Shown here: positions 1 through 64,000 of the stretch, one piece after another
Layout of the letters: each line of letters starts with the position of its first letter
Position numbering within the stretch: the first letter of the stretch is position 1
From: Nesterenkonia sandarakina
Lineage (GTDB): Bacteria > Actinomycetota > Actinomycetes > Actinomycetales > Micrococcaceae
Assembly: GCF_013410215.1 (NCBI RefSeq)
Contig: NZ_JACCFQ010000001.1
Location: forward strand, 62,001 to 126,000
Reading direction: 5' to 3'
Length of the DNA stretch: 64,000 nucleotides
The notes under the pieces: generated by a model
What the model was told of the DNA's origin: nothing
Seen by the model: only the letters and a program-made list of their open reading frames with translations
The model's database searches: none
Made by a program: the position numbers and the translations under genes

Positions 1-910
1 GCACCAGGGTCAGCCCCACGCCCAGGATCATGATCAGATTCCCGGCCAGCAGCACCGGCTTGCGCGAGTACCGCGCCGCCAGCCGCCCGGCGCGCGGTGA
101 GGACCAGGTCCCCGCCAGATAGGCCAGGAACACGAAGGAGGCGATCCCCAGCGGGATCGAATAAGGCGGAGCGGAGAGGTGGAAGCCGAGGAAGTTATAC
201 ATGGCCACGAACCCGCCCATGGTCAGGAACCCCTGCAGGTAGAGGGTCCACAGGGTGGGTGAGCGCAGATTCCCGGTCAGCGCGGGCAGGATCTCGCGCA
301 CCTGGACCCGGCGCGGGGTGAAGTTCTCTGCGGTCGGTGCCAGCCGGAGGAACACCACCACACAGGCCACCGCGAGGATGGTCACGGTGAGCATGCCGAT
401 CTTCCAACCCAGTTGCTCGCCCACCGGTGCCGCGACGATCCGCCCGGTCAGTCCGCCCAGAGAGGTGCCCGAGATGTAGGTGCCGGCCGCGGCCACCGCG
501 ATCTTCGGGCTGACCTCCTCGTTGAGGTAGGCCACCGCCAACGCCGGCACCCCGCCGAGCATGAAGCCTTCGATGAAGCGCATCGCCAGGGCGAGCTCAA
601 AGCCGTGGTTGGCGAACACCGCAGGCATGAGCACCGCCAGGAGCCCGAAGAAGCAGGCGAGGCTGATCGCGGCGATCATCGCCTTCTTCCGCCCGTAGGC
701 GTCGCCGATATAGGACCAGGGGATCACGCCCAGCGCGAGTCCCAGCGTGGCGGTCGAGATCATCAGGGCCGCCCGGTCCGCGGAGACGTCCTGCTCCGCC
801 GCGATCAGCGGCAGCAGCCCCTGGGGCGAGTAGAGCTGGGCGAAGGTCGCCACGCCGATGAAGAACAGGGCGATGAGCAGCCGGCGGCTGTGAGCGCTCT
901 GCGCGGTCAT
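1..910 (-). CDS. MFS transporter, partial (C-terminus lies before the window)
   Basis: Encodes the first 303 residues of a 12-helix major facilitator permease; the reading frame is still open at base 1. The translation starts MTAQSAHSRRLL and shows hydrophobic helices separated by the MFS loop signature GDAYGRKKAM after helix 2 and a drug-exporter-like motif C (GTYISGTSLGGLTGR) in helix 5. A second cytoplasmic loop motif (LAARYSRKPVLL) appears after helix 8. The pattern resembles the YnfM/arabinose-efflux group of proton-driven exporters, but the substrate cannot be read. Its ATG overlaps the stop codon of the upstream TauE/SafE gene by four bases (ATGA), so the two are translationally coupled. 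Probably a small-molecule exporter; confidence in family is high, in substrate none. Confidence 0.88.
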   Translation of the reverse strand, partial: MTAQSAHSRRLLIALFFIGVATFAQLYSPQGLLPLIAAEQDVSADRAALMISTATLGLALGVIPWSYIGDAYGRKKAMIAAISLACFFGLLAVLMPAVFANHGFELALAMRFIEGFMLGGVPALAVAYLNEEVSPKIAVAAAGTYISGTSLGGLTGRIVAAPVGEQLGWKIGMLTVTILAVACVVVFLRLAPTAENFTPRRVQVREILPALTGNLRSPTLWTLYLQGFLTMGGFVAMYNFLGFHLSAPPYSIPLGIASFVFLAYLAGTWSSPRAGRLAARYSRKPVLLAGNLIMILGVGLTLV

Positions 911-1671
911 GCCATGACGTCCAGGGTGCCGCGGATGATCGCCCCGGCTCCACCGAGCCCGGCCAGGGTCATCGCCAGCGCCCTCGCGGTGGGGATCGGC
1001 ACCCGCTTAGCCAGCTGGGTGCCCAGTAAGATGCCCGCGATCACGGTCGCCACGATCAACGGGAACAGCCAGCCCAGCGGCGGCCCGGCCTGGCCGTTGA
1101 CCTCCACCGAGCCCATCGCCAGCTTCGCGATCACTGAGACGGCGCCCATGGTCATGAAGATCGGCTGCAGCGTGGCGGCGAAGCTGCGCTGGTCCCAGCG
1201 GGAGACCCGGGAGTAGATGACCATCACCGGTGCCGCCACCCCGGAGGTGGTGTTGAAGAATCCCCCGATCAGACCCGCCGTGAGACCGGCTGACCGGCCG
1301 GGCAGATGCGGCAGCCGCGGCAGCGCCACGGTGACTGCCAGCGCGAACACCACGATCGCGCCCACGATGATGGAGAGCCAGCCGGCACTGAGCTGCCCGA
1401 CGACCCAGGCTCCGGGAATGGCTCCCAGCACCGAGGCGGGCATGATCAGCCAGAAGCGCCGCCAACTGACATGGGACCACACCGCGATCATGATCAGGCA
1501 ACCCGAGACGAAGGTGGTCATATTGGTGACCAGCACCCCGAAGGCGGGGCCCAGCAGCAGCGAGAGCACGGGGGCGACCACCAGCCCGACGCCGGTGCCG
1601 GTGACCCTCTGCAGGATCGTGCCGATCAACACCGCGGCCGCGATCACCGCAGTCATGCCCAGCACCGTCAT
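907..1671 (-). CDS. TauE/SafE family (TSUP) membrane permease
   Basis: A 254-residue integral membrane protein made of two similar halves, as in the 4-toluene sulfonate uptake / sulfite exporter family. Near the start of each half are the family motifs: GTGVGLVVAPVLSLLLGP in the first half and GLIGGFFNTTSGVAAPVM in the second. Family members move organic or inorganic sulfur anions (sulfite, sulfoacetate, thiosulfate) or other carboxylates; nothing here fixes the substrate. There is no Shine-Dalgarno sequence before the ATG at 1671; instead a TACGAT hexamer ends six bases upstream, so the message may be leaderless. It is followed with a 4-nt overlap by the MFS exporter, suggesting a two-gene efflux operon. 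Confidence 0.85.
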   Translation of the reverse strand: MTVLGMTAVIAAAVLIGTILQRVTGTGVGLVVAPVLSLLLGPAFGVLVTNMTTFVSGCLIMIAVWSHVSWRRFWLIMPASVLGAIPGAWVVGQLSAGWLSIIVGAIVVFALAVTVALPRLPHLPGRSAGLTAGLIGGFFNTTSGVAAPVMVIYSRVSRWDQRSFAATLQPIFMTMGAVSVIAKLAMGSVEVNGQAGPPLGWLFPLIVATVIAGILLGTQLAKRVPIPTARALAMTLAGLGGAGAIIRGTLDVMA

Positions 1672-1677
1672 GGACTC

Positions 1678-1683
1678 ATCGTA
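1678..1683 (-). promoter_or_regulatory. candidate -10 box (TACGAT) for a leaderless TauE/SafE mRNA
   Basis: TACGAT fits the TANNNT actinobacterial -10 consensus and lies exactly six bases before the ATG at 1671, where transcription would start on or next to the start codon. No SD-like sequence precedes the ATG. The -35 region is not recognisable (TTCGGG at 17-bp spacing). Confidence 0.4.
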
Positions 1684-1850
1684 TGTCAGCCCAGGTCATG
1701 CCCGAATCCGGCGGGCGTCCCCGGCTCAGAACCCGCTGCGCGCAAACGTCGCATCGCTATGCCAAGTCCCATCGTTTTGGCGGGAAATAACCATGGGACA
1801 TGGCAAAGGGATGCGACAAACTGAGGCGGGGGCCCGCGGGCGGCAGACGC

Positions 1851-2975
1851 TCAGGAGGTGGAGCAGGGGCTGGACTTGCGACCGCCGCGGCCGACGTCGT
1901 CGTGTCCTGCCTGGGTGAGCGCCTTCCGGATCTCCTTGGGCAGCGAGAAGACGATGTCCTCCTCGGCGGTGACGATCTCTTCGACCTCGCCGTAGCCATA
2001 CTCGGCGAGCAGCCGCAGGACGTCGTCGACCAGCACCTCAGGCACCGAGGCGCCGGAGGTGACCCCGATGGTGGCCGCGTCCTGGAACCAGGCCTCATCG
2101 ACCTGGTTGGCGTAGTCCACCCGCTCGGCGCGGGCGGCGCCGTATTCCTTGGCGACCTCTTTCAGCCGCACGGAGTTCGAGGAGTTCTCCGAGCCCACCA
2201 CGATCACCAGGTCCGACTGCGGGGCGACCTTCTTGATCGCCGCCTGCCGGTTGGAGGTGGCGTAGCAGATGTCATCCGAGGGCGGATCCTGCAGCTTGGG
2301 GAAGCGCTCGCGCAGCTTCTGCACGGTCTCCATGGTCTCGTCCACCGACAGCGTGGTCTGGGAGAGCCAGATCAGCTGGTCCGGGTTCCGGACCTGAAGA
2401 TCCTCGACCTCCCAGGGCCCGTTGACGATCGTGGTGTTCTCCGGGGCCTCGCCATAGGTGCCTTCGACCTCTTCGTGGCCCTCGTGCCCGATCAGCAGGA
2501 TCTCGTAGTCATCCCGGGCGAAGCGCACGGCTTCACGGTGGACCTTGGTCACCAGCGGGCAGGTGGCGTCGATGGTCTGCAGGTCCCGGTCCTCGGCCAT
2601 CTGCTTCACCGCCGGGGACACGCCGTGGGCGGAGAAGACCACCAGCGCGCCCTCGGGCACCTGGTCGGCCTCCTCAACGAAGATCACGCCCTTCTCCTGT
2701 AGCGTCTCCACCACATGGCGGTTGTGCACGATCTCCTTGCGCACGTAGACCGGAGCGCCATAGGTCTCCAGCGCCTTCTCCACTGCAATCACAGCGCGGT
2801 CCACGCCGGCGCAATAGCCGCGCGGAGCTGCGAGCAGCACCTTCCGGGGACCGGTGAAGGTGGACTCGGCGGCCACTTCCTCGGGGCTGCGGCGCCTGCG
2901 GGGCACCATCGGCACGGGGACCGCGATGTGCTGTCGCCGGGCCGGAGCTGCGGGGGCGGTGGCAGTGGAAGTCAT
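1851..2975 (-). CDS. ispH: 4-hydroxy-3-methylbut-2-enyl diphosphate reductase
   Basis: IspH (LytB) performs the last step of the non-mevalonate pathway, reducing HMBPP to IPP and DMAPP with a 4Fe-4S cluster. The 374-residue protein has the three cluster cysteines in their normal contexts: [12 protein letters not shown] near residue 55, [11 protein letters not shown], and [10 protein letters not shown]. The substrate-binding histidines are visible in EIVHNRHVV and FSAHGVSP. A basic 45-residue N-terminal extension precedes the core, common in actinobacteria; the C-terminus is a short basic/serine tail. It sits 33 bases downstream of a membrane protein gene on the same strand, so the two are probably co-transcribed. 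ispE is present elsewhere in the window, consistent with an MEP-pathway organism. Confidence 0.97.
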
Positions 2976-3008
2976 GGCCCCGAGTCTACCGGCGGGGGCG
3001 CGGCACCG

Positions 3009-3944
3009 TCACACCGTGTCCCTGGTTGACGCCGGGGTCACCGCCGGCCTGCTCCGCGCGGCCACGCTGCCCAGCAGCCCCACGACGACGACGGCGCCCG
3101 CCGCTGCGCTGAAGATCCACCAGGCCGGCTGGGCCCAGTCCGTGAAGCGCTGCTGCAGCTGTTCGACCAGCGGCGCGGCGGCCTGATCCGCCACCGGGCC
3201 GAACTCCGGGGCGGCCACCGTGAGAGCGATCCAGAGTCCCAGGCCCACCCCGAGGAGTCCGCCGAGGGTCAGCGCCACCCAGCGGCTGCGACCCGGTCCC
3301 AGCAGCAGCCCCACCGCGGCCAGCACCCCGGCGAGCGCGGCGAGGACCAGCCAGTGCTTGCTCACCTCGGCAAGCAGCGCCCAGGTATAGGGGTCGGCGC
3401 CCTCGGCGATGGTGGCCTCGACGTCCACCACGACCTCGGGGGCGAGAAATTCGAAGCTTGAGGTGTCCAGGAACGGCAGCCAGCCCAGGGCGGAGTCCAG
3501 CCCTTCGCGCAGCGGTCCGGTGATCGCCTCAGCCATCGGGCTCAGGTCCACGGCGAGGTCAAGATCGCTGGCCTCACCGGTGGTGCCCTCGTCGAACAGG
3601 GTCTCCAGCTGCGCCGTGTAGCCCGACCGGGTGTCCTGCAGGGTCTGATCCCAGGCTTCGTCGACCTGCTCATTCTCCAACATGGAGGCCACGATCGAGT
3701 CCACCACGGAGTCTGCCCGGTCACCGAGCAGGCTGGTCAGGGCTCCGGGCAGCTCGGACTCCAGGCGCGTGAGCAGCGTCTCGGAGACCAGCTCGCTGAA
3801 GCCGTCCTGCTGGGGCAGCTCCCCGGCGATCTGCCGGATCGGCTCCTCCTCGCGCAGCAGCTGATTGGTCTGGAACCCGGCCAGCGCCGCCGCGGCCAGG
3901 AGCGCAGCCAGCAGCAGCGAGAGGACACTGAGCACCTGGCGCAT
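3009..3944 (-). CDS. membrane protein of unknown function upstream of ispH
   Basis: A 311-residue protein with one N-terminal transmembrane helix (VLSVLSLLLAALLAAAALAG), an acidic extracytoplasmic region of about 170 residues, and three hydrophobic segments at the C-terminus (around LAALAGVLAAVGLLLG, LGGLLGVGLGLWIALTV and FSAAAGAVVVVGLLGSVA). The reading frame extends further upstream, but the ATG at 3944 is preceded by GAAGGAG at good spacing and gives the hydrophobic N-terminus, so it is the likely start. I do not recognise the family. Position between divergent xseA and co-directional ispH suggests it is expressed with ispH. No catalytic motif is visible; a cell-envelope role is only an inference from topology. 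Confidence 0.75.
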   Translation of the reverse strand: MRQVLSVLSLLLAALLAAAALAGFQTNQLLREEEPIRQIAGELPQQDGFSELVSETLLTRLESELPGALTSLLGDRADSVVDSIVASMLENEQVDEAWDQTLQDTRSGYTAQLETLFDEGTTGEASDLDLAVDLSPMAEAITGPLREGLDSALGWLPFLDTSSFEFLAPEVVVDVEATIAEGADPYTWALLAEVSKHWLVLAALAGVLAAVGLLLGPGRSRWVALTLGGLLGVGLGLWIALTVAAPEFGPVADQAAAPLVEQLQQRFTDWAQPAWWIFSAAAGAVVVVGLLGSVAARSRPAVTPASTRDTV

Positions 3945-4039
3945 GTGGATAACTCCTTCAACCATGTCAGGACGGTGGCATAGGCTGTAAGCACCATAGC
4001 GAACCTTCCGGGGAGACCGTCGATGATCGAAGGCAGGAC

Positions 4040-5368
4040 ATGAGCGAGCCGGCACAGGCGCAGGACACCTCGGCCGAGACCCCGTGGCCGCTGAGCACCT
4101 ACTCCGGCAAGCTCAAGGCCCACATCGAGGCCGCGCCGCCCACCTGGGTGGAGGGCCAGCTGGTGGAGTTCAACCTGCGCAACGGCAACGCCTGGATGAC
4201 CCTGCGGGACCTGGAACAGGAGGTCTCCTTCTCCACCGTCGCCTGGCGGAACGTGGCGGGCAGCCTCAACGGCACCGTCCAGCCCGGCTCCCGGGTGGTG
4301 GCGCTGGTCAGGCCGAACCTCTATGAGAAGTCCGGGCGGCTCTCCCTGGTGGCGCATCAGATGAAGCCGGTGGGGCTGGGCGATCTGCTGGCGCGGATCG
4401 AACAGCTCAAACAGCGCCTGGCCGCAGAGGGCCTGTTCCGGGCGGACCGGAAGCAGCCGCTGCCGGTGCTGCCGGGCCGGATCGGACTGATCACCGGACG
4501 GAACTCCGACGCCAAGAAGGACATCCTGCGCAACACCCACGCCCGCTGGGCCGCGGCGCAGTTCGAGATCCGCGAGGTCGCGACCCAGGGACCCAGCGCA
4601 CCGCAGGAGGTCGCCGCGGCCCTGGCGCAGCTCGACGCCGACCCCGCGGTGGAGGTCATCGTGATCGCTCGCGGCGGCGGGGCGCTGGAGGAGGTGGTGC
4701 TGCCCTTCTCCGATGAACGCCTGATCCGCGCGGTGGCCGCGGCGCAGACCCCGGTGGTCTCCGCCATCGGGCACGAGGCCGACCGTCCGCTGCTCGATGA
4801 GGTCGCCGATATGCGCGCCTCCACCCCCACCGGGGCTGCGAAGCTGCTGGTGCTCGATGAGGCCCAGGAGCGCGAGGCGCTCACCAACGCCCGGGCTCGC
4901 ATGTCAGCCGGGGTCGAGCGGGTCATCGGGCGCGAGTCCGAATGGTTGGCGACGCTGCGTTCCCGGCCGGTGCTCGCCCAGCCGCAGGACATGATCACCG
5001 GACGCGCCCAGGAGCTGATGATGCTGCGGCGTCGCTCGCTCTTCGGCATGGAGACCGCGGTGCGCCGCGGCACCGACTGGATCACGCAGACCCGGGCGCG
5101 AGTCCGGTCGCTCTCCCCGCAGTCCACCCTGGACCGCGGCTACGCGGTGGTCCAGACCCGCGGCGCCGCCGGCTGGGACGTGCTGCGCGATGCCGGCACC
5201 GTCAGCCCTGGAGACGAGCTGAGCGTCATGGTCGCCTCCGGCGAGCTGACCGCTCGTGCCGAACAGATCTACCCCGAGGACCGCACGGCCGCCCACGCGG
5301 CGACCTCAGCGCAGGCCGAACCTGCTGCGACGACCCCAGACACCCAGAACCGAGAGGCAGCCCGATGA
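4040..5368 (+). CDS. xseA: exodeoxyribonuclease VII large subunit
   Basis: XseA is the catalytic subunit of exonuclease VII, which degrades single-stranded DNA from both ends and contributes to mismatch and cross-link repair. The 442-residue protein begins with an OB-fold (TWVEGQLVEFNLRNGNAW, residues about 30-110), then the catalytic domain with the conserved GLITGRNSDAKKDIL, VIARGGGALEEVV and SAIGHEADRPLLDEVADMRA segments, a long helical arm, and the terminal region LSPQSTLDRGYAVV. An AAGGCAGGA sequence precedes the ATG. It overlaps xseB by four bases (ATGA) and is divergent from the membrane protein at 3944 across a 95-bp shared promoter region. Confidence 0.97.
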   Translation: MSEPAQAQDTSAETPWPLSTYSGKLKAHIEAAPPTWVEGQLVEFNLRNGNAWMTLRDLEQEVSFSTVAWRNVAGSLNGTVQPGSRVVALVRPNLYEKSGRLSLVAHQMKPVGLGDLLARIEQLKQRLAAEGLFRADRKQPLPVLPGRIGLITGRNSDAKKDILRNTHARWAAAQFEIREVATQGPSAPQEVAAALAQLDADPAVEVIVIARGGGALEEVVLPFSDERLIRAVAAAQTPVVSAIGHEADRPLLDEVADMRASTPTGAAKLLVLDEAQEREALTNARARMSAGVERVIGRESEWLATLRSRPVLAQPQDMITGRAQELMMLRRRSLFGMETAVRRGTDWITQTRARVRSLSPQSTLDRGYAVVQTRGAAGWDVLRDAGTVSPGDELSVMVASGELTARAEQIYPEDRTAAHAATSAQAEPAATTPDTQNREAAR

Positions 5369-5640
5369 TCGACGACGCAAGCACCCCGCAGGCTTCGGCC
5401 TCGAAGTCCACCGAGTTCAGCACCGCGCAGACCGAGGACATCGAGACCATGAGCTATGAGCGCGCCCGCGAGGAGCTCGTCTCGGTGGTGACCAAGCTCG
5501 AGAACGGCGGCGCCCCGCTGGAGGAGTCACTGGCCCTGTGGCAGCGCGGCGAGGCGCTGGCCGACCGCTGCGAACGCTGGCTCGACGGTGCGCGGACCCG
5601 GCTGGAGGAGGTCCGTGAGGAGCTCACCGAGGACCGCTAG
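5365..5640 (+). CDS. xseB: exodeoxyribonuclease VII small subunit
   Basis: The 91-residue small subunit folds as a helical hairpin that binds the XseA arm and is needed for exonuclease VII activity. The core MSYERAREELVSVVTKLE...PLEESLALWQRGEALADRCE is typical; an unusual 28-residue Ser/Thr-rich leader precedes it. The ATG at 5365 overlaps the xseA stop codon (ATGA), which supports the long form through translational coupling; an internal ATG before SYERAR is the alternative start. It ends 14 bases from the convergent anion transporter stop. Confidence 0.95.
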   Translation: MIDDASTPQASASKSTEFSTAQTEDIETMSYERAREELVSVVTKLENGGAPLEESLALWQRGEALADRCERWLDGARTRLEEVREELTEDR

Positions 5641-5653
5641 ACCCGCAGCATCC

Positions 5654-7144
5654 TCATACGCCGCTGGCGAGCACGACAGGCTGCCACACCAGGATGAAGA
5701 CCGAGATCAGGCTCAGCGCGATGATGTTCATCCAGAACCCGGCCTTGACCATGTCATCCATCTCCAGGTACTCCGAGGAGAACACCGCCGCGTTCGGCGG
5801 GGTCGAGATCGGAAGCATGAACGCGCAGCTGGAGGTCAGGGCGACCAGCGCCATGATCGCGAAGGGGTCCACCCCCATGCCCAGGGCCAGTCCGACGCTG
5901 ACCGGGATCAGCATGTTCGACACCGCGGTGTTCGACATCACCTCGGTCATGAACAGCACGATCGCTCCGAGCACGACGACGATGATGACATAGGGCAGGA
6001 CGTCGAGACCGCCGAGGATCTCCCCGAACCATGGGGTCAGGTCGGAGTCGTCGAAGGCGGCCGCCAGTGAGAGTCCGCCGCCGAAGAGCAGCAGGATGCC
6101 CCAGGGCAGTGCCTGCATGTCCTTCCAGACCAGGATTCCCCCGCGCCTGCCGTCCTCATCGGTCTGCCGGGCTCGCAGCAGGAACATCGCGGTGGCGCCG
6201 ATCATCGAGACCGTCGTATCTGTGAGCGGGATCCCCCACTCCTCGGGGAGGAACCCGATGGTCATCCACATGGCTCCGACGACGCCGAAGATCGTCAGGA
6301 CCATCTTCTCCTCATAGGACATGGGCCCGAGCTCGCGGAGCTGCTCCTGGGCGAAGTCCGGTGAGATCTCGGCCTGCGCGACGAGTCGGAACTGGACCTT
6401 GGAGAGGTAGAAGTAGAGCAGCACCAGCAGGATCACGGTCAGCGGTGCCGCGAAGACGAACCACTGCGCGAAGCTCACGGTGATGTCGAAGTGCAGGGAG
6501 GCCTGGGCGGCGAACACCGCATTCGGCACCGAACCGATCAGCGTCGCCAGGCCGCCGATCGAGGCGGCGTAGGCGATCGCCAGCAGCAGACCTTTGGCGA
6601 ACTTCTTCAGGCCCTCCTCATCGAAGAATCGCTTCTCCTTGACCTCTTCGATCAGCGCCAGGCCGATCGGCAGCATCATCAGCGCCGTGGCCGCATTGGA
6701 GATCCACATCGAGAGCCCGGCCGTTGCCAGGATCACCCCGAGCATCAGGCGGTTGCCCTTGGTGCCCACCATCCGGATGATGCTCATGGCGATCCGCTTG
6801 TGCAGGTTCCACTTCTGGATGGCCAGGGCGATGGTGAAGCCGCCCATGTACATGAACACGATCGGATTCGCGTAGGCCATCGCGGCGGTCTCTTCGTCGG
6901 TGCCACCGGTGAGCGGGAGCAGAAAGAGCGGAAGCAGCGAGGTCGCCGGGATCGGCAGCGCCTCGGTGATCCACCAGGCGGCGACCCACAGCGTGACGGC
7001 GAGCACCGCCCTGGGGGCGTCCTCGAGACCGGTGATCGCCGGGACGAAGTAGAAGACGGCGAAGAGGGCCGGGCCCAGCACCAGTCCTACGCGTCTTCGG
7101 CTCAGCAGGGGTGATCGCTCGGTTCTGGCCTCGATGGTCTCCAT
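5654..7144 (-). CDS. DASS/SLC13 family sodium-anion symporter
   Basis: A 496-residue transporter of the divalent anion:Na+ symporter family (dicarboxylates such as succinate or malate, citrate, or sulfate). About 12 hydrophobic segments are seen, with the two inverted-repeat signatures: SNAATALMMLPIG in the first half and SNTAVSNMLIPVSVG in the second, followed by the ISTPPNAAVFSSE loop. These SNT-type motifs bind sodium and the substrate carboxylates. The TPPNA context is closest to bacterial dicarboxylate carriers, but sulfate transport cannot be excluded. Start METIEARTERSP at 7144; no strong SD. It is transcribed alone, converging on xseAB. Confidence 0.9.
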   Translation of the reverse strand: METIEARTERSPLLSRRRVGLVLGPALFAVFYFVPAITGLEDAPRAVLAVTLWVAAWWITEALPIPATSLLPLFLLPLTGGTDEETAAMAYANPIVFMYMGGFTIALAIQKWNLHKRIAMSIIRMVGTKGNRLMLGVILATAGLSMWISNAATALMMLPIGLALIEEVKEKRFFDEEGLKKFAKGLLLAIAYAASIGGLATLIGSVPNAVFAAQASLHFDITVSFAQWFVFAAPLTVILLVLLYFYLSKVQFRLVAQAEISPDFAQEQLRELGPMSYEEKMVLTIFGVVGAMWMTIGFLPEEWGIPLTDTTVSMIGATAMFLLRARQTDEDGRRGGILVWKDMQALPWGILLLFGGGLSLAAAFDDSDLTPWFGEILGGLDVLPYVIIVVVLGAIVLFMTEVMSNTAVSNMLIPVSVGLALGMGVDPFAIMALVALTSSCAFMLPISTPPNAAVFSSEYLEMDDMVKAGFWMNIIALSLISVFILVWQPVVLASGV

Positions 7145-7217
7145 GACGCACGAGTGTTCCAGACCACAACCTCGGGCTCCAAGTCAACGCCCAGCGCGCA
7201 GCTGGGAGAACCCGGGT

Positions 7218-8471
7218 TCAGGCCCGGAGCGCGGCGTCGCGGTAGTCCGCGAGGAACTCCGCGATCCCAGCGATGGCATGCTCGAGATCCTCGACCCCGG
7301 GGAGGGTCACCAGCCGGAAGTGGTTGTCGTCGATCCAGTTGAACGCCCGCCCATGGGAGACGAGGATCTTCTGCTGGCGCAGCAGCTCGATGACGAACTT
7401 CTCGTCATTCTCGATCGGGTAGATCTCAGGGTCCAGCCGCGGGAAGAGGTAGAGCGCGCCGTCGGCCTGATGCACATCCACGCCTTCGATCTCCCGGAGC
7501 AGCCGGTAGGCGGTCTCGCGCTGTTCGAAGAGCCGTCCACCGGGATCGATCAGGTCCTTGATGGACTGGTGTCCGCCCAGTGCCGCCTGGATCGCGTGCT
7601 GAGCTGGGACGTTGGCGCACATGCGCATGTTCATCAGGAGGGTGAGCCCCTCCATATAGTTCTTCGCACGGTGGGTCGGTCCGGAGACGTAGATCCAGCC
7701 GGAACGGAACCCGGCGACCCGCCAGGTCTTCGAGAGCCCGGAGAAGGTGATCGTGAAGACGTCATCGGCCAGCGTGCAGACGTTGATCATCTCGGCGTCG
7801 TCGAAGGTGATGTTCTCGTAGATCTCATCCGAGAGCAGCATCAGGTTGTGCCGCCGGGCGATGTCCACCATCGCCTCGAGGATCTCCCGCGGGTAGACCG
7901 CACCCGTGGGGTTGTTGGGGTTGATGATCACCAGCGCCTTGGTCCGATCGGTCACCTTCGACTCGATCTCCTCCGGGTCCGGCCACCAGCTGTTGTCCTC
8001 GTCGCAGATGTAGTGCACGGCTCGTCCCCCGGCCAGGGTGGTCGCCCCCGTCCACAGCGGGTAGTCCGGGGCGGGGATCAGCACCTCATCACCGGGGGCC
8101 AGCAGCGCCTGGAGCACCATGGAGATCAGCTCGGAGACCCCGTTGCCCAGGTAGATGTCTGAGGGATCGGCCTCGGTCATCCCACGCGCCTGGTAGTACT
8201 GGGCCACCGCGATCCGGGCCGAGTAGATCCCCTGCGAGTCGGAGTAGCCCTGCGCGTCGTGGAGGTTGCTGATCATCGCCATCCGGATCGAGTCCGGGGC
8301 CTCGAAGCCGAAGGGCGCGGGGTTCCCGATGTTCAGCCGTGTGATGGCGTGCCCTTCGCGCTCAAGCCGGGCCGCCTCCTGCGCGATCGGGCCGCGCACG
8401 TCATACCGGACGTCCTGAAGCTTGGGCGACTGGGTGAAGTCTTCGAATTCCTGCATCCTGGAGTTACGCAC
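7218..8471 (-). CDS. AlaA/AlaT-type pyridoxal-phosphate aminotransferase, copy 1
   Basis: A 417-residue class I/II aminotransferase. The segment DVRGPIAQEA...LNIGNPAPFGF is the signature of E. coli AlaA-type glutamate-pyruvate transaminases. The PLP lysine is in SGLSKTWRVAGFRSGW, the PLP-ring aspartate and tyrosine in LLSDEIYEN, and the carboxylate-binding arginine in DNHFRLVTLP. I use the GTG at 8471 because AGGA lies seven bases before it and because the extra residues (RNSRM) match the upstream residues of copy 2; the ATG at 8456 lacks an SD. Copy 2 lies immediately upstream on the same strand. A small inverted repeat (CACCT-N4-AGGTG) stands just before the SD. Likely converts pyruvate plus glutamate to alanine. 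Confidence 0.93.
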   Translation of the reverse strand: MRNSRMQEFEDFTQSPKLQDVRYDVRGPIAQEAARLEREGHAITRLNIGNPAPFGFEAPDSIRMAMISNLHDAQGYSDSQGIYSARIAVAQYYQARGMTEADPSDIYLGNGVSELISMVLQALLAPGDEVLIPAPDYPLWTGATTLAGGRAVHYICDEDNSWWPDPEEIESKVTDRTKALVIINPNNPTGAVYPREILEAMVDIARRHNLMLLSDEIYENITFDDAEMINVCTLADDVFTITFSGLSKTWRVAGFRSGWIYVSGPTHRAKNYMEGLTLLMNMRMCANVPAQHAIQAALGGHQSIKDLIDPGGRLFEQRETAYRLLREIEGVDVHQADGALYLFPRLDPEIYPIENDEKFVIELLRQQKILVSHGRAFNWIDDNHFRLVTLPGVEDLEHAIAGIAEFLADYRDAALRA

Positions 8472-8483
8472 TGTCCTATCCTG

Positions 8484-8497
8484 CACCTTTCGAGGTG
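8484..8497 (-). promoter_or_regulatory. 5-bp hairpin abutting the SD of aminotransferase copy 1
   Basis: CACCT-CGAA-AGGTG on the coding strand forms a five-pair stem with a four-base loop and ends only a few bases before the AGGA that serves the GTG start. It could modulate ribosome access or be the foot of a terminator from copy 2. Stem is short, so weak evidence. Confidence 0.3.
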
Positions 8498-8565
8498 TTG
8501 GTACCCCTGTCGTTTCACATGCTGGGCGCGCCGCAGCCCTTCGGCCGCTGCGCACGTTCCGGCGG

Positions 8566-9822
8566 TCAGGCTCGGGCGAACGCGTCCCGGTAGGACGCGA
8601 GGAAGTCCGCGATCCCGGCGATCGCCTCTTCGAGCTCCTCCACCGGCGGCAGGGAGACCAGCCGGAAGTGGTTGTCGTCGATCCAGTTGAACGCCCGCCC
8701 ATGGGAGACCAGGATCTTCTGCTGACGCAGCAGCTCCATCACGAAGGCCTCGTCGTTCTGGATCGGGTAGATCTCAGGGTCCAGCCGCGGGAAGAGGTAG
8801 AGCGCGCCGTCGGCCTGGTGCACATCCACGCCTTCGATCTCGGAGAGCAGCTTATGCGCCACATTGCGCTGCTCGTAGAGCCTGCCCCCGGGACGGATGA
8901 ACTCTTCCACGGACTGGTAGCCGCCCAGCGCGGTCTGGATCGCGTGCTGGGCCGGCACATTGGGGCACATGCGCAGGTTCGACATCAGGTTCAGGCCCTC
9001 GATGTAGTTCTTGGCCCGATGCTTGGGACCTGACATGTAGAGCCAGCCCGAGCGGAACCCGGCCACCCGCCAGGTCTTCGAGAGCCCGGAGAAGGTGATC
9101 GTGAAGACGTCATCGGCCAGCGTGCAGGCGTTGATCATCTCGGCGTCGTCGAAGGTGATCTTCTCGTAGATCTCATCCGAGAGCAGCATCAGATTATGCC
9201 GCCGGGCGATGTCCACCATCGCCTCGAGGATCTCCCGCGGGTAGACCGCCCCGGTCGGGTTGTTCGGGTTGATGAGCACCAGCGCCTTGGTCCGATCGGT
9301 CACCTTCGACTCGACCTCTTCCGGGTCCGGCCACCAGCGGTTCGCCTCGTCGCAGATATAGTGCACCGCCCGCCCGCTGCACAAGGTGGTGATCCCGGTC
9401 CACAGCGGGTAGTCCGGGGCGGGGATCAGCACCTCGTCGCCCGGATTGATCAGCGCCTGCAGCACCATGGTGATCAGCTCAGAGACCCCGTTGCCCAGGA
9501 TCACGTCGGAGACCTCAGCCTCGCGCATGCCCCGGGACTGGTAGTACTGAGCCACCGCGGTGCGCGCGGAGTAGATGCCCTGGGACTCGGAGTATCCCTG
9601 CGAGGTGGGCAGATTCTTGATCATGTCCACCAGGATCGAGTCCGGGGCGTCGAAGCCGAAGGGCGCCATATTGCCGATGTTCAGCTTGGTGATCCGATGT
9701 CCGGCGCGCTCGAGCCGAGCGGCTTCCACCGCGATCGGGCCGCGCACGTCATACCGGACATTGCGGAGCTTCTGAGCCTGGGTGAAGTCCTCGAATTCCT
9801 CCATGAACAGATTGTGCCTCAT
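8566..9822 (-). CDS. AlaA/AlaT-type pyridoxal-phosphate aminotransferase, copy 2
   Basis: A 418-residue paralogue of the downstream gene, with all PLP-binding elements kept (SGLSKTWRVAGFRSGW lysine, LLSDEIYEK, DNHFRLVSLP). It differs mainly in the N-terminal third and the C-terminal tail. Notably the AlaA signature LNIGNPAPFGF is altered to LNIGNMAPFGF, and the substrate-side residues around TLCSG differ from TLAGG in copy 1, so the substrate preference may have shifted. The start is uncertain: ATG 9822 (MRHNLFMEEFEDF) aligns with copy 1's extended start, while ATG 9804 is an alternative; neither has a clear SD. Separated from copy 1 by about 95 bases, so the pair may be co-transcribed. Confidence 0.92.
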   Translation of the reverse strand: MRHNLFMEEFEDFTQAQKLRNVRYDVRGPIAVEAARLERAGHRITKLNIGNMAPFGFDAPDSILVDMIKNLPTSQGYSESQGIYSARTAVAQYYQSRGMREAEVSDVILGNGVSELITMVLQALINPGDEVLIPAPDYPLWTGITTLCSGRAVHYICDEANRWWPDPEEVESKVTDRTKALVLINPNNPTGAVYPREILEAMVDIARRHNLMLLSDEIYEKITFDDAEMINACTLADDVFTITFSGLSKTWRVAGFRSGWLYMSGPKHRAKNYIEGLNLMSNLRMCPNVPAQHAIQTALGGYQSVEEFIRPGGRLYEQRNVAHKLLSEIEGVDVHQADGALYLFPRLDPEIYPIQNDEAFVMELLRQQKILVSHGRAFNWIDDNHFRLVSLPPVEELEEAIAGIADFLASYRDAFARA

Positions 9823-9881
9823 GCAACACGCTGCGCCGGGACGTTACGGTCTCGGATCTGTCTCGGCGCGTTGCCGCGCCC

Positions 9882-9903
9882 GGTGCGACGACGGCTTCGC
9901 ACC
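9882..9903 (-). terminator. candidate hairpin terminator after the OpuAC-like lipoprotein gene
   Basis: GGTGCGA and TCGCACC form a perfect seven-pair stem with an eight-base loop between the lipoprotein stop (9944) and the start of aminotransferase copy 2. No U-tract follows, as is common in high-GC actinobacteria. The rest of the 120-base gap shows nothing else. Confidence 0.4.
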
Positions 9904-9943
9904 CGCGGCGCGACGCCAACCACGCGCCCGGTACACCGACGGC

Positions 9944-10906
9944 TCAGCCCCAGTCCTCGGGCTCCGCGACAAATCCTTCCTGGACCAGCCAGTACTCTGC
10001 GGCCTCCTGCGGGCTGAGCCCCTGCTCGCCGTCGGTGAGCCGGCGCAGCGTCACCAGCGCCTCCTCATTCAGCGCCTGCGCCAGCTCCGTCGCCACCGGT
10101 GGGACCTCCTCGGCGATCTCCGCGGAGACCACCGGGACGAACTGCTCCTGCGGGAAGGCCCGCTCGGCGTCGGTCAGCGCGATCAGCGCCTGCTCCTGGA
10201 TCCCGGGGTGGGAGGTGGTGAGGATGGCGGCGTCGAGCTCGGCAGTGATCACACCCTCAAGCAGCTCAGCCTCTCCGGCGACGACGATCTCGGCGGGCTC
10301 GCAGTCATAGACCTCGGCCAGCAGGGGCTCCGGCTCGGGCAGGTTCGGGCGCACACCGATGCGCAGCTCGTCGCAGGCCTCGGCGAAGGCAGGGTCATCC
10401 ACCTCCCCCTCGGTGGCGATGTCGTTGAGCTCGGCGGTGACCGAGGTGATCACCAGCGAGCTCCCGAGCACGGCGGCACTCGGTTCCAACAGCGTGGCCT
10501 GCTCATCGAGACCGTCCCCGATCACGCCCAGCAGCTGCGAGGAGCTCGGCTGCTCCAGCTCGACGAAGCCTTCCGGGTCGACCTGCCGGGCCAGTGCCAT
10601 GGACCGCCCGATGAACATGTCGCCGCCCCCCTCGGTGATCGCCTCCGCGGGCCGGCGCTCCGAGGTCTCCACCACCGCAGGGGTGTCACGGGAGTTCAGC
10701 GCCAGGGCGTAGACATTGGCGATGGTCTGATCCAGCGGATGCTCGCCCACCGCGATCGTCCAGGCCCGCTCCGCGGCGCTCCCGGTAGGTTCCTCGGCCG
10801 GTGGCGGCGGGGAACAGCTGGTCACGGCGATGGCGGCGGCGATCGCGACCGCCGCGGACCCCGCGACGCCGCGGACACGCCGAGGCGTCGAGGGGGGAAA
10901 AGTCAT
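9944..10906 (-). CDS. lipoprotein resembling a glycine-betaine type (OpuAC/OpuBC) substrate-binding protein
   Basis: A 320-residue secreted lipoprotein. The N-terminus has a basic stretch, a hydrophobic helix (GSAAVAIAAAIAV) and the lipobox AVTSC. The mature part starts TIAVGEHPLDQTIANVYALAL and ends with segments that align in order with OpuBC/QAT binding proteins: DAAILTTSHPGIQEQALIAL, FPQEQFVPVVSAEIAEEV, and LRRLTDGEQGLSPQEAAEYW. The family binds quaternary amines for ABC importers. Here no permease or ATPase gene is adjacent and the usual SKNFTE and PEYTGT signatures are lost, so the ligand may differ. Start chosen at ATG 10906 (GAGG a few bases upstream); ATG 10915 is possible. Divergent from the TPR gene across about 46 bases. 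Confidence 0.7.
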   Translation of the reverse strand: MTFPPSTPRRVRGVAGSAAVAIAAAIAVTSCSPPPPAEEPTGSAAERAWTIAVGEHPLDQTIANVYALALNSRDTPAVVETSERRPAEAITEGGGDMFIGRSMALARQVDPEGFVELEQPSSSQLLGVIGDGLDEQATLLEPSAAVLGSSLVITSVTAELNDIATEGEVDDPAFAEACDELRIGVRPNLPEPEPLLAEVYDCEPAEIVVAGEAELLEGVITAELDAAILTTSHPGIQEQALIALTDAERAFPQEQFVPVVSAEIAEEVPPVATELAQALNEEALVTLRRLTDGEQGLSPQEAAEYWLVQEGFVAEPEDWG

Positions 10907-10939
10907 GGGCCTCATTCTACGACGGCAGCGGTTCGGCGT

Positions 10940-10945
10940 TACTCT
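10940..10945 (+). promoter_or_regulatory. candidate -10 box (TACTCT) for a leaderless TPR-protein mRNA
   Basis: TACTCT ends seven bases before the ATG at 10953 and there is no SD. This spacing recurs before other genes in the window (19043, 29160, 53383). Confidence 0.4.
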
Positions 10946-10952
10946 GGTGCAG

Positions 10953-12692
10953 ATGACGAGTCCGCTGATTCCGCGTCTGTCGGCACTCCTCGAGGCCGCC
11001 GGCGGCACGACTGTGCCCGCTGTTGATGCCGAAGGCTGGCTGGACCTCGCTTACGAAGGCGCCTACGGGGAACGGTACCGCTCAGCCGCCGAGGCCGCCG
11101 AGGCGGGACTGCGCTCCCCCGGCGGCGAGGACCCGGAGAATCGTCTGATGCTGCTGCGGATCCTGGCCGGTGTCCATGAGATGCGCGGTGACTCGGCCGC
11201 GGCGGCTGGCTACATCGCCCAGCGGCTGAGTCTGCTGCGCGAGCTGGGCCGGTTCCGCCAGGCCCGGGTGGAGGACGACCTCGGGGCGATGCTGCTGCGC
11301 GAGCCGGACCGGGTGGAGGGTGAGATCCTCTCCCGGGTCGCCGAGGATCTGCGCGCGGAGGATCGCTCCGCGGGCCGGGTCACCGTGGAGCTGGCCGATG
11401 TGCTCTCCTCCCTCGCGGTGCGACGACTTCAGGATGCGGGACCGGAGCCCACGCTGCCGCTGGTGCAGGAGGCCTGCACCATCCTGACCACCCTGGACCG
11501 GCCGGAGGCGCTGGCCGGGGCCCGGATGTTCCTGGCGCACACCCTGCTGCTCACCGGAGAGACCGACCAGGCGCTGAGGACCGCCGAACTGGTACTCGCC
11601 GCCCCGGCGAATCGCGCCGTGCATGGAGCCATGGCGATGCTGCAGGCCACGATCCACCACCATGAGGACCGCAACCGTGAGGCCATCGAGTCCGCGCTGC
11701 GCTCTGTGGAGCTCTACGCCGCAGCCCGGGTGCGCAAGGGGGCGGCCTCGGCGGCGGCGCTGCTGGCGGGGTTGACCGGGGAAGACGACGACGGCGAGGC
11801 CTCGGTGCTGGCCTGGCGGGTCGCCGTGGCGCAGGCTGAGCTCGGCGAGTTCCGCGAGTCCAGACTGTTGAGCCTGGCGCTGGGCCAGCAGCTCCTGGAG
11901 CTCGATGACTATCCCGAGGCCGAGAAGGTCCTCGATGCCCTCTCGGTCCGCCTGGGCGGATCCGAGGAGGACCGGTCCACCCGAGCCCGTGCGCTGATGG
12001 GGCTCGGTCACGCCGTGACCCACATGAACCGTCCCCTGGAGGCGATGTCGCACTGGAACGAGGCCGCTGAGCTCTTCGAGGAGATCGCGGAGACCGATGA
12101 GGCCGCCCGTGCCCATCTCGCCGCCGGCGCCCTGGCGGCGTCGCTGGAACGCCTCGACGTGGCGCGCAGACACTATGAACGAGGTCTGAAGCTGGTGGAG
12201 CACAGTGAGGACCTGGACCCCCAGGTGCTGCTGCAGGCGCTGCATTCTTTGGGCCACCTGCTCACCCGCACCGAGGATCACACCGGGATCGACCACCTGA
12301 ACCGGGCGCTCGCGCTGGCCCGCGAGCACGGGACCACCTGGCAGCGCGCCGATATCACCGACTCGCTGGCCCGCGGGTGGACGGCGCTGGGTGAGGGGAC
12401 CAAGGCGGTGGCCGCCGGTCTGGAGGCCGCTGACCTCTTCACCGAGGCCGGAGATGAGGACGGCGCCGGAGACGCCGAGGTCTTCGCCGCGAAGGTGCTC
12501 CTGGAGATGGGACGGGCCGACGAGGCCGAGACCATCTTCCGGATGTCCACCGATGAGCGTGAGGCCAGCCCTGCGCTGATGGCCGAGGCGCTGGAGGGCC
12601 AGATCGAGGCGCTCATGCGTCAGGGCAAGGCCGAGGCCGCGGCTGACCTGCGCCGGAAGCTCACCCGGCTCAAGCGCCGGATGCGCAGCTGA
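10953..12692 (+). CDS. tetratricopeptide-repeat protein of unknown partner
   Basis: A 579-residue soluble, almost wholly alpha-helical protein with repeated TPR-like helix pairs, for example DAGPEPTLPLVQEACTIL, ALRTAELVLAAPANRAVHG, ALMGLGHAVTHMNRPLEAM, AHLAAGALAASLERLDVA and LADSLARGWTALGEGTKAV-like units. No signal peptide or membrane helix is present and no enzymatic domain is seen. The TPR array usually serves as a protein-protein scaffold. The reading frame is open further upstream, but ATG 10953 (MTSPLIPRLSALL) starts the acidic helical protein and follows a -10-like box at seven bases, with no SD. It converges on the kinase gene at 12705 with a 12-base gap. Function is not recognised beyond the fold. 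Confidence 0.8.
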   Translation: MTSPLIPRLSALLEAAGGTTVPAVDAEGWLDLAYEGAYGERYRSAAEAAEAGLRSPGGEDPENRLMLLRILAGVHEMRGDSAAAAGYIAQRLSLLRELGRFRQARVEDDLGAMLLREPDRVEGEILSRVAEDLRAEDRSAGRVTVELADVLSSLAVRRLQDAGPEPTLPLVQEACTILTTLDRPEALAGARMFLAHTLLLTGETDQALRTAELVLAAPANRAVHGAMAMLQATIHHHEDRNREAIESALRSVELYAAARVRKGAASAAALLAGLTGEDDDGEASVLAWRVAVAQAELGEFRESRLLSLALGQQLLELDDYPEAEKVLDALSVRLGGSEEDRSTRARALMGLGHAVTHMNRPLEAMSHWNEAAELFEEIAETDEAARAHLAAGALAASLERLDVARRHYERGLKLVEHSEDLDPQVLLQALHSLGHLLTRTEDHTGIDHLNRALALAREHGTTWQRADITDSLARGWTALGEGTKAVAAGLEAADLFTEAGDEDGAGDAEVFAAKVLLEMGRADEAETIFRMSTDEREASPALMAEALEGQIEALMRQGKAEAAADLRRKLTRLKRRMRS

Positions 12693-12704
12693 CCCGCGCC
12701 GGCC

Positions 12705-13991
12705 CTAGATCCCCGGCCACTGCGGCAGCCCTGGATCCGGGGACCCCAGGCCCACCACGGCTTCCGCGCAGCTGAGTCGGTGCTCCGCCTGAGCCTCCCA
12801 TTGACTCCGGCGCGTGTCCCGGGCACCGGCCACCAGTGACAGCGCCACCGATGCGGTGCGCACGCGCAGACCCGCACCATCCACGGTGGCGGCGAACCCT
12901 GCGGCGAAGCGCTGGAAGGCGGCCGGGACGTGCACGTAGCGTGCATCCACGGCCGGCAGCACCGCAAGGTGGCCCAGGAAGCAGGCGAGATCATCCACCC
13001 GGTGCCCCGGCCCCAGCGAGTCCACGTCCAAGAGCGCGGAGACCTCTCCGGCGCGCATCAGCAGGTTGGCCTCGTAGAAGTCGCCGTGGGTGGGCACCAC
13101 CGGCCCACGATCCGTCCTGGGCAGCACCGCGCTGATGTGCTCCACCAAGGTGTGGATCCGACCTGCCGCCTCCGGCAGCGCCGAGGCGGCGGCCGAGGCG
13201 TAGGCGGTGAGCCGATCGGTCCAGGCCTCCCGGGCCGGCAGCGCCATGACCTCCGCCGGAAGCTTGTCGAGCAGGTCGATGAACAGCCCGGGGGCCGAGG
13301 CGGTGCCGCCGTCGGCGAGGAAATACTCCGCCAGGGACTCCCCCGGGCCCTCGCGCAGCGCGACGACGTCGAGCACCGGCTCGCGCACCGGCACCGCGGC
13401 CGGGACACCGGCATCGAGCAGCAGCTGGTGCCGGGTGTGCAGCTGCTGCGCCCGGCGGGTTCGCAGGACCTTCAGGAACAGCCGCGTGCCGTCGTCGAAC
13501 TCCGCGGCGATCACGGCACGACGCAGCGGCCGGTAGCTGATGGTCTCCAGGCTGACCAGGTCACGTCCGGCACCCCAGACGCTGCGGACCGAGTCTGGGT
13601 CGGTGGCGATGCGCAGCCCCGGCAGCGCGGGGTCCAACGGATGCTGCCAGATGGAGAGCCGGCCATAGGGGCTGTGCGACTGGATCAGCCCTTCGGCGTC
13701 GGAGGGCACCTGCTCCGTGGTCATCCCGACGTAGAGCTCATCCACATGATCGGAGGTCTCGGTGTAGACCCCCGCAGGCCCTCCGCGCGGCATCACCGGT
13801 CGCCCGGTCGCCACCCGGTAGACCCCGGTGACTCCGGCGCCGGGACGGTGCTGCAGGGATTCCAGGTGCACGCTGGTGGCGTAGACCCCGGTGTGCTGGA
13901 TGGCTTCCGCGATCGGCGGATGAGCGTCGTAGGACTCCATGAACGCCAGCTGCCGGGCCTCCAGCTCTGCTGGAGTCATGCCTCTGGACAT
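12705..13991 (-). CDS. aminoglycoside-phosphotransferase (APH) fold kinase
   Basis: A 428-residue small-molecule kinase of the APH/choline-kinase fold. The C-terminal lobe has an intact catalytic loop THGDFYEANLL (Asp base, Asn metal ligand) and metal-binding LLDVDSLGPGHRVDDLA. The N-terminal lobe contains AVIAAEFDDGTRLFLKVLRT, with the ATP lysine in LKV. An extra 150 residues precede the kinase core (VYRVATGRPVMPR region). Families with this arrangement phosphorylate sugars, choline or antibiotics; a resistance role is not implied. Its ATG overlaps the stop of the upstream membrane protein by one base (TGATG), so the two are coupled and may act together. Converges with the TPR gene. Confidence 0.85.
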   Translation of the reverse strand: MSRGMTPAELEARQLAFMESYDAHPPIAEAIQHTGVYATSVHLESLQHRPGAGVTGVYRVATGRPVMPRGGPAGVYTETSDHVDELYVGMTTEQVPSDAEGLIQSHSPYGRLSIWQHPLDPALPGLRIATDPDSVRSVWGAGRDLVSLETISYRPLRRAVIAAEFDDGTRLFLKVLRTRRAQQLHTRHQLLLDAGVPAAVPVREPVLDVVALREGPGESLAEYFLADGGTASAPGLFIDLLDKLPAEVMALPAREAWTDRLTAYASAAASALPEAAGRIHTLVEHISAVLPRTDRGPVVPTHGDFYEANLLMRAGEVSALLDVDSLGPGHRVDDLACFLGHLAVLPAVDARYVHVPAAFQRFAAGFAATVDGAGLRVRTASVALSLVAGARDTRRSQWEAQAEHRLSCAEAVVGLGSPDPGLPQWPGI

Positions 13992-15004
13992 CAGGCGCGC
14001 CGGCGCTTGAGCACTTCGTCGATGTCCATGGAATCTTGCTTCGGCGCGCTCAGCGGCTGTGCAGCGGCGGGCTCCTCGACGGGGGCCTGCGGGTCCAGGA
14101 AGCGCTGCTGGGTGAGCTTGACCTCGCCGCTCGGAGCCGGGGTCTGCACCTCGAGCGCCTCCGGTGCCTGCCGCTGCGCCTTGTCCAGGTCCAGGTACTT
14201 CGGGCGCGGAACCGAGCGAGGCTGCCAGGGCTCGACGGGCTCTCCGGCCTCGCCCAGCACCGGGCCGGAGGTCTGCACCTCGGCGCCGAAGGTGCGTTCC
14301 AGCCCCACCGGCAGTCCGTCTTCGTCGGTCTGCTGCAGCGAGTTCGGTCCGCCGGCGCCGCGCCGGTCGGCGCTGAGCGCGTCGAAGAGACCGGCGTCGG
14401 GACGATGCTGCCAGGGCTGGGCCTGCAGCGGGTTCATGGCCTCCTCGATGGCAGACTGCACGCGCGCCCGACGTCGGCTGCGTCGGCGCAGCACCGCCAT
14501 GGTGCGCAACCCGATGAGGCTGAGCAGGAAGACCCCCGCGGCGCCCAGCGGCAGACCGGCCGGGATCGCGGTCAGCGGGGCCAGGACACCGGTGACCAGG
14601 GCAGTCAGCACAGCGAGCACGCCCACCAGGGCCACCAGGGTGCGCCCCCAGTGCAGGTGGAATTCGCCCGACTCAGGCTGCGCGGGCCGCCCGGGCTCAG
14701 CCGGGGAGGTCTCAGCGCCGGTGGCGCGGGCCTTCGCAGGATCAGTTCTCCCGGCGCTGGCAGGGATCGAGCCGGTGCGGGATGAATCGTGGGTGGAAGA
14801 CATGGTCGCCCCTCGGTCGGTGTCGGGGTGGGCGGTGGCGCTGCTCGGCGGCATCGCCTCGATGTGGCTGGCCTGCCGCTGCCCGCGCAGGACCAGGGTC
14901 CCCAGGAAGAGCACGGCGATCAGCGCGATGAGCGCGGAGGAGGGAATGGGCAGGCTCTGGACAGCGGAGAGGAAAGCGCTCTCGGTGTGTTCCATGCCCA
15001 GCAT
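13991..15004 (-). CDS. membrane protein coupled to the APH-type kinase
   Basis: A 337-residue protein of no recognised family. It has one N-terminal membrane segment (SSALIALIAVLFLGTLVLRG), a polar 75-residue linker rich in Ser, Pro, Ala and Glu, two further hydrophobic segments (LVALVGVLAVLTALVTGVLA and GAAGVFLLSLIGLRTMAVL) followed at once by an arginine-rich stretch (RRRSRRRARVQ), and a cytoplasmic tail rich in Pro and Gln ending SMDIDEVLKRRRA. Positive charges indicate a cytoplasmic C-terminus. The start is either ATG 15004 or ATG 14995. The stop overlaps the kinase start by one base. The conserved-looking terminal motif SMDIDEVLKRR may be an interaction tail, an inference only. Confidence 0.7.
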   Translation of the reverse strand: MLGMEHTESAFLSAVQSLPIPSSALIALIAVLFLGTLVLRGQRQASHIEAMPPSSATAHPDTDRGATMSSTHDSSRTGSIPASAGRTDPAKARATGAETSPAEPGRPAQPESGEFHLHWGRTLVALVGVLAVLTALVTGVLAPLTAIPAGLPLGAAGVFLLSLIGLRTMAVLRRRSRRRARVQSAIEEAMNPLQAQPWQHRPDAGLFDALSADRRGAGGPNSLQQTDEDGLPVGLERTFGAEVQTSGPVLGEAGEPVEPWQPRSVPRPKYLDLDKAQRQAPEALEVQTPAPSGEVKLTQQRFLDPQAPVEEPAAAQPLSAPKQDSMDIDEVLKRRRA

Positions 15005-15058
15005 CTCTGGCCCCCGCCCTTCATGAAGTACAGGGTGAGCCTATCTGACACCGGATTG

Positions 15059-15697
15059 TTATCCGCGGCAACGCGCCACAAGACCCGCGCCGATCTCCTC
15101 CCGGGTCAGTGCGAAGCAGCGGTGGTCCCGCCAGGCGCCGTGGATGTGCAGGAAGCGCAGCCGCAGGCCCTCCTCGCGGAACCCCAGCTTCTCCACAACT
15201 CGCAGGCTCGGCGCGTTCTCCGGACGCACCGCGATCTCCACCCGGTGCAGCCCACGGTGGAAGAAGAGATGGTCCACCGCGAGCGCCACCGCCATCGGGG
15301 TGATGCCCTGCCCGGCGTGTCCCTCATCGAGCCAGTAGCCCAGGGAGGTGGTCCGGGCGGAGCCTCCGATCACCGGTCCCACGGTCAGCTGCCCGACCAG
15401 TCGAGGGTGCTCACCGGCCGGGGTGAACCAGATCAGCCAGGGCAGATGGCTTCCGGCGCGGGCGCTGCGGTTCAGCGCCCGGGCCATCTGACGGAAGCTG
15501 CCCGCGGAGTCGCGGGGGTCTGGGTTCTCCGGGGTGGTGGCGTCCCAGGGCTGCAGCCAGGCCGCGTTGAGCAGGCGCAGCGCCATGAACCGGTGCTCGT
15601 CGTGGAGTCCCAGCGGGCGAAGCTCCACCCGGCCCGCCGGGATCTGCCCGGCAGGGCTGACCGGCCAGTCTCGGGACCGACCGGGAAGCAGCCTCAT
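15059..15697 (-). CDS. GNAT acetyltransferase, RimJ/RimL-like
   Basis: A 212-residue GCN5-related N-acetyltransferase, the group that acetylates protein N-termini or small amines from acetyl-CoA. The core runs from LRPLGLHDEHRFMALR through the acetyl-CoA loop (GYWLDEGHAGQGITPMAVALA, with the H-G-x-G-x pattern) to ENAPSLRVVEKLGFREEG and the terminal FLHIHGAWRDHRCFALTREE. This last arrangement is typical of RimJ-type enzymes. Its ATG overlaps the stop codon of the DUF885 gene by four bases (ATGA), making it the third gene of an lpdA-DUF885-GNAT operon. Confidence 0.9.
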   Translation of the reverse strand: MRLLPGRSRDWPVSPAGQIPAGRVELRPLGLHDEHRFMALRLLNAAWLQPWDATTPENPDPRDSAGSFRQMARALNRSARAGSHLPWLIWFTPAGEHPRLVGQLTVGPVIGGSARTTSLGYWLDEGHAGQGITPMAVALAVDHLFFHRGLHRVEIAVRPENAPSLRVVEKLGFREEGLRLRFLHIHGAWRDHRCFALTREEIGAGLVARCRG

Positions 15698-17388
15698 CGC
15701 CGCATGGCGAAGCGCAGCGTGTCCAACCCGATCATGCCCAGGCCGAGCAGCTCGGTGTGGAAGGCCCTCAGGTCGAAGGTCTCACCGGCCTGCTGGGCGG
15801 CCGATTCACGGTCCGCGCGGATCTGCTCGAAGACCCGCTGCCCGACCTTGTACGACGGCGCCTGGCCCGGCCATCCCAGGTAGCGGGTGAACTCGAAGTC
15901 CAGCTGGGCGGGAGAGATCGGCAGGTGGGCCCGCAGGAACTCCTTGCCCTGTTCCGGGGTCCAGGTCCCGCCGCCGTGCTCGGCGGGGGCGTCGAAGCCG
16001 CAGTGCACCCCGATGTCGAAGACCACCCGCGCGGCGCGCATCCTCTGCATGTCATACATCCCCATCAGGTCCCCGGGGTCGGTGAGGAATCCGAGCTCTG
16101 CCATGAGCTGCTCGGCGTAGAGCGCCCACCCCTCGGCGAAGCCGGATACGAAGCTGCCGTGCCGGCGCCAGGAGTTCAGCCGGTCCTTCACCAGGGTGGC
16201 GGTGGCGATCTGCAGGTGATGCCCGGGGACACCTTCGTGGTAGACGGTGGTGGTCTCGGTCCAGGTGGTGAAGCGATCATCCTCTGGCGGCACCGACCAC
16301 CACATCCGGCCGGGCCGGGAGAAGTCGTCGCTGGGTCCGGTGTAGTAGACCCCGCCGTCCTGGGTCGGTGCGATCATGCACTCCAGGACGTCCATCGGGG
16401 CCGGGATGTCGAAGTGCACGTCCTTCAACGCGGCCAGCGCCTCATCGGAGAGTCGCTGCATCCATGCCTGCAGCTCCGCGGTGCCGGAGAGCTGCCGGGC
16501 GGGGTCGGCATCCAGGATCGCCTTGGCCTCGGCCACCGAGGCCCCGGGCTTGATCTGCTCGGCGACCTCCTCCTGGGCGGCGACCAGCCGGGCGAGCTCG
16601 GCGAGTCCCCACTGGTAGGTCTCCTCCAGGTCCAGGGCGGTGCCGGTGAAGTACTGGCTGTGCAGCCGGTAGGCCTCGCGGCCCACGGCGTCGGTCTCTG
16701 GAGCCTGCGGCAGCAGCTCGTGCTCCAGCCGCCCCGCGAGCACCCGGTAGGCCTGCTGCGCGGCGTTGGTGCCGGCGGCCAGCTCCTGCTCGGTGGCGGA
16801 GCTGGCCTGCGCCTGCTGACCGCTGTGCAGGTAGCCGGCGAGCGCGCCGTCCTCGGCGGCGTAGCTGCGGCACTGCTGCGCCACGGCCTGGACCTGGCGG
16901 CGGGCCGGCACCTGGCCGCGTTCAGCGGAGTGCACCAGGGAGGCCCAGTAGCCCTCGAGCGCGCCGGGCAGGTTGTGCAGCCGCCCGGCGATGTGGCGGA
17001 AGTCCTGCTCGGTCTGGGCGGGCATCAGCTCCAGGACCATCCGCACTCCCTGCGGCGCGGAGGCGAGGTTGTTCAGCTCGGTGCGCCCGGAGTCGTGCAG
17101 CGCCACATCGAGTCCGATGCGCTCGGCCATCGCGTGCAGCGTCACCTCATCGACCGGGTCCGCGGGCTGCAGCTGGGCCAGCCGGGTCAGCGTCTCGCGC
17201 TGCAGCTGCGCGACCTCCTCGCGGCCGGCCGGGGAGTAGTCGGCGTACTCCGTCTCGACCCCCGGGCGGCCCAGCACCGTGGCCTCCTCCGGGTTCAGCG
17301 CGAGCAGCCGCTCGAAGTAGTCCTCGGCGAAGGCGTCCACCTCGGTGGGTGCGCGTCCGCTGCTGGATCCAGGGGTGTTCGAGCTCAT
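15694..17388 (-). CDS. DUF885 family metalloprotease-like protein
   Basis: A 564-residue cytoplasmic protein of the DUF885 family, which resembles carboxypeptidase Taq/M32-type zinc peptidases. The zinc motif HExxH occurs as VYHEGVPGHHLQIA, followed by the conserved SFVSGFAEGWALYAEQLM (the downstream Glu ligand) and the terminal GWPGQAPSYKVGQRVFEQIR. All expected metal ligands are present, so a peptidase activity is plausible. No signal peptide. The start (MSSNTPGSSSGRAP) is seven bases after the lpdA stop, and the gene overlaps the acetyltransferase by four bases. Confidence 0.88.
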   Translation of the reverse strand: MSSNTPGSSSGRAPTEVDAFAEDYFERLLALNPEEATVLGRPGVETEYADYSPAGREEVAQLQRETLTRLAQLQPADPVDEVTLHAMAERIGLDVALHDSGRTELNNLASAPQGVRMVLELMPAQTEQDFRHIAGRLHNLPGALEGYWASLVHSAERGQVPARRQVQAVAQQCRSYAAEDGALAGYLHSGQQAQASSATEQELAAGTNAAQQAYRVLAGRLEHELLPQAPETDAVGREAYRLHSQYFTGTALDLEETYQWGLAELARLVAAQEEVAEQIKPGASVAEAKAILDADPARQLSGTAELQAWMQRLSDEALAALKDVHFDIPAPMDVLECMIAPTQDGGVYYTGPSDDFSRPGRMWWSVPPEDDRFTTWTETTTVYHEGVPGHHLQIATATLVKDRLNSWRRHGSFVSGFAEGWALYAEQLMAELGFLTDPGDLMGMYDMQRMRAARVVFDIGVHCGFDAPAEHGGGTWTPEQGKEFLRAHLPISPAQLDFEFTRYLGWPGQAPSYKVGQRVFEQIRADRESAAQQAGETFDLRAFHTELLGLGMIGLDTLRFAMRR

Positions 17389-17394
17389 GCGGGG

Positions 17395-18867
17395 TCAGTC
17401 CTCGGGGTCGGTGACGTGCAGGTGGAGCCGGCGGGCGGCCTCGGAGATCGACCCGGTCAGCGAGGGATAGACCGTGAAGGTCGTCGCGACGTCGTCGACG
17501 TGGAGCTTATGCGTGACCGCCAGGGCCAGCGGGAAGATCAGCTCGGAGGCGCGCGGAGCGACGACGACGGCGCCGATCACCGTGCCGGAGCCCTTGCGCG
17601 AGAAGATCTTCACGAAGCCCTCGCGGATGTTCATCATCTTGGCTCGGGCGTTGGTGGCCAGGTCCAGCTTGATCACATCGGCCTGGTACTTCCCGGAGTC
17701 GACCTGTTCCTGGGTGACCCCGACGGTGGCGATCTCCGGGGAGGTGAACACGTTGGAGGCGACCTGGTGCAGCTTCAGCGGCTTCACGCTCTCCCCCTGC
17801 ATATGCGCCACCGCCACCCGGCCCTGCATCGCGGCGACCGAGGCCAGCGGCATGACCCCGGTGCAGTCCCCGGCGGCGTAGATGTTGTTCGCGGTGGTCC
17901 GCGAGACGGTGTCCACCTGCACGTGACCGGACTCTGAGATCTCCACCCCGGCCTCCTCGAGCCCGATCCCGGCGGTGTTGGGGATCCCGCCCACAGCCAT
18001 CAGGCAGTGCGAGCCCTGGAGCACCTCGCCGTTGGTCAGCCGGACCTCGACGCCGTTCTCGGTGCGCTGCACGGACTCCGCCCGGGTCAGCGAGGCGACG
18101 TGGACCCCGACGCGTTCGAAGGAGTTCTCCAGCACCGTGGCGGCGTCGGAGTCCTCCCCGGGCAGCACCTGGTCCCGGGAGGAGACCAGGGTGACCTCCG
18201 CGCCGAGCCGGCGGTAGGCCGAGGCGAACTCGGCGCCGGTGACCCCGGAGCCGACGACGATCATGTGCTCCGGGACCTCGGTGAGGTTATAGGCCTGGGT
18301 CCAGTTCAGGATCCGCTCCCCATCGGGCTTGGCGGAGGCCAGTTCTCGGGGGTGTGCCCCGGTGGCCACGATGACGGCGTCGGCGTCGATCTGCTCCCCG
18401 GCGTGGGCGCCGGAGGTGACCTCGATGCTGTGCGGGGGCACCAGCGCGCCGCGCCCGATGATCACCCGCACCCCGTAGGACTCCAAGGTGGCGTGGATGT
18501 CCCGGGACTGGCTGTGCGCGAGTTTGAGCAGTCGTTCGTTGACCTTGGAGAAGTCGGCCCAGGCCTCCGCCTCCACGGCGGACTCGGTCTGGGACCCGTT
18601 GCCACGCTCTCCCATGCGCTCGCCGAAGCGCACGCCGAAGGCGGTGGAGATGTTGACCCGGCGCATCGCGTCCGCGGTGGCGATCAGGGTCTTGGAGGGC
18701 ACCACGTCGGTGAGCACCGCGGAGCCGCCCAGGCCCTTCTCCTCGATGATGGTGACCTCCGCGCCGGCGTCGGCGGCGACCATGGCCGCCTCGTACCCTC
18801 CGGGGCCGCCCCCGAGGATGGCGATGCGGTCAGGGGCGAAGCGTCGGCGCGAGTTAGTTGGAGTCAC
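17395..18867 (-). CDS. lpdA: NAD(P)H-quinone dehydrogenase, LpdA-type flavoprotein
   Basis: A 490-residue FAD/NAD(P)H two-dinucleotide-binding flavoprotein. The FAD site is AILGGGPGGYEAAMVAADAG, the NAD(P) site is MIVVGSGVTGAEFASAYRRLG, and the second FAD motif is NNIYAAGDCTG. The segment GGSAVLTDVVPSKTLIA replaces the CxxxxC disulfide of dihydrolipoamide dehydrogenase, exactly the change seen in mycobacterial LpdA, which reduces quinones rather than disulfides. The annotated frame extends upstream, but GTG 18867 (VTPTNSRRRFAPDRIAI) places the FAD motif at the usual distance; a CAGAAT hexamer lies six bases before it. First gene of the lpdA-DUF885-GNAT operon and divergent from the nucleoside phosphorylase gene. 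Confidence 0.92.
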   Translation of the reverse strand: MTPTNSRRRFAPDRIAILGGGPGGYEAAMVAADAGAEVTIIEEKGLGGSAVLTDVVPSKTLIATADAMRRVNISTAFGVRFGERMGERGNGSQTESAVEAEAWADFSKVNERLLKLAHSQSRDIHATLESYGVRVIIGRGALVPPHSIEVTSGAHAGEQIDADAVIVATGAHPRELASAKPDGERILNWTQAYNLTEVPEHMIVVGSGVTGAEFASAYRRLGAEVTLVSSRDQVLPGEDSDAATVLENSFERVGVHVASLTRAESVQRTENGVEVRLTNGEVLQGSHCLMAVGGIPNTAGIGLEEAGVEISESGHVQVDTVSRTTANNIYAAGDCTGVMPLASVAAMQGRVAVAHMQGESVKPLKLHQVASNVFTSPEIATVGVTQEQVDSGKYQADVIKLDLATNARAKMMNIREGFVKIFSRKGSGTVIGAVVVAPRASELIFPLALAVTHKLHVDDVATTFTVYPSLTGSISEAARRLHLHVTDPED

Positions 18868-19042
18868 AGCCCCATTCTGCCCAGTTGCCGGGGCAATGTC
18901 ATACGCCGGACGAGGATGTGACGGCTTCGGGGCCCCTGGTCTGCTCACCCTCGGGCAGGCCGCACCAGGGTTACGACCCCCGGTCGCGGCTGCGGCGGCG
19001 CGCACGGCCGCGTCTGCCTGCCGCGGTGTCTGACTCAGGCGG

Positions 19043-19048
19043 TAGATT
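19043..19048 (+). promoter_or_regulatory. candidate -10 box (TAGATT) for a leaderless nucleoside phosphorylase mRNA
   Basis: TAGATT ends seven bases before the GTG at 19056 and no SD is present, so transcription would begin at or next to the start codon. Confidence 0.4.
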
Positions 19049-19055
19049 GTGCTGT

Positions 19056-19964
19056 GTGAGCCACGACAGAGTCCAGACCCAGCCCAGTGCCCCGACCAGC
19101 GACCGCCTCGACGACCATGTGGTCGCCCAGCCGGAGCTGACTCCCACCAATGACCCCACGGCCCCGGCGAACCAGCGCGCGGAGGCTGCGGCGCGCGCGC
19201 TGCGCGAGCAGGCCGGGGTCGACTCCATCGACCTGGCCTGCACCCTGGGCTCGGGCTGGGGTGAGGCCGCCGCGCAGCTCGGTGAGATCGTCGCGGAGAT
19301 CGACGCCGAGCAGGTGCCCGGCTTCCACTCCTCCGGGGTCTCCGGGCACAGCGGAACGCTCAAGGTCATCCGCACCAGCTCCGGGGCGCACGTGCTGGTG
19401 ATCGGCGCCCGCACCCACTACTACGAGGGGCGGGGCGTGGACGCCGTCGCCCATGGGGTGCGCACCGCCGCTGCGGCAGGGGCCCGCACCATGGTGCTCA
19501 CCAACGGCTGCGGCGGGCTGAACCCGCAGTGGAAGCCGGGCACCCCGGTGCTGATCTCGGATCACCTCAACCTCACCGGCACCTCCTCGCTGCGCGGGGC
19601 GCACTTCGTGGACATGACCGACCTCTACTCCCCCCGGCTGCGCGAGCTTGCCCGTGAGGTCGACCCGGACCTGCCCGAAGGCGTCTACGCCCAGTTCCCC
19701 GGGCCGCACTATGAGACCCCCGCCGAGGTCAGGATGGCCGGGGTCCTCGGTGCCGACCTGGTGGGCATGTCCACGGCGCTGGAAGCGATCGCGGCCCGGG
19801 CCGCCGGGATGGAGGTCTTCGGCATCTCCCTGGTGACCAACCAGGCGGCCGGGATCTCCCCGGAGCCGCTGAGCCACACCGAGGTCCTCGACGCCGGGCG
19901 CGAGGCCGCGCCTCGGATCTCCGCGCTGCTGGCCACGGTGATCGGGCGCATCCTCGCCCCCTGA
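19056..19964 (+). CDS. purine nucleoside phosphorylase (trimeric, PNP/MTAP family)
   Basis: Cleaves purine (deoxy)nucleosides with phosphate to the base and (deoxy)ribose 1-phosphate. The 302-residue protein carries the family signatures in order: phosphate loop TLGSGWGEAA, GARTHYYEGRG, base pocket TNGCGGLNP, FPGPHYETPAE and the GMSTALEAI loop. About 45 extra residues precede the core. The longer upstream frame has no start signal; GTG 19056 (VSHDRVQTQP) is seven bases after a -10-like TAGATT with no SD. The next genes encode a phosphosugar mutase and deoxyribose-phosphate aldolase, which process its sugar-phosphate product. Confidence 0.93.
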   Translation: MSHDRVQTQPSAPTSDRLDDHVVAQPELTPTNDPTAPANQRAEAAARALREQAGVDSIDLACTLGSGWGEAAAQLGEIVAEIDAEQVPGFHSSGVSGHSGTLKVIRTSSGAHVLVIGARTHYYEGRGVDAVAHGVRTAAAAGARTMVLTNGCGGLNPQWKPGTPVLISDHLNLTGTSSLRGAHFVDMTDLYSPRLRELAREVDPDLPEGVYAQFPGPHYETPAEVRMAGVLGADLVGMSTALEAIAARAAGMEVFGISLVTNQAAGISPEPLSHTEVLDAGREAAPRISALLATVIGRILAP

Positions 19965-20035
19965 GCCGGACCCCGTAGACCCCGAGCCGTGAACACAGAC
20001 CCGATACTCCGACCCGAATGAGGGAGCAGACCGCC

Positions 20036-21868
20036 ATGACCGAGAAGCTGATCGGCACCGTCCGCCGCTGGATCGAGCAGGACCCGGACCCCAGAACCAG
20101 GTCAGCGCTGCAGGAGCTGGTCCAGCGTGCGGAGTCCTCCGACACCGCCGCGACCACCGAGCTGGAGCGGCTCTTCGCCGGTCGGCTCGCCTTCGGCACC
20201 GCGGGGCTTCGCGCCGAGCTGGGCCCAGGCCCGCTGCGGATGAACCGTCTGGTGGTGCGTCAGACCGCGGCCGGGATGCTCAGCTACGCCGAGGAACAGC
20301 TCACCGAGGCCCGCACCAAGGCGGACAACCCGCAGGACCTGCTCAGCCGCGGGGCGCGCAAGATCGTGATCGGCTTCGACGCGCGGCACCAGTCCGATGA
20401 GTTCGCCGCCGACACCGCCGAGATCTTCTCCGCCGCCGGCTGGGAGGTCCATCTCTTCACCCGCCCCGGCCCGACGCCGCTGCTGGCCCGGCAGGTGCTG
20501 GTCCTCGACGCCGAGATCGGGGTCATGGTCACCGCCAGTCACAACCCGCCCCAGGACAACGGGTATAAGGTCTACCTCGGCGGAGAGCTCTCCCGCTTCC
20601 TGGAACCGCACGGGCGTGGCGTCGGCGCCCAGATCGTGGCCCCGGTGGATCAGGACATCGCCGCCCGGATCGCCGAGCTCGTCGAGGCCGCAGCCGATTC
20701 CCCCGAGGCCGGCGCTGCGGCCGACGCTGATGCACCGGCCGGCGCTGCCACCACTCACCCGGTCACCGAGGAGGCCCGCCGCAGCTACGAGCGCGAGGCC
20801 CTGGAGCTGCTGGACCCGCAGAACTACCCCGAGCGTGAGCTGCACGTGGTCTACACCGCGATGCACGGCGTGGGCGGGGAGATGGTGACCTCGCTGCTGC
20901 GCGCCGGCGGGTTCACGGTGACCCCGGTGGCTGAGCAGTTCGAACCGGACCCGGACTTCCCCACCGCCGACTTCCCCAACCCGGAGGAGCCAGGCGCCCT
21001 GGACCTGGCGCTGAAGGCCGCCGAGGCGCACAACGCCGACCTGGTGCTGGCCAACGACCCGGACGCCGACCGGCTCTCCGCCGCGGTCTATGACGAGGTC
21101 GCCGGGGCCTGGCGGCAGCTCTCCGGAGATGAGATCGGGGCTCTGCTGGGCCGGCATCTGCTCGAGCGCGGGCCGCTGCGCCCCCAGGCCGACGGCGGGG
21201 CTCCGGTGCTGGCCAGTTCGGTCGTCTCCTCCCGGCTGCTTCAGCGGCTGTGCCAGGTCCGCGGCGTCGGGCACGCCGCCACGCTGACCGGCTTCAAGTG
21301 GCTGGCCCGGGTCCAGCACATGAGCTTCGGCTACGAGGAGGCCATCGGCTTCAATGTCGACCCCGAGCATGTCAAGGACAAGGACGGCGTCTCGGCCGCG
21401 CTGATCTTCGCCGAGATGACCGCCTCGCTGAAGGCCCGCGGGACCAGCCTGGTCGCCGCCCTGGACGAGATCGCCGCCGAGGCAGGAGTCTTCGTCACCG
21501 GGCAGGTCACCATCAGGGTGGGTGACCTCTCCGAACTGGGCAAGGTCACCGCGGCGCTGCGCGCCCAGCCGCCTGCGGAGATCGCAGGCTCCGCCGTCGT
21601 CGAGTCCCTGGACCTCACCCAGGACCCGCTGCCTGGCACGGAGCTCAGCGAAGCGACCAAGACCGATGCGCTGATCTACCTCACCGAGGCCGGGGACCGG
21701 GTGATCGTGCGGCCCTCCGGGACCGAGCCGAAGGTCAAGTGCTACCTGGAAGCGGTCGCGGACACACCCGGGGTCGATGCCGCCCCCGAGGCGATCAGTG
21801 CCGCCCGGGCGCAGGCCGCCGGGCGTCTGGAGCAGCTGCGCAGCTCGATGGAGACCATGCTCAGCTGA
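20036..21868 (+). CDS. phosphohexomutase family protein, probable phosphopentomutase role
   Basis: A 610-residue member of the alpha-D-phosphohexomutase superfamily (PgcA/PmmB, PGM2-like). The phosphoserine loop is VMVTASHNPPQDNGYKVYLG, the metal loop is LANDPDADRLSAAV, and the sugar-binding and phosphate-binding loops are YEEAIGFNVDPEH and RPSGTEPKVKCYLE; all catalytic residues are intact. AGGGAG at nine bases supports ATG 20036. The location between a nucleoside phosphorylase and deoC argues that it isomerises ribose/deoxyribose 1-phosphate to the 5-phosphate, as PGM2-type enzymes do, though phosphomannose or phosphoglucose activity cannot be excluded. Confidence 0.92.
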   Translation: MTEKLIGTVRRWIEQDPDPRTRSALQELVQRAESSDTAATTELERLFAGRLAFGTAGLRAELGPGPLRMNRLVVRQTAAGMLSYAEEQLTEARTKADNPQDLLSRGARKIVIGFDARHQSDEFAADTAEIFSAAGWEVHLFTRPGPTPLLARQVLVLDAEIGVMVTASHNPPQDNGYKVYLGGELSRFLEPHGRGVGAQIVAPVDQDIAARIAELVEAAADSPEAGAAADADAPAGAATTHPVTEEARRSYEREALELLDPQNYPERELHVVYTAMHGVGGEMVTSLLRAGGFTVTPVAEQFEPDPDFPTADFPNPEEPGALDLALKAAEAHNADLVLANDPDADRLSAAVYDEVAGAWRQLSGDEIGALLGRHLLERGPLRPQADGGAPVLASSVVSSRLLQRLCQVRGVGHAATLTGFKWLARVQHMSFGYEEAIGFNVDPEHVKDKDGVSAALIFAEMTASLKARGTSLVAALDEIAAEAGVFVTGQVTIRVGDLSELGKVTAALRAQPPAEIAGSAVVESLDLTQDPLPGTELSEATKTDALIYLTEAGDRVIVRPSGTEPKVKCYLEAVADTPGVDAAPEAISAARAQAAGRLEQLRSSMETMLS

Positions 21869-21917
21869 GCCTCACCCCACCCCACCACCACTGATGTCAC
21901 CGACTTGAGGACCCCTG

Positions 21918-22622
21918 ATGACCCACACCCCCACCCCCGCCGAGATGGCGCCGCTGATCGACCACACCGCCCTGAAGCCGGACACCGATGAGGCCACCGT
22001 GCGCCGGGTCGTCACCGAGGCGCTGACGCATTCCTTCGCCGCGGTCTGCATCAACCCGCGCTGGGTGACCCTGGTGGCCGCCGAGCTCGCCGGCAGCCCG
22101 GTCACGACCTGCACCGTGGTCGGCTTCCCGCTGGGGGCCTCCACCACCGCGGCCAAGCTCGCCGAGACCGTGGAAGCGGTCCAGCTCGGTGCCCAGGAGG
22201 TGGACATGGTGGTGGACATCGCGGCGGCCAACGCCGGTGACCACAGCTATGTGGAAGCACAGATCCGGGCGCTGGCGGATGCCGCCCACGCCGGCGGCGC
22301 GATCCTGAAGGTGATCCTGGAGACCGCACTGCTCAGCGAGTCCGCCAAGACGCTGGTCTGCCGGGCCGCAGAGGCCGCCGGTGCCGACTTCGTGAAGACC
22401 TCCACCGGGTTCGCCGGAGGCGGGGCCACCCTGGCCGACATCACCTTGATGCACTCGCTGGTCGGCGGCCGGCTGGGCATCAAGGCCTCCGGCGGGGTCC
22501 GCAGCTACGACGACGCCGTGGCCATGGTCTCCGCCGGCGCCACACGCATCGGCGCAAGCTCCTCTCTTGATATCGTGGAGCACAGAGATTCCAGCACATC
22601 CGGTGCTGCCGGAGACTACTGA
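21918..22622 (+). CDS. deoC: deoxyribose-phosphate aldolase
   Basis: DeoC splits 2-deoxyribose 5-phosphate into glyceraldehyde 3-phosphate and acetaldehyde through a Schiff base. The 234-residue protein has LIDHTALKPDTDEATV at the start, the catalytic aspartate in EVDMVVDIAAA, a lysine in ILKVILETALL, and the Schiff-base lysine in FVKTSTGFAGGGAT, followed by the phosphate-binding IKASGGVRSYDDA and GATRIGASSSLDI. It follows the mutase gene by 49 bases, giving a pathway order of phosphorolysis, isomerisation and cleavage. Confidence 0.96.
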   Translation: MTHTPTPAEMAPLIDHTALKPDTDEATVRRVVTEALTHSFAAVCINPRWVTLVAAELAGSPVTTCTVVGFPLGASTTAAKLAETVEAVQLGAQEVDMVVDIAAANAGDHSYVEAQIRALADAAHAGGAILKVILETALLSESAKTLVCRAAEAAGADFVKTSTGFAGGGATLADITLMHSLVGGRLGIKASGGVRSYDDAVAMVSAGATRIGASSSLDIVEHRDSSTSGAAGDY

Positions 22623-22664
22623 GTCAGGCTTCCAGCAGACCGCACCGCATCCTAAGGGGAGCAC

Positions 22665-22985
22665 ATGATCAGCAACGGTAAGGTCAAGGCCTATTCGGGC
22701 CAGGGCAACTTCGTAGGAAACTTCGCCGCGTTCTCCGTGGTCTTCCTGATGCTCGTCGGTTCGATCGTCGCGCTGAACTTCTGGGATCTGGACCAGGTGT
22801 GGCTTCCCGGTCTGATCTTCATCGTGCTCTACACCGGGTCGTTCCTGGTGGCCAAGGAGGTCATCGGCCGCTCGGACTCGCTGGAGCAGCAGGACCTCCA
22901 CGGCGAGCATGGTGAACCGCTGGACGCCATGGCCTCCCGGGCCGCCTCCTCCCGCGAATCGGCTGCGGAGCCTCACGTCCGCTGA
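22665..22985 (+). CDS. small two-helix membrane protein
   Basis: A 106-residue protein of unknown family with two hydrophobic segments (NFAAFSVVFLMLVGSIVAL and PGLIFIVLYTGSFLVAKEV) and a 45-residue polar, Glu/Ser-rich C-terminal tail. The start has a strong SD (AAGGGGAG) before ATG 22665. It stands between deoC and an acyltransferase gene on the same strand. No function is evident. Confidence 0.75.
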   Translation: MISNGKVKAYSGQGNFVGNFAAFSVVFLMLVGSIVALNFWDLDQVWLPGLIFIVLYTGSFLVAKEVIGRSDSLEQQDLHGEHGEPLDAMASRAASSRESAAEPHVR

Positions 22986-23020
22986 CCCTCGCGTCAGCTG
23001 ACCCCGCACGCAGAACTGCC

Positions 23021-24139
23021 ATGACCACCCCGGCGCTGCGGCCCGTGAGCGCCCGGAATCTCGGCATCGACCTGCTGCGGGTGATCTCGGTGGCCGCCGT
23101 GGTCATCGGGCACGCCTGGGCGGGAATGCCGGGGGCGGACTATCTGCAGATCTGGCGGATGCCGCTGTTCTTCTTCCTGGCGGGCTTCTTCTTCTCCACC
23201 TCCAGGACCCTGCGTGGGGAGCTGCAGGCCCGCACCCGCAGCCTCGCGGTCCCCTACGCGGTCTGGCTCCTGCTGCTCAGCGCCGGCGTCCTGGCGATGA
23301 CGCAGACCCCCTGGCCGTTCGAGCCTGGCACCATCCGCGGGGCGCTGATCGGTGGTGCCCGCACCGATATGCCGTTCCTGGCGTTCTGGTTCATCTCGGT
23401 GCTCTTCTTCGCCGCGCTGCTGCTGCGCGCGGTGCTCGCCCTGCCCTGGTGGGCCGGCGCGGCGGTGGGCCTGGCGGGTCTCACCCTGGCCCAGCTGCCG
23501 GACTCCGCCATGGCCTACACCCCACTGGGCGTCGGACTGGTCCCCGCCTGCATGGCCTTCATGCTCGCCGGTCACTGGTTCGGCCGGTTCATGCGCTCCC
23601 CGCGCGGACTCAGCCTGCCGGGCAAGCCCTGGATCGGGCTGCTCTGCCTGGGCATCGGCTTCGGCGCCCTGGCCGCAGGCGCGGGGACCATGAACATCAA
23701 ATGGTCCGGCTTCGGCACCTTCCTGCTCTCCCCCGCGGTCTCCGTGCTGATCAGCATCGGGCTGGTGCTGCTGTTCTCCACCACGGTCAACGCCCTGCTC
23801 GGCGGGCCCCGGCCGGCCGAAGCCGGCCCAGACGGGGCTGCCACCCACCGCAGCACCGAGTCGCCGCGCGGGCGGGTCCTCGGCGTCGTCATCTCCGAGC
23901 TGGTGCAGACCGCCACCTTCGTGGTCTTCGCCCACGCGATGGTGCTCTACCTGTTGCTGCGGCTCTTCGAGCTGGAGAACCCGGTGCTGCGCACCGTGAT
24001 CGCGCTGATCATCTGCTGGGGCCTGGGAATCCTGGTCAACCGCACCCCGCTCTCAGGCCCGCTGAACGGGCTGCCGCGGTCCGCGCTGCGCCGCCGGAGG
24101 GCGGATCACACCGGCGGGAAGATCGCCTCGAAGACCTGA
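23021..24139 (+). CDS. acyltransferase-3 family membrane protein
   Basis: A 372-residue polytopic protein of the acyltransferase 3 (OafA/NodX) family, which O-acylates cell-envelope carbohydrates or lipids. The opening LGIDLLRVISVAAVVIGHAW contains the family's essential Arg and the His after helix 1; about ten hydrophobic helices follow, with FWFISVLFFAALLL and ICWGLGILVN among them. The C-terminal tail is short and basic. No SD precedes ATG 23021. The last 34 bases overlap the end of the convergent mfd gene, an unusual tail-to-tail arrangement. Confidence 0.88.
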   Translation: MTTPALRPVSARNLGIDLLRVISVAAVVIGHAWAGMPGADYLQIWRMPLFFFLAGFFFSTSRTLRGELQARTRSLAVPYAVWLLLLSAGVLAMTQTPWPFEPGTIRGALIGGARTDMPFLAFWFISVLFFAALLLRAVLALPWWAGAAVGLAGLTLAQLPDSAMAYTPLGVGLVPACMAFMLAGHWFGRFMRSPRGLSLPGKPWIGLLCLGIGFGALAAGAGTMNIKWSGFGTFLLSPAVSVLISIGLVLLFSTTVNALLGGPRPAEAGPDGAATHRSTESPRGRVLGVVISELVQTATFVVFAHAMVLYLLLRLFELENPVLRTVIALIICWGLGILVNRTPLSGPLNGLPRSALRRRRADHTGGKIASKT

Positions 24140-27100
24140 TTCAGCCAGGCCAGCAGCTCGCCGTCGGTGAGCTCCACCCCGGTGATCCCGCTGGTCTTGG
24201 GCTTGGGGATCAACACCTGCTTCATCGAGACCTTGTGCTGGCTGCCCGGATACAGGCGTTCCATGCGCATGGTCTTGGACTCGGCCAGCTCCGCCACCGG
24301 GCCGAAGCGGATGAACTTGCCCTGGGTGCCGACGTCGTGGATGCCCGCGGCCCGGGCGCGGTTGCGGAACCTCGCCACCTCGATCAGGTTGGTCACCGGG
24401 TCCGGCAGGTCCCCGTAGCGGTCCTGCCATTCGGTGATGACCTCGGCGATCTTCTCCTCGGTGTCTGCCGCGGCGAGCTTGCGGTAGCCCTCCAGGCGCA
24501 GCCGCTCGCCGGGCACGTAGTCGTGGGGCAGGTGGGCGTTGATCGGGAGTTCGATCTTGACCTCGGTGAAGGTCTCCTCCTCGTCGCCGCGGTAGTCGGC
24601 CACCGCCTCACCGACCAGACGCAGGTAGAGGTCGAAGCCGACCCCGGCGATATGCCCGGACTGCTCGCCGCCGAGCATGTTCCCGGCGCCGCGGATCTCC
24701 AGGTCCTTCATCGCCAGCTGCAGGCCGGCGCCGAGTTCGTTGTTCGCCGCCACGGCACGCAGCCGCTCCAGGGCGACCTCGCCCAGCGGCTTCTCCGCCG
24801 GGTAGAGGAAATACGCGTAGGCGCGCTCCCGGGAGCGCCCCACCCGGCCGCGCAGCTGGTGCAGCTGGGAGAGCCCGTAGGTGGAGGCGCGGTCCACGAT
24901 CAGGGTGTTCGCGTTGGAGATGTCCAGACCGGTCTCGATGATCGTGGTGGAGACCAGCACGTCGAAGCGCTTCTCCCAGAAGTCCTGGATGATCTGCTCC
25001 AGCCGGGACTCGCTCATCTGACCGTGGGCGACCTCCACGCGCGCCTCCGGGACCAGCTCACGGACCCTGGCTGCGGTGGCGTCGATCGAGGAGACCCGGT
25101 TGTGCACGAAGAACACCTGACCCTCGCGCATCAGCTCGCGCCGGATCGCGGCGGAGACCTGCTTATCGGTATAGGGCCCCACATAGGTGAGCACCGGGTG
25201 GCGCTCCTCCGGCGGGGTCGCCAGGGTGGAGGTCTCCCGGATCCCGGCCATGGACATCTCCAGGGTGCGCGGGATCGGGGTGGCGGACATGGCCAGGACG
25301 TCCACGTTGGTGCGCATCTTCTTCAGCTGTTCCTTGTGCTCGACCCCGAAGCGCTGCTCCTCGTCGATGATCACCAGGCCCAGGTCGTGGAACTCCACCT
25401 CTTTGGAGAGCAGCCGGTGGGTGCCGATCACGATGTCCACGCTGCCTTCCCGCAGGCCGAGCATCGTCTCCTTGGACTCCTTGGCGGTCTGGAACCGCGA
25501 GAGCGGGGCCACCCGGACCGGGAATCCGGCGTAGCGCTCGGTGAAGGTCTCATAATGCTGGGAGACCAGCAGCGTGGTGGGCACCAGAACGGCGACCTGC
25601 TTGCCGTCCTGGACCGCCTTGAAGGCGGCACGGATCGCGATCTCGGTCTTGCCGTAGCCCACGTCGCCGGAGATCAGCCGATCCATCGGGATCTCACGCT
25701 GCATGTCCGCCTTGACCTCGTCGCTGGCGGTGAGCTGGTCCGGGGTCTCGGCATAGGGGAAGGCGTCCTCCAGCTCCGACTGCCAGGGCGTGTCAGGGCC
25801 GAAGGCGTGCCCGCGGGAGGCCATGCGTGCCGCGTAGAGCCTGATCAGCTCGCCGGCGATCTCCTTGACCGCCTTCTTCGCCTTGCGCTTGGTCTGCGAC
25901 CAGTCGCTGCCGCCCATCTTGGACAGCGAGGGCGCCTCCCCGCCCACATACTGCGAGACCTGGTCGAGCTGGTCGGTGGGGACCATCAGCCGATCCTTGG
26001 CGCCGCCGCGCTTGGAGGCGGCGTACTCCAGCACCAGGTACTCCCGGATCCCGGCGGTGCCCGCCTTGATCGCCTGCGGGGAGCCGACCTTGCGCTGGAT
26101 CAGCTCGACGAACTGGCCGATCCCGTGCTGTTCGTGGACCACGTAGTCCCCGGGCTTCAGCGCCAGCGGGTCCACCACATGACGACGACGCCGCGCAGGC
26201 ACCTTCCGTGCGGAGCCGGAGTCCTGCCGGATGGAGCGCCCGAGCATCTCCGACTCGGTCAGCAGCGCCAGCTGCAGCGGGTCCACGGCGAAGCCCTCGG
26301 AGACGTTCGCGGTGGAGATCGTGATGGTCCCCGGCGCCGGTGGCTGGTCCAGGGAGTCCACCCGGACGCAGGGGACTTCGTGTTCGGTGAGCAGCTCATG
26401 GACCCGCTGTGCGGAGCCTGCCGCGGCGGTGGTCACCACCACGGTCCAGTTCGCCTTGGCCCGCTCGCCCAGGAAGGTCATCACGTCCTCGACGCTGCCG
26501 CGGTAGCCGATCGGCTCCCGGGAGTCCAGGGAGACGATGTCGGCGTCCTGCTCCAGCTCCTCGTCCAGGCCCAGCGAGGTCATCGACCACCAGCCCGCGC
26601 CGTGGGCGATCGAGGCTTCCCGGGTCTCGGCCAGACTCGCGAACCCTCCGGCGGCCAGGCCCTGCTGCTCGCTGCCGATCTGGGCCCCGCTGAGGTCCAG
26701 CGGGGCGGCCGCACCGTCGGGGGCCGCGGACCAGGCGGCGGCGAGGAACTCCTCGTTGGTGGCGGCGAGGTCATGGGCGCGTCCCCGGGTCTTCTCGGGT
26801 TCGATCACCACGGTCAGCGAGCCGGCGGGCAGCTGCTCCACGAAGGGCACCATCTCGGGCACCAGCACCGGGGCCAGGGACTCCATGCCCTCGGCGGCGA
26901 TCCCTTCGGCGAGCTTGGTGAGCAGATCCGCGGCGTGCGGCATCTGCGCGATGAGCTCCTTCGCGCGGGCCTGCACGGCCTCGGTGATCAGCAGTTCGCG
27001 GCAGGGAGCGGCGTCGAGCACCTGGGGGTGGTCGGTGGACTCGGTGTCCAGTGAGCGCTGATCCGCCACGGCGAACCAGCGCATCTGCTCGACCTCGTCG

Positions 27101-27735
27101 CCGAAGAACTCGATGCGGATCGGATGCGGCTCGGTGGGCGGGAACACGTCGAGGATCCCGCCGCGCACCGCGAACTCGCCGCGCCGGGTGACCATGTCGA
27201 CCCGGGAATAGGCGGCATCGGCGAGCTGGGCGACGGTCTGATCGAAGTCCGCGAACTCCCCGACCTCAAGGCGCACCGGGGCGAGGTCTCCGAGCCCGGT
27301 GACCAGTGGCTGGACCACCGCGCGGACCGGGGCGACGACGACGTCGAGGACTCCCCCGGCCTCATCCGGGTGCGCGAGCCGGCGCAGCACCCCGAGCCGG
27401 CGGCCCACGGTGTCCGAGCGCGGGGAGAGCCGCTCATGGGGCAGCGTCTCCCAGGACGGGAAGTGCGCCACGGCTGCGTCCGGGGCGTAGGCGGCGAGCG
27501 AGGTGGCCAGCTCATCGGCTTCCCGGTCGGTGGCCGTGACGGCCAGCAGCGTGCCGGTCGCACTGGTGCCGCGCAGCTTGGCGGCGATCTCCGCGATCAG
27601 CGCGGGGCGCAGCCCGGTGGTGGAGGCGATCTGCAGCTCTTCGGTGCGCTCCCGGGCAGGGTGCGCGGCAGCGGAGGCGACGCGCTTGAAGGACGGGTTC
27701 GCCGTGAGCGCGGTGCGCAGACCTGATAGAGCCAT
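24106..27735 (-). CDS. mfd: transcription-repair coupling factor
   Basis: Mfd displaces RNA polymerase stalled at lesions and recruits UvrA. The 1,209-residue protein has an N-terminal UvrB-like region (about residues 1-470; FPSWETLPHERLSP, RGGILDVFPPTEPHPIR), the RNA-polymerase interaction domain near residue 520 (LKPGDYVVHEQHGIGQF), the superfamily-2 translocase with Walker A GDVGYGKTEIAIRA near residue 690, Walker B DEEQRFGVEHK, motif III SATPIPRTLEMSMAG and motif VI QLRGRVGRSRERAYAY, and the C-terminal TRCF domain. All motifs are intact. Three 12-bp tandem repeats stand 18-53 bases before the start codon. The end overlaps the acyltransferase gene. Confidence 0.98.
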   Translation of the reverse strand: MALSGLRTALTANPSFKRVASAAAHPARERTEELQIASTTGLRPALIAEIAAKLRGTSATGTLLAVTATDREADELATSLAAYAPDAAVAHFPSWETLPHERLSPRSDTVGRRLGVLRRLAHPDEAGGVLDVVVAPVRAVVQPLVTGLGDLAPVRLEVGEFADFDQTVAQLADAAYSRVDMVTRRGEFAVRGGILDVFPPTEPHPIRIEFFGDEVEQMRWFAVADQRSLDTESTDHPQVLDAAPCRELLITEAVQARAKELIAQMPHAADLLTKLAEGIAAEGMESLAPVLVPEMVPFVEQLPAGSLTVVIEPEKTRGRAHDLAATNEEFLAAAWSAAPDGAAAPLDLSGAQIGSEQQGLAAGGFASLAETREASIAHGAGWWSMTSLGLDEELEQDADIVSLDSREPIGYRGSVEDVMTFLGERAKANWTVVVTTAAAGSAQRVHELLTEHEVPCVRVDSLDQPPAPGTITISTANVSEGFAVDPLQLALLTESEMLGRSIRQDSGSARKVPARRRRHVVDPLALKPGDYVVHEQHGIGQFVELIQRKVGSPQAIKAGTAGIREYLVLEYAASKRGGAKDRLMVPTDQLDQVSQYVGGEAPSLSKMGGSDWSQTKRKAKKAVKEIAGELIRLYAARMASRGHAFGPDTPWQSELEDAFPYAETPDQLTASDEVKADMQREIPMDRLISGDVGYGKTEIAIRAAFKAVQDGKQVAVLVPTTLLVSQHYETFTERYAGFPVRVAPLSRFQTAKESKETMLGLREGSVDIVIGTHRLLSKEVEFHDLGLVIIDEEQRFGVEHKEQLKKMRTNVDVLAMSATPIPRTLEMSMAGIRETSTLATPPEERHPVLTYVGPYTDKQVSAAIRRELMREGQVFFVHNRVSSIDATAARVRELVPEARVEVAHGQMSESRLEQIIQDFWEKRFDVLVSTTIIETGLDISNANTLIVDRASTYGLSQLHQLRGRVGRSRERAYAYFLYPAEKPLGEVALERLRAVAANNELGAGLQLAMKDLEIRGAGNMLGGEQSGHIAGVGFDLYLRLVGEAVADYRGDEEETFTEVKIELPINAHLPHDYVPGERLRLEGYRKLAAADTEEKIAEVITEWQDRYGDLPDPVTNLIEVARFRNRARAAGIHDVGTQGKFIRFGPVAELAESKTMRMERLYPGSQHKVSMKQVLIPKPKTSGITGVELTDGELLAWLNQVFEAIFPPV

Positions 27736-27752
27736 GGGAGAGTGACGCCTCG

Positions 27753-27788
27753 TTTCGCAGACAGTTTCGCAGACAGTTTCACAGGCAG
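27753..27788. repeat. three 12-bp tandem repeats upstream of mfd
   Basis: TTTCGCAGACAG occurs twice in perfect tandem (27753-27764, 27765-27776) followed by TTTCACAGGCAG (27777-27788), two mismatches. The array lies 18-53 bases before the mfd ATG, in its leader or promoter. The 12-bp period is near one helical turn, so repeated protein binding on one face is possible. Confidence 0.85.
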
Positions 27789-27874
27789 ATCGGTGCCGGG
27801 GCTCCGCGGGCGGGGTCTCGGCGAGTGCTGAGATTCTTCAGTTCAGGCCTCACACAGGATACTCGGTGCGACGG

Positions 27875-29152
27875 TCATGATGCCCCGGTCCGGCCCGGCT
27901 CCTCGGCGGCCTCCGCGGGGCCCGAGGAGCCTCCGGGGCTCTCGGCTCGGGCGGCTCGGCGAGTGCGCAGCACCCCCACCTCGTATCCGACCAGCGCCGT
28001 GATCCACAGCGCGGTGATCGGCAGCACGAACCAGAGCATCGCGGCGCTGAAGGGCTGCAGCGCGTCGTGTCCGGCGGCGTAGAGCACCAGGTAGACGACG
28101 TAGGCGCTGTAGAGCGCCACCAGGACCAGACCTTCCAGGCGGCCGATGGAGGCCGCGGTGAACGCCAGCGGCAGCAGCACCAGGGCGGCGGCGATCATCA
28201 CCGGCAGGTCGAAGTTCACGGCAGCGGCGGCGACTTCCACGCCGTCGGGAGAGATGATCGCGGTCAGCCCGAGCACGGCTCCGATGTTGAAGATGTTGCT
28301 GCCCACCAGGTTGCCCACCGCCATATCGCGCTCGCCGCGCAGCGCCGCGATGACGCTGGTGGCGAGCTCCGGCAGCGAGGTGCCGATGGCCACGATGGTC
28401 AGCCCGATGATCAGGTCGCTCACCCCCAGGGAGAGCGCGATGGTGCTCGCGGCGGAGACCAGCATCTGGGCGCCGACCACGAGCAGCGCGATGCCGACCG
28501 CGAGCAGCACCAGGTCCACCATGACCGAGCGCAGCTTGGTGGTGCGCAGGCTCTTGGTCAGCTTCACCGAACCGCCGCCGACCGCCCGGTCCACGTCCAG
28601 CGGCTCTGCGCGGACTGCGCCGTCTGCCCGGTCTGGGCCAGCCTCCGCCCCAGTCTCAGCCTTTGTCGCTTCCTGAGCGTCGGACTTCTCGCCCCGAGTC
28701 TGGCGGCGGGCGAGCACCACGGTGACCACCAGGTAGAGCACCAGCATGCCCACCAGCACGGCACCCTCGAGGGTGCTGATGCCCCCATCGAGGGCCATCA
28801 GCAGGGCAATCACGGAGAACCCGATCATGATCGGGATATCGGCCTTGATCAGCTGGACCTTGACCACCAGGGCCCCGAAGATGGCGGTCAGCCCGAGCAC
28901 GAAGAGGATGTTCGCGATGTTGCTGCCGACCACGTTGCCCAGCGCCAGACCGGGCGAGCCGCTCAGCGCCGCTCCGGTGCTCACCGCAAGCTCCGGAGCC
29001 GATGTCGCCGAGGACACCACGGTGAGCCCGATGATCAGCGAGGACAGGCCGAGCGTGCGACCCAGCGACGCGGCGCCCCGAACCAGGGCCTCACCGCCGC
29101 CGACGAGCAGCAGGAAACCGCCGAGGAGCAGGAGAAGAGTCATGATGGTCAC
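27875..29152 (-). CDS. calcium/cation antiporter, CaCA family (YrbG-like)
   Basis: A 425-residue exchanger with the two inverted alpha-repeats that define the Ca2+:cation antiporter superfamily. Repeat 1 has SATSAPELAVSTGAAL and GNVVGSNIANILFVLGL; repeat 2 has GTSLPELATSVIAAL and GNLVGSNIFNIGAVLGL, with the acidic and Asn cation ligands kept in both. A polar 60-residue cytoplasmic loop (about residues 150-210, rich in Ala, Glu and Asp) separates the halves. It exports Ca2+ or similar ions against Na+/H+. The start is GTG 29152 with TAGAGT seven bases upstream and no SD; ATG 29143 is an alternative. Confidence 0.93.
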   Translation of the reverse strand: MTIMTLLLLLGGFLLLVGGGEALVRGAASLGRTLGLSSLIIGLTVVSSATSAPELAVSTGAALSGSPGLALGNVVGSNIANILFVLGLTAIFGALVVKVQLIKADIPIMIGFSVIALLMALDGGISTLEGAVLVGMLVLYLVVTVVLARRQTRGEKSDAQEATKAETGAEAGPDRADGAVRAEPLDVDRAVGGGSVKLTKSLRTTKLRSVMVDLVLLAVGIALLVVGAQMLVSAASTIALSLGVSDLIIGLTIVAIGTSLPELATSVIAALRGERDMAVGNLVGSNIFNIGAVLGLTAIISPDGVEVAAAAVNFDLPVMIAAALVLLPLAFTAASIGRLEGLVLVALYSAYVVYLVLYAAGHDALQPFSAAMLWFVLPITALWITALVGYEVGVLRTRRAARAESPGGSSGPAEAAEEPGRTGAS

Positions 29153-29159
29153 TGGTGCA

Positions 29160-29169
29160 ACTCTACAAT
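29160..29169. promoter_or_regulatory. overlapping divergent -10 boxes (CaCA antiporter / DUF2505)
   Basis: On the minus strand TAGAGT (29165-29160) ends seven bases before the antiporter GTG. On the plus strand TACAAT (29164-29169) is a good -10 for the DUF2505 gene, giving a leader of about 60 bases with a GAGGAG SD. The two hexamers share two base pairs, so polymerase binding in the two directions would be mutually exclusive. -35 elements are not clear. Confidence 0.45.
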
Positions 29170-29233
29170 GGGTAGGTTCCGTGACCGCCGTCGCAGAACG
29201 CCTTCACCACGACGTCAACGAGGAGACCATCCA

Positions 29234-29737
29234 GTGGCACTTGAATCAGAGCTCGTGATTCCGCACAGCGCGCAGGACATCATCGAGGCCTACGCGGACC
29301 GCGACTTCAACGAGCACCTCTCCAAGAAGGTCGGTGCCTCGCTGCGCAGCTTCGAGGTCGTCGGACCGCTGGACGGACCGTTCGAGATCGTCACCGAGCA
29401 GTCCATGTCCGCGGAGAAGCTTCCGGACGTCGCCAAGAAGGTCATCAAGGGCGAGGTCACCGTGCATGTGACCCACTCCTGGGGCGCCCCGGACGCTGCC
29501 GGCTCCCGCCGGGCGGACACCGCGGTGAAGATCGCTTCGGCCCCGGTGACCGCCCAGGCGGCGCAGAACCTGCACGTCCGTGGGGCCGAGGAGACGCTCT
29601 CCACGGTGCGCGGCGAGGTGAATGTGAACATCCCCATCGTCGGGAAGAAGATCAAGACGGCCGCCGAGCCCTATATGCGCAAGTTCGTGGACCTGCAGGC
29701 CCGCGAGGTCAGCGCCTGGATCTCCCGTCGCGGCTGA
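29234..29737 (+). CDS. DUF2505 domain protein
   Basis: A 167-residue protein of the actinobacterial DUF2505 family, which has a START/polyketide-cyclase-like fold (hydrophobic ligand cavity). It opens VALESELVIPHSAQDIIEAY and ends with the helix AAEPYMRKFVDLQAREVSAW, as family members do. Ligand and role are unknown. The GTG at 29234 has a GAGGAG SD at nine bases; the upstream open frame is a shadow of the antiporter gene. It ends in a bidirectional terminator shared with the small membrane protein gene. Confidence 0.82.
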   Translation: MALESELVIPHSAQDIIEAYADRDFNEHLSKKVGASLRSFEVVGPLDGPFEIVTEQSMSAEKLPDVAKKVIKGEVTVHVTHSWGAPDAAGSRRADTAVKIASAPVTAQAAQNLHVRGAEETLSTVRGEVNVNIPIVGKKIKTAAEPYMRKFVDLQAREVSAWISRRG

Positions 29738-29775
29738 CCCAGAGGTCTGGACCTCGTAGTGCTCGACGACGGAGG

Positions 29776-29819
29776 GGGCCGCATGGACCGCGGGATGCGA
29801 CCCCGGGCTCATGCGGCCC
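29776..29819. terminator. bidirectional terminator, perfect 10-bp inverted repeat
   Basis: GGGCCGCATG (29776-29785) and CATGCGGCCC (29810-29819) are perfect reverse complements with a GC-rich 24-base loop that can itself pair (CGCGGG/CCCCGG). The element lies between the convergent DUF2505 and small membrane protein genes and covers the stop codon of the latter. A second small palindrome, GAGGTC-TG-GACCTC, lies just before it at 29742-29755. Confidence 0.6.
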
Positions 29820-30015
29820 GCTTCCCGGGGTGCTCCTCGACTGCTCCGGCCCCTGCTCTCCCGGCAGAGGCCGCAGGCCCTGCTGCCTGGCCGGGACCGG
29901 CCCTGGGCCCCCTGGTGTTCAGGTAGATCATCACGAAGAGCACTGGCACGAAGACCAGTGAGAGCAGCGTGAAGAAGGACCAGATCAGGTTCCAGAAATA
30001 GAGCCCGTCAAACAT
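29809..30015 (-). CDS. small single-helix membrane protein next to the BON gene
   Basis: A 68-residue protein beginning MFDGLYFWNLIW with one strong membrane segment (FFTLLSLVFVPVLFVMIYL) and an Ala/Gly/Pro-rich basic tail. ATG 30015 is preceded by AGGGGGCGTG; the frame's earlier start at 30036 lacks an SD. It follows the triple-BON gene by 26 bases on the same strand and is probably its operon partner. No recognised family. Confidence 0.65.
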   Translation of the reverse strand: MFDGLYFWNLIWSFFTLLSLVFVPVLFVMIYLNTRGPRAGPGQAAGPAASAGRAGAGAVEEHPGKRAA

Positions 30016-30041
30016 CACGCCCCCTGGCTGATGCATGCGCC

Positions 30042-30713
30042 TCAGTAGGGGCGCACGTTGAGTCGATTCTCGATCGCGACGACGTCAGGAGAGGACCAGG
30101 TGACCGCGTCTGCCTGGGCCCGCTGCGTCAGAGACTTCACATACCCGGTGAGGATGACCGTGTTCCCCCGCACCGAGACGCTGATCCGGCTCGCATCGAT
30201 CTGCGGATTGCGGAACAAGGCGCTGCGGATCGTCTCCGCCGCGTCATCGGCCGCCGGACGGGGAATCAGCGTGATCTCGTTGCGGACGGTGTGCACGCCG
30301 CGGATGTTCTCCACGGCCCGTTCCGCCGCCTCACGCTGGAAATGCCAGTCCACCTGACCGGTGAGCGTGATGCATCCCGCCTCCACCCGGCAGCGGACCG
30401 AGCCTGGAATGTTGGCAGACCAGGTCAGGATCCGCTCAGCGACGCCAGCGATGTCGGGGTCGGTGACCCACCTGGCTGAGCGTGGTGTGACCTCCAGGCG
30501 GTTGAACACCGCCACGACGCCGTGGACCCGGCGCATGGCACGCTCGGCGGCCAGGTACTCGAAGTGATCCCGGACCTCTCCGGTAAGGGTGACGATTCCA
30601 GCCTCCACCTCGACTCGTATCTCCGAGGCATCCACCTGCGGCGTCCATTCGAGTTCGGCAAGAACCAAGGAATGGATCTTGGTGTCGGATCGGGTGCGTG
30701 TAGCAATGATCAC
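30042..30713 (-). CDS. triple BON-domain protein
   Basis: A 223-residue protein made of three consecutive BON (OsmY/nodulation) domains, roughly residues 8-75, 82-147 and 155-222. Each has the pattern VEVEAGIVTLTGEV, RVEAGCITLTGQVDWHFQ or VSVRGNTVILTGYVKS followed by the AERAVENIRGVHTVRNEI-type helix-strand. BON domains bind membranes or phospholipids and are typical of stress-induced proteins. No signal peptide is present, so it is probably cytoplasmic. The start is GTG with AAGGGA at eight bases. A DosR-like box lies upstream (30779-30793), and the neighbouring gene encodes a DevS-like kinase, suggesting redox or hypoxia control (inference). Confidence 0.9.
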   Translation of the reverse strand: MIIATRTRSDTKIHSLVLAELEWTPQVDASEIRVEVEAGIVTLTGEVRDHFEYLAAERAMRRVHGVVAVFNRLEVTPRSARWVTDPDIAGVAERILTWSANIPGSVRCRVEAGCITLTGQVDWHFQREAAERAVENIRGVHTVRNEITLIPRPAADDAAETIRSALFRNPQIDASRISVSVRGNTVILTGYVKSLTQRAQADAVTWSSPDVVAIENRLNVRPY

Positions 30714-30778
30714 AGCAGAATTCCCTTCTCGCGGGTCGCGGGCTGGACTCAGCCTCCCTGAACCTCCACTATCCGTGT

Positions 30779-30793
30779 AGGGCCAGAGGTCCT
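30779..30793 (-). promoter_or_regulatory. candidate DosR/DevR-like box upstream of the BON gene
   Basis: The minus strand reads AGGACCTCTGGCCCT, an imperfect palindrome (AGGnCCnnnGGnCCT). Against the published mycobacterial DosR core GGGACTTTNGKCCC the first 14 bases match at 11 positions. It lies about 66 bases before the BON start codon, in the same intergenic gap as the end of a DevS-like kinase gene. A GATAGT -10-like hexamer follows at 30773-30768. One occurrence only, so tentative. Confidence 0.35.
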
Positions 30794-30858
30794 ATCAGAC
30801 ACGCTCCAGGCTCGCCAGAGACCTGGCCTATTGTGGAGAAGCCGCCCGGGACGGGAGC

Positions 30859-30874
30859 CTCCCCATGTGGGGGG
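30859..30874 (-). terminator. hairpin terminator after the GAF histidine kinase gene
   Basis: CTCCCC (30859-30864), loop ATGT, GGGGGG (30869-30874) form a six-pair stem including one G-U pair, 44 bases after the kinase stop codon. GC-rich stem without a long U-tract, as usual for this genome type. Confidence 0.45.
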
Positions 30875-30917
30875 CCTTCTGATGCCTGCAGCCGATCCAG
30901 CGGTGCTGGTCGCCGAT

Positions 30918-32618
30918 TCACCGATCCTCCTGGGATGGGATCGGGACGTGCCACCGGGCCCGGGTTCCGCCGCCCCGCCTCGGTGTGAGCTCGAAGTCGC
31001 CGCCGCGAGCCCGCGCCCTGGCACTGAGATTCGCGGTTCCGCTGGCCGCCTCGTCGCAGCGGCCGGGGCCCACGCCGTCGTCCTCCACCGTGACCGAGAC
31101 CTCCCGGGCTGCGGCGAGAATCTCGATCGCGATGTTCGTCGCCTTGGCGTGGCGGGTCACGTTGGCGAGGGATTCGCGCAGCACCGCCATCACGTCATCA
31201 GCCAGGTCTGCGGTGATGGCGGCATCCACCGGGCCGACCAAGCTCACCCGGGGAGCCTGAGCGAGCCCGGTGGAGAGCTCCGTGACGACGTCGAGCAACC
31301 GGTGCTGAACTGTCCTGGTGGTGTCTCGGGTGCGAAGCGTGAAGATCGCGCTGCGGATGTCTTCGATCGCGGCGTCGATCTCCGCCACGTGTCGGTCGAT
31401 GGTCGCTGCATGACGCGGGTGGGCTGAGGCAAAGGCCTGAAGTCCGAGTCCGGTGGCGAAGAGCCGCTGGATCACATGGTCGTGGAGGTCGCGCGCTGTG
31501 CGAGCGCGATCTTCGATCATGCTGAGCCGCTGCCGATCAACCCGGGCCCAGGAGAGCGCGACGGCGAGGCCTGCCTGGGTCGCGAAGTCGGCAAGCAGCG
31601 CAAGGTCGGCAGCCCCGAATGCCGGCCTGGCCTCGTCCCGGGTGGCGCAGAGAGCCCCGATCCGGTCGCCGGAGACCACCAGCGGGACAGCGATCACCGA
31701 GGAACTCGGAACGAGGTCCCCGAACGGTGGGGCATCGGTGCCATCGGGAGGTGAGATGCTCGCCTCACCCTCCATGGCGCGGGAGACCGCGCAGTCCACC
31801 CAGGGCAGGACGTCGCCTTCGATGCGTGAGGCCCCGGAACCACGAGCTGTGTCGATGCGCAGCTCCTGCCCTGCCCCATGGGAGGTCACGATGCCCGCGA
31901 AATCTGCCTCGGTCAGTGTCATGACCCCTTGGGCCAGGACCCCGAAGACGTCGATGGTCTCGGAGGCCAGCAGCGCCGAGGTGAGATCCCCCAGGACCAC
32001 GCTGAGCTGCTGGGCGCGCCGGGTCTCCTCGTAGAGCCGGGCGTTGCTGATCGCCGTCGCGGCCGCTGCCGCCAGAGCGGTGACCAGTTCCTCGTCCTCT
32101 GCGGTGAACGGCCCATCGGCTCGGTTGGTGAGGTAGAGGTTGCCGTAGGCCTCACCTCCGATCGTGATCGGGACCCCCAAGAAGCTGCTCATCGGCGGAT
32201 GGTGAGCGGGGAAGCCTACGGACCGCGGGTCGGCAGTGAGGTCATCCAGCCGGATCGGCTGCTGTTTCTCTATGACTGCGCCCAGGACGCCGAGCCCGCG
32301 CGGCAGGTCTCCGATCTTCGCGGCCTGCTGGGTCGGCACCCCCACGTGGATGAATCGTTCAAGACTCCCGTCCGCGGAGAGGACACCCAATGCGGCGAAC
32401 TCCGCGTCCGCCACTCTCCGGGCCTCCTCGGCGATGCGCCGCAGCACCCGCTCCAGGTCCAGATCGCTGACCACCACGTTGCTGGCATCCAGCAGGGTCT
32501 GGAGCCGTTGCTGAGAGCTGAGCACCCGGAGGGTCCTCGCGAGGGATTCCCCCACCTCGCCGGTGAATCTGAACTCGTACGGCGGCAGGTCAGCAACACG
32601 CAGTTCCTCGGAATCCAT
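30918..32618 (-). CDS. GAF-GAF sensor histidine kinase, DevS/DosS-like
   Basis: A 566-residue soluble sensor kinase. Two GAF domains (about residues 50-195 and 215-360) precede a HisKA_3 dimerisation domain with the phospho-acceptor His in ARTARDLHDHVIQRLFATG and a C-terminal HATPase (ESLANVTRHAKATNIAIEI; VEDDGVGPG). The first GAF contains RSVGFPAHHPPMSSFLGVPI, the region that in DevS/DosS supplies the proximal haem histidine, so haem binding is plausible but unproven. ATG 32618 has GAGG at seven bases and TAAAAT further upstream. No response-regulator gene is adjacent, so it is an orphan kinase that must signal to a NarL-type regulator encoded elsewhere. Confidence 0.9.
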   Translation of the reverse strand: MDSEELRVADLPPYEFRFTGEVGESLARTLRVLSSQQRLQTLLDASNVVVSDLDLERVLRRIAEEARRVADAEFAALGVLSADGSLERFIHVGVPTQQAAKIGDLPRGLGVLGAVIEKQQPIRLDDLTADPRSVGFPAHHPPMSSFLGVPITIGGEAYGNLYLTNRADGPFTAEDEELVTALAAAAATAISNARLYEETRRAQQLSVVLGDLTSALLASETIDVFGVLAQGVMTLTEADFAGIVTSHGAGQELRIDTARGSGASRIEGDVLPWVDCAVSRAMEGEASISPPDGTDAPPFGDLVPSSSVIAVPLVVSGDRIGALCATRDEARPAFGAADLALLADFATQAGLAVALSWARVDRQRLSMIEDRARTARDLHDHVIQRLFATGLGLQAFASAHPRHAATIDRHVAEIDAAIEDIRSAIFTLRTRDTTRTVQHRLLDVVTELSTGLAQAPRVSLVGPVDAAITADLADDVMAVLRESLANVTRHAKATNIAIEILAAAREVSVTVEDDGVGPGRCDEAASGTANLSARARARGGDFELTPRRGGGTRARWHVPIPSQEDR

Positions 32619-32646
32619 AACCATCCTCGCGCCAAGAACTGACCCC

Positions 32647-32652
32647 ATTTTA
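32647..32652 (-). promoter_or_regulatory. -10 box (TAAAAT) of the GAF histidine kinase gene
   Basis: TAAAAT on the minus strand lies about 29 bases before the ATG at 32618 and is one of the best -10 matches in this GC-rich window. GTTCCC stands 17 bases further upstream in the -35 position and is not a consensus match. Confidence 0.45.
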
Positions 32653-32674
32653 GGCATTCGTCCAGGAAAGGGAA

Positions 32675-32685
32675 CCCCTTCGGGG
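32675..32685 (-). terminator. short hairpin after pth
   Basis: CCCC-GAA-GGGG on the coding strand followed by TTCCCTTTCC forms a short stem with a pyrimidine-rich tail, between the pth stop (32817) and the kinase promoter. The remainder of this 200-base gap shows no other structure. Confidence 0.35.
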
Positions 32686-32816
32686 CCGGTACAGCACGGC
32701 ATGTCAGGAGCAGGCTGCGGCGCGAGGAAGGCGCGCCCCGAAAAGTCGGTATCCCCGAGAAGGTGCAGTCCGGCAGGAGGTTCGGTGGCGGCGGCGAGAT
32801 CCATCCACCAGCCAGT

Positions 32817-33395
32817 TCAGTGCACCGCGTTCTGAGCGGCGGGCAGCCCCTCGGAGACCAGCAGCTCCACGGCGTCCGCGAGCCGGGAGATGAAGATGCC
32901 CAGCTCCTTCTGTTCGGCGGCGCTGAACTTCTGCAGCACGTAGTCGGCGCTGTCCATGCGGCCGGGGGGCCTGCCGACTCCGGCGCGCACCCGCAGGTAG
33001 TCCCGGTCACCGCCGAGGTGGGAGGTGATGGACTTCAGCCCGTTATGCCCGCCCTCGGATCCGCCGCGCTTGAGCTTCACACGTCCGAAGTCCAGATCGA
33101 GCTCGTCGTGGACCACGACCAGGCTCTGTGTGGGCACGGAGAAGTAGTCCATCAGCCCTCGCACGGGCTTGCCGGAGAGGTTCATGTAGCCCTCAGAGAC
33201 CGCGAAGACCACCTTCGGCCCGCCGGCCCCGAGTCGGGCGGTGACGGCCTTGGCCCCGAACTTGGTCCGCGTGTACTTCGCGTCCATGCGCTCGAGGAGT
33301 TCGTCGAGCACCATGTGCCCGATATTGTGCCGGGTATGACGATAGCGGGACCCGGGGTTCCCGAGTCCCGCTATCAACCACGTCTCTGAAGCCAT
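32817..33395 (-). CDS. pth: peptidyl-tRNA hydrolase
   Basis: Pth releases peptides from prematurely dropped peptidyl-tRNA. The 192-residue protein has WLIAGLGNPGSRYRHTRHNIG with the catalytic His and Asn, the MNLSGKPVR segment, VVHDELDLDFGRVKLK (catalytic Asp) and GGSEGGHNGLKSI. All active-site residues are present and the length is normal. It starts 35 bases after rplY ends, the common actinobacterial rplY-pth order, and is probably co-transcribed with it. Confidence 0.97.
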   Translation of the reverse strand: MASETWLIAGLGNPGSRYRHTRHNIGHMVLDELLERMDAKYTRTKFGAKAVTARLGAGGPKVVFAVSEGYMNLSGKPVRGLMDYFSVPTQSLVVVHDELDLDFGRVKLKRGGSEGGHNGLKSITSHLGGDRDYLRVRAGVGRPPGRMDSADYVLQKFSAAEQKELGIFISRLADAVELLVSEGLPAAQNAVH

Positions 33396-33430
33396 GCTTC
33401 GAGCCTAGTGGAGTTCCAGCCTCAGCTGGT

Positions 33431-34069
33431 TCAGCTCTCTTCGCCTTCGGCGTTCTCCTCGGACTCGCCTTCGGCGGTCTCGCCTTCGGCGGCCTCTTCC
33501 TCGGTGGTCTCTTCCTCGTCGCCCAGGTCCTGCTCGACGGGCTCGTGGATGGAGACGACCGGGGACTCCAGGTCGGTCATCGCCAGCGTGACACCCTTGG
33601 GCAGCGCGATGTGCTCCGGCAGGGCGTTCTCGTCACGGTCGGTGATGTCCACGGTGACGTGCTCGGGCAGGTGGGTGGCCTCGGCCTCGACGGAGACGGT
33701 GGCCTGCTCCAGGATCCACTCGAAGCCGACGGCCGGCTCGCCGGTGACCTCGACGTAGACGTCGACGACAACCTTCTCGCCGCGGCGCACGGTGAGCAGG
33801 TCCATGTGGTCGATGCTGCGCTTGATGATGTCGCGCTGGATGGCCTTGGGGATCACCATCTGCTCGGTGCCCTCGATGTCCAGGGTGATCAGTGCGTTGG
33901 GGTTACGCACTGCCAGGTGGGTCTGGTGACCGGGGAGCACCACGTGGATGGGGTCTTCGCCGTGGCCGTAGACGACTGCCGGGATCAGGTCCTCGCGGCG
34001 GGCCTTGCGGGCAGCGCCCTTGCCGAACTCGGTGCGCTTGGTGGCGGGAATGACGATCTTGTCAGCCAT
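33431..34069 (-). CDS. rplY: 50S ribosomal protein L25/CTC
   Basis: L25 of the long (CTC/TL5) type binds 5S rRNA. The 212-residue protein has the N-terminal 5S-binding domain (ATKRTEFGKGAARKARRED, VVYGHGEDPIHVVLP) and the C-terminal TL5 beta domain (VYVEVTGEPAVGFEW, VTVDITDRDENALPEHI), ending in a 40-residue tail made almost only of Glu, Ala, Gly, Thr and Ser. The start is ATG 34069 with GAAGGA at eight bases; the longer frame has no start signal. The SD sits at the foot of a nested inverted repeat (34081-34117), suggesting translational control. Confidence 0.96.
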   Translation of the reverse strand: MADKIVIPATKRTEFGKGAARKARREDLIPAVVYGHGEDPIHVVLPGHQTHLAVRNPNALITLDIEGTEQMVIPKAIQRDIIKRSIDHMDLLTVRRGEKVVVDVYVEVTGEPAVGFEWILEQATVSVEAEATHLPEHVTVDITDRDENALPEHIALPKGVTLAMTDLESPVVSIHEPVEQDLGDEEETTEEEAAEGETAEGESEENAEGEES

Positions 34070-34080
34070 GGTGTTGTCCT

Positions 34081-34117
34081 TCGTTGGTTGGATTCGTATT
34101 GATCCAGGCACCAACGA
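34081..34117 (-). promoter_or_regulatory. nested inverted repeat abutting the rplY SD (possible leader RNA fold)
   Basis: On the coding strand TCGTTGGT (34117-34110) and ACCAACGA (34088-34081) pair perfectly over eight bases; inside them GGAT and ATCC form a second stem around an eight-base loop (CAATACGA). The outer stem ends in the first bases of the GAAGGA SD, and a flanking TTG/CAA pair could enclose the SD in a bulge. Such a fold could control L25 synthesis. Whether it is transcribed depends on which promoter is used. Confidence 0.45.
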
Positions 34118-34248
34118 CAAGTGAATTTCAGGCTCTCCGCGCGATGAGCGGCGGTGATGTTTCCTGTCAGTTCGCCTCGTCGATCACGGGGCTGAGGTCT
34201 GCGGAACCGATCCGTGACGCTCGCCCCCTCGCCTGGGCACAGCTGATG

Positions 34249-34254
34249 ACTATA
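34249..34254 (-). promoter_or_regulatory. extended -10 promoter (TGGTATAGT) for rplY-pth
   Basis: TATAGT preceded by TGG is a near-consensus extended -10, located right at the end of pcaJ and pointing toward rplY. It would give a leader of about 170 bases containing the hairpin at 34081-34117. A weaker possibility closer to the gene is TTGTCG with TACGAA at 16-bp spacing. Apart from these elements the 190-base gap shows nothing else. Confidence 0.45.
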
Positions 34255-34262
34255 CCAGCTGG

Positions 34263-34949
34263 CTAGCCGGCGATCACCACCGGAAAATCGAACCGCTGCA
34301 CCAGCTCCTCGGCTTCGATCCCGTAGGCCTCGCGCAGCACCAGCTGGAGCCCGTCCGCTGCCTGTTCGATCAGGAAGACCCCGTGGTCGGTGTAGACCCG
34401 GCTCACGCAGCCCAGCCCGGTGACCGGGTAGCTGCAGTCGGCCACGATCTTCGGGGTGCCGTCCTTCGCGAAGAGCGACATCATCACGAAGACCTCCTTG
34501 GCACCGATGGCCAGATCCATCGCGCCGCCCACCGCGGGGATGGCATCGGGCGCGCCGGTGGACCAGTTGGCCAGGTCCCCGCCGGCGGAGACCTGGAAGG
34601 CGCCGAGGACGCAGACGTCGAGGTGGCCGCCGCGCATCATCGCGAAGGAGTCGGCGTGGTGGAAGTAGCTGGCTCCGGGGAGTTCGGTGACCGGGATCTT
34701 GCCCGCGTTGATCAGCTCCTCGTCGATGTCTTCTCCGTGCGCCTCAGGTCCCATGCCCAGCATCCCGTTCTCGGTGTGCAGGGTGACCTGCTGCTCGGGC
34801 GTCAGGTAGTCCGAGACCTTGGTGGGCTGCCCGATGCCCAGGTTCACATAGGAGCCCGGCGCGATGTCCGCGGCGACGAGCTTCGCGAGGTCTTCCCGGG
34901 AGAGCGGCTGCTGACCCGTCTGGCTGGCGGTGCTGTTCTGGGTGCTCAT
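34263..34949 (-). CDS. pcaJ: 3-oxoadipate (3-oxoacid) CoA-transferase subunit B
   Basis: Beta subunit of a succinyl-CoA:3-oxoacid CoA-transferase. The 228-residue protein carries the catalytic glutamate in LHTENGMLGMGP and the conserved GSYVNLGIGQPTKV, GAFQVSAGGDLANW and GGAMDLAIGAKEV segments. With PcaF and PcaR encoded just upstream, the substrate is most likely 3-oxoadipate (beta-ketoadipate pathway), although acetoacetate transferases look similar. Its ATG overlaps the pcaI stop by four bases. Last gene of the pcaF-pcaI-pcaJ operon. Confidence 0.9.
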   Translation of the reverse strand: MSTQNSTASQTGQQPLSREDLAKLVAADIAPGSYVNLGIGQPTKVSDYLTPEQQVTLHTENGMLGMGPEAHGEDIDEELINAGKIPVTELPGASYFHHADSFAMMRGGHLDVCVLGAFQVSAGGDLANWSTGAPDAIPAVGGAMDLAIGAKEVFVMMSLFAKDGTPKIVADCSYPVTGLGCVSRVYTDHGVFLIEQAADGLQLVLREAYGIEAEELVQRFDFPVVIAG

Positions 34950-35641
34950 GCTTCCTTCGCTTCCTGGTTCTGGATGGAGCCCAGGGTCAGGGCGGTCACC
35001 GTGTCCACGTAGATGCCGGGGGTGACGATGTTCTCCGGATCGAGGGATCCGCTGGGGACCAGTTCCGCGACCTGGACCACGGTGTGCGAGGCGGCGGCGG
35101 CCATGACCGGGCCGAAGTTCCGGGCGGTCTTGCGGTAGACCAGGTTGCCGGCGTCGTCGGCCTGCAGCGCCTTGATCAGCGCGACGTCGCCGCGGATCGG
35201 GTGCTCCAGCACGTAGTTCCGGCCCTCGATCTCGCGGGTCTCCTTGCCCTCGGCGAGGCTGGTGCCGTATCCGGTGGGGGTGAAGAAGGCGCCGATCCCG
35301 GCACCGGCGGCGCGCAGCCGCTCGGCGAGGTTGCCCTGCGGGACGAGCTCCAGCTCGATCTCCCCGGCGCGGTAGGCCGCGTCGAAGTGCCAGGAGTCTG
35401 ACTGTCGCGGGAAGGAGCAGATCACCTTGCGCACCCGGCGCTCCTTGATCAGCAGCGCCAGCCCACGGTCGCCCTGCCCGGCGTTGTTGCTCACCACGGT
35501 GAGGTCAGTGGTGCCTGAGTCCAGGAGCGCGTCGATGAGCTCCATGGGCTGTCCGGCGTTGCCGAAGCCGCCGAGCAGCACGGTGGCGCCGTCGCGCACG
35601 CTGCTCACCGCCTCTGCGGCCGTGTCTACGAATTCAGTCAT
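34946..35641 (-). CDS. pcaI: 3-oxoadipate (3-oxoacid) CoA-transferase subunit A
   Basis: Alpha subunit of the CoA-transferase, 231 residues. CoA-binding TVLLGGFGNAGQPMELIDAL near the start and VVSNNAGQGDRGLALLI, PRQSDSWHFDAAY and FFTPTGYGTSLAEGKE are the family signatures. The upstream open frame is a shadow of pcaF; ATG 35641 (MTEFVDTAAEAV) is preceded by GAGAGAGAAGAAACG, a purine-rich SD. It overlaps pcaJ (ATGA) and follows pcaF by 37 bases. Confidence 0.9.
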   Translation of the reverse strand: MTEFVDTAAEAVSSVRDGATVLLGGFGNAGQPMELIDALLDSGTTDLTVVSNNAGQGDRGLALLIKERRVRKVICSFPRQSDSWHFDAAYRAGEIELELVPQGNLAERLRAAGAGIGAFFTPTGYGTSLAEGKETREIEGRNYVLEHPIRGDVALIKALQADDAGNLVYRKTARNFGPVMAAAASHTVVQVAELVPSGSLDPENIVTPGIYVDTVTALTLGSIQNQEAKEA

Positions 35642-35678
35642 CGTTTCTTCTCTCTCCCTGTGGGTGGCCTGGCTAGGC

Positions 35679-36878
35679 TCAGCTGCTGGCGTTCTCGAGG
35701 ACGACGGCGAGGCCCTGGCCCACGCCGATGCACAGTGTGGCCACGCCCCAGCGTTCGCCGCCCAGCTGCATCCGCTTCGCCAGGGTGGCCAGCACCCGGG
35801 TGCCCGAGGCGCCGAGCGGGTGACCGATCGCGATCGCCCCGCCCCAGGCGTTGACGATCTCCGGGTCGACCTCCCACGCGTCGAGGCAGGCCAGGGACTG
35901 CGCGGCGAAGGCCTCGTTGAGCTCCACCGCGCCGACCTCGGCCCAGCTGATCCCGGCACGGGACAGCGCCTTGTTGCTGGCTTCGACCGGGGCGTAGCCG
36001 AAGTACTGCGGCTCGTTCGCCGCCGCGGCCCAGCCGGCGATCCGCACCTGCGGGGTCAGGCCCAGCTGCTCTCCGCCGGCCGCGGATCCGAGCCAGACGG
36101 CGGAGGCGCCGTCGTTCATCGGGGAGGCGTTGCCGGCGGTGACGGTGCCGTTCTCGCGGCGGAAGACGGTGCGCAGCCCGGCGAGCTTCTCTTCGGTGAC
36201 CCCGGCCCGGATGGTCTCATCGATGTCCAGGTCCACGCCGGGCACAGCCACGGTGAGATCCCTGAGGTGCCCCTCTGACCAGGCGTTGGCGGCGAGCTCG
36301 TGGGAACGGGCGGCGAAGGCGTCTTGGCGTTCGCGCTCAATGCCGTGGCGCTCACGCAGCTGTTCGGTGGCCTCGCCGAGCGAGACGGTCCACTGGCTGG
36401 GCATGCGCTCATTGATCAGCCGCCAGCCCAGCGTGGTGTTGGCCAGCTCGAGGTTGGCCATCGGGAAGGGGCGTTCGGTCTTGGGCAGCACCCAGGGGGC
36501 GCGCGACATGGACTCCACGCCGCCGGCGAGGACGACGTCGGTCTCCCCCAGCGCGATCTGCCGGGCTCCGGAGATCGCGGCCTCCATGGAGGAGCCGCAG
36601 AGTCGGTTGATCGTGGAACCCGGCACGGTCACCGGCAGCTGTGCGAGCAGCCAGGCCATGCGCGCCACGTTGCGGTTCTCCTCGCCGGCGCCGTTGGCGT
36701 TGCCGAAGATCACCTCCCCGACGATCTCCCCGGCGTTCTCCGGGGTCAGCCCCGGGGCCTGTTCCACGAGCGTGGAGATCACCAGTGCGGCGAGGTCATC
36801 CGGACGTTGGCCGGACAGGGCACCGCCGACCTTGCCGAAGGGGGTGCGCAGACCCTGGTAGATGAAGACATCCTGCAT
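35679..36878 (-). CDS. pcaF: beta-ketoadipyl-CoA thiolase
   Basis: A 399-residue thiolase that splits 3-oxoadipyl-CoA to succinyl-CoA and acetyl-CoA. The acyl-accepting cysteine is in TINRLCGSSMEAA, the catalytic His in VNAWGGAIAIGHPLGASG and the second Cys in GVATLCIGVGQGLA. FIYQGLRTPFGKVGGALSG at the start fits PcaF-type enzymes, and the neighbours (CoA-transferase, PcaR) support this over a general acetyl-CoA acetyltransferase. GGGGAG precedes the ATG. A strong palindrome (36912-36932) lies 34 bases upstream and is the probable operator. Confidence 0.92.
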   Translation of the reverse strand: MQDVFIYQGLRTPFGKVGGALSGQRPDDLAALVISTLVEQAPGLTPENAGEIVGEVIFGNANGAGEENRNVARMAWLLAQLPVTVPGSTINRLCGSSMEAAISGARQIALGETDVVLAGGVESMSRAPWVLPKTERPFPMANLELANTTLGWRLINERMPSQWTVSLGEATEQLRERHGIERERQDAFAARSHELAANAWSEGHLRDLTVAVPGVDLDIDETIRAGVTEEKLAGLRTVFRRENGTVTAGNASPMNDGASAVWLGSAAGGEQLGLTPQVRIAGWAAAANEPQYFGYAPVEASNKALSRAGISWAEVGAVELNEAFAAQSLACLDAWEVDPEIVNAWGGAIAIGHPLGASGTRVLATLAKRMQLGGERWGVATLCIGVGQGLAVVLENASS

Positions 36879-36911
36879 ATGAGCTCCCCTGTCCTGAGCG
36901 AATCAACACGC

Positions 36912-36932
36912 GATGTTCGCTATGCAAACATC
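36912..36932. promoter_or_regulatory. probable PcaR operator, 21-bp palindrome before pcaF
   Basis: The sequence reads GATGTTcGC-N3-GCaAACATC (positions 36912-36932); 16 of 21 positions are symmetric, including six perfect terminal bases. It lies between the end of the IclR-type pcaR gene and the start of pcaF. The half-site TGTTCGC resembles the GTTCG-type half-sites described for PcaU/PcaR regulators. A direct repeat of CGCTATG (36918 and 36937) overlaps it. Confidence 0.6.
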
Positions 36933-37003
36933 TGTGCGCTATGTAGAGCCCAGCATAGTGGGCGACGGCGGGTCGCGCCAGAGGTGCCGGTCAGGTGTAC
37001 GAG

Positions 37004-37834
37004 TCAGAGGCCCTGGGGCACGGTGAGCCTGTCGACGTCCTCACCCAGGGACCCGATCAGGTCTTCCACGGCCGTGGCGCAGTCCAGCAGCTGGGGCAGC
37101 GTGCGATCCAGCGACTCCTGGACGGACTCTCGACCGGCCGGGAGCGAGGTGTTCAGCGCGAGCACCACACGCCCGCTGCGATCCCGGACCGGGACCGCCA
37201 CGGAGCGCAATCCCAGTTCCAGCTCCTCGTCCACCACCGCCCAGCCCTCGGCGCGCACCTGCGTGATGATCTCGCGCAGTCGCTCAGGGTCGGTGACCGT
37301 GCGGGAGGTGAAGGCGCGCCGCTCGGTGCTGTGCAGGCGTTCCTCGAGCACCGCGTCCTCGAGCCCGGAGAGCAGCACCCGGCCCATCGAGGTGGCGAAC
37401 GCGGGCAGCTTGGTGCCCAGTCCGAGGTCGATCCGCATGATTCGTCGGGTGTGCACTCGGCAGACGTACATCACCTCATCGCCGAAGAGCAGCGCGGCCG
37501 AGCAGGATTCGCCCAGTGCTGTGGAGAGCTCCCCCAGCGATGGCTGGAGCAGCTCGTGCCAGCCGCGGCCGGACCAGTAGCCCTGCCCCAGGCCCAGCAC
37601 CTTCGGAGTCAGCTGGAAGTACCTGCCGTCTGCGTGGGCGTACCCCTCACGGACCAGGGTGAGCAGCATCCGCCGGGCGGTGGCTCGGCTGACCCCGGCC
37701 CGACGGGCGACGTCGGAGAGGGTCAGTTTCGGTTCGGTGGCCGAGAAGGCCTCCAGGACGCGCAGGCCGGTGGCGAGGGATCGCACGAACTCATTGCGAT
37801 TGACGCCGGACTCGGCGGGGCTCTGCTGATCCAT
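37004..37834 (-). CDS. pcaR: IclR-family regulator, PcaR/PcaU-like
   Basis: A 276-residue IclR protein. The winged HTH (LTLSDVARRAGVSRATARRM, about residues 38-60) is followed by the ligand-binding domain with LGLGQGYWSGRGWHELLQP, RRIMRIDLGLGTKLPAFATSMG and WAVVDEELELGLRSVAVPV, the pattern of protocatechuate/beta-ketoadipate regulators PcaR, PcaU and PobR. It is transcribed in the same direction as pcaFIJ and upstream of them. TAGGAT ends six bases before the ATG; an AGGA within it could also act as SD. The operator at 36912-36932 is the likely target. Confidence 0.9.
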   Translation of the reverse strand: MDQQSPAESGVNRNEFVRSLATGLRVLEAFSATEPKLTLSDVARRAGVSRATARRMLLTLVREGYAHADGRYFQLTPKVLGLGQGYWSGRGWHELLQPSLGELSTALGESCSAALLFGDEVMYVCRVHTRRIMRIDLGLGTKLPAFATSMGRVLLSGLEDAVLEERLHSTERRAFTSRTVTDPERLREIITQVRAEGWAVVDEELELGLRSVAVPVRDRSGRVVLALNTSLPAGRESVQESLDRTLPQLLDCATAVEDLIGSLGEDVDRLTVPQGL

Positions 37835-38045
37835 GCAGTGATCCTATCCACCACCGGTCACAGCAGCGCTGTCTCTGCAGTCCTCGGACCGGTCATGAGT
37901 GTTCGAGATGACATCCAGCCCGAAGACAACGAATATCGAGGGATCTGTTGGACCAGCCGGCTCGGCTCTCGCGCCGAGCCCTTCGTTGTGATGGTATTCA
38001 TTCACGTGTCTAGGGCCGCCGGTGAGTTTAGGAGAGACATATCAG

Positions 38046-39527
38046 ATGAGTCCAGAGGTCATAGGGTTCGCGATCGTCATGCTGGCAGCGGTGATGCTGT
38101 TGGGAAAGTATGTCAGGGTCAAGGTGCCCTTCATCCAGAAGCTATTGCTGCCCAGCGCCATCATCGCCGGCTTCATCGGACTCATCATCGGCCCCCAGGT
38201 CCTGGGCCGTCTCGGGGAACCCCTGGGTTGGGAATGGCTGGAGGACGGTGGACTGCTGACCACTGGAATCTTCGACGTCTGGGCCGAACTGCCGGGGCTG
38301 CTGATCTCGGTGGTCTTTGCCACCCTGTTCCTGGGCTCAAGGATTCCCTCCCCCGTTCGGGCCGCCAAGCTGGTGGGGCCGCAGCTCTCAATCGGTGTGG
38401 CCTACGGCTCCGGTCAGTACGTCGTGGGAATCGTGCTGGGACTGCTGGTGCTCTCTCCGCTGCTCGGAGTGGATCCGATCTTCGGCGCGCTGCTTGAGAT
38501 CGCCTTTGAGGGCGGTCATGGCACCGCAGCCGGCATGCAGCCGGCCTTCGATGACATGGGCATCCCCGAAGCGACAGACCTCGCTCTGGCCATCGCCACG
38601 GTCGGGCTCGTCTTCGGCATCCTGATCGGCATCGCTGTCATCAACTGGGGCGTGCGCACCGGACGAACCCGAGTGATCAAGAACGTGTCCAAGCAGTCCA
38701 AGGCGGAGCTGCGCGGGCTCTACGGCAAGAAGGAGAACGTCTCCACCGGTCGGATGACCGCTCGTCCCAGCTCGATCGAACCGCTGACGCTGCACGTGGC
38801 CATCGTGGGCCTGGCCATCATCATCGGGTGGATCATCCTGGAAGGCCTGGTCTGGGTCGAGGACCAGCTGTGGGGCCAGCCGGGATCGGTCTTCTCCGAG
38901 GAGGGCCTGACCCTGTTGGGCTACGTTCCGCTGTTCCCGCTGGCCATGATCGGCGGAGTGATCATCCAGCTGATCCTGGATCGCACCGGCAACACCAACC
39001 TCGTCGACCACGAGACGATGAAGCGGATCCAGGGCCTGGCCCTGGACATCCTGATCGTCGCCGCATTGGCGACCATCTCCCTGGAGGTCATCGCGAACTT
39101 CTGGGAGACCTTCCTGATCCTTTCGGTGGCCGGGATTCTGTTCTGCACCACCATCTTGCTGCTGTGCACCCCGCGCATCATCCCGGAGTTCTGGCTGGAG
39201 CGCGGCATCGCGGACTTCGGTCAGTCCATGGGCGTCACCGCCACCGGCCTGGTCCTGCTCCGCGTGGCCGACCCCTATGACGAGTCCCCAGCACTGGAGG
39301 CCTTCGGGTATAAGCAGCTGTTCTTCGAGCCCTTCTTCGGTGGTGGGCTGGTCACCGCCCTGGCGATCCCGATCATGGTCGCCACGGGCAATGTCTACAT
39401 CGTGCTGATCCCGATGGCCGTGTTGTTCGTCGGTTCCCTGGTGGTAGGCCGGATCTACTTCCGGGGAGTGCGCTCGGGCCGCTGGAAGGACCCATCGGTG
39501 GAGGCGGCCAAGGTCAAGCAGGATTGA
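38046..39527 (+). CDS. GltS-type (ESS family) sodium/carboxylate symporter
   Basis: A 493-residue membrane protein of the glutamate:Na+ symporter family, about 90 residues longer than E. coli GltS. Two pseudo-symmetric halves contain the reentrant-loop signatures AFEGGHGTAAGMQPAF (first half; GGHGTAAG is characteristic) and FGQSMGVTATGLVLLRVADP (second half). An inserted basic cytoplasmic loop (KNVSKQSKAELRGLYGKKE) explains part of the extra length. ATG 38046 has AGGAG upstream; GTG 38022 is unlikely. The gene is divergent from pcaR across 211 bases, so it may share regulation with the pca genes; the substrate could then be another dicarboxylate rather than glutamate (inference). Confidence 0.88.
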   Translation: MSPEVIGFAIVMLAAVMLLGKYVRVKVPFIQKLLLPSAIIAGFIGLIIGPQVLGRLGEPLGWEWLEDGGLLTTGIFDVWAELPGLLISVVFATLFLGSRIPSPVRAAKLVGPQLSIGVAYGSGQYVVGIVLGLLVLSPLLGVDPIFGALLEIAFEGGHGTAAGMQPAFDDMGIPEATDLALAIATVGLVFGILIGIAVINWGVRTGRTRVIKNVSKQSKAELRGLYGKKENVSTGRMTARPSSIEPLTLHVAIVGLAIIIGWIILEGLVWVEDQLWGQPGSVFSEEGLTLLGYVPLFPLAMIGGVIIQLILDRTGNTNLVDHETMKRIQGLALDILIVAALATISLEVIANFWETFLILSVAGILFCTTILLLCTPRIIPEFWLERGIADFGQSMGVTATGLVLLRVADPYDESPALEAFGYKQLFFEPFFGGGLVTALAIPIMVATGNVYIVLIPMAVLFVGSLVVGRIYFRGVRSGRWKDPSVEAAKVKQD

Positions 39528-39558
39528 GCCGAGCCGCGCTCCCGCGCCGCCGCCCCTC

Positions 39559-39578
39559 GGCAGCTGGACTCAGCTGCC
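39559..39578. terminator. bidirectional terminator, perfect 8-bp stem
   Basis: GGCAGCTG-GACT-CAGCTGCC is a perfect eight-pair hairpin with a four-base loop between the convergent symporter and reductase genes. It covers the stop codon of the reductase gene (39570-39572). Confidence 0.6.
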
Positions 39579-41030
39579 CGGGCGGCCGTAGCTCTCCAGG
39601 AGCCGCAGCCAGATCTCGCTGATCGTGGGATAGGCAGGCACTGCGTGCCACAGCCGGTCCAGCGGCACCTCGGCGGTCACCGCGATGGTCGCGGCATGCA
39701 ACAGCTCGCTGACATCGGGGCCGACGAAGGTCACCCCCAGGATCACCTCGCGCTGCTCATCGACGACCATGCGCGCCTTGCCTGCGTATCCGTCGGCGTG
39801 CAGCGCCGCACCTGCCACGTTGCCCAGCTCGTAGTCCACCACGCGGATCTCGTACCCTGCTTCGCGGGCCGCCGCAGCGGTGAGCCCGACAGAGGCCACC
39901 TCGGGGTCGGTGAAGGTGACCTGCGGAACCGCGCGCTGATCTGCCGTGGCCACATGGGCGCCCCAGGGGGCATCGTCGACTCGAGCACCCCGGGCGCGAG
40001 CAACGATCACGTCCCCGGCGGCCCGCGCCTGATACTTGCCCTGGTGGGTGAGCAGGGCACGATGGGTCACGTCGCCGACGGCGTAGAGCCAGTCGAAGCC
40101 CGGGACCTGCATGGTGTCATCTGTCTCGATCCAGGAGCCCGGCTCCAGGCCGACGGTCTCAAGACCCAGGTCCCCGGTGCGCGGGGTGCGTCCCGTGGCG
40201 ACGAGCACCTCCTGGACCACCAGGGTCTCCCCGTCGGAGGTCTCCAGGCGGACCTCCTCCCCCGCGCGGGTCACCCGTTCCGGGGCGGTGTGCAGCCGCA
40301 GCTCCACCCCTTGGGACTCGAGCGCTTCCCCGACGAGCTCACCGGCGAAGGGCTCCATGCCTCTCAGCAGACCGCTGCGCGCCAGGACCGTCACTCTGCT
40401 GCCGAGGCCGGCGTAAGCGGTGGCCAGTTCTGCGGCCACCACACCGCCGCCGATGATCGCGAGGCTCTTCGGCACGCTCTGCGCGCTGGTGCCCTCTCGG
40501 CTCGTCCAGGGATGAGATTCGTGCAGCCCCGGCACCTCGGGGATCGCAGCGGCCGAGCCCGTGGCGAGGGTCACGGCATGCCTGGCAGTGATCGTGGTGG
40601 CGGATCCGTCGGCCGCGGTGACGCTCACCTGCTTGGGGCCGGTGAGTCGACCCTGCCCGCGCACCAGCTGGATCCCCGCGCCTTCAAGCCAGTCGACCTG
40701 CCCCTTGTCCTTCCAGCCGCTGGTGAAGGAATCTCGGCGATTCAGCACCGCGGCGACGTCGAGGTCCCCGGTGACGGCACCTGCAGCACCGGCCACCCCG
40801 CGGGCAGCCCGCAGAGCCTGCGACGAGCGCAGCAATGCCTTCGACGGCATGCATGCCCAGTAGGAGCATTCCCCGCCGACCAGTTCAGCTTCGACGATCG
40901 CTACGCTCAGCCCGCCCTGCGCTGCCCGACCCGCCGCGTTCTCACCGACCGCTCCGGCACCGATCACGATCACGTCGAAGGTCTGGTCAGTGGCGGATTC
41001 CTGATCGGGTCCATCGGTGCGGGGTTCCAT
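39570..41030 (-). CDS. class I pyridine nucleotide-disulfide oxidoreductase
   Basis: A 486-residue flavoprotein with the FAD motif VIVIGAGAVGENAAGRAAQ, an intact redox disulfide GGECSYWACMPSKALL (Cys-x4-Cys), an NAD(P) motif LAIIGGGVVAAELATAYAGLG, and the dimerisation domain with FTDPEVASVGLT and the catalytic His near LWHAVPAYPTISEIW. This arrangement fits mercuric reductase-like or dihydrolipoamide dehydrogenase-like proteins of unknown substrate; no extra N-terminal HMA domain or C-terminal vicinal Cys is present, so mercury reduction is unlikely. ATG 41030 has AGGAG five bases upstream; the frame opens earlier without a start signal. It follows prs by 190 bases, in which I see no structure. 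Confidence 0.88.
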   Translation of the reverse strand: MEPRTDGPDQESATDQTFDVIVIGAGAVGENAAGRAAQGGLSVAIVEAELVGGECSYWACMPSKALLRSSQALRAARGVAGAAGAVTGDLDVAAVLNRRDSFTSGWKDKGQVDWLEGAGIQLVRGQGRLTGPKQVSVTAADGSATTITARHAVTLATGSAAAIPEVPGLHESHPWTSREGTSAQSVPKSLAIIGGGVVAAELATAYAGLGSRVTVLARSGLLRGMEPFAGELVGEALESQGVELRLHTAPERVTRAGEEVRLETSDGETLVVQEVLVATGRTPRTGDLGLETVGLEPGSWIETDDTMQVPGFDWLYAVGDVTHRALLTHQGKYQARAAGDVIVARARGARVDDAPWGAHVATADQRAVPQVTFTDPEVASVGLTAAAAREAGYEIRVVDYELGNVAGAALHADGYAGKARMVVDEQREVILGVTFVGPDVSELLHAATIAVTAEVPLDRLWHAVPAYPTISEIWLRLLESYGRPGS

Positions 41031-41220
41031 GGCTGCTCCTGAGATAGATCGGGCCTGCTGGAACAGACATCCGGCGATCGCGTGTGTTGCGAGCCGCCTG
41101 TGCCTGCTCCCCTGCGTCAACAGTCCATGGCCAGCATGTATTCGACCGTGTGGCCCGCGGCCGCCAAGAGACTCACCGGAGAACGGCCCCCGACGCGGGA
41201 ACGCGGAGTGCAGCTGGCGG

Positions 41221-42201
41221 CTATGCGTGTCCGTCGAACAGTGAGGTCACCGAGCCGTCGGTGAAGACCTCCTTGATCGCCCGCGCCAGGATCGGCGCGA
41301 TGGAGAGCACCGTGAGGGTCTCGAAACGCTTGTCCTCCGGGATCGGCAGCGTGTTGGTGACCACGATCTCGCGTGCACCGCAGTTGGCCAGCCGCTCGGC
41401 GGCGGGATCCGAGAACACCGCGTGGGTGGCCGCGATGATGACGTCCTTGGCGCCGGCGTCCTTGAGCACCTGCACCGCCCCGGAGATGGTTCCCCCGGTG
41501 TCGATCATGTCGTCGATGAGCACGCAGGTGCGTCCCTCGATGTGACCCACGACCTGCTTGGAGACCGCCTTATTGGGCTGGGTGACGTCGCGGGTCTTGT
41601 GCACGAAGGCCAGCGGCGCCCCGCCCAGACGCTCGGCCCACTGCTCGGCCACCCGGACACGACCGGTGTCCGGGGAGACCACGGTGACCTCGTCGTCGGC
41701 GACGCGGGCGCGGATGTGATCGGCCAGCAGCGGGACCGCGAAGAGGTGGTCCACCGGGCCGTTGAAGAAGCCCTGGATCTGCGCGGTGTGCAGGTCCACG
41801 CTCATGATCCGGTCCGCGCCTGCGGCCTTATAGAGGTCCGCGACCAGGCGCGCCGAGATCGGCTCACGGCCGCGTCCCTTCTTGTCCTGCCGGGCATAGG
41901 GGTAGAAGGGCGAGACCACGGTGATCCGCTTGGCGGAGGCTCGTTTCATGGAGTCCACCATGATCAGCTGCTCCATGAGCCAGTTGTTCATCGGTGCCGG
42001 GTGGGACTGCAGCAAGAAGATGTCCTTGCCGCGGACCGACTCCGAAGAACGGACGTAGATCTCTCCGTTGGCGAAGTCGTAGGCACTGATCGGCAGCAGC
42101 TCGGTGCCGAGCTCCTTGGCGATCTCCTCTGCCAGCTCCGGGTGTGCGCGCCCGGATGCCAGCACCAGGGTCTTTTCCCCGCTCAGCCTGATTTCGTCCA
42201 T
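41221..42201 (-). CDS. prs: ribose-phosphate pyrophosphokinase
   Basis: PRPP synthetase, class I, 326 residues. It makes phosphoribosyl pyrophosphate for nucleotide, His and Trp synthesis. Visible motifs are FANGEIYVRSSESVRGKD, FPYARQDKK-type flexible loop (PFYPYARQDKKGRGREPIS), DLHTAQIQGFFNGPVDHL, and the PRPP-binding loop CVLIDDMIDTGGTI. ATG 42201 (MDEIRLSGEKTLV) follows a GAGAGG sequence; the upstream frame is intergenic. It lies 67 bases after glmU on the same strand, a standard actinobacterial order. Confidence 0.97.
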   Translation of the reverse strand: MDEIRLSGEKTLVLASGRAHPELAEEIAKELGTELLPISAYDFANGEIYVRSSESVRGKDIFLLQSHPAPMNNWLMEQLIMVDSMKRASAKRITVVSPFYPYARQDKKGRGREPISARLVADLYKAAGADRIMSVDLHTAQIQGFFNGPVDHLFAVPLLADHIRARVADDEVTVVSPDTGRVRVAEQWAERLGGAPLAFVHKTRDVTQPNKAVSKQVVGHIEGRTCVLIDDMIDTGGTISGAVQVLKDAGAKDVIIAATHAVFSDPAAERLANCGAREIVVTNTLPIPEDKRFETLTVLSIAPILARAIKEVFTDGSVTSLFDGHA

Positions 42202-42268
42202 GGGTGTTCTTGCCTCTCGCCGGCGTTGCTGGTGGGTGGTGAAGTCTGTGGTCTCGGGTGGATCTGTT

Positions 42269-43783
42269 CTACGGGGCGTCGCGACCGGTGGTCTTCTCGG
42301 CGGTGCCGGTGGCACTCACCGCGTTGGCGGCGGGCCCGGTGGCACTGGCCGCATCGGCGGCTGCGGACCCTGGCCGTTTGGCCTGGACCCAGCCCTCGGC
42401 GTTGCGCTGTGGGGCGATGGAGAGCGCCAGCGCGCCGGCGGGCACGTCCTTGCGCACCACGGCGCCGGCGCCGGTGTAGGCGCCGTCGCCCACTGAGACC
42501 GGGGCGACGAACACGGTGTTGGAACTGGTGCGCACGTGGGAGCCGATCTGGGTGCGGTGCTTGTTCTCGCCGTCGTAGTTCGCGGTGATGTTGCCGCAGC
42601 CGATGTTGGTGAACTCCCCGATGGTCGCGTCTCCGGCGTAGCCGAGGTGGCTCAGCTTGCTTCCGCGTCCGATGCTCACGTTCTTGGTCTCGTAGAAGGC
42701 ACCGATCTTGCCCGTCTCTCCCAGCACGGTGCCTGGACGCAGGTAGGTGAACGGTCCCACGCTGGCGCCGGCGCCGATCTGGGCTCCGGAGCCGTGGACC
42801 CGGGTCAGCGTGGCGCCCTCGCCGACGATCACGTCGGTGAGCGTGGTGTCGGGGCCCACGGTGGCGTTGCGGCTGATGTGCGTGGCACCGTGGAGCTGGG
42901 TGCCCGGGAGGATGGTGGTGTCCTCCTCCAAGGTCACGGTGGCGTCGATCCAGGTGGTCCCGGGGTCGATCACCGTGGTGCCGGCGCGCATGGCGCGCTC
43001 CACGATGCGACGGTTCATCTCAGCGCCCAGGGCCTGCAGCTGGACCCGGTCGTTGGCGCCTTCGACCTGCCAGCGGTCCTCGGTGACCACTGCGGAGACC
43101 CGGCCGCCCTCGGCGCGAGCGATGGAGAGCACATCGGTGAGGTACATCTCACCCTGGGCGTTCTCGGTGGTGACCTGGGCCAGCGCGCGGTTGAGCACCG
43201 CGGCGTCGAAGGCGTAGATCCCGGAGTTGATCTCGGTGATGCGGCGCTGCTCGGGGGTCGCGTCCTTATGCTCCACGATCCCCAGCACGTCCTGCGGGTC
43301 CTTCTCGCTGCGCAGGATCCGACCGTAGCCGGACGCGTCCTCGAGCACGGCGGAGAGCACCGTGACGGCGTTGCGGTCGCGCTCGTGGGCGTCCACCAGC
43401 TCTGCGAGCATCTGCGTCTGCAGCAGCGGGACATCGCCGTAGGTGACGACGACGGTGCCGGTCTCGGCGGGTGCACCCGCGGCGGTGAGCGCCTGCAGGC
43501 CGCACGCCACGGCGCGTCCGGTGCCGGGGACCTCGTCCTGGTCAGCGATCACGGCGCCCGGCTCGACCGTGGCGATATGCCCGGCGACCTTCTCCCGCTG
43601 GTGCCGCACGACCGCGACCAGATGCTGCGGGTCCAGACCCTTCGCCGCGCCCAGCGCGTGTCCGATCATGGAGACGCCACCGATCGGGTGCATGATCTTC
43701 GGCGTGCTGGACTTCATCCGGGTCCCGGCTCCGGCCGCGAGCACGATCACGGCGGTGGGCTGGGCGGTCTGGGCGTTGGTCAC
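42269..43783 (-). CDS. glmU: bifunctional UDP-GlcNAc pyrophosphorylase / GlcN-1-P acetyltransferase
   Basis: GlmU makes UDP-GlcNAc for peptidoglycan. The 504-residue protein has the uridyltransferase domain (VIVLAAGAGTRMKSSTPKIMH; YGDVPLL; GIVEHKDAT; EINSGIYAF) and the C-terminal left-handed beta-helix acetyltransferase (LSHLGYAGDATIGEFTNIG, CGNITANYDGENKHRT). An Ala/Thr-rich tail follows, as in other actinobacterial GlmU proteins. GTG 43783 has GAGGAG at nine bases; the upstream frame runs through the tRNA gene and is not coding. It lies just downstream of tRNA-Gln and upstream of prs. Confidence 0.97.
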   Translation of the reverse strand: MTNAQTAQPTAVIVLAAGAGTRMKSSTPKIMHPIGGVSMIGHALGAAKGLDPQHLVAVVRHQREKVAGHIATVEPGAVIADQDEVPGTGRAVACGLQALTAAGAPAETGTVVVTYGDVPLLQTQMLAELVDAHERDRNAVTVLSAVLEDASGYGRILRSEKDPQDVLGIVEHKDATPEQRRITEINSGIYAFDAAVLNRALAQVTTENAQGEMYLTDVLSIARAEGGRVSAVVTEDRWQVEGANDRVQLQALGAEMNRRIVERAMRAGTTVIDPGTTWIDATVTLEEDTTILPGTQLHGATHISRNATVGPDTTLTDVIVGEGATLTRVHGSGAQIGAGASVGPFTYLRPGTVLGETGKIGAFYETKNVSIGRGSKLSHLGYAGDATIGEFTNIGCGNITANYDGENKHRTQIGSHVRTSSNTVFVAPVSVGDGAYTGAGAVVRKDVPAGALALSIAPQRNAEGWVQAKRPGSAAADAASATGPAANAVSATGTAEKTTGRDAP

Positions 43784-43851
43784 GAAGGCTGCTCCTCGAC
43801 GCGGTTCATGGGACTCCTCAGTGTAGGCAGGCCCGGCGATCTTGACTGCCG

Positions 43852-43923
43852 TTCCGCCTCTAGGATTCGAACCTAGACTGCACAGCTCCAAAGGCTGGCG
43901 TGCTGCCATTACACCAAGGCGGA
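43852..43923 (-). tRNA. tRNA-Gln (anticodon TTG)
   Basis: A 72-base cloverleaf: acceptor TCCGCCT pairs with AGGCGGA, the T-arm contains GGTTCGAATCC, the D-arm TGGTGTAATGGCA, and the anticodon loop CTTTGGA gives TTG. One mismatch occurs at the top of the anticodon stem (position 27-43). CCA is not encoded. Located between glmU (same strand) and the divergent ABC-F gene; co-location with glmU is common in actinobacteria. Confidence 0.97.
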
Positions 43924-44051
43924 GTGCGACGGCGGTCGAAGAGTGCTCGGCGCTGCGAACACTCTCGGCTCCGGCCACGCGCTGGACCATCTTCGCATGG
44001 GCCGCCTTGCCGGAGGAAACCGCGGCCACAGCGGGGCATTACCCTGGATGG

Positions 44052-45938
44052 GTGGCACATCTTCTCGGGGCCGAGGCCCTACACCTGGAATTCCCTACCC
44101 GCACCGTCTTCGATTCGGTGACGATCGGCATCAATGAGGGCGACCGCGTCGGCGTCGTCGGACGCAACGGCGACGGCAAGTCCTCGCTGCTGGCCATGCT
44201 CACCGGCCGGCTGGAGCCCGACTCAGGACAGGTCACCCGGCGCAAGGGGGTGCAGTTCGGTGTGCTGGACCAGTCCGATGACCTCGTCGATGAGCACACT
44301 GTGGGCTATTCGGTCGTCGGCGACGCCGATGACCACGAGTGGGCCTCCGATGCGAAGATCCGGGATGTGATCGCCGGACTGGTGGCCGATATCCCGTGGG
44401 AGGCGAAGATCTCCGAGCTCTCCGGCGGGCAGCGGCGTCGCGTGGCGCTGGCGAAGCTGCTGGTGGGCGAATGGGACATCATCGCGCTGGATGAGCCCAC
44501 CAACCACCTCGACGTGGAGGGGATCTCCTGGCTGGCGAACCACCTGAACCGTCGCTGGCCGCGCAGCTCCGGCGGTCTGCTGGTGGTCACCCACGACCGC
44601 TGGTTCCTCGACGAGATCAGCACCACCACCTGGGAGGTCCACGACGGTGTGGTCGAGCCCTTCGACGGCGGCTATGCGGCGTATGTCCTGCAGCGCGTGG
44701 AGCGGGACCGTCAGGCCGCTACAGTGGAGGCCAAGCGGCAGAACCTGATGAAGAAGGAGCTGGCCTGGCTGCGTCGCGGCGCCCCCGCCCGCAGCACCAA
44801 GCCGAAGTTCCGCATCGAGGCGGCCAACGCGCTCATCGCCGACGTCCCGCCTCCGCGCAATCCGATCGAGCTCAAGAAGATGGCCACCGCCCGATTGGGC
44901 AAGGACGTGGTCGACGTTCTGGATGCCTCCATCGGCTTCGACGGCAAGCCGATCCTCAACGAGGTCACCTGGCGGATCGGTCCCGGTGAGCGCACCGGAA
45001 TCCTCGGCGCCAACGGCGCGGGCAAGTCCACGCTGCTGAACCTGGTGGCCGGGAAGCTGGAGCCAGACACCGGCCGCGTCAAGCGCGGCAAGACCGTGCG
45101 CCTGGCCACCTTGGATCAGCAGTTCTCCCAGCTGGCGGCCATCGAGGGCGACCGGGTCCGTGAGGTCCTGGCCCGCGAGAAGACCCAGGTGGTCATCGAC
45201 GGCAAGGAGCACACCCCGGCGCAGCTGCTGGAGCGCCTCGGGTTCTCCACCGCGCACCTCTCCGCGCGGGTCGGCGAACTCTCCGGCGGACAACGACGCC
45301 GCCTGCAGCTGCTGCTCGTGCTGCTCTCCGAACCCAACGTGATGATCCTCGACGAGCCCACCAACGACCTGGACATCGACATGCTCGCCGCCATGGAGGA
45401 CCTGCTGGACTCCTGGCCCGGAACCCTGATCGTGGTCTCCCACGACCGGTACCTGCTCGAGCGCGTGACAGATCAGCAGTACGCGATCTTCGACGGCCAG
45501 ATGCGTCATGTCCCCGGCGGCGTGGAAGAGTATCTGCGGCTGAAGGCCGCCCGCGCCAACGGCGGCTCCGGCGAGCCGAAGGGCGCCGGCTCAGGGGGCT
45601 CCGGCTCTGGAGGTGGCGCCGCCAGCAACGGGGCAACGTCCGGGAAGGCCGCGGCCGCGGCACGCCGTGAGGCGAGGAAGACCTCCTCCCCGTCATCGGC
45701 CGGCGGGACCACGCTGAGCGGCGCCGAGGAGCGCGAGGTCCGCAAGGAGGTCGGCGCGCTGGAGCGCAAGATGCAGAAGCTGATCACCCAGATCGAGAAG
45801 AAGCAGCGCCAGATGAATGATCACGATCCCAGCGACTTCGAGGGTCTGGGCAAGCTCACCGCCGATGTGACCCGGCTGCAGGCCGAGAACGAGAAGCTGG
45901 AGGAGCGCTGGCTGGAGCTCTCCGAGAAGGTCGGCTGA
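44052..45938 (+). CDS. ABC-F family ATPase (ribosome-associated type)
   Basis: A 628-residue soluble protein with two ABC cassettes and no membrane domain. Walker A motifs are GRNGDGKSS and GANGAGKST, signatures LSGGQRRRVALAK and LSGGQRRRLQLLL, and Walker B segments are followed by DEPTNHLD and DEPTNDLD. The linker between the domains is basic. A Gly/Ser-rich stretch (about residues 515-555) leads to a C-terminal coiled coil (EEREVRKEVGALERKMQKL), as in Uup. ABC-F proteins act on the ribosome or on branched DNA structures. GTG 44052 has TACCCT six bases upstream and no good SD. The first Walker A has Asp where Gly or Ala is usual. Confidence 0.93.
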   Translation: MAHLLGAEALHLEFPTRTVFDSVTIGINEGDRVGVVGRNGDGKSSLLAMLTGRLEPDSGQVTRRKGVQFGVLDQSDDLVDEHTVGYSVVGDADDHEWASDAKIRDVIAGLVADIPWEAKISELSGGQRRRVALAKLLVGEWDIIALDEPTNHLDVEGISWLANHLNRRWPRSSGGLLVVTHDRWFLDEISTTTWEVHDGVVEPFDGGYAAYVLQRVERDRQAATVEAKRQNLMKKELAWLRRGAPARSTKPKFRIEAANALIADVPPPRNPIELKKMATARLGKDVVDVLDASIGFDGKPILNEVTWRIGPGERTGILGANGAGKSTLLNLVAGKLEPDTGRVKRGKTVRLATLDQQFSQLAAIEGDRVREVLAREKTQVVIDGKEHTPAQLLERLGFSTAHLSARVGELSGGQRRRLQLLLVLLSEPNVMILDEPTNDLDIDMLAAMEDLLDSWPGTLIVVSHDRYLLERVTDQQYAIFDGQMRHVPGGVEEYLRLKAARANGGSGEPKGAGSGGSGSGGGAASNGATSGKAAAAARREARKTSSPSSAGGTTLSGAEEREVRKEVGALERKMQKLITQIEKKQRQMNDHDPSDFEGLGKLTADVTRLQAENEKLEERWLELSEKVG

Positions 45939-45968
45939 GGTGGGGCGGTCTCGAGGCCGGCGATCGCA

Positions 45969-46019
45969 GGGACGCACCGAACTCCGGGAGGCGCCGAGAT
46001 CCGGGACGCGCCGAGATCC
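45969..46019. repeat. three 17-bp tandem repeats between ABC-F and ispE
   Basis: GGGACGCACCGAACTCC (45969-45985), GGGAGGCGCCGAGATCC (45986-46002) and GGGACGCGCCGAGATCC (46003-46019) are head-to-tail copies differing at one to four positions. They lie in the 182-base space between the two convergent stop codons. Confidence 0.8.
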
Positions 46020-46084
46020 AGGCCGACGGACCCCCGGCACCCCCGGGGCCGATGGCTGGACTGTACCGGACCGACTGATCACAG

Positions 46085-46101
46085 GGGCTTCTGAAAAGCC
46101 C
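46085..46101. terminator. hairpin between convergent ABC-F and ispE genes
   Basis: GGGCTT (46085-46090), loop CTGAA, AAGCCC (46096-46101) form a perfect six-pair stem 20 bases from the ispE stop codon. Confidence 0.5.
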
Positions 46102-46120
46102 GGTGTCGCGCGGGGTCAGC

Positions 46121-47110
46121 TCAGTCGCTCTCCCGGCTGTTGATCAGCCGCGCCCCGGGAGCTGGGCCGGTGACGGGCACGGCCCAGACCTCGGTCCGTT
46201 CCTCCAGGCTGGTGCACAGCTGGTGGGCGGACTCGGCATCCCGGGCCAGGAACACCAGAGTGGGTCCGGAACCGGACACCATGCCCTGCAGCGCCCCTTC
46301 GATCATGCCGATGTCCATCATGTCCTCGAGGGAGGGCAGGCTGGCGACGGCCGGGGCCTGCAGATCGTTGGCCATCAGTGAGGCCACCAGTTCGGCGTCG
46401 GCGGTGCAGACCGCCCGCACCAGGTCGGAATCCAGCTCCGGCGCCTCGGCCTGGACGCCTGCCGCGGCGCGCATCTCATCCAGCGTGGCGTACACGCTGG
46501 GCGTGGACAGCCCGGTGTTGGCCGGCACGATGACCAGATGCAGCTCGCCTCGGGTCAGCAGTGGAGAGAGCTGGTCACCCACGCCCTGCCCCACGGCGGC
46601 TCCGCCCAGGATCGCGAACGGCACATCGGCGCCGAGCTCGGCGCCGAGCTCCGCCAGCTGCTCCTTGGAGAGCCCCGCCTCCCAGAGAGCCGAGCACGCC
46701 ACCAGCGCGGCGGCTGCATCGGCGGAGCCTCCGCCCATGCCCCCGGCGACCGGAACGTTCTTGGTGATCGTGAGGTCCACCCCGTCGGTGATCCCCAGCC
46801 GGTCGCGCAGCTTCGAGGCCGCCCGGTGCGCCAGGTTCCGCTCGTCCAGCGGGATCGCCGCGGCGACGATTTCACCGGTCTCCGGGTCCCGGGTCTGGAC
46901 CTCGGTGAACACGGAGTGTTCCGAGAGGCTCACCGTGATCGCGCTGTCTTCGCGCCGCTCGGCGCAGACCTCCTCGTAGAGGGAGACCGCAAGATAGAGC
47001 GTGGCGACCTCGTGGTATCCGTCTTCGCGCAGCGGACCGACCCGAAGGCTCACATTGATCTTGCCCGGAGCCACGGCCGTGACATGTCCGAAGAATTCGC
47101 TATCGCGCAT
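46121..47110 (-). CDS. ispE: 4-diphosphocytidyl-2-C-methyl-D-erythritol kinase
   Basis: GHMP kinase of the non-mevalonate pathway, 329 residues. The start APGKINVSLRVGPLREDGYHE holds the catalytic Lys and substrate residues; the ATP loop is PVAGGMGGGSADAAAAL with the catalytic Asp, and the third motif is GMVSGSGPTLVFLA. Length is slightly above the usual 290-310. It follows rsmA by nine bases (TAGGGTCGAGGC between), giving the tatD-rsmA-ispE operon typical of actinobacteria. Confidence 0.97.
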   Translation of the reverse strand: MRDSEFFGHVTAVAPGKINVSLRVGPLREDGYHEVATLYLAVSLYEEVCAERREDSAITVSLSEHSVFTEVQTRDPETGEIVAAAIPLDERNLAHRAASKLRDRLGITDGVDLTITKNVPVAGGMGGGSADAAAALVACSALWEAGLSKEQLAELGAELGADVPFAILGGAAVGQGVGDQLSPLLTRGELHLVIVPANTGLSTPSVYATLDEMRAAAGVQAEAPELDSDLVRAVCTADAELVASLMANDLQAPAVASLPSLEDMMDIGMIEGALQGMVSGSGPTLVFLARDAESAHQLCTSLEERTEVWAVPVTGPAPGARLINSRESD

Positions 47111-47119
47111 GCCTCGACC

Positions 47120-48172
47120 CTACTTCTCGCCACTGACACGCGGAGCCGCACCGGCTGGACCCGAGTCGTCGACCTCGGCCGCGGCTTCGGTACCGGCTGG
47201 GGCGTCGACGTCGTCGACGTCAGCGTCGGCCGGGGCGTCGCGCAGCGCGGCGGCGATCGCGGTGAACCCGGTGATCTCCAGGGTCTCACCGCGGGCCGAG
47301 GGGTCCACCCCGGCTGCTCGCAGCGCCGCCTCGGCGCGGGAGGGCGAGCCGGCGAGCCCGGCGAGGCAGGCACGCAGGGTCTTGCGTCGGGTGGCGAAGG
47401 CGGCGTCGATCACGGCGAAGACCTCTTCGCGGCTCAGCTCAGAAGAGGCCTCGGCGCGCCGGTCGAAGCGGACCAGTCCCGAGGAGATCCGCGGCTCCGG
47501 CCAGAACACGCGCTTGCCGACCACGCCAGCCTTGCGCATGTTCGTGTCCCAGGCTGCCTTCACACTGGGGACACCGTAGATCTTGGAGCCAGGACCCGCG
47601 CACAGCCGGTCCGCGACCTCCTCCTGCACCATGACCAGGCCCTTGCGCAGCGAGGGCAGGATCTGGAGCAGGTGCAGCACCACCGGGACCGCCACGTTAT
47701 AGGGCAGGTTCGCGACCAGGACCGACGGGCCCTGACCGTCCCCGAGGTCGGTGAAGGAGGCAGGGGTGAGCTTCAGCGCGTCCTGTTCTAGCACGCGCAG
47801 GTTTCCGGCACGCTCGGGTCGGAACCGCTGCACCGTCTCAGGCAGCTGAGCCGCCAGCTTGGGGTCGATCTCGACGGCGCTGACCATCGCAGACTCATCC
47901 AGCAGACCCAGGGTCAGCGAGCCGAGCCCCGGGCCGACCTCGAGCACGTGTTCGCTGCCGTCGAGCTCCGCGAGGCTCACGATCCGCCGGATCGTGTTGG
48001 GGTCGATCACGAAGTTCTGCCCCCACTGCTTGGTGGGGCGCACGCCCAGCTGCTCGGCCAGCGCACGCACATGCGCGGCGGAGAGCAGCTGCGGGGCTGA
48101 ACCCTGCGCTGTCGCTTCCTGCGCTGCTGGTTCCTGCGCTGCTGGTTCCTGCGGGGCTGGCTGGTCGCTCAT
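47120..48172 (-). CDS. rsmA: 16S rRNA dimethyladenosine transferase
   Basis: RsmA (KsgA) dimethylates two adjacent adenines near the 3' end of 16S rRNA. The 350-residue protein has [20 protein letters not shown] motif [17 protein letters not shown], the acidic residue in AVEIDPKLA, and the catalytic motif [15 protein letters not shown]-terminal acidic extension of about 40 residues is unusual. The N-terminus contains three PA(A/P)QE repeats from a 15-bp tandem duplication. ATG 48172 overlaps the tatD stop by four bases. Confidence 0.97.
48116..48160. repeat. three 15-bp tandem repeats inside the 5' end of rsmA
   Basis: TTCCTGCGCTGCTGG is repeated at 48116-48130 and 48131-48145, then TTCCTGCGGGGCTGG at 48146-48160. 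In frame they encode [10 protein letters not shown] and PAPQE near the N-terminus of RsmA, outside the catalytic domain, so copy number can vary without frameshift. Confidence 0.85.
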
Positions 48173-49188
48173 GTCCAGCTCCCGTAGGCCTGCGTGGTGT
48201 TGAGCATGACCTGTTGACACAGCGAGTCCAGGCCGGTCTCGCGCACCTCGGCCATGAGCCGGATGGTCTGCGGGATCAGGTATGGCGCGTTGGGCTGGCC
48301 GCGGTGCGGGTGCGGGGTCAGGAAGGGAGTGTCGGTCTCCACCAGGATCAGCTGCGGATCAGCCACCGCGAGCGCCTCGCGCAGCGCATGGGCGTTCTTG
48401 AAAGTGACCGTGCCGGCAAAGGACATGTACCACCCGTTGGCGTTGCAGATCCGGGCCAGCTCGGCGTCTCCGGAGAAGCAGTGGAAGACCACCGCGCGGG
48501 GCAGCGCCGGCGCGGCGTCGAGCACCTGGACCACCTCCGCGTGGGCGTCGCGATCATGGATCTGCAGCGCAAGTCCGCGTTCGACGGCGAGCGCGATGTG
48601 GTCCTCGAAGCTGCGTCGCTGGGCGGCGATGCCCTCCTCACCGGTGCGGTAGAAGTCCAGCCCGGTCTCCCCGATCGCGACCACCTGATCATGGCGGGCG
48701 AGCTCGGCGATCCTGGCGAACGCGGCGTCGTAGCCTCCCTGGGCCGCGAGCACCGGAGCGTCATTGGGGTGCAGCGCCACTGCGGCCTTGAGCTGGGGAT
48801 GTTCTTCGGCTGCGGTCACGGAGAACTCCGAGGAGGCCACGTCATAGCCCACGCAGAGCGCTCCGAGAACCCCGACGGCGCGGGCGGCCTCGAGAGCCTG
48901 CTGCACCGAGACCGCGATCTGCCCGTCCCGGAAGTCCAGGTGCGCGTGGTTATCGATCACCGGGACCGACAGCGGCTCGGGGGCCGGCGGGTACTGCAGC
49001 CGACGCTTCTTCCCGGACTTCTCCTCTGTCTGGTCCCGCGCGGGACCAGACCCCGCGCCGGAGGCAGCGGCGGCGATCGAGCGCGCGTCGTCGTCGGACT
49101 GCGCCGGACGGTAGGCGGGCGGGGTCTCCCCCGGCACCGCAGCGGGGCTGGACTCGGCCTCTGCGAGGTTTCGCTGCTGTTGACTCAC
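48169..49188 (-). CDS. tatD: TatD family metal-dependent deoxyribonuclease
   Basis: TatD hydrolases are 3'-exonucleases or D-aminoacyl hydrolases with a TIM barrel. Metal ligands are visible in [33 protein letters not shown] and [16 protein letters not shown]. The 339-residue protein has a 75-residue polar N-terminal extension before the barrel ([16 protein letters not shown]). GTG 49188 is chosen because TAGAGT lies eight bases upstream and no SD or better start occurs; the frame continues up through the flanking palindromic element. First gene of the tatD-rsmA-ispE operon. Confidence 0.93.
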
Positions 49189-49297
49189 GGTGATCAACTC
49201 TATCGCCCACCCCCTGCCGGACCGCCCGCGCCCCGCCCGTGACGCCGACCCAGCAACCGAGCACCAGCCCGGCGGCGGCCCCGCACAGCGGCCCGCC

Positions 49298-49374
49298 CGA
49301 ATCCCCGGGGCGAGAACAGGTGGAACGACGCGTGAATCCGTGCCCATAACCCCCGTCTCTGCCCCACGGATGCC
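49298..49374. repeat. 77-bp palindromic element, left copy, flanking the AbiEi/DUF559 gene
   Basis: This copy is degenerate: its arms (core GGGGCG-N6-GGTGGAA on the left, GCCCCACGGATGCC on the right) are only partly complementary. It aligns without gaps over 77 positions with the right copy at 50379-50455, matching at about 49 positions, including GGGGCGA, CAGGTGGAAC and GATGCC. It lies between the gene's stop (49382) and the tatD start. Confidence 0.65.
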
Positions 49375-49381
49375 TGATAGG

Positions 49382-50305
49382 TCACCCTCGACGGTGTGCA
49401 ATGACGCCGCGCACCTGCCGCACTGCGGATGCGAACCCCTCAGCGTGATCCCGTGCGTTGAAGCGCAGCACGATCCAGCTTGCGGCGAGAAAGACGTTGT
49501 CCCGCCTCTGATCAGCCATCGCCTGCTCTGCGCTGAAATGGGTCGCACCCTCGTATTGGATGGCAATCTTCAGATCCGGATATCCGAGGTCGGCGCACCG
49601 CGCCCGCAGGTCCCCAGGGTGCACAGAGACTTGAAGCGAAGGTTCGGGCAGCCCGGCACGCACCAGAGACAAGCGCAGCCGGGTTTCCGCGGCCGAGTCA
49701 GCTCCCACGCGGACGTGCCGCACAGCCTCCAACGCCCGACGTCGACCCGGGACGCCGTTCGCGCGGGCCAGGGTCTCGTGGAGCTCGCGGATCGTCGTAT
49801 ACGGTTCTCGCCTCGCCTCGAATCGCGGATAGGGATGACGCACCAGGTGATCACCGAAGCAGATCAGCTCCACCTCCCCGAGCTGCCCGGCGAGGTCCAA
49901 CCAGGTTCGCGCCGGGCTCGCCACCCGGGCCCCGGCGATCATCCACTGATCCTCAGCGTCGGCGGCCTGCCGGTGACTGATCACCTCGAGGCGCCTGATT
50001 CGACGATTCGAACCCCGCGGCTGAGTGAGATGGATGCTCTCGCGCTCCCCCAACCTGCGCGGCAGGTCCCATCCGTAGAGTCGGGCCGCCGTGGCGTGCG
50101 AGACCCAACACTCCGGCAGCATGCGGGCGAGCTCCAGTGCATCGCTGAGGGAACCCTGCCCTGAAACTGCGGTGTACAGTCCCTGGGTCAGGCGGCGAAC
50201 GTCGCGACGACGGACCCGCTCCTCCGAGAGTTCGAGCGAGCGAAGATCGGCACGTGTGAACGCCCGGTCCTGGAGATTCGGAGGAAGCTGCTGCGGACGC
50301 CGCAT
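49382..50305 (-). CDS. AbiEi-like / DUF559 (Vsr-fold) protein flanked by palindromes
   Basis: A 307-residue protein. The N-terminal third looks like the winged-helix AbiEi-antitoxin type (FTRADLRSLELSEERVRRRD, LTQGLYTAV, WVSHATAARLYGWDLP); the C-terminal third has a DUF559/Vsr-like PD-(D/E)xK nuclease outline: Glu207 (AAETRLRLSL), Asp239 and Asp244 (ADLGYPDLKIAIQYEG), and a later QRRDNVFLAASWIVLRF. In active relatives the IEY(D/E)G glutamate is expected; here it is Gln250, so catalysis may be weakened. Such proteins are common in actinobacteria but undescribed functionally. No partner toxin gene is present. The gene lies between two related 77-bp elements, one 74 bases before its start and one 7 bases after its stop. 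No clear SD. Confidence 0.7.
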   Translation of the reverse strand: MRRPQQLPPNLQDRAFTRADLRSLELSEERVRRRDVRRLTQGLYTAVSGQGSLSDALELARMLPECWVSHATAARLYGWDLPRRLGERESIHLTQPRGSNRRIRRLEVISHRQAADAEDQWMIAGARVASPARTWLDLAGQLGEVELICFGDHLVRHPYPRFEARREPYTTIRELHETLARANGVPGRRRALEAVRHVRVGADSAAETRLRLSLVRAGLPEPSLQVSVHPGDLRARCADLGYPDLKIAIQYEGATHFSAEQAMADQRRDNVFLAASWIVLRFNARDHAEGFASAVRQVRGVIAHRRG

Positions 50306-50378
50306 GGGGAACAGCCTGACCTAGTTCTGGGGTCCCTCCGAGTTCTCCACAGTCCCAGGCCCACAGAATCGAGATCTC

Positions 50379-50455
50379 GGCATCGCTGGGGCGAATTCAG
50401 GTGGAACAGGCCCTGCATGTGGGGCTATTCCACCCGTTTGCGCCCCAGCGATGCC
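50379..50455. repeat. 77-bp palindromic element, right copy, near-perfect long hairpin
   Basis: Perfect outer arms of 15 bp (GGCATCGCTGGGGCG, 50379-50393, with its complement at 50441-50455), then six unpaired positions, then perfect 7-bp arms (GGTGGAA at 50400-50406, TTCCACC at 50428-50434), then five more pairs around the centre TGCATGT. It can fold as one long hairpin. It lies between fadD (stop 50479) and the AbiEi/DUF559 gene and may also end fadD transcription. A homologous but degenerate copy lies at 49298-49374. Confidence 0.85.
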
Positions 50456-50478
50456 GCGCACGCCCGAGACCCGGCGGG

Positions 50479-52353
50479 TCAGTTCGCGTAGACCGAGTCG
50501 ATGACGCCCTGGAAGTCGGCGAGCACCCGGTGCCGCTGCAGCTTCAGTGAGGGCGTCAGGTACCCGGACTCCTCGGAGAGTTCGACGTCGAGCAGCTCGA
50601 ACTTCCGGATGGACTCTGCCCGCGAGACCCGCCGGTTCGCGGCCTCCACCGAGAGGCCGATCTCCTGGCGCACCTTGGGGTGCTTGGCGGCGTCGATCAG
50701 CGACAGTGACCGGTACCCGTTGAGCCGGCACCAGTCCGCGACCGCATCGGCGTCCAGGGTGACCAGCGCCGCGACGTAGGGACGGTCGTCTCCCACGACG
50801 AGGGCCTGAGCGACCAGCGGGTGTGCCCGGATGACCTCTTCCATCGGCATCGGGTAGACGTTCTTGCCGCCTGCGGTGACGATCAGATCCTTCTTGCGCC
50901 CGGTCAGGGTGAGGAACCCGTCCTCGTCCAGGGTGCCCAGATCCCCGGTGCGGAAGAAGCCGTCGTCGTCGAAGGACTCAGCGGTCGCCTCGGGCTTGTT
51001 GTGGTACCCGTCGAAGACCACCGGGCCCTTGAGCAGCACCTCAGAGTCTGCAGCGATCCGGACGGTGTTGCCCGGCACCGGGATCCCGACGGTGCCGATG
51101 CGCGTGGCACCAGGGATGTTGAGCGTGATCGGCGCCGTGGACTCGGTGAGCCCGTAGCCTTCTTGGACCGGCAGCCCGATTCCGGTGAAGAAGTGCGCGA
51201 TCTCGGAGTTCAGCGTGGAGGCGCCGGAGATCATGTAGCGGACGCTGCCGCCCAGACGGGCATGCAGCTTGGAGTAGACCAGCCGGGCGAACATCGCTCG
51301 CCGGGCTCGCAGCCGTACCGAGGGACCGGGCCCCTCCCCCGCGGCCTCGACCTGGAGCGCCCGGGAGTACGCGACCGCTGTCTCTCGTGCGGCCTCGAAG
51401 ATCTTGCCCTTGCCTTCGGCGCGGGCCTTGGTCGCCGCCCCGTGGTAGACCTTCTCGAAGACCCGCGGCACTCCGAGCAGCCAGGTGGGCCGGAAGCTGG
51501 CGAGGTCTTCGAGCAGCGTCGCTGAACCGGGGGAATGCGCCACCTGGACCCCACGGTGCAGACACATCAGCTGCACCGCGCGTGCCAGCACATGGGCCAG
51601 CGGCAGGAAGATCAGCGTGCGGGACTCCCCCTCGCCCAGGATCTCGTCCGCGAAGGGCAGCATGTTCGCCGCCCCCTCGGCCAGGTTGCGGTGGGTGATG
51701 CGCACACCCTTGGGCCGGCCAGTGGTCCCCGAGGTATAGACGAGCGTGGCGACGTCGTCCAGCCCGGCCCGGGAACGGGCGGCCTCGAGCTGCTCGTCGG
51801 AGATGTGCTCACCGGAGGCGGCGAGGTCGTCGAGCTGACGCAGCTCCTCGATGGGCAGCACGGTGGGCCGGTTCCCCTTGAGCTTCGCCCCGGCGGCGCG
51901 CAGGCAGTCCTGCAGCTCGCTGCTGCCGGCGAGTGCCAGCTTCGCACCCGAGTCCTCCAGAAGCTCACCGACCTGGTGCTGGGAGCTGGTCTCATAGATC
52001 GGCACCGAGATCGCGCCGGTGAACCAGATCGCCTGGTCGACCACCGCCCAGTTGTAGGAGGTCGGCGCCATCACCGCGATCCGGTCCCCGGGCTCCAGGC
52101 CGAGCGCGATCAGGCCCTTGGCCACGCCGCGGACCTGGTCGAGGAAACTGGTGATCGAGACGTCTACCCAGCCCCCGGTCCCGTTGGGCACGGCGTACAC
52201 CGGCTGGTTCGGGCGGGCGGCGAAGAGATCGAGGACCCCGTCAGTGGCGTTGCGCTCTGGCTGAAGCCACGCGACCTGCGCCGTGGCCGCCTCGCGGATG
52301 GTCGTGCTGCTCGTCTGAGCAGCCTGTTCGCTGCCCGTGTGCTCCTCGGTCAT
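50479..52353 (-). CDS. long-chain acyl-CoA ligase (AMP-forming, FadD15-like)
   Basis: A 624-residue ANL-superfamily enzyme that activates fatty acids through acyl-AMP. Motifs are the P-loop LVYTSGTTGRPKGVRITHRNL, QEGYGLTESTAPITLN, FRTGDLGTLDEDGFL and GRKKDLIVTAGGKNVYP. The length and the long central region fit the FadD15/long-chain type rather than acetyl-CoA synthetase. Start MTEEHTGSEQAAQ with a weak GGCGGGG upstream. It is the gene 5' of the palindrome-flanked AbiEi/DUF559 gene on the same strand. Confidence 0.93.
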   Translation of the reverse strand: MTEEHTGSEQAAQTSSTTIREAATAQVAWLQPERNATDGVLDLFAARPNQPVYAVPNGTGGWVDVSITSFLDQVRGVAKGLIALGLEPGDRIAVMAPTSYNWAVVDQAIWFTGAISVPIYETSSQHQVGELLEDSGAKLALAGSSELQDCLRAAGAKLKGNRPTVLPIEELRQLDDLAASGEHISDEQLEAARSRAGLDDVATLVYTSGTTGRPKGVRITHRNLAEGAANMLPFADEILGEGESRTLIFLPLAHVLARAVQLMCLHRGVQVAHSPGSATLLEDLASFRPTWLLGVPRVFEKVYHGAATKARAEGKGKIFEAARETAVAYSRALQVEAAGEGPGPSVRLRARRAMFARLVYSKLHARLGGSVRYMISGASTLNSEIAHFFTGIGLPVQEGYGLTESTAPITLNIPGATRIGTVGIPVPGNTVRIAADSEVLLKGPVVFDGYHNKPEATAESFDDDGFFRTGDLGTLDEDGFLTLTGRKKDLIVTAGGKNVYPMPMEEVIRAHPLVAQALVVGDDRPYVAALVTLDADAVADWCRLNGYRSLSLIDAAKHPKVRQEIGLSVEAANRRVSRAESIRKFELLDVELSEESGYLTPSLKLQRHRVLADFQGVIDSVYAN

Positions 52354-52407
52354 GGCCCCGCCTGCTCATCGATTCCCCTGCGCTGGAGTGCCTCTCCGCT
52401 GTGCGGC

Positions 52408-53343
52408 TCAGTCTACTGTTCCCGCTGACCTTTCGGCGCGCCTGCGGAGCAGGGCCGCGTCGTAGACCTCGCTGGCCGGGACCCCGTGCGCCGCACCGGT
52501 CTCCTTGGCCGCAGTCTTGAGCTTGACCCCCTCGGCCACCCGGTCCAGCACGACGCCGGCCAGCTCCTGGAGGCTCATCGGCTCGCCGCCGGCCCCGGCG
52601 GCTGAGCCGCCGCCGATCACCAGGACCATCTCCCCGCGGAGCTGGCGCTGCGCAGCTTCCGCGGCGAGTTCGCCGAGCCCCCCACGCAGCACCTCTTCGT
52701 AGCGTTTGGTCAGCTCCCGGGCCAGCGCCGCCGGACGGTCCTCGCCCAGCGCCACGGCGAACTCGCGCAGCGTGGCAGCGATCCGGTGCGGGGACTCGAA
52801 GAGCACTGTCGTCCACTCTTCGGTGATCAGCCGGTCGAGCAGCTTCTTGCGCTCTCCGGCCTTGCGCGGGACGAACCCGGCGAAGCTGAACCTGTCGGTG
52901 GGCAGCCCGGAGAGCGCCAGCGCCGTGGTCACCGCCGAGGCTCCGGGGGCCACGGTCACCCCGACGCCGGCCGCGATGGCAGCCTCGACCAGCCGAAAGC
53001 CCGGATCAGAGACCGAGGGCATGCCGGCGTCGGAGACCACCAGGATCCGGGTGCCTGCTCTGGCCTGCTCCACGAGTTCCTCGGACCGGGATGCCTCATT
53101 GTGCTCATGCAGGCTGACCATCCGGGCGTGGAAGGTGACTTCCAGCGCCCTGGCCAGGTGGCGCGCGGTGCGGGTGTCTTCGGCGGCGATCACCTCGGCG
53201 CTCGCAAGCAGACGCTTGAGGCGGTCGGTGGCATCGCCCAGGTTCCCGATCGGGGTCGCGGCGAGCACGATCGGGGTGTCCCACAGGCTGGCATCGGCGG
53301 GCTCCCGGGTGCTCGCTGGTCGCGAGGTCTCGGCTGGATCCAT
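52408..53343 (-). CDS. rsmI: 16S rRNA (cytidine1402-2'-O)-methyltransferase
   Basis: RsmI 2'-O-methylates C1402 in the ribosomal P site. The 311-residue protein has the tetrapyrrole-methylase fold with IVLAATPIGNLGDATDRL, VIAAEDTRTARHLA, VSDAGMPSVSDPGFRLV, and FVPRKAGERKKLL and FESPHRIAATL, all typical. A 30-residue polar N-terminus precedes the core. ATG 53343 is chosen; upstream codons would run into the divergent pmt promoter. The rsmI-pmt divergent pair is conserved across actinobacteria. Confidence 0.95.
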   Translation of the reverse strand: MDPAETSRPASTREPADASLWDTPIVLAATPIGNLGDATDRLKRLLASAEVIAAEDTRTARHLARALEVTFHARMVSLHEHNEASRSEELVEQARAGTRILVVSDAGMPSVSDPGFRLVEAAIAAGVGVTVAPGASAVTTALALSGLPTDRFSFAGFVPRKAGERKKLLDRLITEEWTTVLFESPHRIAATLREFAVALGEDRPAALARELTKRYEEVLRGGLGELAAEAAQRQLRGEMVLVIGGGSAAGAGGEPMSLQELAGVVLDRVAEGVKLKTAAKETGAAHGVPASEVYDAALLRRRAERSAGTVD

Positions 53344-53382
53344 GACACGCCCGCTTCTGATCGGTGACCGGCTTGCGCCAAG

Positions 53383-53388
53383 TAGCAT
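53383..53388 (+). promoter_or_regulatory. candidate -10 box (TAGCAT) for a leaderless pmt mRNA
   Basis: TAGCAT ends seven bases before GTG 53396 and no SD exists. The whole rsmI-pmt divergent space is only 52 bases, which leaves little room for a leader. Confidence 0.4.
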
Positions 53389-53395
53389 ACCCATA

Positions 53396-55192
53396 GTGAT
53401 CCCCGCTGAGCCTGCCCGCCTGAAGCCGGACCCTGCCGGGGTGGCCGGTGGCCCTCGCGAGCCCGCGGCCGATCGGCTCGCTCAGCTGCAGCGTCGGCTC
53501 CACGCCGAACCGTTCCGTCCTGGTCTCTGGGGTTGGGTGCTTCCCGCGCTGATCACGCTCTTCGCTGGAATTCTGCGTCTGCGTGACCTCTCCACCCCGC
53601 ATCTGCTGATGTTCGACGAGACCTATTACGCCAAGGACGCCTATGCGCTGATGCTCACCGGGTATGAGCTGGTCTGGCCGGAGGAGGCCGACGACGCCTG
53701 GCTCGCCGGTGACCCGCAGCCCACCGAGGACGGCTCCTATGTGGTGCACCCGCCGTTGGGCAAGTGGCTGATCGCTGCCGGGCTGCGGGTCTTCGGGCAG
53801 GACAGCGCCTTCGGCTGGCGGATCTCCTCAGCCGTGGCGGGAACTCTCGCGGTGCTGCTGATCATTCTGATCGCGCAGCGGATGTTCCGCTCCGTCTTCC
53901 TGGGCGCCTTCGCCGGGCTGCTGACCGCCATCGAGGGCCACCATCTGGTGATGAGCCGCGTGGCGCTGTTGGACATCTTCCTGATGCTCTTCGTGCTGGC
54001 GGCGTTCGGGGCGCTGCTGGCGGACCGGTACAGCGGACGACGGCGGCTTGCCGCCTGGGCGCTCAGCCGCGAATCTGACCTGGAGCAGTCCCGGGGCTCC
54101 GTCGGGAGCTCGGGCAGTCCTGGTCCGCGACGCCGCAGGCCCCGGGGAGCCTCACCAGCGGTCCGGCATCCACAACACGGCGGCCGGAGGCAGGAAGACG
54201 GGCGGGCTCTGCCAGGTGGACCGTGGCTGGGCGTCCGGCCATGGCGTCTGCTGGCCGGTGTGCTCTTGGGGGCGGCTGTGGCGGTGAAGCTCTCGGCGCT
54301 GGCCTTCCTCGCGGTGTTCGGGATCATGGTCATCCTGTGGGATCTGCAGGCACGGCGCCTGGCCGGCGTCGAGCGTTGGGCCCGGTCCGGGCTGCTCAAG
54401 GACGCGGTGCCTGCGGTGCTCACGGTGCTTCCCCTCGCGGCCGCCACCTACCTGGCCAGCTGGACCGGCTGGCTCAGCTCGCAGGGTGGATGGGGGCGGC
54501 AGTGGCACCTCTCGCACCCGGCAGAGGGCCTCGCCCGGTTGATCCCGGACCCGATCCGGTCACTGTGGAACTACCATGTCTCCGCCACCGAGTTCCATCA
54601 GGGGCTCAGCAGCGGACACGACTATGCGTCCTCCCCGTGGACCTGGCCGTTTATGGGGCGGCCGGTCTCGATGCACTATGACTCGATCTCCGCCGGGGAG
54701 GTCCATGAGCCCACCGGGGAGGTGTGCGGGGCGAAGACCTGCTCCTCCGCCGTCCTGGACCTGGCGAACCCGGTGATCTGGTGGGCCGGGCTGCTGGCGC
54801 TGCTGCTGGTGGCGCTGCTCTGGGCGGGACGCCGGGACTGGCGCTATGGCGCGATCCTCTCGGGCTTCGCGGCCGGGTATCTGGTGTGGCTGCTCTTCCC
54901 CGAGCGGACGACCTTCTTCTTCTACACGATCAGCTACCACCCGTTCCTGATCCTGGCCCTGACCGCCGTCGCCGCTCTGGTGCTGCGCATCGGCACCGGT
55001 GGTCACCGGGCCGACGGCACCGCGCGCAGCGTCGCGGCGGTGTTGGCGGCGCGCCAGCGCAACACGGTGATCCTGCTGTGCTTCGTGATGCTCTGCGTCG
55101 CCGCCTCGGCGTTCTTCCTGCCGATATGGACCGCGGAGATGATTCCCTACCAGCAGTGGCGGATGCGGATCTGGATCGACTCCTGGCTCTGA
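53396..55192 (+). CDS. pmt: polyprenol-phosphate-mannose-protein mannosyltransferase
   Basis: Pmt transfers mannose from polyprenol phosphate to Ser/Thr of proteins emerging from the Sec translocon. The 598-residue GT39 membrane enzyme has the catalytic acidic pair in MFDETYYAKDAY after helix 1, VVHPPLGKWLI, and the C-terminal RTTFFFYTISYHPFLIL. About 11 hydrophobic helices. A polar insert of roughly 65 residues, rich in Ser, Gly and Arg (around SSGSPGPRRRRPRG), interrupts a cytoplasmic loop and is not typical. The GTG at 53396 is seven bases after TAGCAT with no SD. The next gene encodes a degenerate kinase-like protein. Confidence 0.94.
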   Translation: MIPAEPARLKPDPAGVAGGPREPAADRLAQLQRRLHAEPFRPGLWGWVLPALITLFAGILRLRDLSTPHLLMFDETYYAKDAYALMLTGYELVWPEEADDAWLAGDPQPTEDGSYVVHPPLGKWLIAAGLRVFGQDSAFGWRISSAVAGTLAVLLIILIAQRMFRSVFLGAFAGLLTAIEGHHLVMSRVALLDIFLMLFVLAAFGALLADRYSGRRRLAAWALSRESDLEQSRGSVGSSGSPGPRRRRPRGASPAVRHPQHGGRRQEDGRALPGGPWLGVRPWRLLAGVLLGAAVAVKLSALAFLAVFGIMVILWDLQARRLAGVERWARSGLLKDAVPAVLTVLPLAAATYLASWTGWLSSQGGWGRQWHLSHPAEGLARLIPDPIRSLWNYHVSATEFHQGLSSGHDYASSPWTWPFMGRPVSMHYDSISAGEVHEPTGEVCGAKTCSSAVLDLANPVIWWAGLLALLLVALLWAGRRDWRYGAILSGFAAGYLVWLLFPERTTFFFYTISYHPFLILALTAVAALVLRIGTGGHRADGTARSVAAVLAARQRNTVILLCFVMLCVAASAFFLPIWTAEMIPYQQWRMRIWIDSWL

Positions 55193-55284
55193 GGTTGCCC
55201 ACACGCCCGGCCGGCAGCGGTGGTCTCCGGCGGGCCGGGCCTAAGCTGGAGAGAGCAGAACCTGCCGAGAGGAACGCCACCCGC

Positions 55285-56439
55285 ATGCTTGACCCCGCCG
55301 CATCACTGCCCTCGCGCACCCAGTGGGCCGAGGGCGCTCGCTGGTCGGTGGAGCGGGCCTGGCCGGTCCCCGGTCAGCCGCGGGTGCTGGCGGTGGAGGT
55401 CACCTCCGCCGAGGAGAGCGAGGAGACCGAGCGGTCCGATCCTCCGGCCGGTGCTGGGCGTCGCGGTTCTTCCCCCTCGCGGCGTGCTCGTCGGGCGGGC
55501 CACTACCGCGTCCAGGATGACGACGGCGCCGCCGGCGGCAGCGCCGTGCTGGACCTGTTCCCGCACCATACCGATCCCGGGCTGCCTGCTCTGCACCAGG
55601 CTGCCGACGCAGCAGTGGTGATCGCCCATGAACCCGGACTCAGAGCCGTGGTGCATCACCGCACCGGGGCGGAGGAGAGTTACACCGTGGTGCTGCCCCC
55701 TGGCCAGGCGCAGTCGCTGCTCGACGGCCTGCGGCGCGCGCAAGCGTTCTCCGGTCCGTTCCGGCTCCCCCGGCTGACCGGCCACTGCGATTCCACCGCC
55801 ACCTTCCAGGCGCTGCCCGGGGTCTCCCTGCACCGACCGCACCGGCTGGGCGCCGAGGTCTGGGAGACCGCCTGGGATCAGTCGCTGGATGCCTGGTCCA
55901 CCGCGATCCAGCACCCCGGCGAGCTTCCCGCCAGCGCCCCGGTGCACGGGGCGGCCGCGGAGATCCGACGACTCCAGCACTGGGAATCGCTCATCCGGCC
56001 TTACATCCTCGGCGCTGAGCTCTTCCACGCCAGCGTGAGCGCGGCCTGTGATGCCCTGGCGGCGATCCCGGAGCGTCGGATGGTCCCGGCTCACCGCCAG
56101 CTCCGCGATGAGGACCTGCTCTACTCCGCCGATCAGGGACCGGCCCTGGTCAAGGTCTCCAATGCCGGGTGGGCGCATCCCGCGCTGGATCTGGGCGGGC
56201 TGCGCGCCTGCGCCAAATGGAATGAGCTGCGCGGGCTCTGGGACGCCGCCAGTCGCGCGGTGGTCGTGGGGCTGATCAATGACACGGCCTACCGGAACGG
56301 GGTCCCCGCCGACGCCCTGGAAGCCTACGAGCGGGCCGCACTGCTGCGGCTCAGTGCCCAGTTCACCTTTTCCCCCCGTCTGGCCGACGCCGCGGAGGCT
56401 CTGCGCGCCAGCCTGGTCCAGTCCGAATCCCTGCGCTGA
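55285..56439 (+). CDS. degenerate kinase-fold (APH-like) protein downstream of pmt
   Basis: A 384-residue soluble protein that I can only place by layout. The first 120 residues (SVERAWPVPGQPRVLAVEV...) resemble a divergent N-lobe; the last 140 follow the order of an APH-type kinase C-lobe: MVPAHRQLRDEDLLYSADQG stands where HGDxxxxN is expected and ALVKVSNAGWAHPALDLGG stands where the metal-binding D(F/W)(E/D) and ...DLA are expected. The catalytic Asp is Gln, the Asn is lost and the metal Asp is replaced, so phosphotransfer is unlikely. It could be a pseudokinase or binding protein. AGAGGAA precedes ATG 55285. Only four bases separate it from the cyclo-ligase gene. Confidence 0.6.
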   Translation: MLDPAASLPSRTQWAEGARWSVERAWPVPGQPRVLAVEVTSAEESEETERSDPPAGAGRRGSSPSRRARRAGHYRVQDDDGAAGGSAVLDLFPHHTDPGLPALHQAADAAVVIAHEPGLRAVVHHRTGAEESYTVVLPPGQAQSLLDGLRRAQAFSGPFRLPRLTGHCDSTATFQALPGVSLHRPHRLGAEVWETAWDQSLDAWSTAIQHPGELPASAPVHGAAAEIRRLQHWESLIRPYILGAELFHASVSAACDALAAIPERRMVPAHRQLRDEDLLYSADQGPALVKVSNAGWAHPALDLGGLRACAKWNELRGLWDAASRAVVVGLINDTAYRNGVPADALEAYERAALLRLSAQFTFSPRLADAAEALRASLVQSESLR

Positions 56440-56443
56440 ACCG

Positions 56444-57253
56444 ATGGCAGACAACGATCCCCAGAGCACCCCGGGCCTCGGTGCGGAACCCCGACCCGCA
56501 CTCGCCGACCCGGCAGGCGAGGGTTCCGACCGGGCAGCCGGTCTGCCCGACTCGGCGCACGGCTCGGGGCCGGGCTCAGCGCACCGCTCAGCGCACGACT
56601 CGGCTCCCGGCTCAGCGCGGGTGACGGACGGCGCCGAGCCCGGCGGCGCAGCTGCCAAAGCTGCAGCCCGAGCCCGGCTTCGAGCGGCACGGCGGCGCCT
56701 GACACCCGCGGAGATCGCGGGCCGCGGCCAGGCGCTGGCCAGGGTCCTGTCCTCGCTGGTGCCCCCGGGCGTCGCCGTGGCGGGGTACCTGCCGATGCCC
56801 GGGGAGCCCGATGTGCGCGCCTTCCTCTCCGATCACGCCGCCGGCGGGGGCGCCGTGTACGTACCGGTGATCGCCAGCCCGGACAGCCGTGTCCTCGAGT
56901 GGGTGCGCTGGACTCCTGAGGCGGTCCTGCAGCGCAGCGCCTTCGCCCGCATCGATGAGCCCCAGGGTGACCGGCTGAGCACGCAGGCACTGCAGGAACT
57001 TCACACGCAGGGACTCTCCATCCTGGTTCCAGGCCTGGCCGTGGACGACCAGGGCGCTCGCATGGGCCAGGGGGGCGGCTTCTATGACACCGCGTTCGGA
57101 GCCGGCAGCGACCTCGGCGCCGCGCTGCGTCTGATCGCCGTGGTGCACGCCGCAGAGGTGCTCAGCCCGGGGGCCTTCCCCGTGGAGCCCCATGACCTGC
57201 GGGTGCACGCCATCGCGACCGAGCGCGGAGCCACCAGGCTGAGGGCTCTATAA
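56444..57253 (+). CDS. 5-formyltetrahydrofolate cyclo-ligase
   Basis: Converts 5-formyl-THF to 5,10-methenyl-THF with ATP, keeping the folate pool usable. The core from about residue 70 (AARARLRAARRRLTPAEIAG) includes VAGYLPMPGEPDV, ILVPGLAVDDQGARMGQGGG-FYDTAF (ATP/phosphate site) and VEPHDLRVHAIATE. The first 65 residues form an unusual Ala/Gly/Ser/His repeat tail (GSGPGSAHRSAHDSAPGSA) of low complexity. ATG 56444 is four bases after the preceding stop. Downstream lies an FmdB gene, a conserved neighbourhood in actinobacteria. Confidence 0.93.
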   Translation: MADNDPQSTPGLGAEPRPALADPAGEGSDRAAGLPDSAHGSGPGSAHRSAHDSAPGSARVTDGAEPGGAAAKAAARARLRAARRRLTPAEIAGRGQALARVLSSLVPPGVAVAGYLPMPGEPDVRAFLSDHAAGGGAVYVPVIASPDSRVLEWVRWTPEAVLQRSAFARIDEPQGDRLSTQALQELHTQGLSILVPGLAVDDQGARMGQGGGFYDTAFGAGSDLGAALRLIAVVHAAEVLSPGAFPVEPHDLRVHAIATERGATRLRAL

Positions 57254-57324
57254 TCGACTGGCAGCATTGCCCCGGCCGACCGGTGGCAGCTGACCTACCA
57301 GCGACCTTCACCTCTGAGGAACCG

Positions 57325-57678
57325 ATGCCCACTTATGCCTATGCCTGCAAGGACTGCAGCCATGCCTTCGACATCGTGCAGACCTTCAGCGACGATTCAT
57401 TGACCATCTGCCCCGAATGCCAGGGCACGCTGCGCAAGAAGTTCGGCTCGGTCGGAGTCTCGTTCAAGGGCTCCGGCTTCTACCGCACGGATTCCCGGGC
57501 CGCGTCCAGCGCCGGGACCGACTCCTCGAAGCGCTCGAGCACGGACGGGGCATCCGGCAGCTCCAGCAGCTCCTCTGAGAAATCGGGCTCGGGAGCCGGC
57601 GCGAACAAGGCCTCGTCCGGGGCGCAGGCCTCGAAGGCCGGGGCCTCCAGCTCGGGCTCATCGAGCTCCTCCAGCTGA
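57325..57678 (+). CDS. FmdB family zinc-ribbon protein
   Basis: A 117-residue putative regulatory protein. The first 45 residues form a zinc ribbon with two CxxC pairs (YACKDCSHAF and ICPECQGTL) and the family end KFGSVGVSFKGSGFYRTD. The rest is a 60-residue Ser/Gly/Ala-rich low-complexity tail (GSSSSSSEKSGSGAGANK). GAGGA precedes ATG 57325. Its last 21 bases overlap the end of the convergent SAF-domain gene. Confidence 0.9.
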   Translation: MPTYAYACKDCSHAFDIVQTFSDDSLTICPECQGTLRKKFGSVGVSFKGSGFYRTDSRAASSAGTDSSKRSSTDGASGSSSSSSEKSGSGAGANKASSGAQASKAGASSSGSSSSSS

Positions 57679-58710
57679 GTCCTCGGCGGGTCCCCTCTGC
57701 CGATCTGCGGGGCCGGGCGGCTCCACGGTACCGCGCAGGCTCAGGTGCAGCCGTCCCTCCTGCGTGGCTTCGGCGATGGACTCTGCGGTCGCTGGGTCCA
57801 CGGCGAGGATCACCACCCCACCCGGTTCGGTCCCGCTGGGCAGCCAGTTCTCCGAGTCGTCTCGCGGAGTCCAGAGCACAGGCGCCGCAGTCGCCACGAG
57901 CTGCGAGGATGAGCCGCGTTCCAGGGTGTCGCTGGAGGCCAGCACGTCCACCCGCTGGCCCGGGGTGAGCAGCGCCACCATCGCAGGATCAGCCGGTCGC
58001 ACCGGCACCGCGACGGTGCCCGGGTCCTGCCCGGCGAGCAGGCCTGGGCCCACCAGCTGCTCCGGGTGGATCAGCGCTCCTGCCGGTATCGGAACCGCGA
58101 CCTGCCGCCCGAGCATCTGCTCGACTTCCACGTCGTAGTCGCGCGGGACCGCCGCGGCGTCGACCTGGACCTCCTCGATCACGGCGGCGCTCAGCCGCTC
58201 CCCCACGCCGAGATCAGCCGTCACGCGCAGCGCCGAGGTGGTCTCCAGCTGACCTTCGGCACCGGCGAGCACCGACGCCGCGGCGGCGCCCAGTCCCAGC
58301 AGCAGTGCCAGCGGTATCCGGAAGCGCTGCACCCAGCGCGGCAGGCCAGGACCACGCAGGCGCCGGTTGACCCGTGGTGGTCGCACCGAGGACTCACGGA
58401 CCCTCCTCCGCCGGCCCGGCACGCCAGGCGCGGAAGACCGGCGCTCCGAACGGACCGCGCGACCCGAGCTGGCCAGGCTCTCCAAGCGACCCGAACTGCC
58501 AAGGCTGCCTGAAATGTCCAGGCCTCGCGGGCGACCCTGGCGACCCTGGCGACCCGAGCTGCCCGGGCGAGCCAGACTGCTGGGTCCGCCCTGTCGTGGA
58601 TCCGGTCCCGGGACCGGCATTCGTGCCCGCCGGGGTCGCTGCGGAATGAACGCTGCGGTGGTCTCACGGGGAGCCGCCGGCGTCCGGCGAGCTGAATCGG
58701 CGTTCTGCAT
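57658..58710 (-). CDS. SAF-domain protein (CpaB/RcpC-like)
   Basis: A 350-residue protein with a long basic N-terminal region (about 120 residues rich in Arg, Gly, Ser and Pro), one membrane helix (IPLALLLGLGAAAASVLAG), and an external SAF domain (TADLGVGERLSAAVIEEVQV, VPIPAGALIHPEQLVGP, VPVRPADPAMVALLTPGQRVDVLASSDTL, split here at commas) like Flp-pilus CpaB/RcpC. No tad genes are in the window; stand-alone copies next to fmdB are common in actinobacteria and their role is unknown. The start is uncertain (ATG 58710, GTG 58797 or ATG 58620). It overlaps fmdB tail to tail by 21 bases. Confidence 0.75.
   Translation of the reverse strand: MQNADSARRTPAAPRETTAAFIPQRPRRARMPVPGPDPRQGGPSSLARPGSSGRQGRQGRPRGLDISGSLGSSGRLESLASSGRAVRSERRSSAPGVPGRRRRVRESSVRPPRVNRRLRGPGLPRWVQRFRIPLALLLGLGAAAASVLAGAEGQLETTSALRVTADLGVGERLSAAVIEEVQVDAAAVPRDYDVEVEQMLGRQVAVPIPAGALIHPEQLVGPGLLAGQDPGTVAVPVRPADPAMVALLTPGQRVDVLASSDTLERGSSSQLVATAAPVLWTPRDDSENWLPSGTEPGGVVILAVDPATAESIAEATQEGRLHLSLRGTVEPPGPADRQRGPAEDSAGGAR
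58531..58557. repeat. three 9-bp tandem repeats in the SAF gene
   Basis: GCGACCCTG at 58531-58539 and 58540-58548, then GCGACCCGA at 58549-58557. In the SAF gene frame they encode the repeated Arg-Gln-Gly units of the basic N-terminal region. Confidence 0.7.
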
Positions 58711-58836
58711 GCCTCCCAGCGTCGCCGGAGCGGCCCTCTGAGGCGTCGTCGCGGGCAGATCTGTGGAGATCAGGTGCGGCCTCGGCCGGGCCGGCACGCT
58801 GGGGAATACCCCGCCACGCCGGCGCTGCCTGAAGCC

Positions 58837-59217
58837 TCAGCCCCAGTGCGGCGGGCGTTGGCTGAGGATCCAGGCCTCGTGGGCGCTCAACGGCGCGGCA
58901 GCGACCGCGTCGCGGCGCACCGTCGCGCCGTGCAGAGTCTCTCCGGGGGCTGCTGGGGCCGACTCTGCGCCGTCGGACGCTGTGCTGTCGGGCGCTGTCC
59001 CGCCCGGTCGCCGTGCCGACCCAGACGAGCCTGCCGAATCGTCGGGCTCCGGGGCCAGGAACGGGTCCGTGAAGGCGGACTCGACCTCATGGGACTGTCC
59101 CGAGGTCGGGGGCGCGACCACGCGCCGTCGGCCCCGCCGCCGCCCCTGCCGACCGGCACCTCCAGCCCGGGAGGTCTGGTCCTGCTGCCCCCCTGAACCA
59201 GGCTCTACTGCTTCCAT
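58837..59217 (-). CDS. small conserved protein coupled to the helicase-like gene
   Basis: A 126-residue protein with a basic N-terminal stretch (RQGRRRGRRRVVAPP), an acidic, Pro/Ser-rich middle and a defined C-terminal motif (APLSAHEAWILSQRPPHWG), the only part likely to fold or bind. ATG 59217 lies inside the last codons of the helicase-like gene (13-base overlap), so expression is coupled. No recognised family. The PPHWG end suggests a docking peptide, possibly for the helicase-like protein (inference). Confidence 0.6.
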   Translation of the reverse strand: MEAVEPGSGGQQDQTSRAGGAGRQGRRRGRRRVVAPPTSGQSHEVESAFTDPFLAPEPDDSAGSSGSARRPGGTAPDSTASDGAESAPAAPGETLHGATVRRDAVAAAPLSAHEAWILSQRPPHWG

Positions 59218-62200
59218 GCCCCGCGCTCCCTGGGCGGCAGCCACTTCTTGGATTTGCGGTGCGAATCCTCATCCGCGAGGTCAGCCGCTCCGCCGAACCG
59301 AATCCCCTCGCTGCGGGCCTGCTGTTCACGGGCCCGGCGGCTGCGCGCGGTCTCCCCGGCAGTGTGCACGGTGATCCGACCTGACTCGGCGAACTCCGGC
59401 CCCGAGGCCAGCCCGACCTGCTCGGCGACGAACTCGGTGCAGCGCACCGGGTTGGAGAAGACCTCAATGGTCCAGAGCACCATATAGCTCCAGCCCAGGG
59501 CCTCGAATGCGGCAGGGCGCTGCCGGGAGCGTTCACGCACAGACATCGCGCCGTAGCTCTTGGTCCCGTCCGAGACCATGGCCACCGGGACCATCGACTG
59601 GTCTGGGGTGAACCTGCGGGAGCAGGCGGCCAGGTCCAGGGTGCCACGGAACCCGTCCTCCACCCGTCCGCCGCGAGCCCGGATCCGATCCACCAGGTCC
59701 AGCACCAGCGGGTCGGTCAGCTGCGCGGAGGCGGTGGGGTTGTCCGAGCCCTCCAGGCCCAGGCTGATCAGGTCGTGGATCTGGGCGCCACCACCGGTCA
59801 GCGAGCCGCGGTCCATATCGGTGTGGGAGAGCGAGGTGACCACCCGCAGGTGCTCGCGCGCCCGGGTCAGTGCGATCGCGACGTGTTCCTGGCCGCGCGC
59901 CTCGGAGAGCTCGCCGAAGCGGGTGGCGGGTTCGCCCTTCACAGAACGCCCGAAGCCCAGGCTGAAGATCACGTCATCGCGGACCAGGCCCGCCGCGCGC
60001 TCCACCGGAGTCACGACGAAGCCCTCGCCATGGGCGCCCTGGGTGAAAAACGGCTTGGCCCAGACGTGGTTGGCCAGATTCAGCCGGATCGCATCGGCGA
60101 CTCGGCGCGCATGCCAGGCGGAGCCGGTGACCACGGCCAGCGAATGGCCTCGGCGGGAGCGCACGTGCTCGAAGACCATGTCCACCACCCGGTTGACCTC
60201 ACCGGTGGGCGATTCCACGGCGTCGCGGTATCCGGCTCGTCCGCCGGCCACCAGCTCCACGGTGAACCGGCGGTCCTGGCCGGTGAGCTGCGCGGCGTCG
60301 GGGAGCCGTGTCAGCTGATTCTCGTAGAGGGCAGAGGAGAGCAGCCCGGTCAGCTCCTGGTCCACCCCGCGGTGCACCTGGCGCAGCGCATAGTGCGGCA
60401 GCACGGCCGCCAGCTCGTTGTAGATGGAGGCCGGGCGGTGTTGTTCGGTCTCGCGCGCGAGCGGATCGGCCGAGACGTGGAAGGGCGTGGGTGACCCTGC
60501 CACCGGGTCGCCGAACGCGATCACCTGCTCGGCCCGGGTCACCGCATTCAGCGCGGTGGGCACGGCGAGGGACTCGGCGTCGAGGAGGATGACGACGTCG
60601 GCGCGGTAGTCCATCGGGAACTGCTCACCGAGCCCGAGTGGGGAGGTCATCCAGATCGGGACCAGCGGCTGGGTCACCTTGGGGTTGATCGCCTCCAGAG
60701 CTTCAATGCTCGGCGTGGCATCGCGCAGCATCCCGCGCAGGCTCGCGGCGGCCTGCGGATGGGCCTCCACGGCCGACTTCCAACGCACGGCCAGCGCATG
60801 GCCTAGCCGTTGCGCGCTGGACTCGATGTGCCCGGCATCGGCGTCGCGGAACGTCTCCTCGATGCTGCGCAGGTTCTCTCCGGTGGTCATCGCCAGGTAG
60901 TCGTCCCCCGAGATCATCGCCTCCAGTGCGGACTGCCACCAGGCGAGCTCCAGCTCTTCGGCGACGACGTTCGCGCTGATCTCGCGCTCGGAGAAGTCCT
61001 CCATCAGGTCCCGGAAACCCTGCTCGCGCAGCTGCTCACCGAGCAGGGTGCGCTCCGGAAGGGTCTCCAGCGGCTTCTCGTCGGCGGCAAGGGTCTCCAC
61101 GGTCTCCAGCAGCTGCTCCACCGGCATCTCGCTGAGCGCTCCGGTCTCCACGACCTCGTCGAGCCGCTGCAGCCGGGCCTGGACCTTGCCGAAGGTGTCG
61201 CAGAGCTGGTCCAGCCGGTGCGGCACCTTCGGTGCGGAGCCGGACCTGGCCCACTGGTTCCACTCCTCCCGCTCGGACTGGACGTCGATCAGCGAAGAGT
61301 GCAGATCCCCGATGGCCACACCGGGGCGGACGTACTCCTTGGCGACCCGGCGCAGCCGCGAGCGGGTCACCGACGTCATCTCCACGTTGTTCTGCCGGCG
61401 CCACCAGCCCGGGGCCGTGGCAGCGATCAGGTCGTCCACCGCGCGGACGTAGACATCGTGGCTGAACCTGCCCAGAGATTCCTGGACCCGCTGGAAGAGC
61501 AGCACCTGGCTGTTCCATTCGCTGAAGGTCGCTCCCGGCGTGATGCCAGCGGCCTGACAGGCCGAGACCATCATCTTCTGCAGCTGCGGAAGCTCCTCGC
61601 GCAGCTGCACCACCAGGGCCATCGCGTCGCGGGTCTCCTGGCGGTTGGACAGGCGGGCGTTGAACCAGGGACTGTTCCGGGTCTCAGCGGAGAAGGCACC
61701 GAGCTCTGCGGCGCGCTTGAGCTTCACCGTGATCTGGCTGCGGTCCACGGTGTTGTCCAGCACCGAGCGTTTGAGCCGGACCGAGGTCGACGGCGCCGGG
61801 TTCAGGCTGGTCAGCGCCGCGAGTGCCTGCATGGCCTGGTAGGGCGAGCAGTCCCAGCGGCGACGCACATTGTGCAGCGACTTCACGTGATCCAGCAGCT
61901 GGTGGCGGGACTTCTTCAGCCTCGACTGCAGGGTTCCCAAGCGCGGGGGTTCGGCCCGTTCGTTGCGGCGTATGGCCCGAATGAGCTGGTCACGGATCTC
62001 CTCGGAGGTCGAGGCCGCGGAGATGTTGCCTGCCAGGGTGCCCAGGTGAACCTCGGAGAGCCGGTGCTTGAACTGCTCCAGCGTCGCGGTGCGCTCGGCC
62101 AGCACCAGGACCCGTCTGCCCTGCCACGCGAGCCCGGCGGCGGCGTTGATCGCGGTCTGCGTCTGGCCGGTCCCAGCCGGCGCGGAGATCACCGCAGACT

Positions 62201-63482
62201 GGCCCGCGAGCACGGCATCCAGTGCCGCCTGCTGGTCCGGGTCAGCATCGGCGACCAGACGCTCGTCACGTGGTTCCCGCTGGTCCACCGGGGGCAGCTG
62301 CTGCCGCGCCTGCTCCGCCTGGGTCTGCCCCAGGGGTTCACCGGTGGCCATCGCGTGAATGACGGGATGATCCAGCTGAAGTCCCGAGGGATCACCCAGG
62401 AAGGTCAGGTCCGCGAAGGTGGAGACGTAGAGCTGGCGCCAGACCTGGACCGAGTGCAGCGTCTGCACGCCCCCGGCGATCCGGGCGAGCGCGTCGGCCG
62501 GACGATTCGGATCAAAGCGTGCGGTCACGTAGCCGGTGTTGTGGAACTCCACCGGGTCCAATCGGGTGCTGTGCCGGGTCGCCAGGTGGCGGACCAGGGC
62601 AGGGTTGAGCCGGGCCGCGGCGCTGAACTGGATCTCGAAGTCCCCGCTGCCGTCTTCACGTGGTCGCAGCGTGATCGGCACCAGCATCACCGGAGCGGTG
62701 AAGTCCTCGGTGAAGCGCTCTCCGGAGGAGACCTCGCCGGCGTCCTCGGTCCAGCTCACCACACCGGCGGCCAGGAAGCCGACGTCGATCCCGCGCTCCT
62801 CAGACATCTCCCGGGTCTTCGCCCGGATGCCCTGCGCCGCCTGCTTGCCCAACGTGAACGCACTCTGGTCATTGAGCAGCGTGGAGAGCCGGGTCTTGCG
62901 GCCCGCCATGAGCTGCATCATGCCTGAGGCGTTGGCGTCGGTGAGGTCGATGGCATTGTGCTGGCTTGGGGAGAAGCGCAGCATCGTGTCGTTCTCGGTC
63001 CCGGAGCCCACTGATTCCAACCAGGCAGCCACCGGATCCCGGCCCTGGTCCCGCATGGATGTCGGATCGGCGGAGGCCGCCGACTCTGCAGAGGCCGCGG
63101 AATCAGCAGACGCGGCGGAGGCGGCCGAAGCGGGCGTGGTGGGAGATCCCGGGGAGTCTGGTGAGTCGGGAGAATCTGCGGAGCTCGGCGAGGCGGGGGA
63201 ATGTGGGGAGGCCGGGGAGCTCGGGGAGGCAGGCGAGTGCGGCGAGGCAGGAGACCCTGCAGAGCGCGGGGAATCCGGCGAGTCGGGCGAACCCGGCGAA
63301 CCGGCAGAATCCGTGGTGGGCGCCGAGGCGGCCGAGCCCCCGGAGTCCTCATTCCCCGCGGACCCGGAAGGTCGCGAGGCGGCGCGGGCGTCGTCGTCGG
63401 CGGTGTGCTCCTGGCCCGCAGCTGCGGCCTGCGCATTCTCGAACGGCAGGTCCCGCTCCCCAGCGGCTGGTTCTCTACTCAC
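59205..63482 (-). CDS. superfamily-1 helicase-like protein with degenerate ATPase motifs and Vsr-like C-terminus
   Basis: A 1,425-residue protein laid out like DUF4011-type SF1 helicases: Ser/Pro/Ala-rich tail (45-140), an N-terminal beta region (PVMLVPITLRPREDGSGDFE), ATPase lobe 1 from about 410, a helical insert (510-930), lobe 2 (960-1240) and a Vsr-like end (1260-1350; RERSRQRPAAFEALGWSYMV). The P-loop reads SAPAGTGQTQTAI: Gln440 replaces the essential Lys and Ala434 the first Gly. Walker B is VILLDAESL rather than DEAS, and motif III is GDPVAGSPTP with the Lys/Gln pair lost. Motif VI (ALTRAREHLRVV) is kept. ATP hydrolysis is doubtful. GTG 63482 has GGAAGG upstream. Confidence 0.82.
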   Translation of the reverse strand: MSREPAAGERDLPFENAQAAAAGQEHTADDDARAASRPSGSAGNEDSGGSAASAPTTDSAGSPGSPDSPDSPRSAGSPASPHSPASPSSPASPHSPASPSSADSPDSPDSPGSPTTPASAASAASADSAASAESAASADPTSMRDQGRDPVAAWLESVGSGTENDTMLRFSPSQHNAIDLTDANASGMMQLMAGRKTRLSTLLNDQSAFTLGKQAAQGIRAKTREMSEERGIDVGFLAAGVVSWTEDAGEVSSGERFTEDFTAPVMLVPITLRPREDGSGDFEIQFSAAARLNPALVRHLATRHSTRLDPVEFHNTGYVTARFDPNRPADALARIAGGVQTLHSVQVWRQLYVSTFADLTFLGDPSGLQLDHPVIHAMATGEPLGQTQAEQARQQLPPVDQREPRDERLVADADPDQQAALDAVLAGQSAVISAPAGTGQTQTAINAAAGLAWQGRRVLVLAERTATLEQFKHRLSEVHLGTLAGNISAASTSEEIRDQLIRAIRRNERAEPPRLGTLQSRLKKSRHQLLDHVKSLHNVRRRWDCSPYQAMQALAALTSLNPAPSTSVRLKRSVLDNTVDRSQITVKLKRAAELGAFSAETRNSPWFNARLSNRQETRDAMALVVQLREELPQLQKMMVSACQAAGITPGATFSEWNSQVLLFQRVQESLGRFSHDVYVRAVDDLIAATAPGWWRRQNNVEMTSVTRSRLRRVAKEYVRPGVAIGDLHSSLIDVQSEREEWNQWARSGSAPKVPHRLDQLCDTFGKVQARLQRLDEVVETGALSEMPVEQLLETVETLAADEKPLETLPERTLLGEQLREQGFRDLMEDFSEREISANVVAEELELAWWQSALEAMISGDDYLAMTTGENLRSIEETFRDADAGHIESSAQRLGHALAVRWKSAVEAHPQAAASLRGMLRDATPSIEALEAINPKVTQPLVPIWMTSPLGLGEQFPMDYRADVVILLDAESLAVPTALNAVTRAEQVIAFGDPVAGSPTPFHVSADPLARETEQHRPASIYNELAAVLPHYALRQVHRGVDQELTGLLSSALYENQLTRLPDAAQLTGQDRRFTVELVAGGRAGYRDAVESPTGEVNRVVDMVFEHVRSRRGHSLAVVTGSAWHARRVADAIRLNLANHVWAKPFFTQGAHGEGFVVTPVERAAGLVRDDVIFSLGFGRSVKGEPATRFGELSEARGQEHVAIALTRAREHLRVVTSLSHTDMDRGSLTGGGAQIHDLISLGLEGSDNPTASAQLTDPLVLDLVDRIRARGGRVEDGFRGTLDLAACSRRFTPDQSMVPVAMVSDGTKSYGAMSVRERSRQRPAAFEALGWSYMVLWTIEVFSNPVRCTEFVAEQVGLASGPEFAESGRITVHTAGETARSRRAREQQARSEGIRFGGAADLADEDSHRKSKKWLPPRERGAWKQ
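63141..63299. repeat. Ser-Pro-x repeat region in the helicase-like gene
   Basis: About 53 residues (62-114) consist of SPx triplets (SPG, SPD, SPA, SPH, SPS) encoded by 9- and 18-bp imperfect repeats, followed by an Ala-Ser-rich stretch to residue 139. Low-complexity linker prone to length change. Confidence 0.8.
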
Positions 63483-63655
63483 AGACGACCTTCCAGAATC
63501 CCCAAAGGGATGAGCTTACGCCCACTCCCGCATCCCCGTCTCCCTCAGAGATGACGGGGATCGCTGATAATGACATGGCTTGAAGTCTAATGAGCCCGCG
63601 GGCCCAACCTCCAACAGGTTTCAGCCTGACCTTGAAGCCGCCGGTCCGCTCCCGG

Positions 63656-64000
63656 TCAGCCCAGGAAGTGGACCAATGAGCCGATCAGAAACGCCGAGAT
63701 CGCCAGCCCGGCGAGCAGAAACTCGAGCAGGATTCCCAGACCCACGGCGCGCAGCGCGTACAGGCTCGCGGTGCCCGCGGCGCGGAAGTCCCGGTCCCGG
63801 CGGACGAACTCTGCGCAGAAGAGCCCTGACGCGAAGCCGATGAACAGACCCAGCGGCGGAAGCACGAAGATCCCGATCAGCCCGGTCCCGATGGCGATCA
63901 GGATCGGCCCGCGCGGGATCTGCTGCCGGTGCAGCGAGCGACCGGTCAAGACGGTGGAGCTGCCCCACCCGATCACGGCCAGCACCACGCCGAGCAGCGC
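63656..64000 (-). CDS. DUF456 membrane protein, partial (N-terminus beyond the window)
   Basis: The C-terminal 114 residues of a DUF456 protein, open at base 64000. The motif ILIAIGTGLIGIFVLPPLGLFIG-type segment (residues split by the family GxxGxFxxPPLGxFxG pattern) and the following FASGLFCAEFVRRDRDFRAA and hydrophobic C-terminus are characteristic. DUF456 proteins are small four-helix membrane proteins of unknown role. The 173 bases between this gene and the helicase-like gene show no further feature. Confidence 0.8.
   Translation of the reverse strand, partial: ALLGVVLAVIGWGSSTVLTGRSLHRQQIPRGPILIAIGTGLIGIFVLPPLGLFIGFASGLFCAEFVRRDRDFRAAGTASLYALRAVGLGILLEFLLAGLAISAFLIGSLVHFLG

Follow-up and report, generated by a model that had tools for sequence, protein, structure and literature searches.

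The closest described system is that of the RAYT genes and their REP repeats. RAYTs are tyrosine transposases of the HUH (Y1) type, REPs carry a GT(A/G)G head beside a palindrome, and there are usually more than 100 repeat copies per genome. Two further systems are relevant through their proteins: AbiE, a type IV toxin-antitoxin system in which AbiEi has an adjacent AbiEii (DUF1814) toxin gene, and the EDxHD homing endonucleases, which cut the allele that lacks the gene and copy themselves in. The available part of one study describes RAYT genes as having two REP flanks, co-evolving with REPs, correlating with REP number and outpacing their neighbours in evolution (PMC2817692). In the accessible portions of two others, RAYTs are vertically inherited single-copy genes (PMC8049555) and REPs are 20–40 bp long (PMC3733652). 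According to excerpts of two papers on the protein parts, AbiEi and Rv2827c bind 23-bp inverted repeats (PMC7319586), and I-Bth0305I dimerises on nearly 60 bp of DNA (PMC3943268).

The window analysed here is a 64-kb stretch of Nesterenkonia sandarakina DNA, in which an earlier note had described a DUF559/AbiEi-type gene between two homologous 77-bp palindromic elements. Its features are as follows.

49298..49374, no strand: downstream palindrome, 77 bp, decayed, 7 bp past the gene end (covariance model R1, 69.5 bits)
49382..50305, minus strand: intact 307-aa gene for a protein with a predicted AbiEi-fold DNA-binding part and EDxHD/Vsr-fold nuclease (ORF, profiles, predicted structure)
49385..49702, minus strand: EDxHD nuclease domain, residues 202–307, with E207, D239, H256 and D265 (predicted structure)
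49709..50305, minus strand: AbiEi antitoxin fold, residues 1–199 (predicted structure)
50379..50455, no strand: promoter-side palindrome, 77 bp (folding; covariance model R1, 78.6 bits)
50379-50393 / 50441-50455, no strand: outer 15-bp arms of the promoter-side palindrome (perfect pairing)
50400-50406 / 50428-50434, no strand: inner 7-bp arms of the promoter-side palindrome (perfect pairing)

The gene has a TatD-type DNase gene on one side and an AMP-binding ligase gene on the other. Its assignment to the DUF559/AbiEi type stands, as that of a weak relative: Pfam DUF559 matches the protein with an E-value of 0.047, under the family cut-off, and the PADLOC AbiEi profile with 1.6e-11. In the predicted structure (pLDDT 90) the chain is matched by AbiEi (3–199) and EDxHD/Vsr (202–307) folds, and the top fold match of the nuclease part is the homing endonuclease I-Bth0305I. 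The predicted catalytic residues are kept in 88–98% of 103 homologues (E207 in 101, D239 in 99, H256 in 91 and D265 in 98). Pfam matches included no transposase profile for the window protein (E <= 10) or for 19 members of the family (E <= 0.01), and judged by its predicted fold the protein is not a transposase. No AbiEii (DUF1814) toxin gene was found beside the gene at the window locus.

Both 77-bp elements lie where the earlier note had placed them and, aligned without gaps, agree at 51 of their 77 positions (the note had counted about 49), compared with a mean of 21 and a maximum of 39 in 20,000 shuffled pairs. The right copy had been called a near-perfect hairpin and the left one decayed, and folding agrees: the right element, whose outer arms form 15 perfect pairs and inner arms 7, folds at -32.6 kcal/mol (z -8.15; equalled by 0 of 200 shuffles), whereas the left has a z of -0.51 and is equalled by 61 of 200. 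Covariance model R1, built from nine element copies, finds no third element in the window. The claim that the elements occur nowhere else therefore holds for the 64 kb and fails for the 3.0-Mb genome (G000), in which R1 finds nine places, seven of them outside the window; pattern and nucleotide searches also revealed copies beyond the window. The elements are thus not confined to the window locus.

Of 30 Nesterenkonia genomes, 27 carry members of the protein family, as do all 41 genomes searched of a second genus (g29), often in several copies; a phylum-wide sample at a strict E <= 1e-25 gave just 17 of 149 genomes. Spread by phages or plasmids was considered and rejected, the records being three phage and five plasmid entries, all below 40% identity. 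A 33% homologue lies at 4986-5798 of MT837503.1, an entry of 6.7 kb labelled ‘Bacteriophage sp.’ that came from human faeces. No described role was found for the family, and the matched-palindrome arrangement is absent from the literature searched (mostly at title and abstract level, with few subscription papers and no bioRxiv).

Of 133 profile matches in the fetched loci, 103 were distinct homologues flanked by 220 bp or more, and their flanks were compared; the remaining 30 were duplicates or had too little flank. Each left flank was scored against the right flank with a threshold of 18, and representatives were genes below 60% identity (n = 66). The earlier note had made its proposal depend on elements being found beside other family members, and matched pairs are present: the threshold was reached in 64 of 103 Actinomycetota homologues and 44 of 66 representatives, the first figure being inflated, and the second hardly so, by ten g29 genes fetched since a relative was already positive (2 of the 66 representatives). 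The score stayed below 18 in the other 39 genes. Among controls, the threshold was reached by 12 of 4290 mismatched left-right pairs and by none of 21 TatD flanks; equally spaced windows gave 13 of 526, a count inflated by windows from loci picked for holding these palindromes. The shuffled and mismatched pairs rule out chance similarity or local duplication of the flanks. The window gene scores only 14.5 because its left copy is decayed.

Both the flank match and a palindrome test were passed by 51 of 103 genes and 34 of 66 representatives. These include 20 of 42 genes in Nesterenkonia, 13 of 15 in g29 (G065 included) and 3 of 4 in Actinomadura; the rest are from other actinobacteria, including G093 (2 of 2), a genome that belongs to another class. 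None of eight genes from six distant genomes (G067, G082, G097, G123, G134, G195) and one Kocuria locus had matched palindromes. When palindromes were searched beside homologues without the window motif, a long one was found on one or both sides of many genes, and its sequence varies between genes yet agrees across the two sides of one gene. Over the 103 genes it lies a median of 62 bp upstream of the start codon (an approximate figure, as start codons were placed from the profile match) and 7 bp downstream of the stop, and its median length is 65 bp (middle half 58–73 bp). Palindrome scores of at least 10 were reached on either side of 62 of 103 genes and on both sides of 31, compared with 2 of 42 TatD windows and 5 of 156 background windows.

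A single motif common to the whole family was rejected: R1 has no match in 28 genomes outside Nesterenkonia, because each gene carries its own palindrome. For the same reason the search for GGGGCG-N6-GGTGGAA that had been proposed would miss pairs beside other genes, since their sequence differs. Palindrome similarity tracks protein similarity, with a Mantel rho of 0.31 for 23 Nesterenkonia genes and 0.76 for 13 g29 genes; in each set this was reached by 0 of 999 permutations. When only g29 pairs below 60% identity are counted, rho drops to 0.03. Values for the DNA-binding and nuclease parts were.305 vs.253 in Nesterenkonia and.755 vs.754 in g29, which does not separate the two.

Read by eye, palindrome ends are commonly CATC/GATG. 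The outer 9–15 nt look alike between units of one genus and the inner part gene-specific; this outer sequence reads CATCGAGTGGGC in Nesterenkonia, CGCCGAGnGTG in g32 and AGCGCGAAC in some g29 units. The right flank of a G065 homologue (L159) has tandem half-palindromes (GGCCACTTTTGGTAAATCG-like) in place of a single palindrome.

Within Nesterenkonia, R1 matches were found in 12 of 30 genomes and in 0 of 28 outside the genus, with strict filters that lose some weak matches. Genomes were called gene-positive when a homologue of at least 52% lies at the TatD gene or within 2 kb of it. Elements occur in all eight gene-positive genomes and in 4 of 22 others (Fisher p 8.5e-5, a value that, like those for g29 below, is indicative and overstates independence, as repeat-bearing genomes may be kin). 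The four exceptions, G002, G014, G015 and G019, have from one to about three places each. In G019, whose TatD is 86% identical to that of the window, the gene is missing at the TatD site and one recognisable element is kept.

The survey of elements in Nesterenkonia covered nine genomes and 80 elements, which were placed at twelve sites and the two gene flanks; five places in G002, G014 and G015 and a few elements seen later fall outside this count. Many sites are common to several species. There are two main arm types, broadly matching the type of the gene’s own flanks, with the exceptions that G011 is mixed and that type-I elements occur in G016 (three sites), G027 (one) and G021 (D1, D2). 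Arm similarity is 0.737 within a genome, 0.706 at the same site and 0.663 for neither, and loop similarity is 0.524 at the same site, 0.468 within a genome and 0.457 for neither. In 1000 label shuffles the observed mean was never attained for either arm comparison or for loops at the same site, and was attained once for loops within a genome; the shuffles concern each mean, not the gap between 0.737 and 0.706. Tandem elements are present at L193 (three) and L187 (two). The lone elements are mostly at shared sites, and little recent movement is seen.

A gene named by eye as an alpha/beta-hydrolase also lies between two window-type elements about 1.08 kb apart (L009 1887-3040, G000:C1:127886-129039), and the same gene has elements on both sides in G016, G021 and G027.

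One fixed position with no empty sites, which the earlier note had named as the outcome that would speak against it, is not what we found. Grouped by common flanking ORFs within 1.6 kb, the 41 Nesterenkonia loci make up 15 neighbourhoods, and there are empty sites and both orientations of the gene. At the TatD/ligase junction the gene has one orientation in G000, G018, G012 and G011 and the opposite one in G016, G021, G022 and G027; in G002 and G020 the unit found there has a different palindrome, and no unit is present in G019, G003, G026, G028 and G023, among others. The phoU–gpmA interval holds a lone palindrome in four genomes (G000, G011, G016, G027), a decayed one in G019 and nothing in G012, G018 and G021; in G002, G020, G014 and G015 it is occupied by a whole unit, whose palindromes differ in type from the lone ones. 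At this site G022 has an unexplained insert of about 1.6 kb (L243) where its relatives are empty, filled by a unit or left with a lone palindrome.

The glpX site was read in nine g29 genomes, a set that excludes the unit-bearing G207, G214, G218, G220, G224, G226 and G232. One unit type occupies it in G065, G238 and G206, and another, with the gene inverted, in G234. In G222 the gene is truncated but has palindromes, G230 retains a lone palindrome, and neither type is present in G235, G243 and G210. Those last three loci (L269, L270, L272) hold a palindrome of another kind, in which a loop of about 36 nt, CGGCTATCTCCTCGTACCTCGTCGATTTGATGCCG, is conserved inside differing stems; it looks like a separate repeat family. 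At the DUF503/purL site, 8 of 11 genomes read have the unit and 3 a palindrome of another type without the gene. The idea of a selfish unit is supported in part: filled, lone and empty sites and both orientations of the gene occur, but neither a clean insertion junction nor a target-site duplication turned up at the sites compared, where intergenic flanks are too diverged to read.

Dispersed copies were also counted in g29, as half-sites of one palindrome type. There are 20–84 copies in 11 of the 41 genomes, 1–4 in three and none in 27, and a reversed control pattern had no match in any of the 41. A homologue at least 60% identical to that type’s gene is present in nine genomes, all within the 11 repeat-rich ones, and a tenth, G222, has a remnant; the 60% cut was set after the list was seen, with G224 and G214 at 59% and without half-sites. 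At least 20 half-sites thus occur in 10 of 10 genomes with the gene or remnant vs 1 of 31 others (Fisher 9.8e-9 with the remnant counted as a gene, 1.6e-7 without). The exception is G230, with 31 half-sites and no homologue above 39%. In G065, G238 and G206 the gene’s own flanks are of AGCGCGAACTGGCAG type, unlike the counted repeats, and only the outer AGCGCGAAC is common to both. Among G065’s 17 element loci, an element at the homologous place was found for six in 20 fetched G238 loci and for three in 20 G222 loci; 10 of 17 G065, 12 of 20 G238 and 15 of 20 G222 loci had no element in either other set, and since G238 and G222 loci were fetched in part, the sharing figures are a lower bound.

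Taken together, we consider it near certain that the gene and its palindromes form a conserved unit, and the protein likely acts on the palindromes. The window’s palindrome-gene-palindrome arrangement is probably one member of a large actinobacterial system that is REP/RAYT-like with an unrelated protein. The best single reading, at roughly even odds, is that the nuclease spreads or maintains the palindromes. Put in full, we propose, with a probability of about 0.5, that Actinomycetota harbour a class of selfish palindromic elements whose AbiEi-EDxHD nuclease co-evolves with a gene-specific palindrome and both spreads and homogenises its copies across the genome; jointly with this, a REP/RAYT-like system would have arisen a second time, from homing-endonuclease and antitoxin parts. 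Binding, cutting and movement of the unit are what we infer. The AbiEi part would bind each arm of about 24–27 bp as one of two inverted half-sites, and arms of about 27 nt appear to fit the 23-bp inverted-repeat binding of AbiEi. The promoter-side palindrome may double as an operator. The nuclease would nick or cut at the palindrome, and repair off another copy could convert, multiply or re-insert palindromes, at times with the whole unit. Lone palindromes would then be non-autonomous copies, or scars of gene deletion by recombination between the two flanks.

Two other roles for the protein can be set against this, and we consider either improbable. As a site-specific DNA-binding autorepressor or chromosome organiser, it would have the scattered palindromes as selected binding sites and a nuclease that serves elsewhere, e.g. 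in defence, with arms that co-change as sites track a drifting specificity. AbiEi-type proteins do autoregulate via inverted repeats, according to the available part of PMC7319586, one palindrome lies in the promoter region, and many Nesterenkonia sites are common to several species, with loops most alike at the same site and arms within the same genome. However, it is hard to see an operator role for the downstream palindrome, which lies a median of 7 bp past the stop; tandem copies occur at L193 and L187, many g29 element sites have no counterpart among the sister-species loci that were fetched, one unit type can take the place of another at a single site, and the nuclease residues E207, D239 and D265 are kept in 101, 99 and 98 of 103 homologues. 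The protein might instead be a free-standing homing endonuclease that has the palindrome as its target, cuts gene-less alleles or lone palindromes and copies the unit in, a doubtful account even though its top fold match is such an enzyme. The swap of unit types at the glpX site would suit it, as would the lone palindromes (G000, G011, G016, G027) and whole units (G002, G020, G014, G015) between phoU and gpmA, but there the two are of different types. In addition, the gene’s own genome keeps further cognate sites without the gene, and empty sites without any palindrome occur.

We think it very unlikely that a different agent, be it a RAYT, an IS200/IS605 transposase or some other repeat family, owns the palindromes and that the gene simply gathers at the hot spots between genes where they lie. 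The gene does occupy intergenic spots where other palindrome types are also present, but flanks match gene by gene, and palindrome similarity tracks protein similarity (Mantel 0.31 and 0.76). The palindromes are GC-rich hairpins, often at gene ends, as ordinary transcription terminators would be; however, only 1 of 80 elements has a four-T run within 12 nt on the 3' side or a four-A run on the 5' side. Between phoU and gpmA a separate terminator-like hairpin is present with the element in G011, G016 and G027 and without it in G012, G018 and G021 (none was seen in G000), and one palindrome copy sits upstream of the gene. On the run count and the separate hairpin, terminator identity was rejected, and we leave it a negligible probability.

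If the proposed class of selfish elements is real, the REP-plus-nuclease arrangement arose from unrelated enzymes, and the family is a possible source of many nucleases with long, readable recognition sites. Since the palindromes give each protein’s likely target, specificity, cutting and spread are directly testable with dozens of protein-site pairs.

The analogy with RAYT/REP that the earlier note drew holds for the cognate palindromes and for co-occurrence, but not for the protein fold. As with RAYT/REP, two cognate palindromes flank the gene (64 of 103; 51 of 103 with the palindrome test) and change with it, and cognate repeats are abundant where the gene is (the exceptions being G230 and the four Nesterenkonia genomes with 1–3 places). 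Two more likenesses rest on the accessible portions of the RAYT literature: palindromes form tandem clusters, and the gene evolves faster than its neighbours (52–74% identity to the window copy, compared with 80–88% for TatD, in seven genomes). Unlike a RAYT, the protein combines AbiEi and EDxHD/Vsr nuclease parts and no HUH/Y1 domain was found, so it is not a RAYT. The palindromes, at 58–73 bp (middle half), exceed the 20–40 bp given for REPs in the available part of PMC3733652. Their copy number, at nine places in G000 and at most 84 half-sites in g29, stays below the >100 copies of REPs. The predicted nuclease shares its EDxHD/Vsr catalytic fold and residues with I-Bth0305I and Vsr; unlike them, it is fused to an AbiEi-like DNA-binding part, is intergenic in the loci read and has cognate palindromes on both sides. 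With the AbiEi antitoxins (AbiE; Rv2827c) it shares the predicted AbiEi fold, but the window gene has no toxin partner beside it and has a C-terminal nuclease, and the palindromes, unlike AbiEi antitoxin sites, lie on both sides of the gene and are scattered through the genome. Because the HUH enzyme is absent, and no known kind pairs this enzyme with cognate palindromes, we set the arrangement apart as a new kind; on a stricter view, the REP-plus-nuclease kind could also cover AbiEi-EDxHD units.
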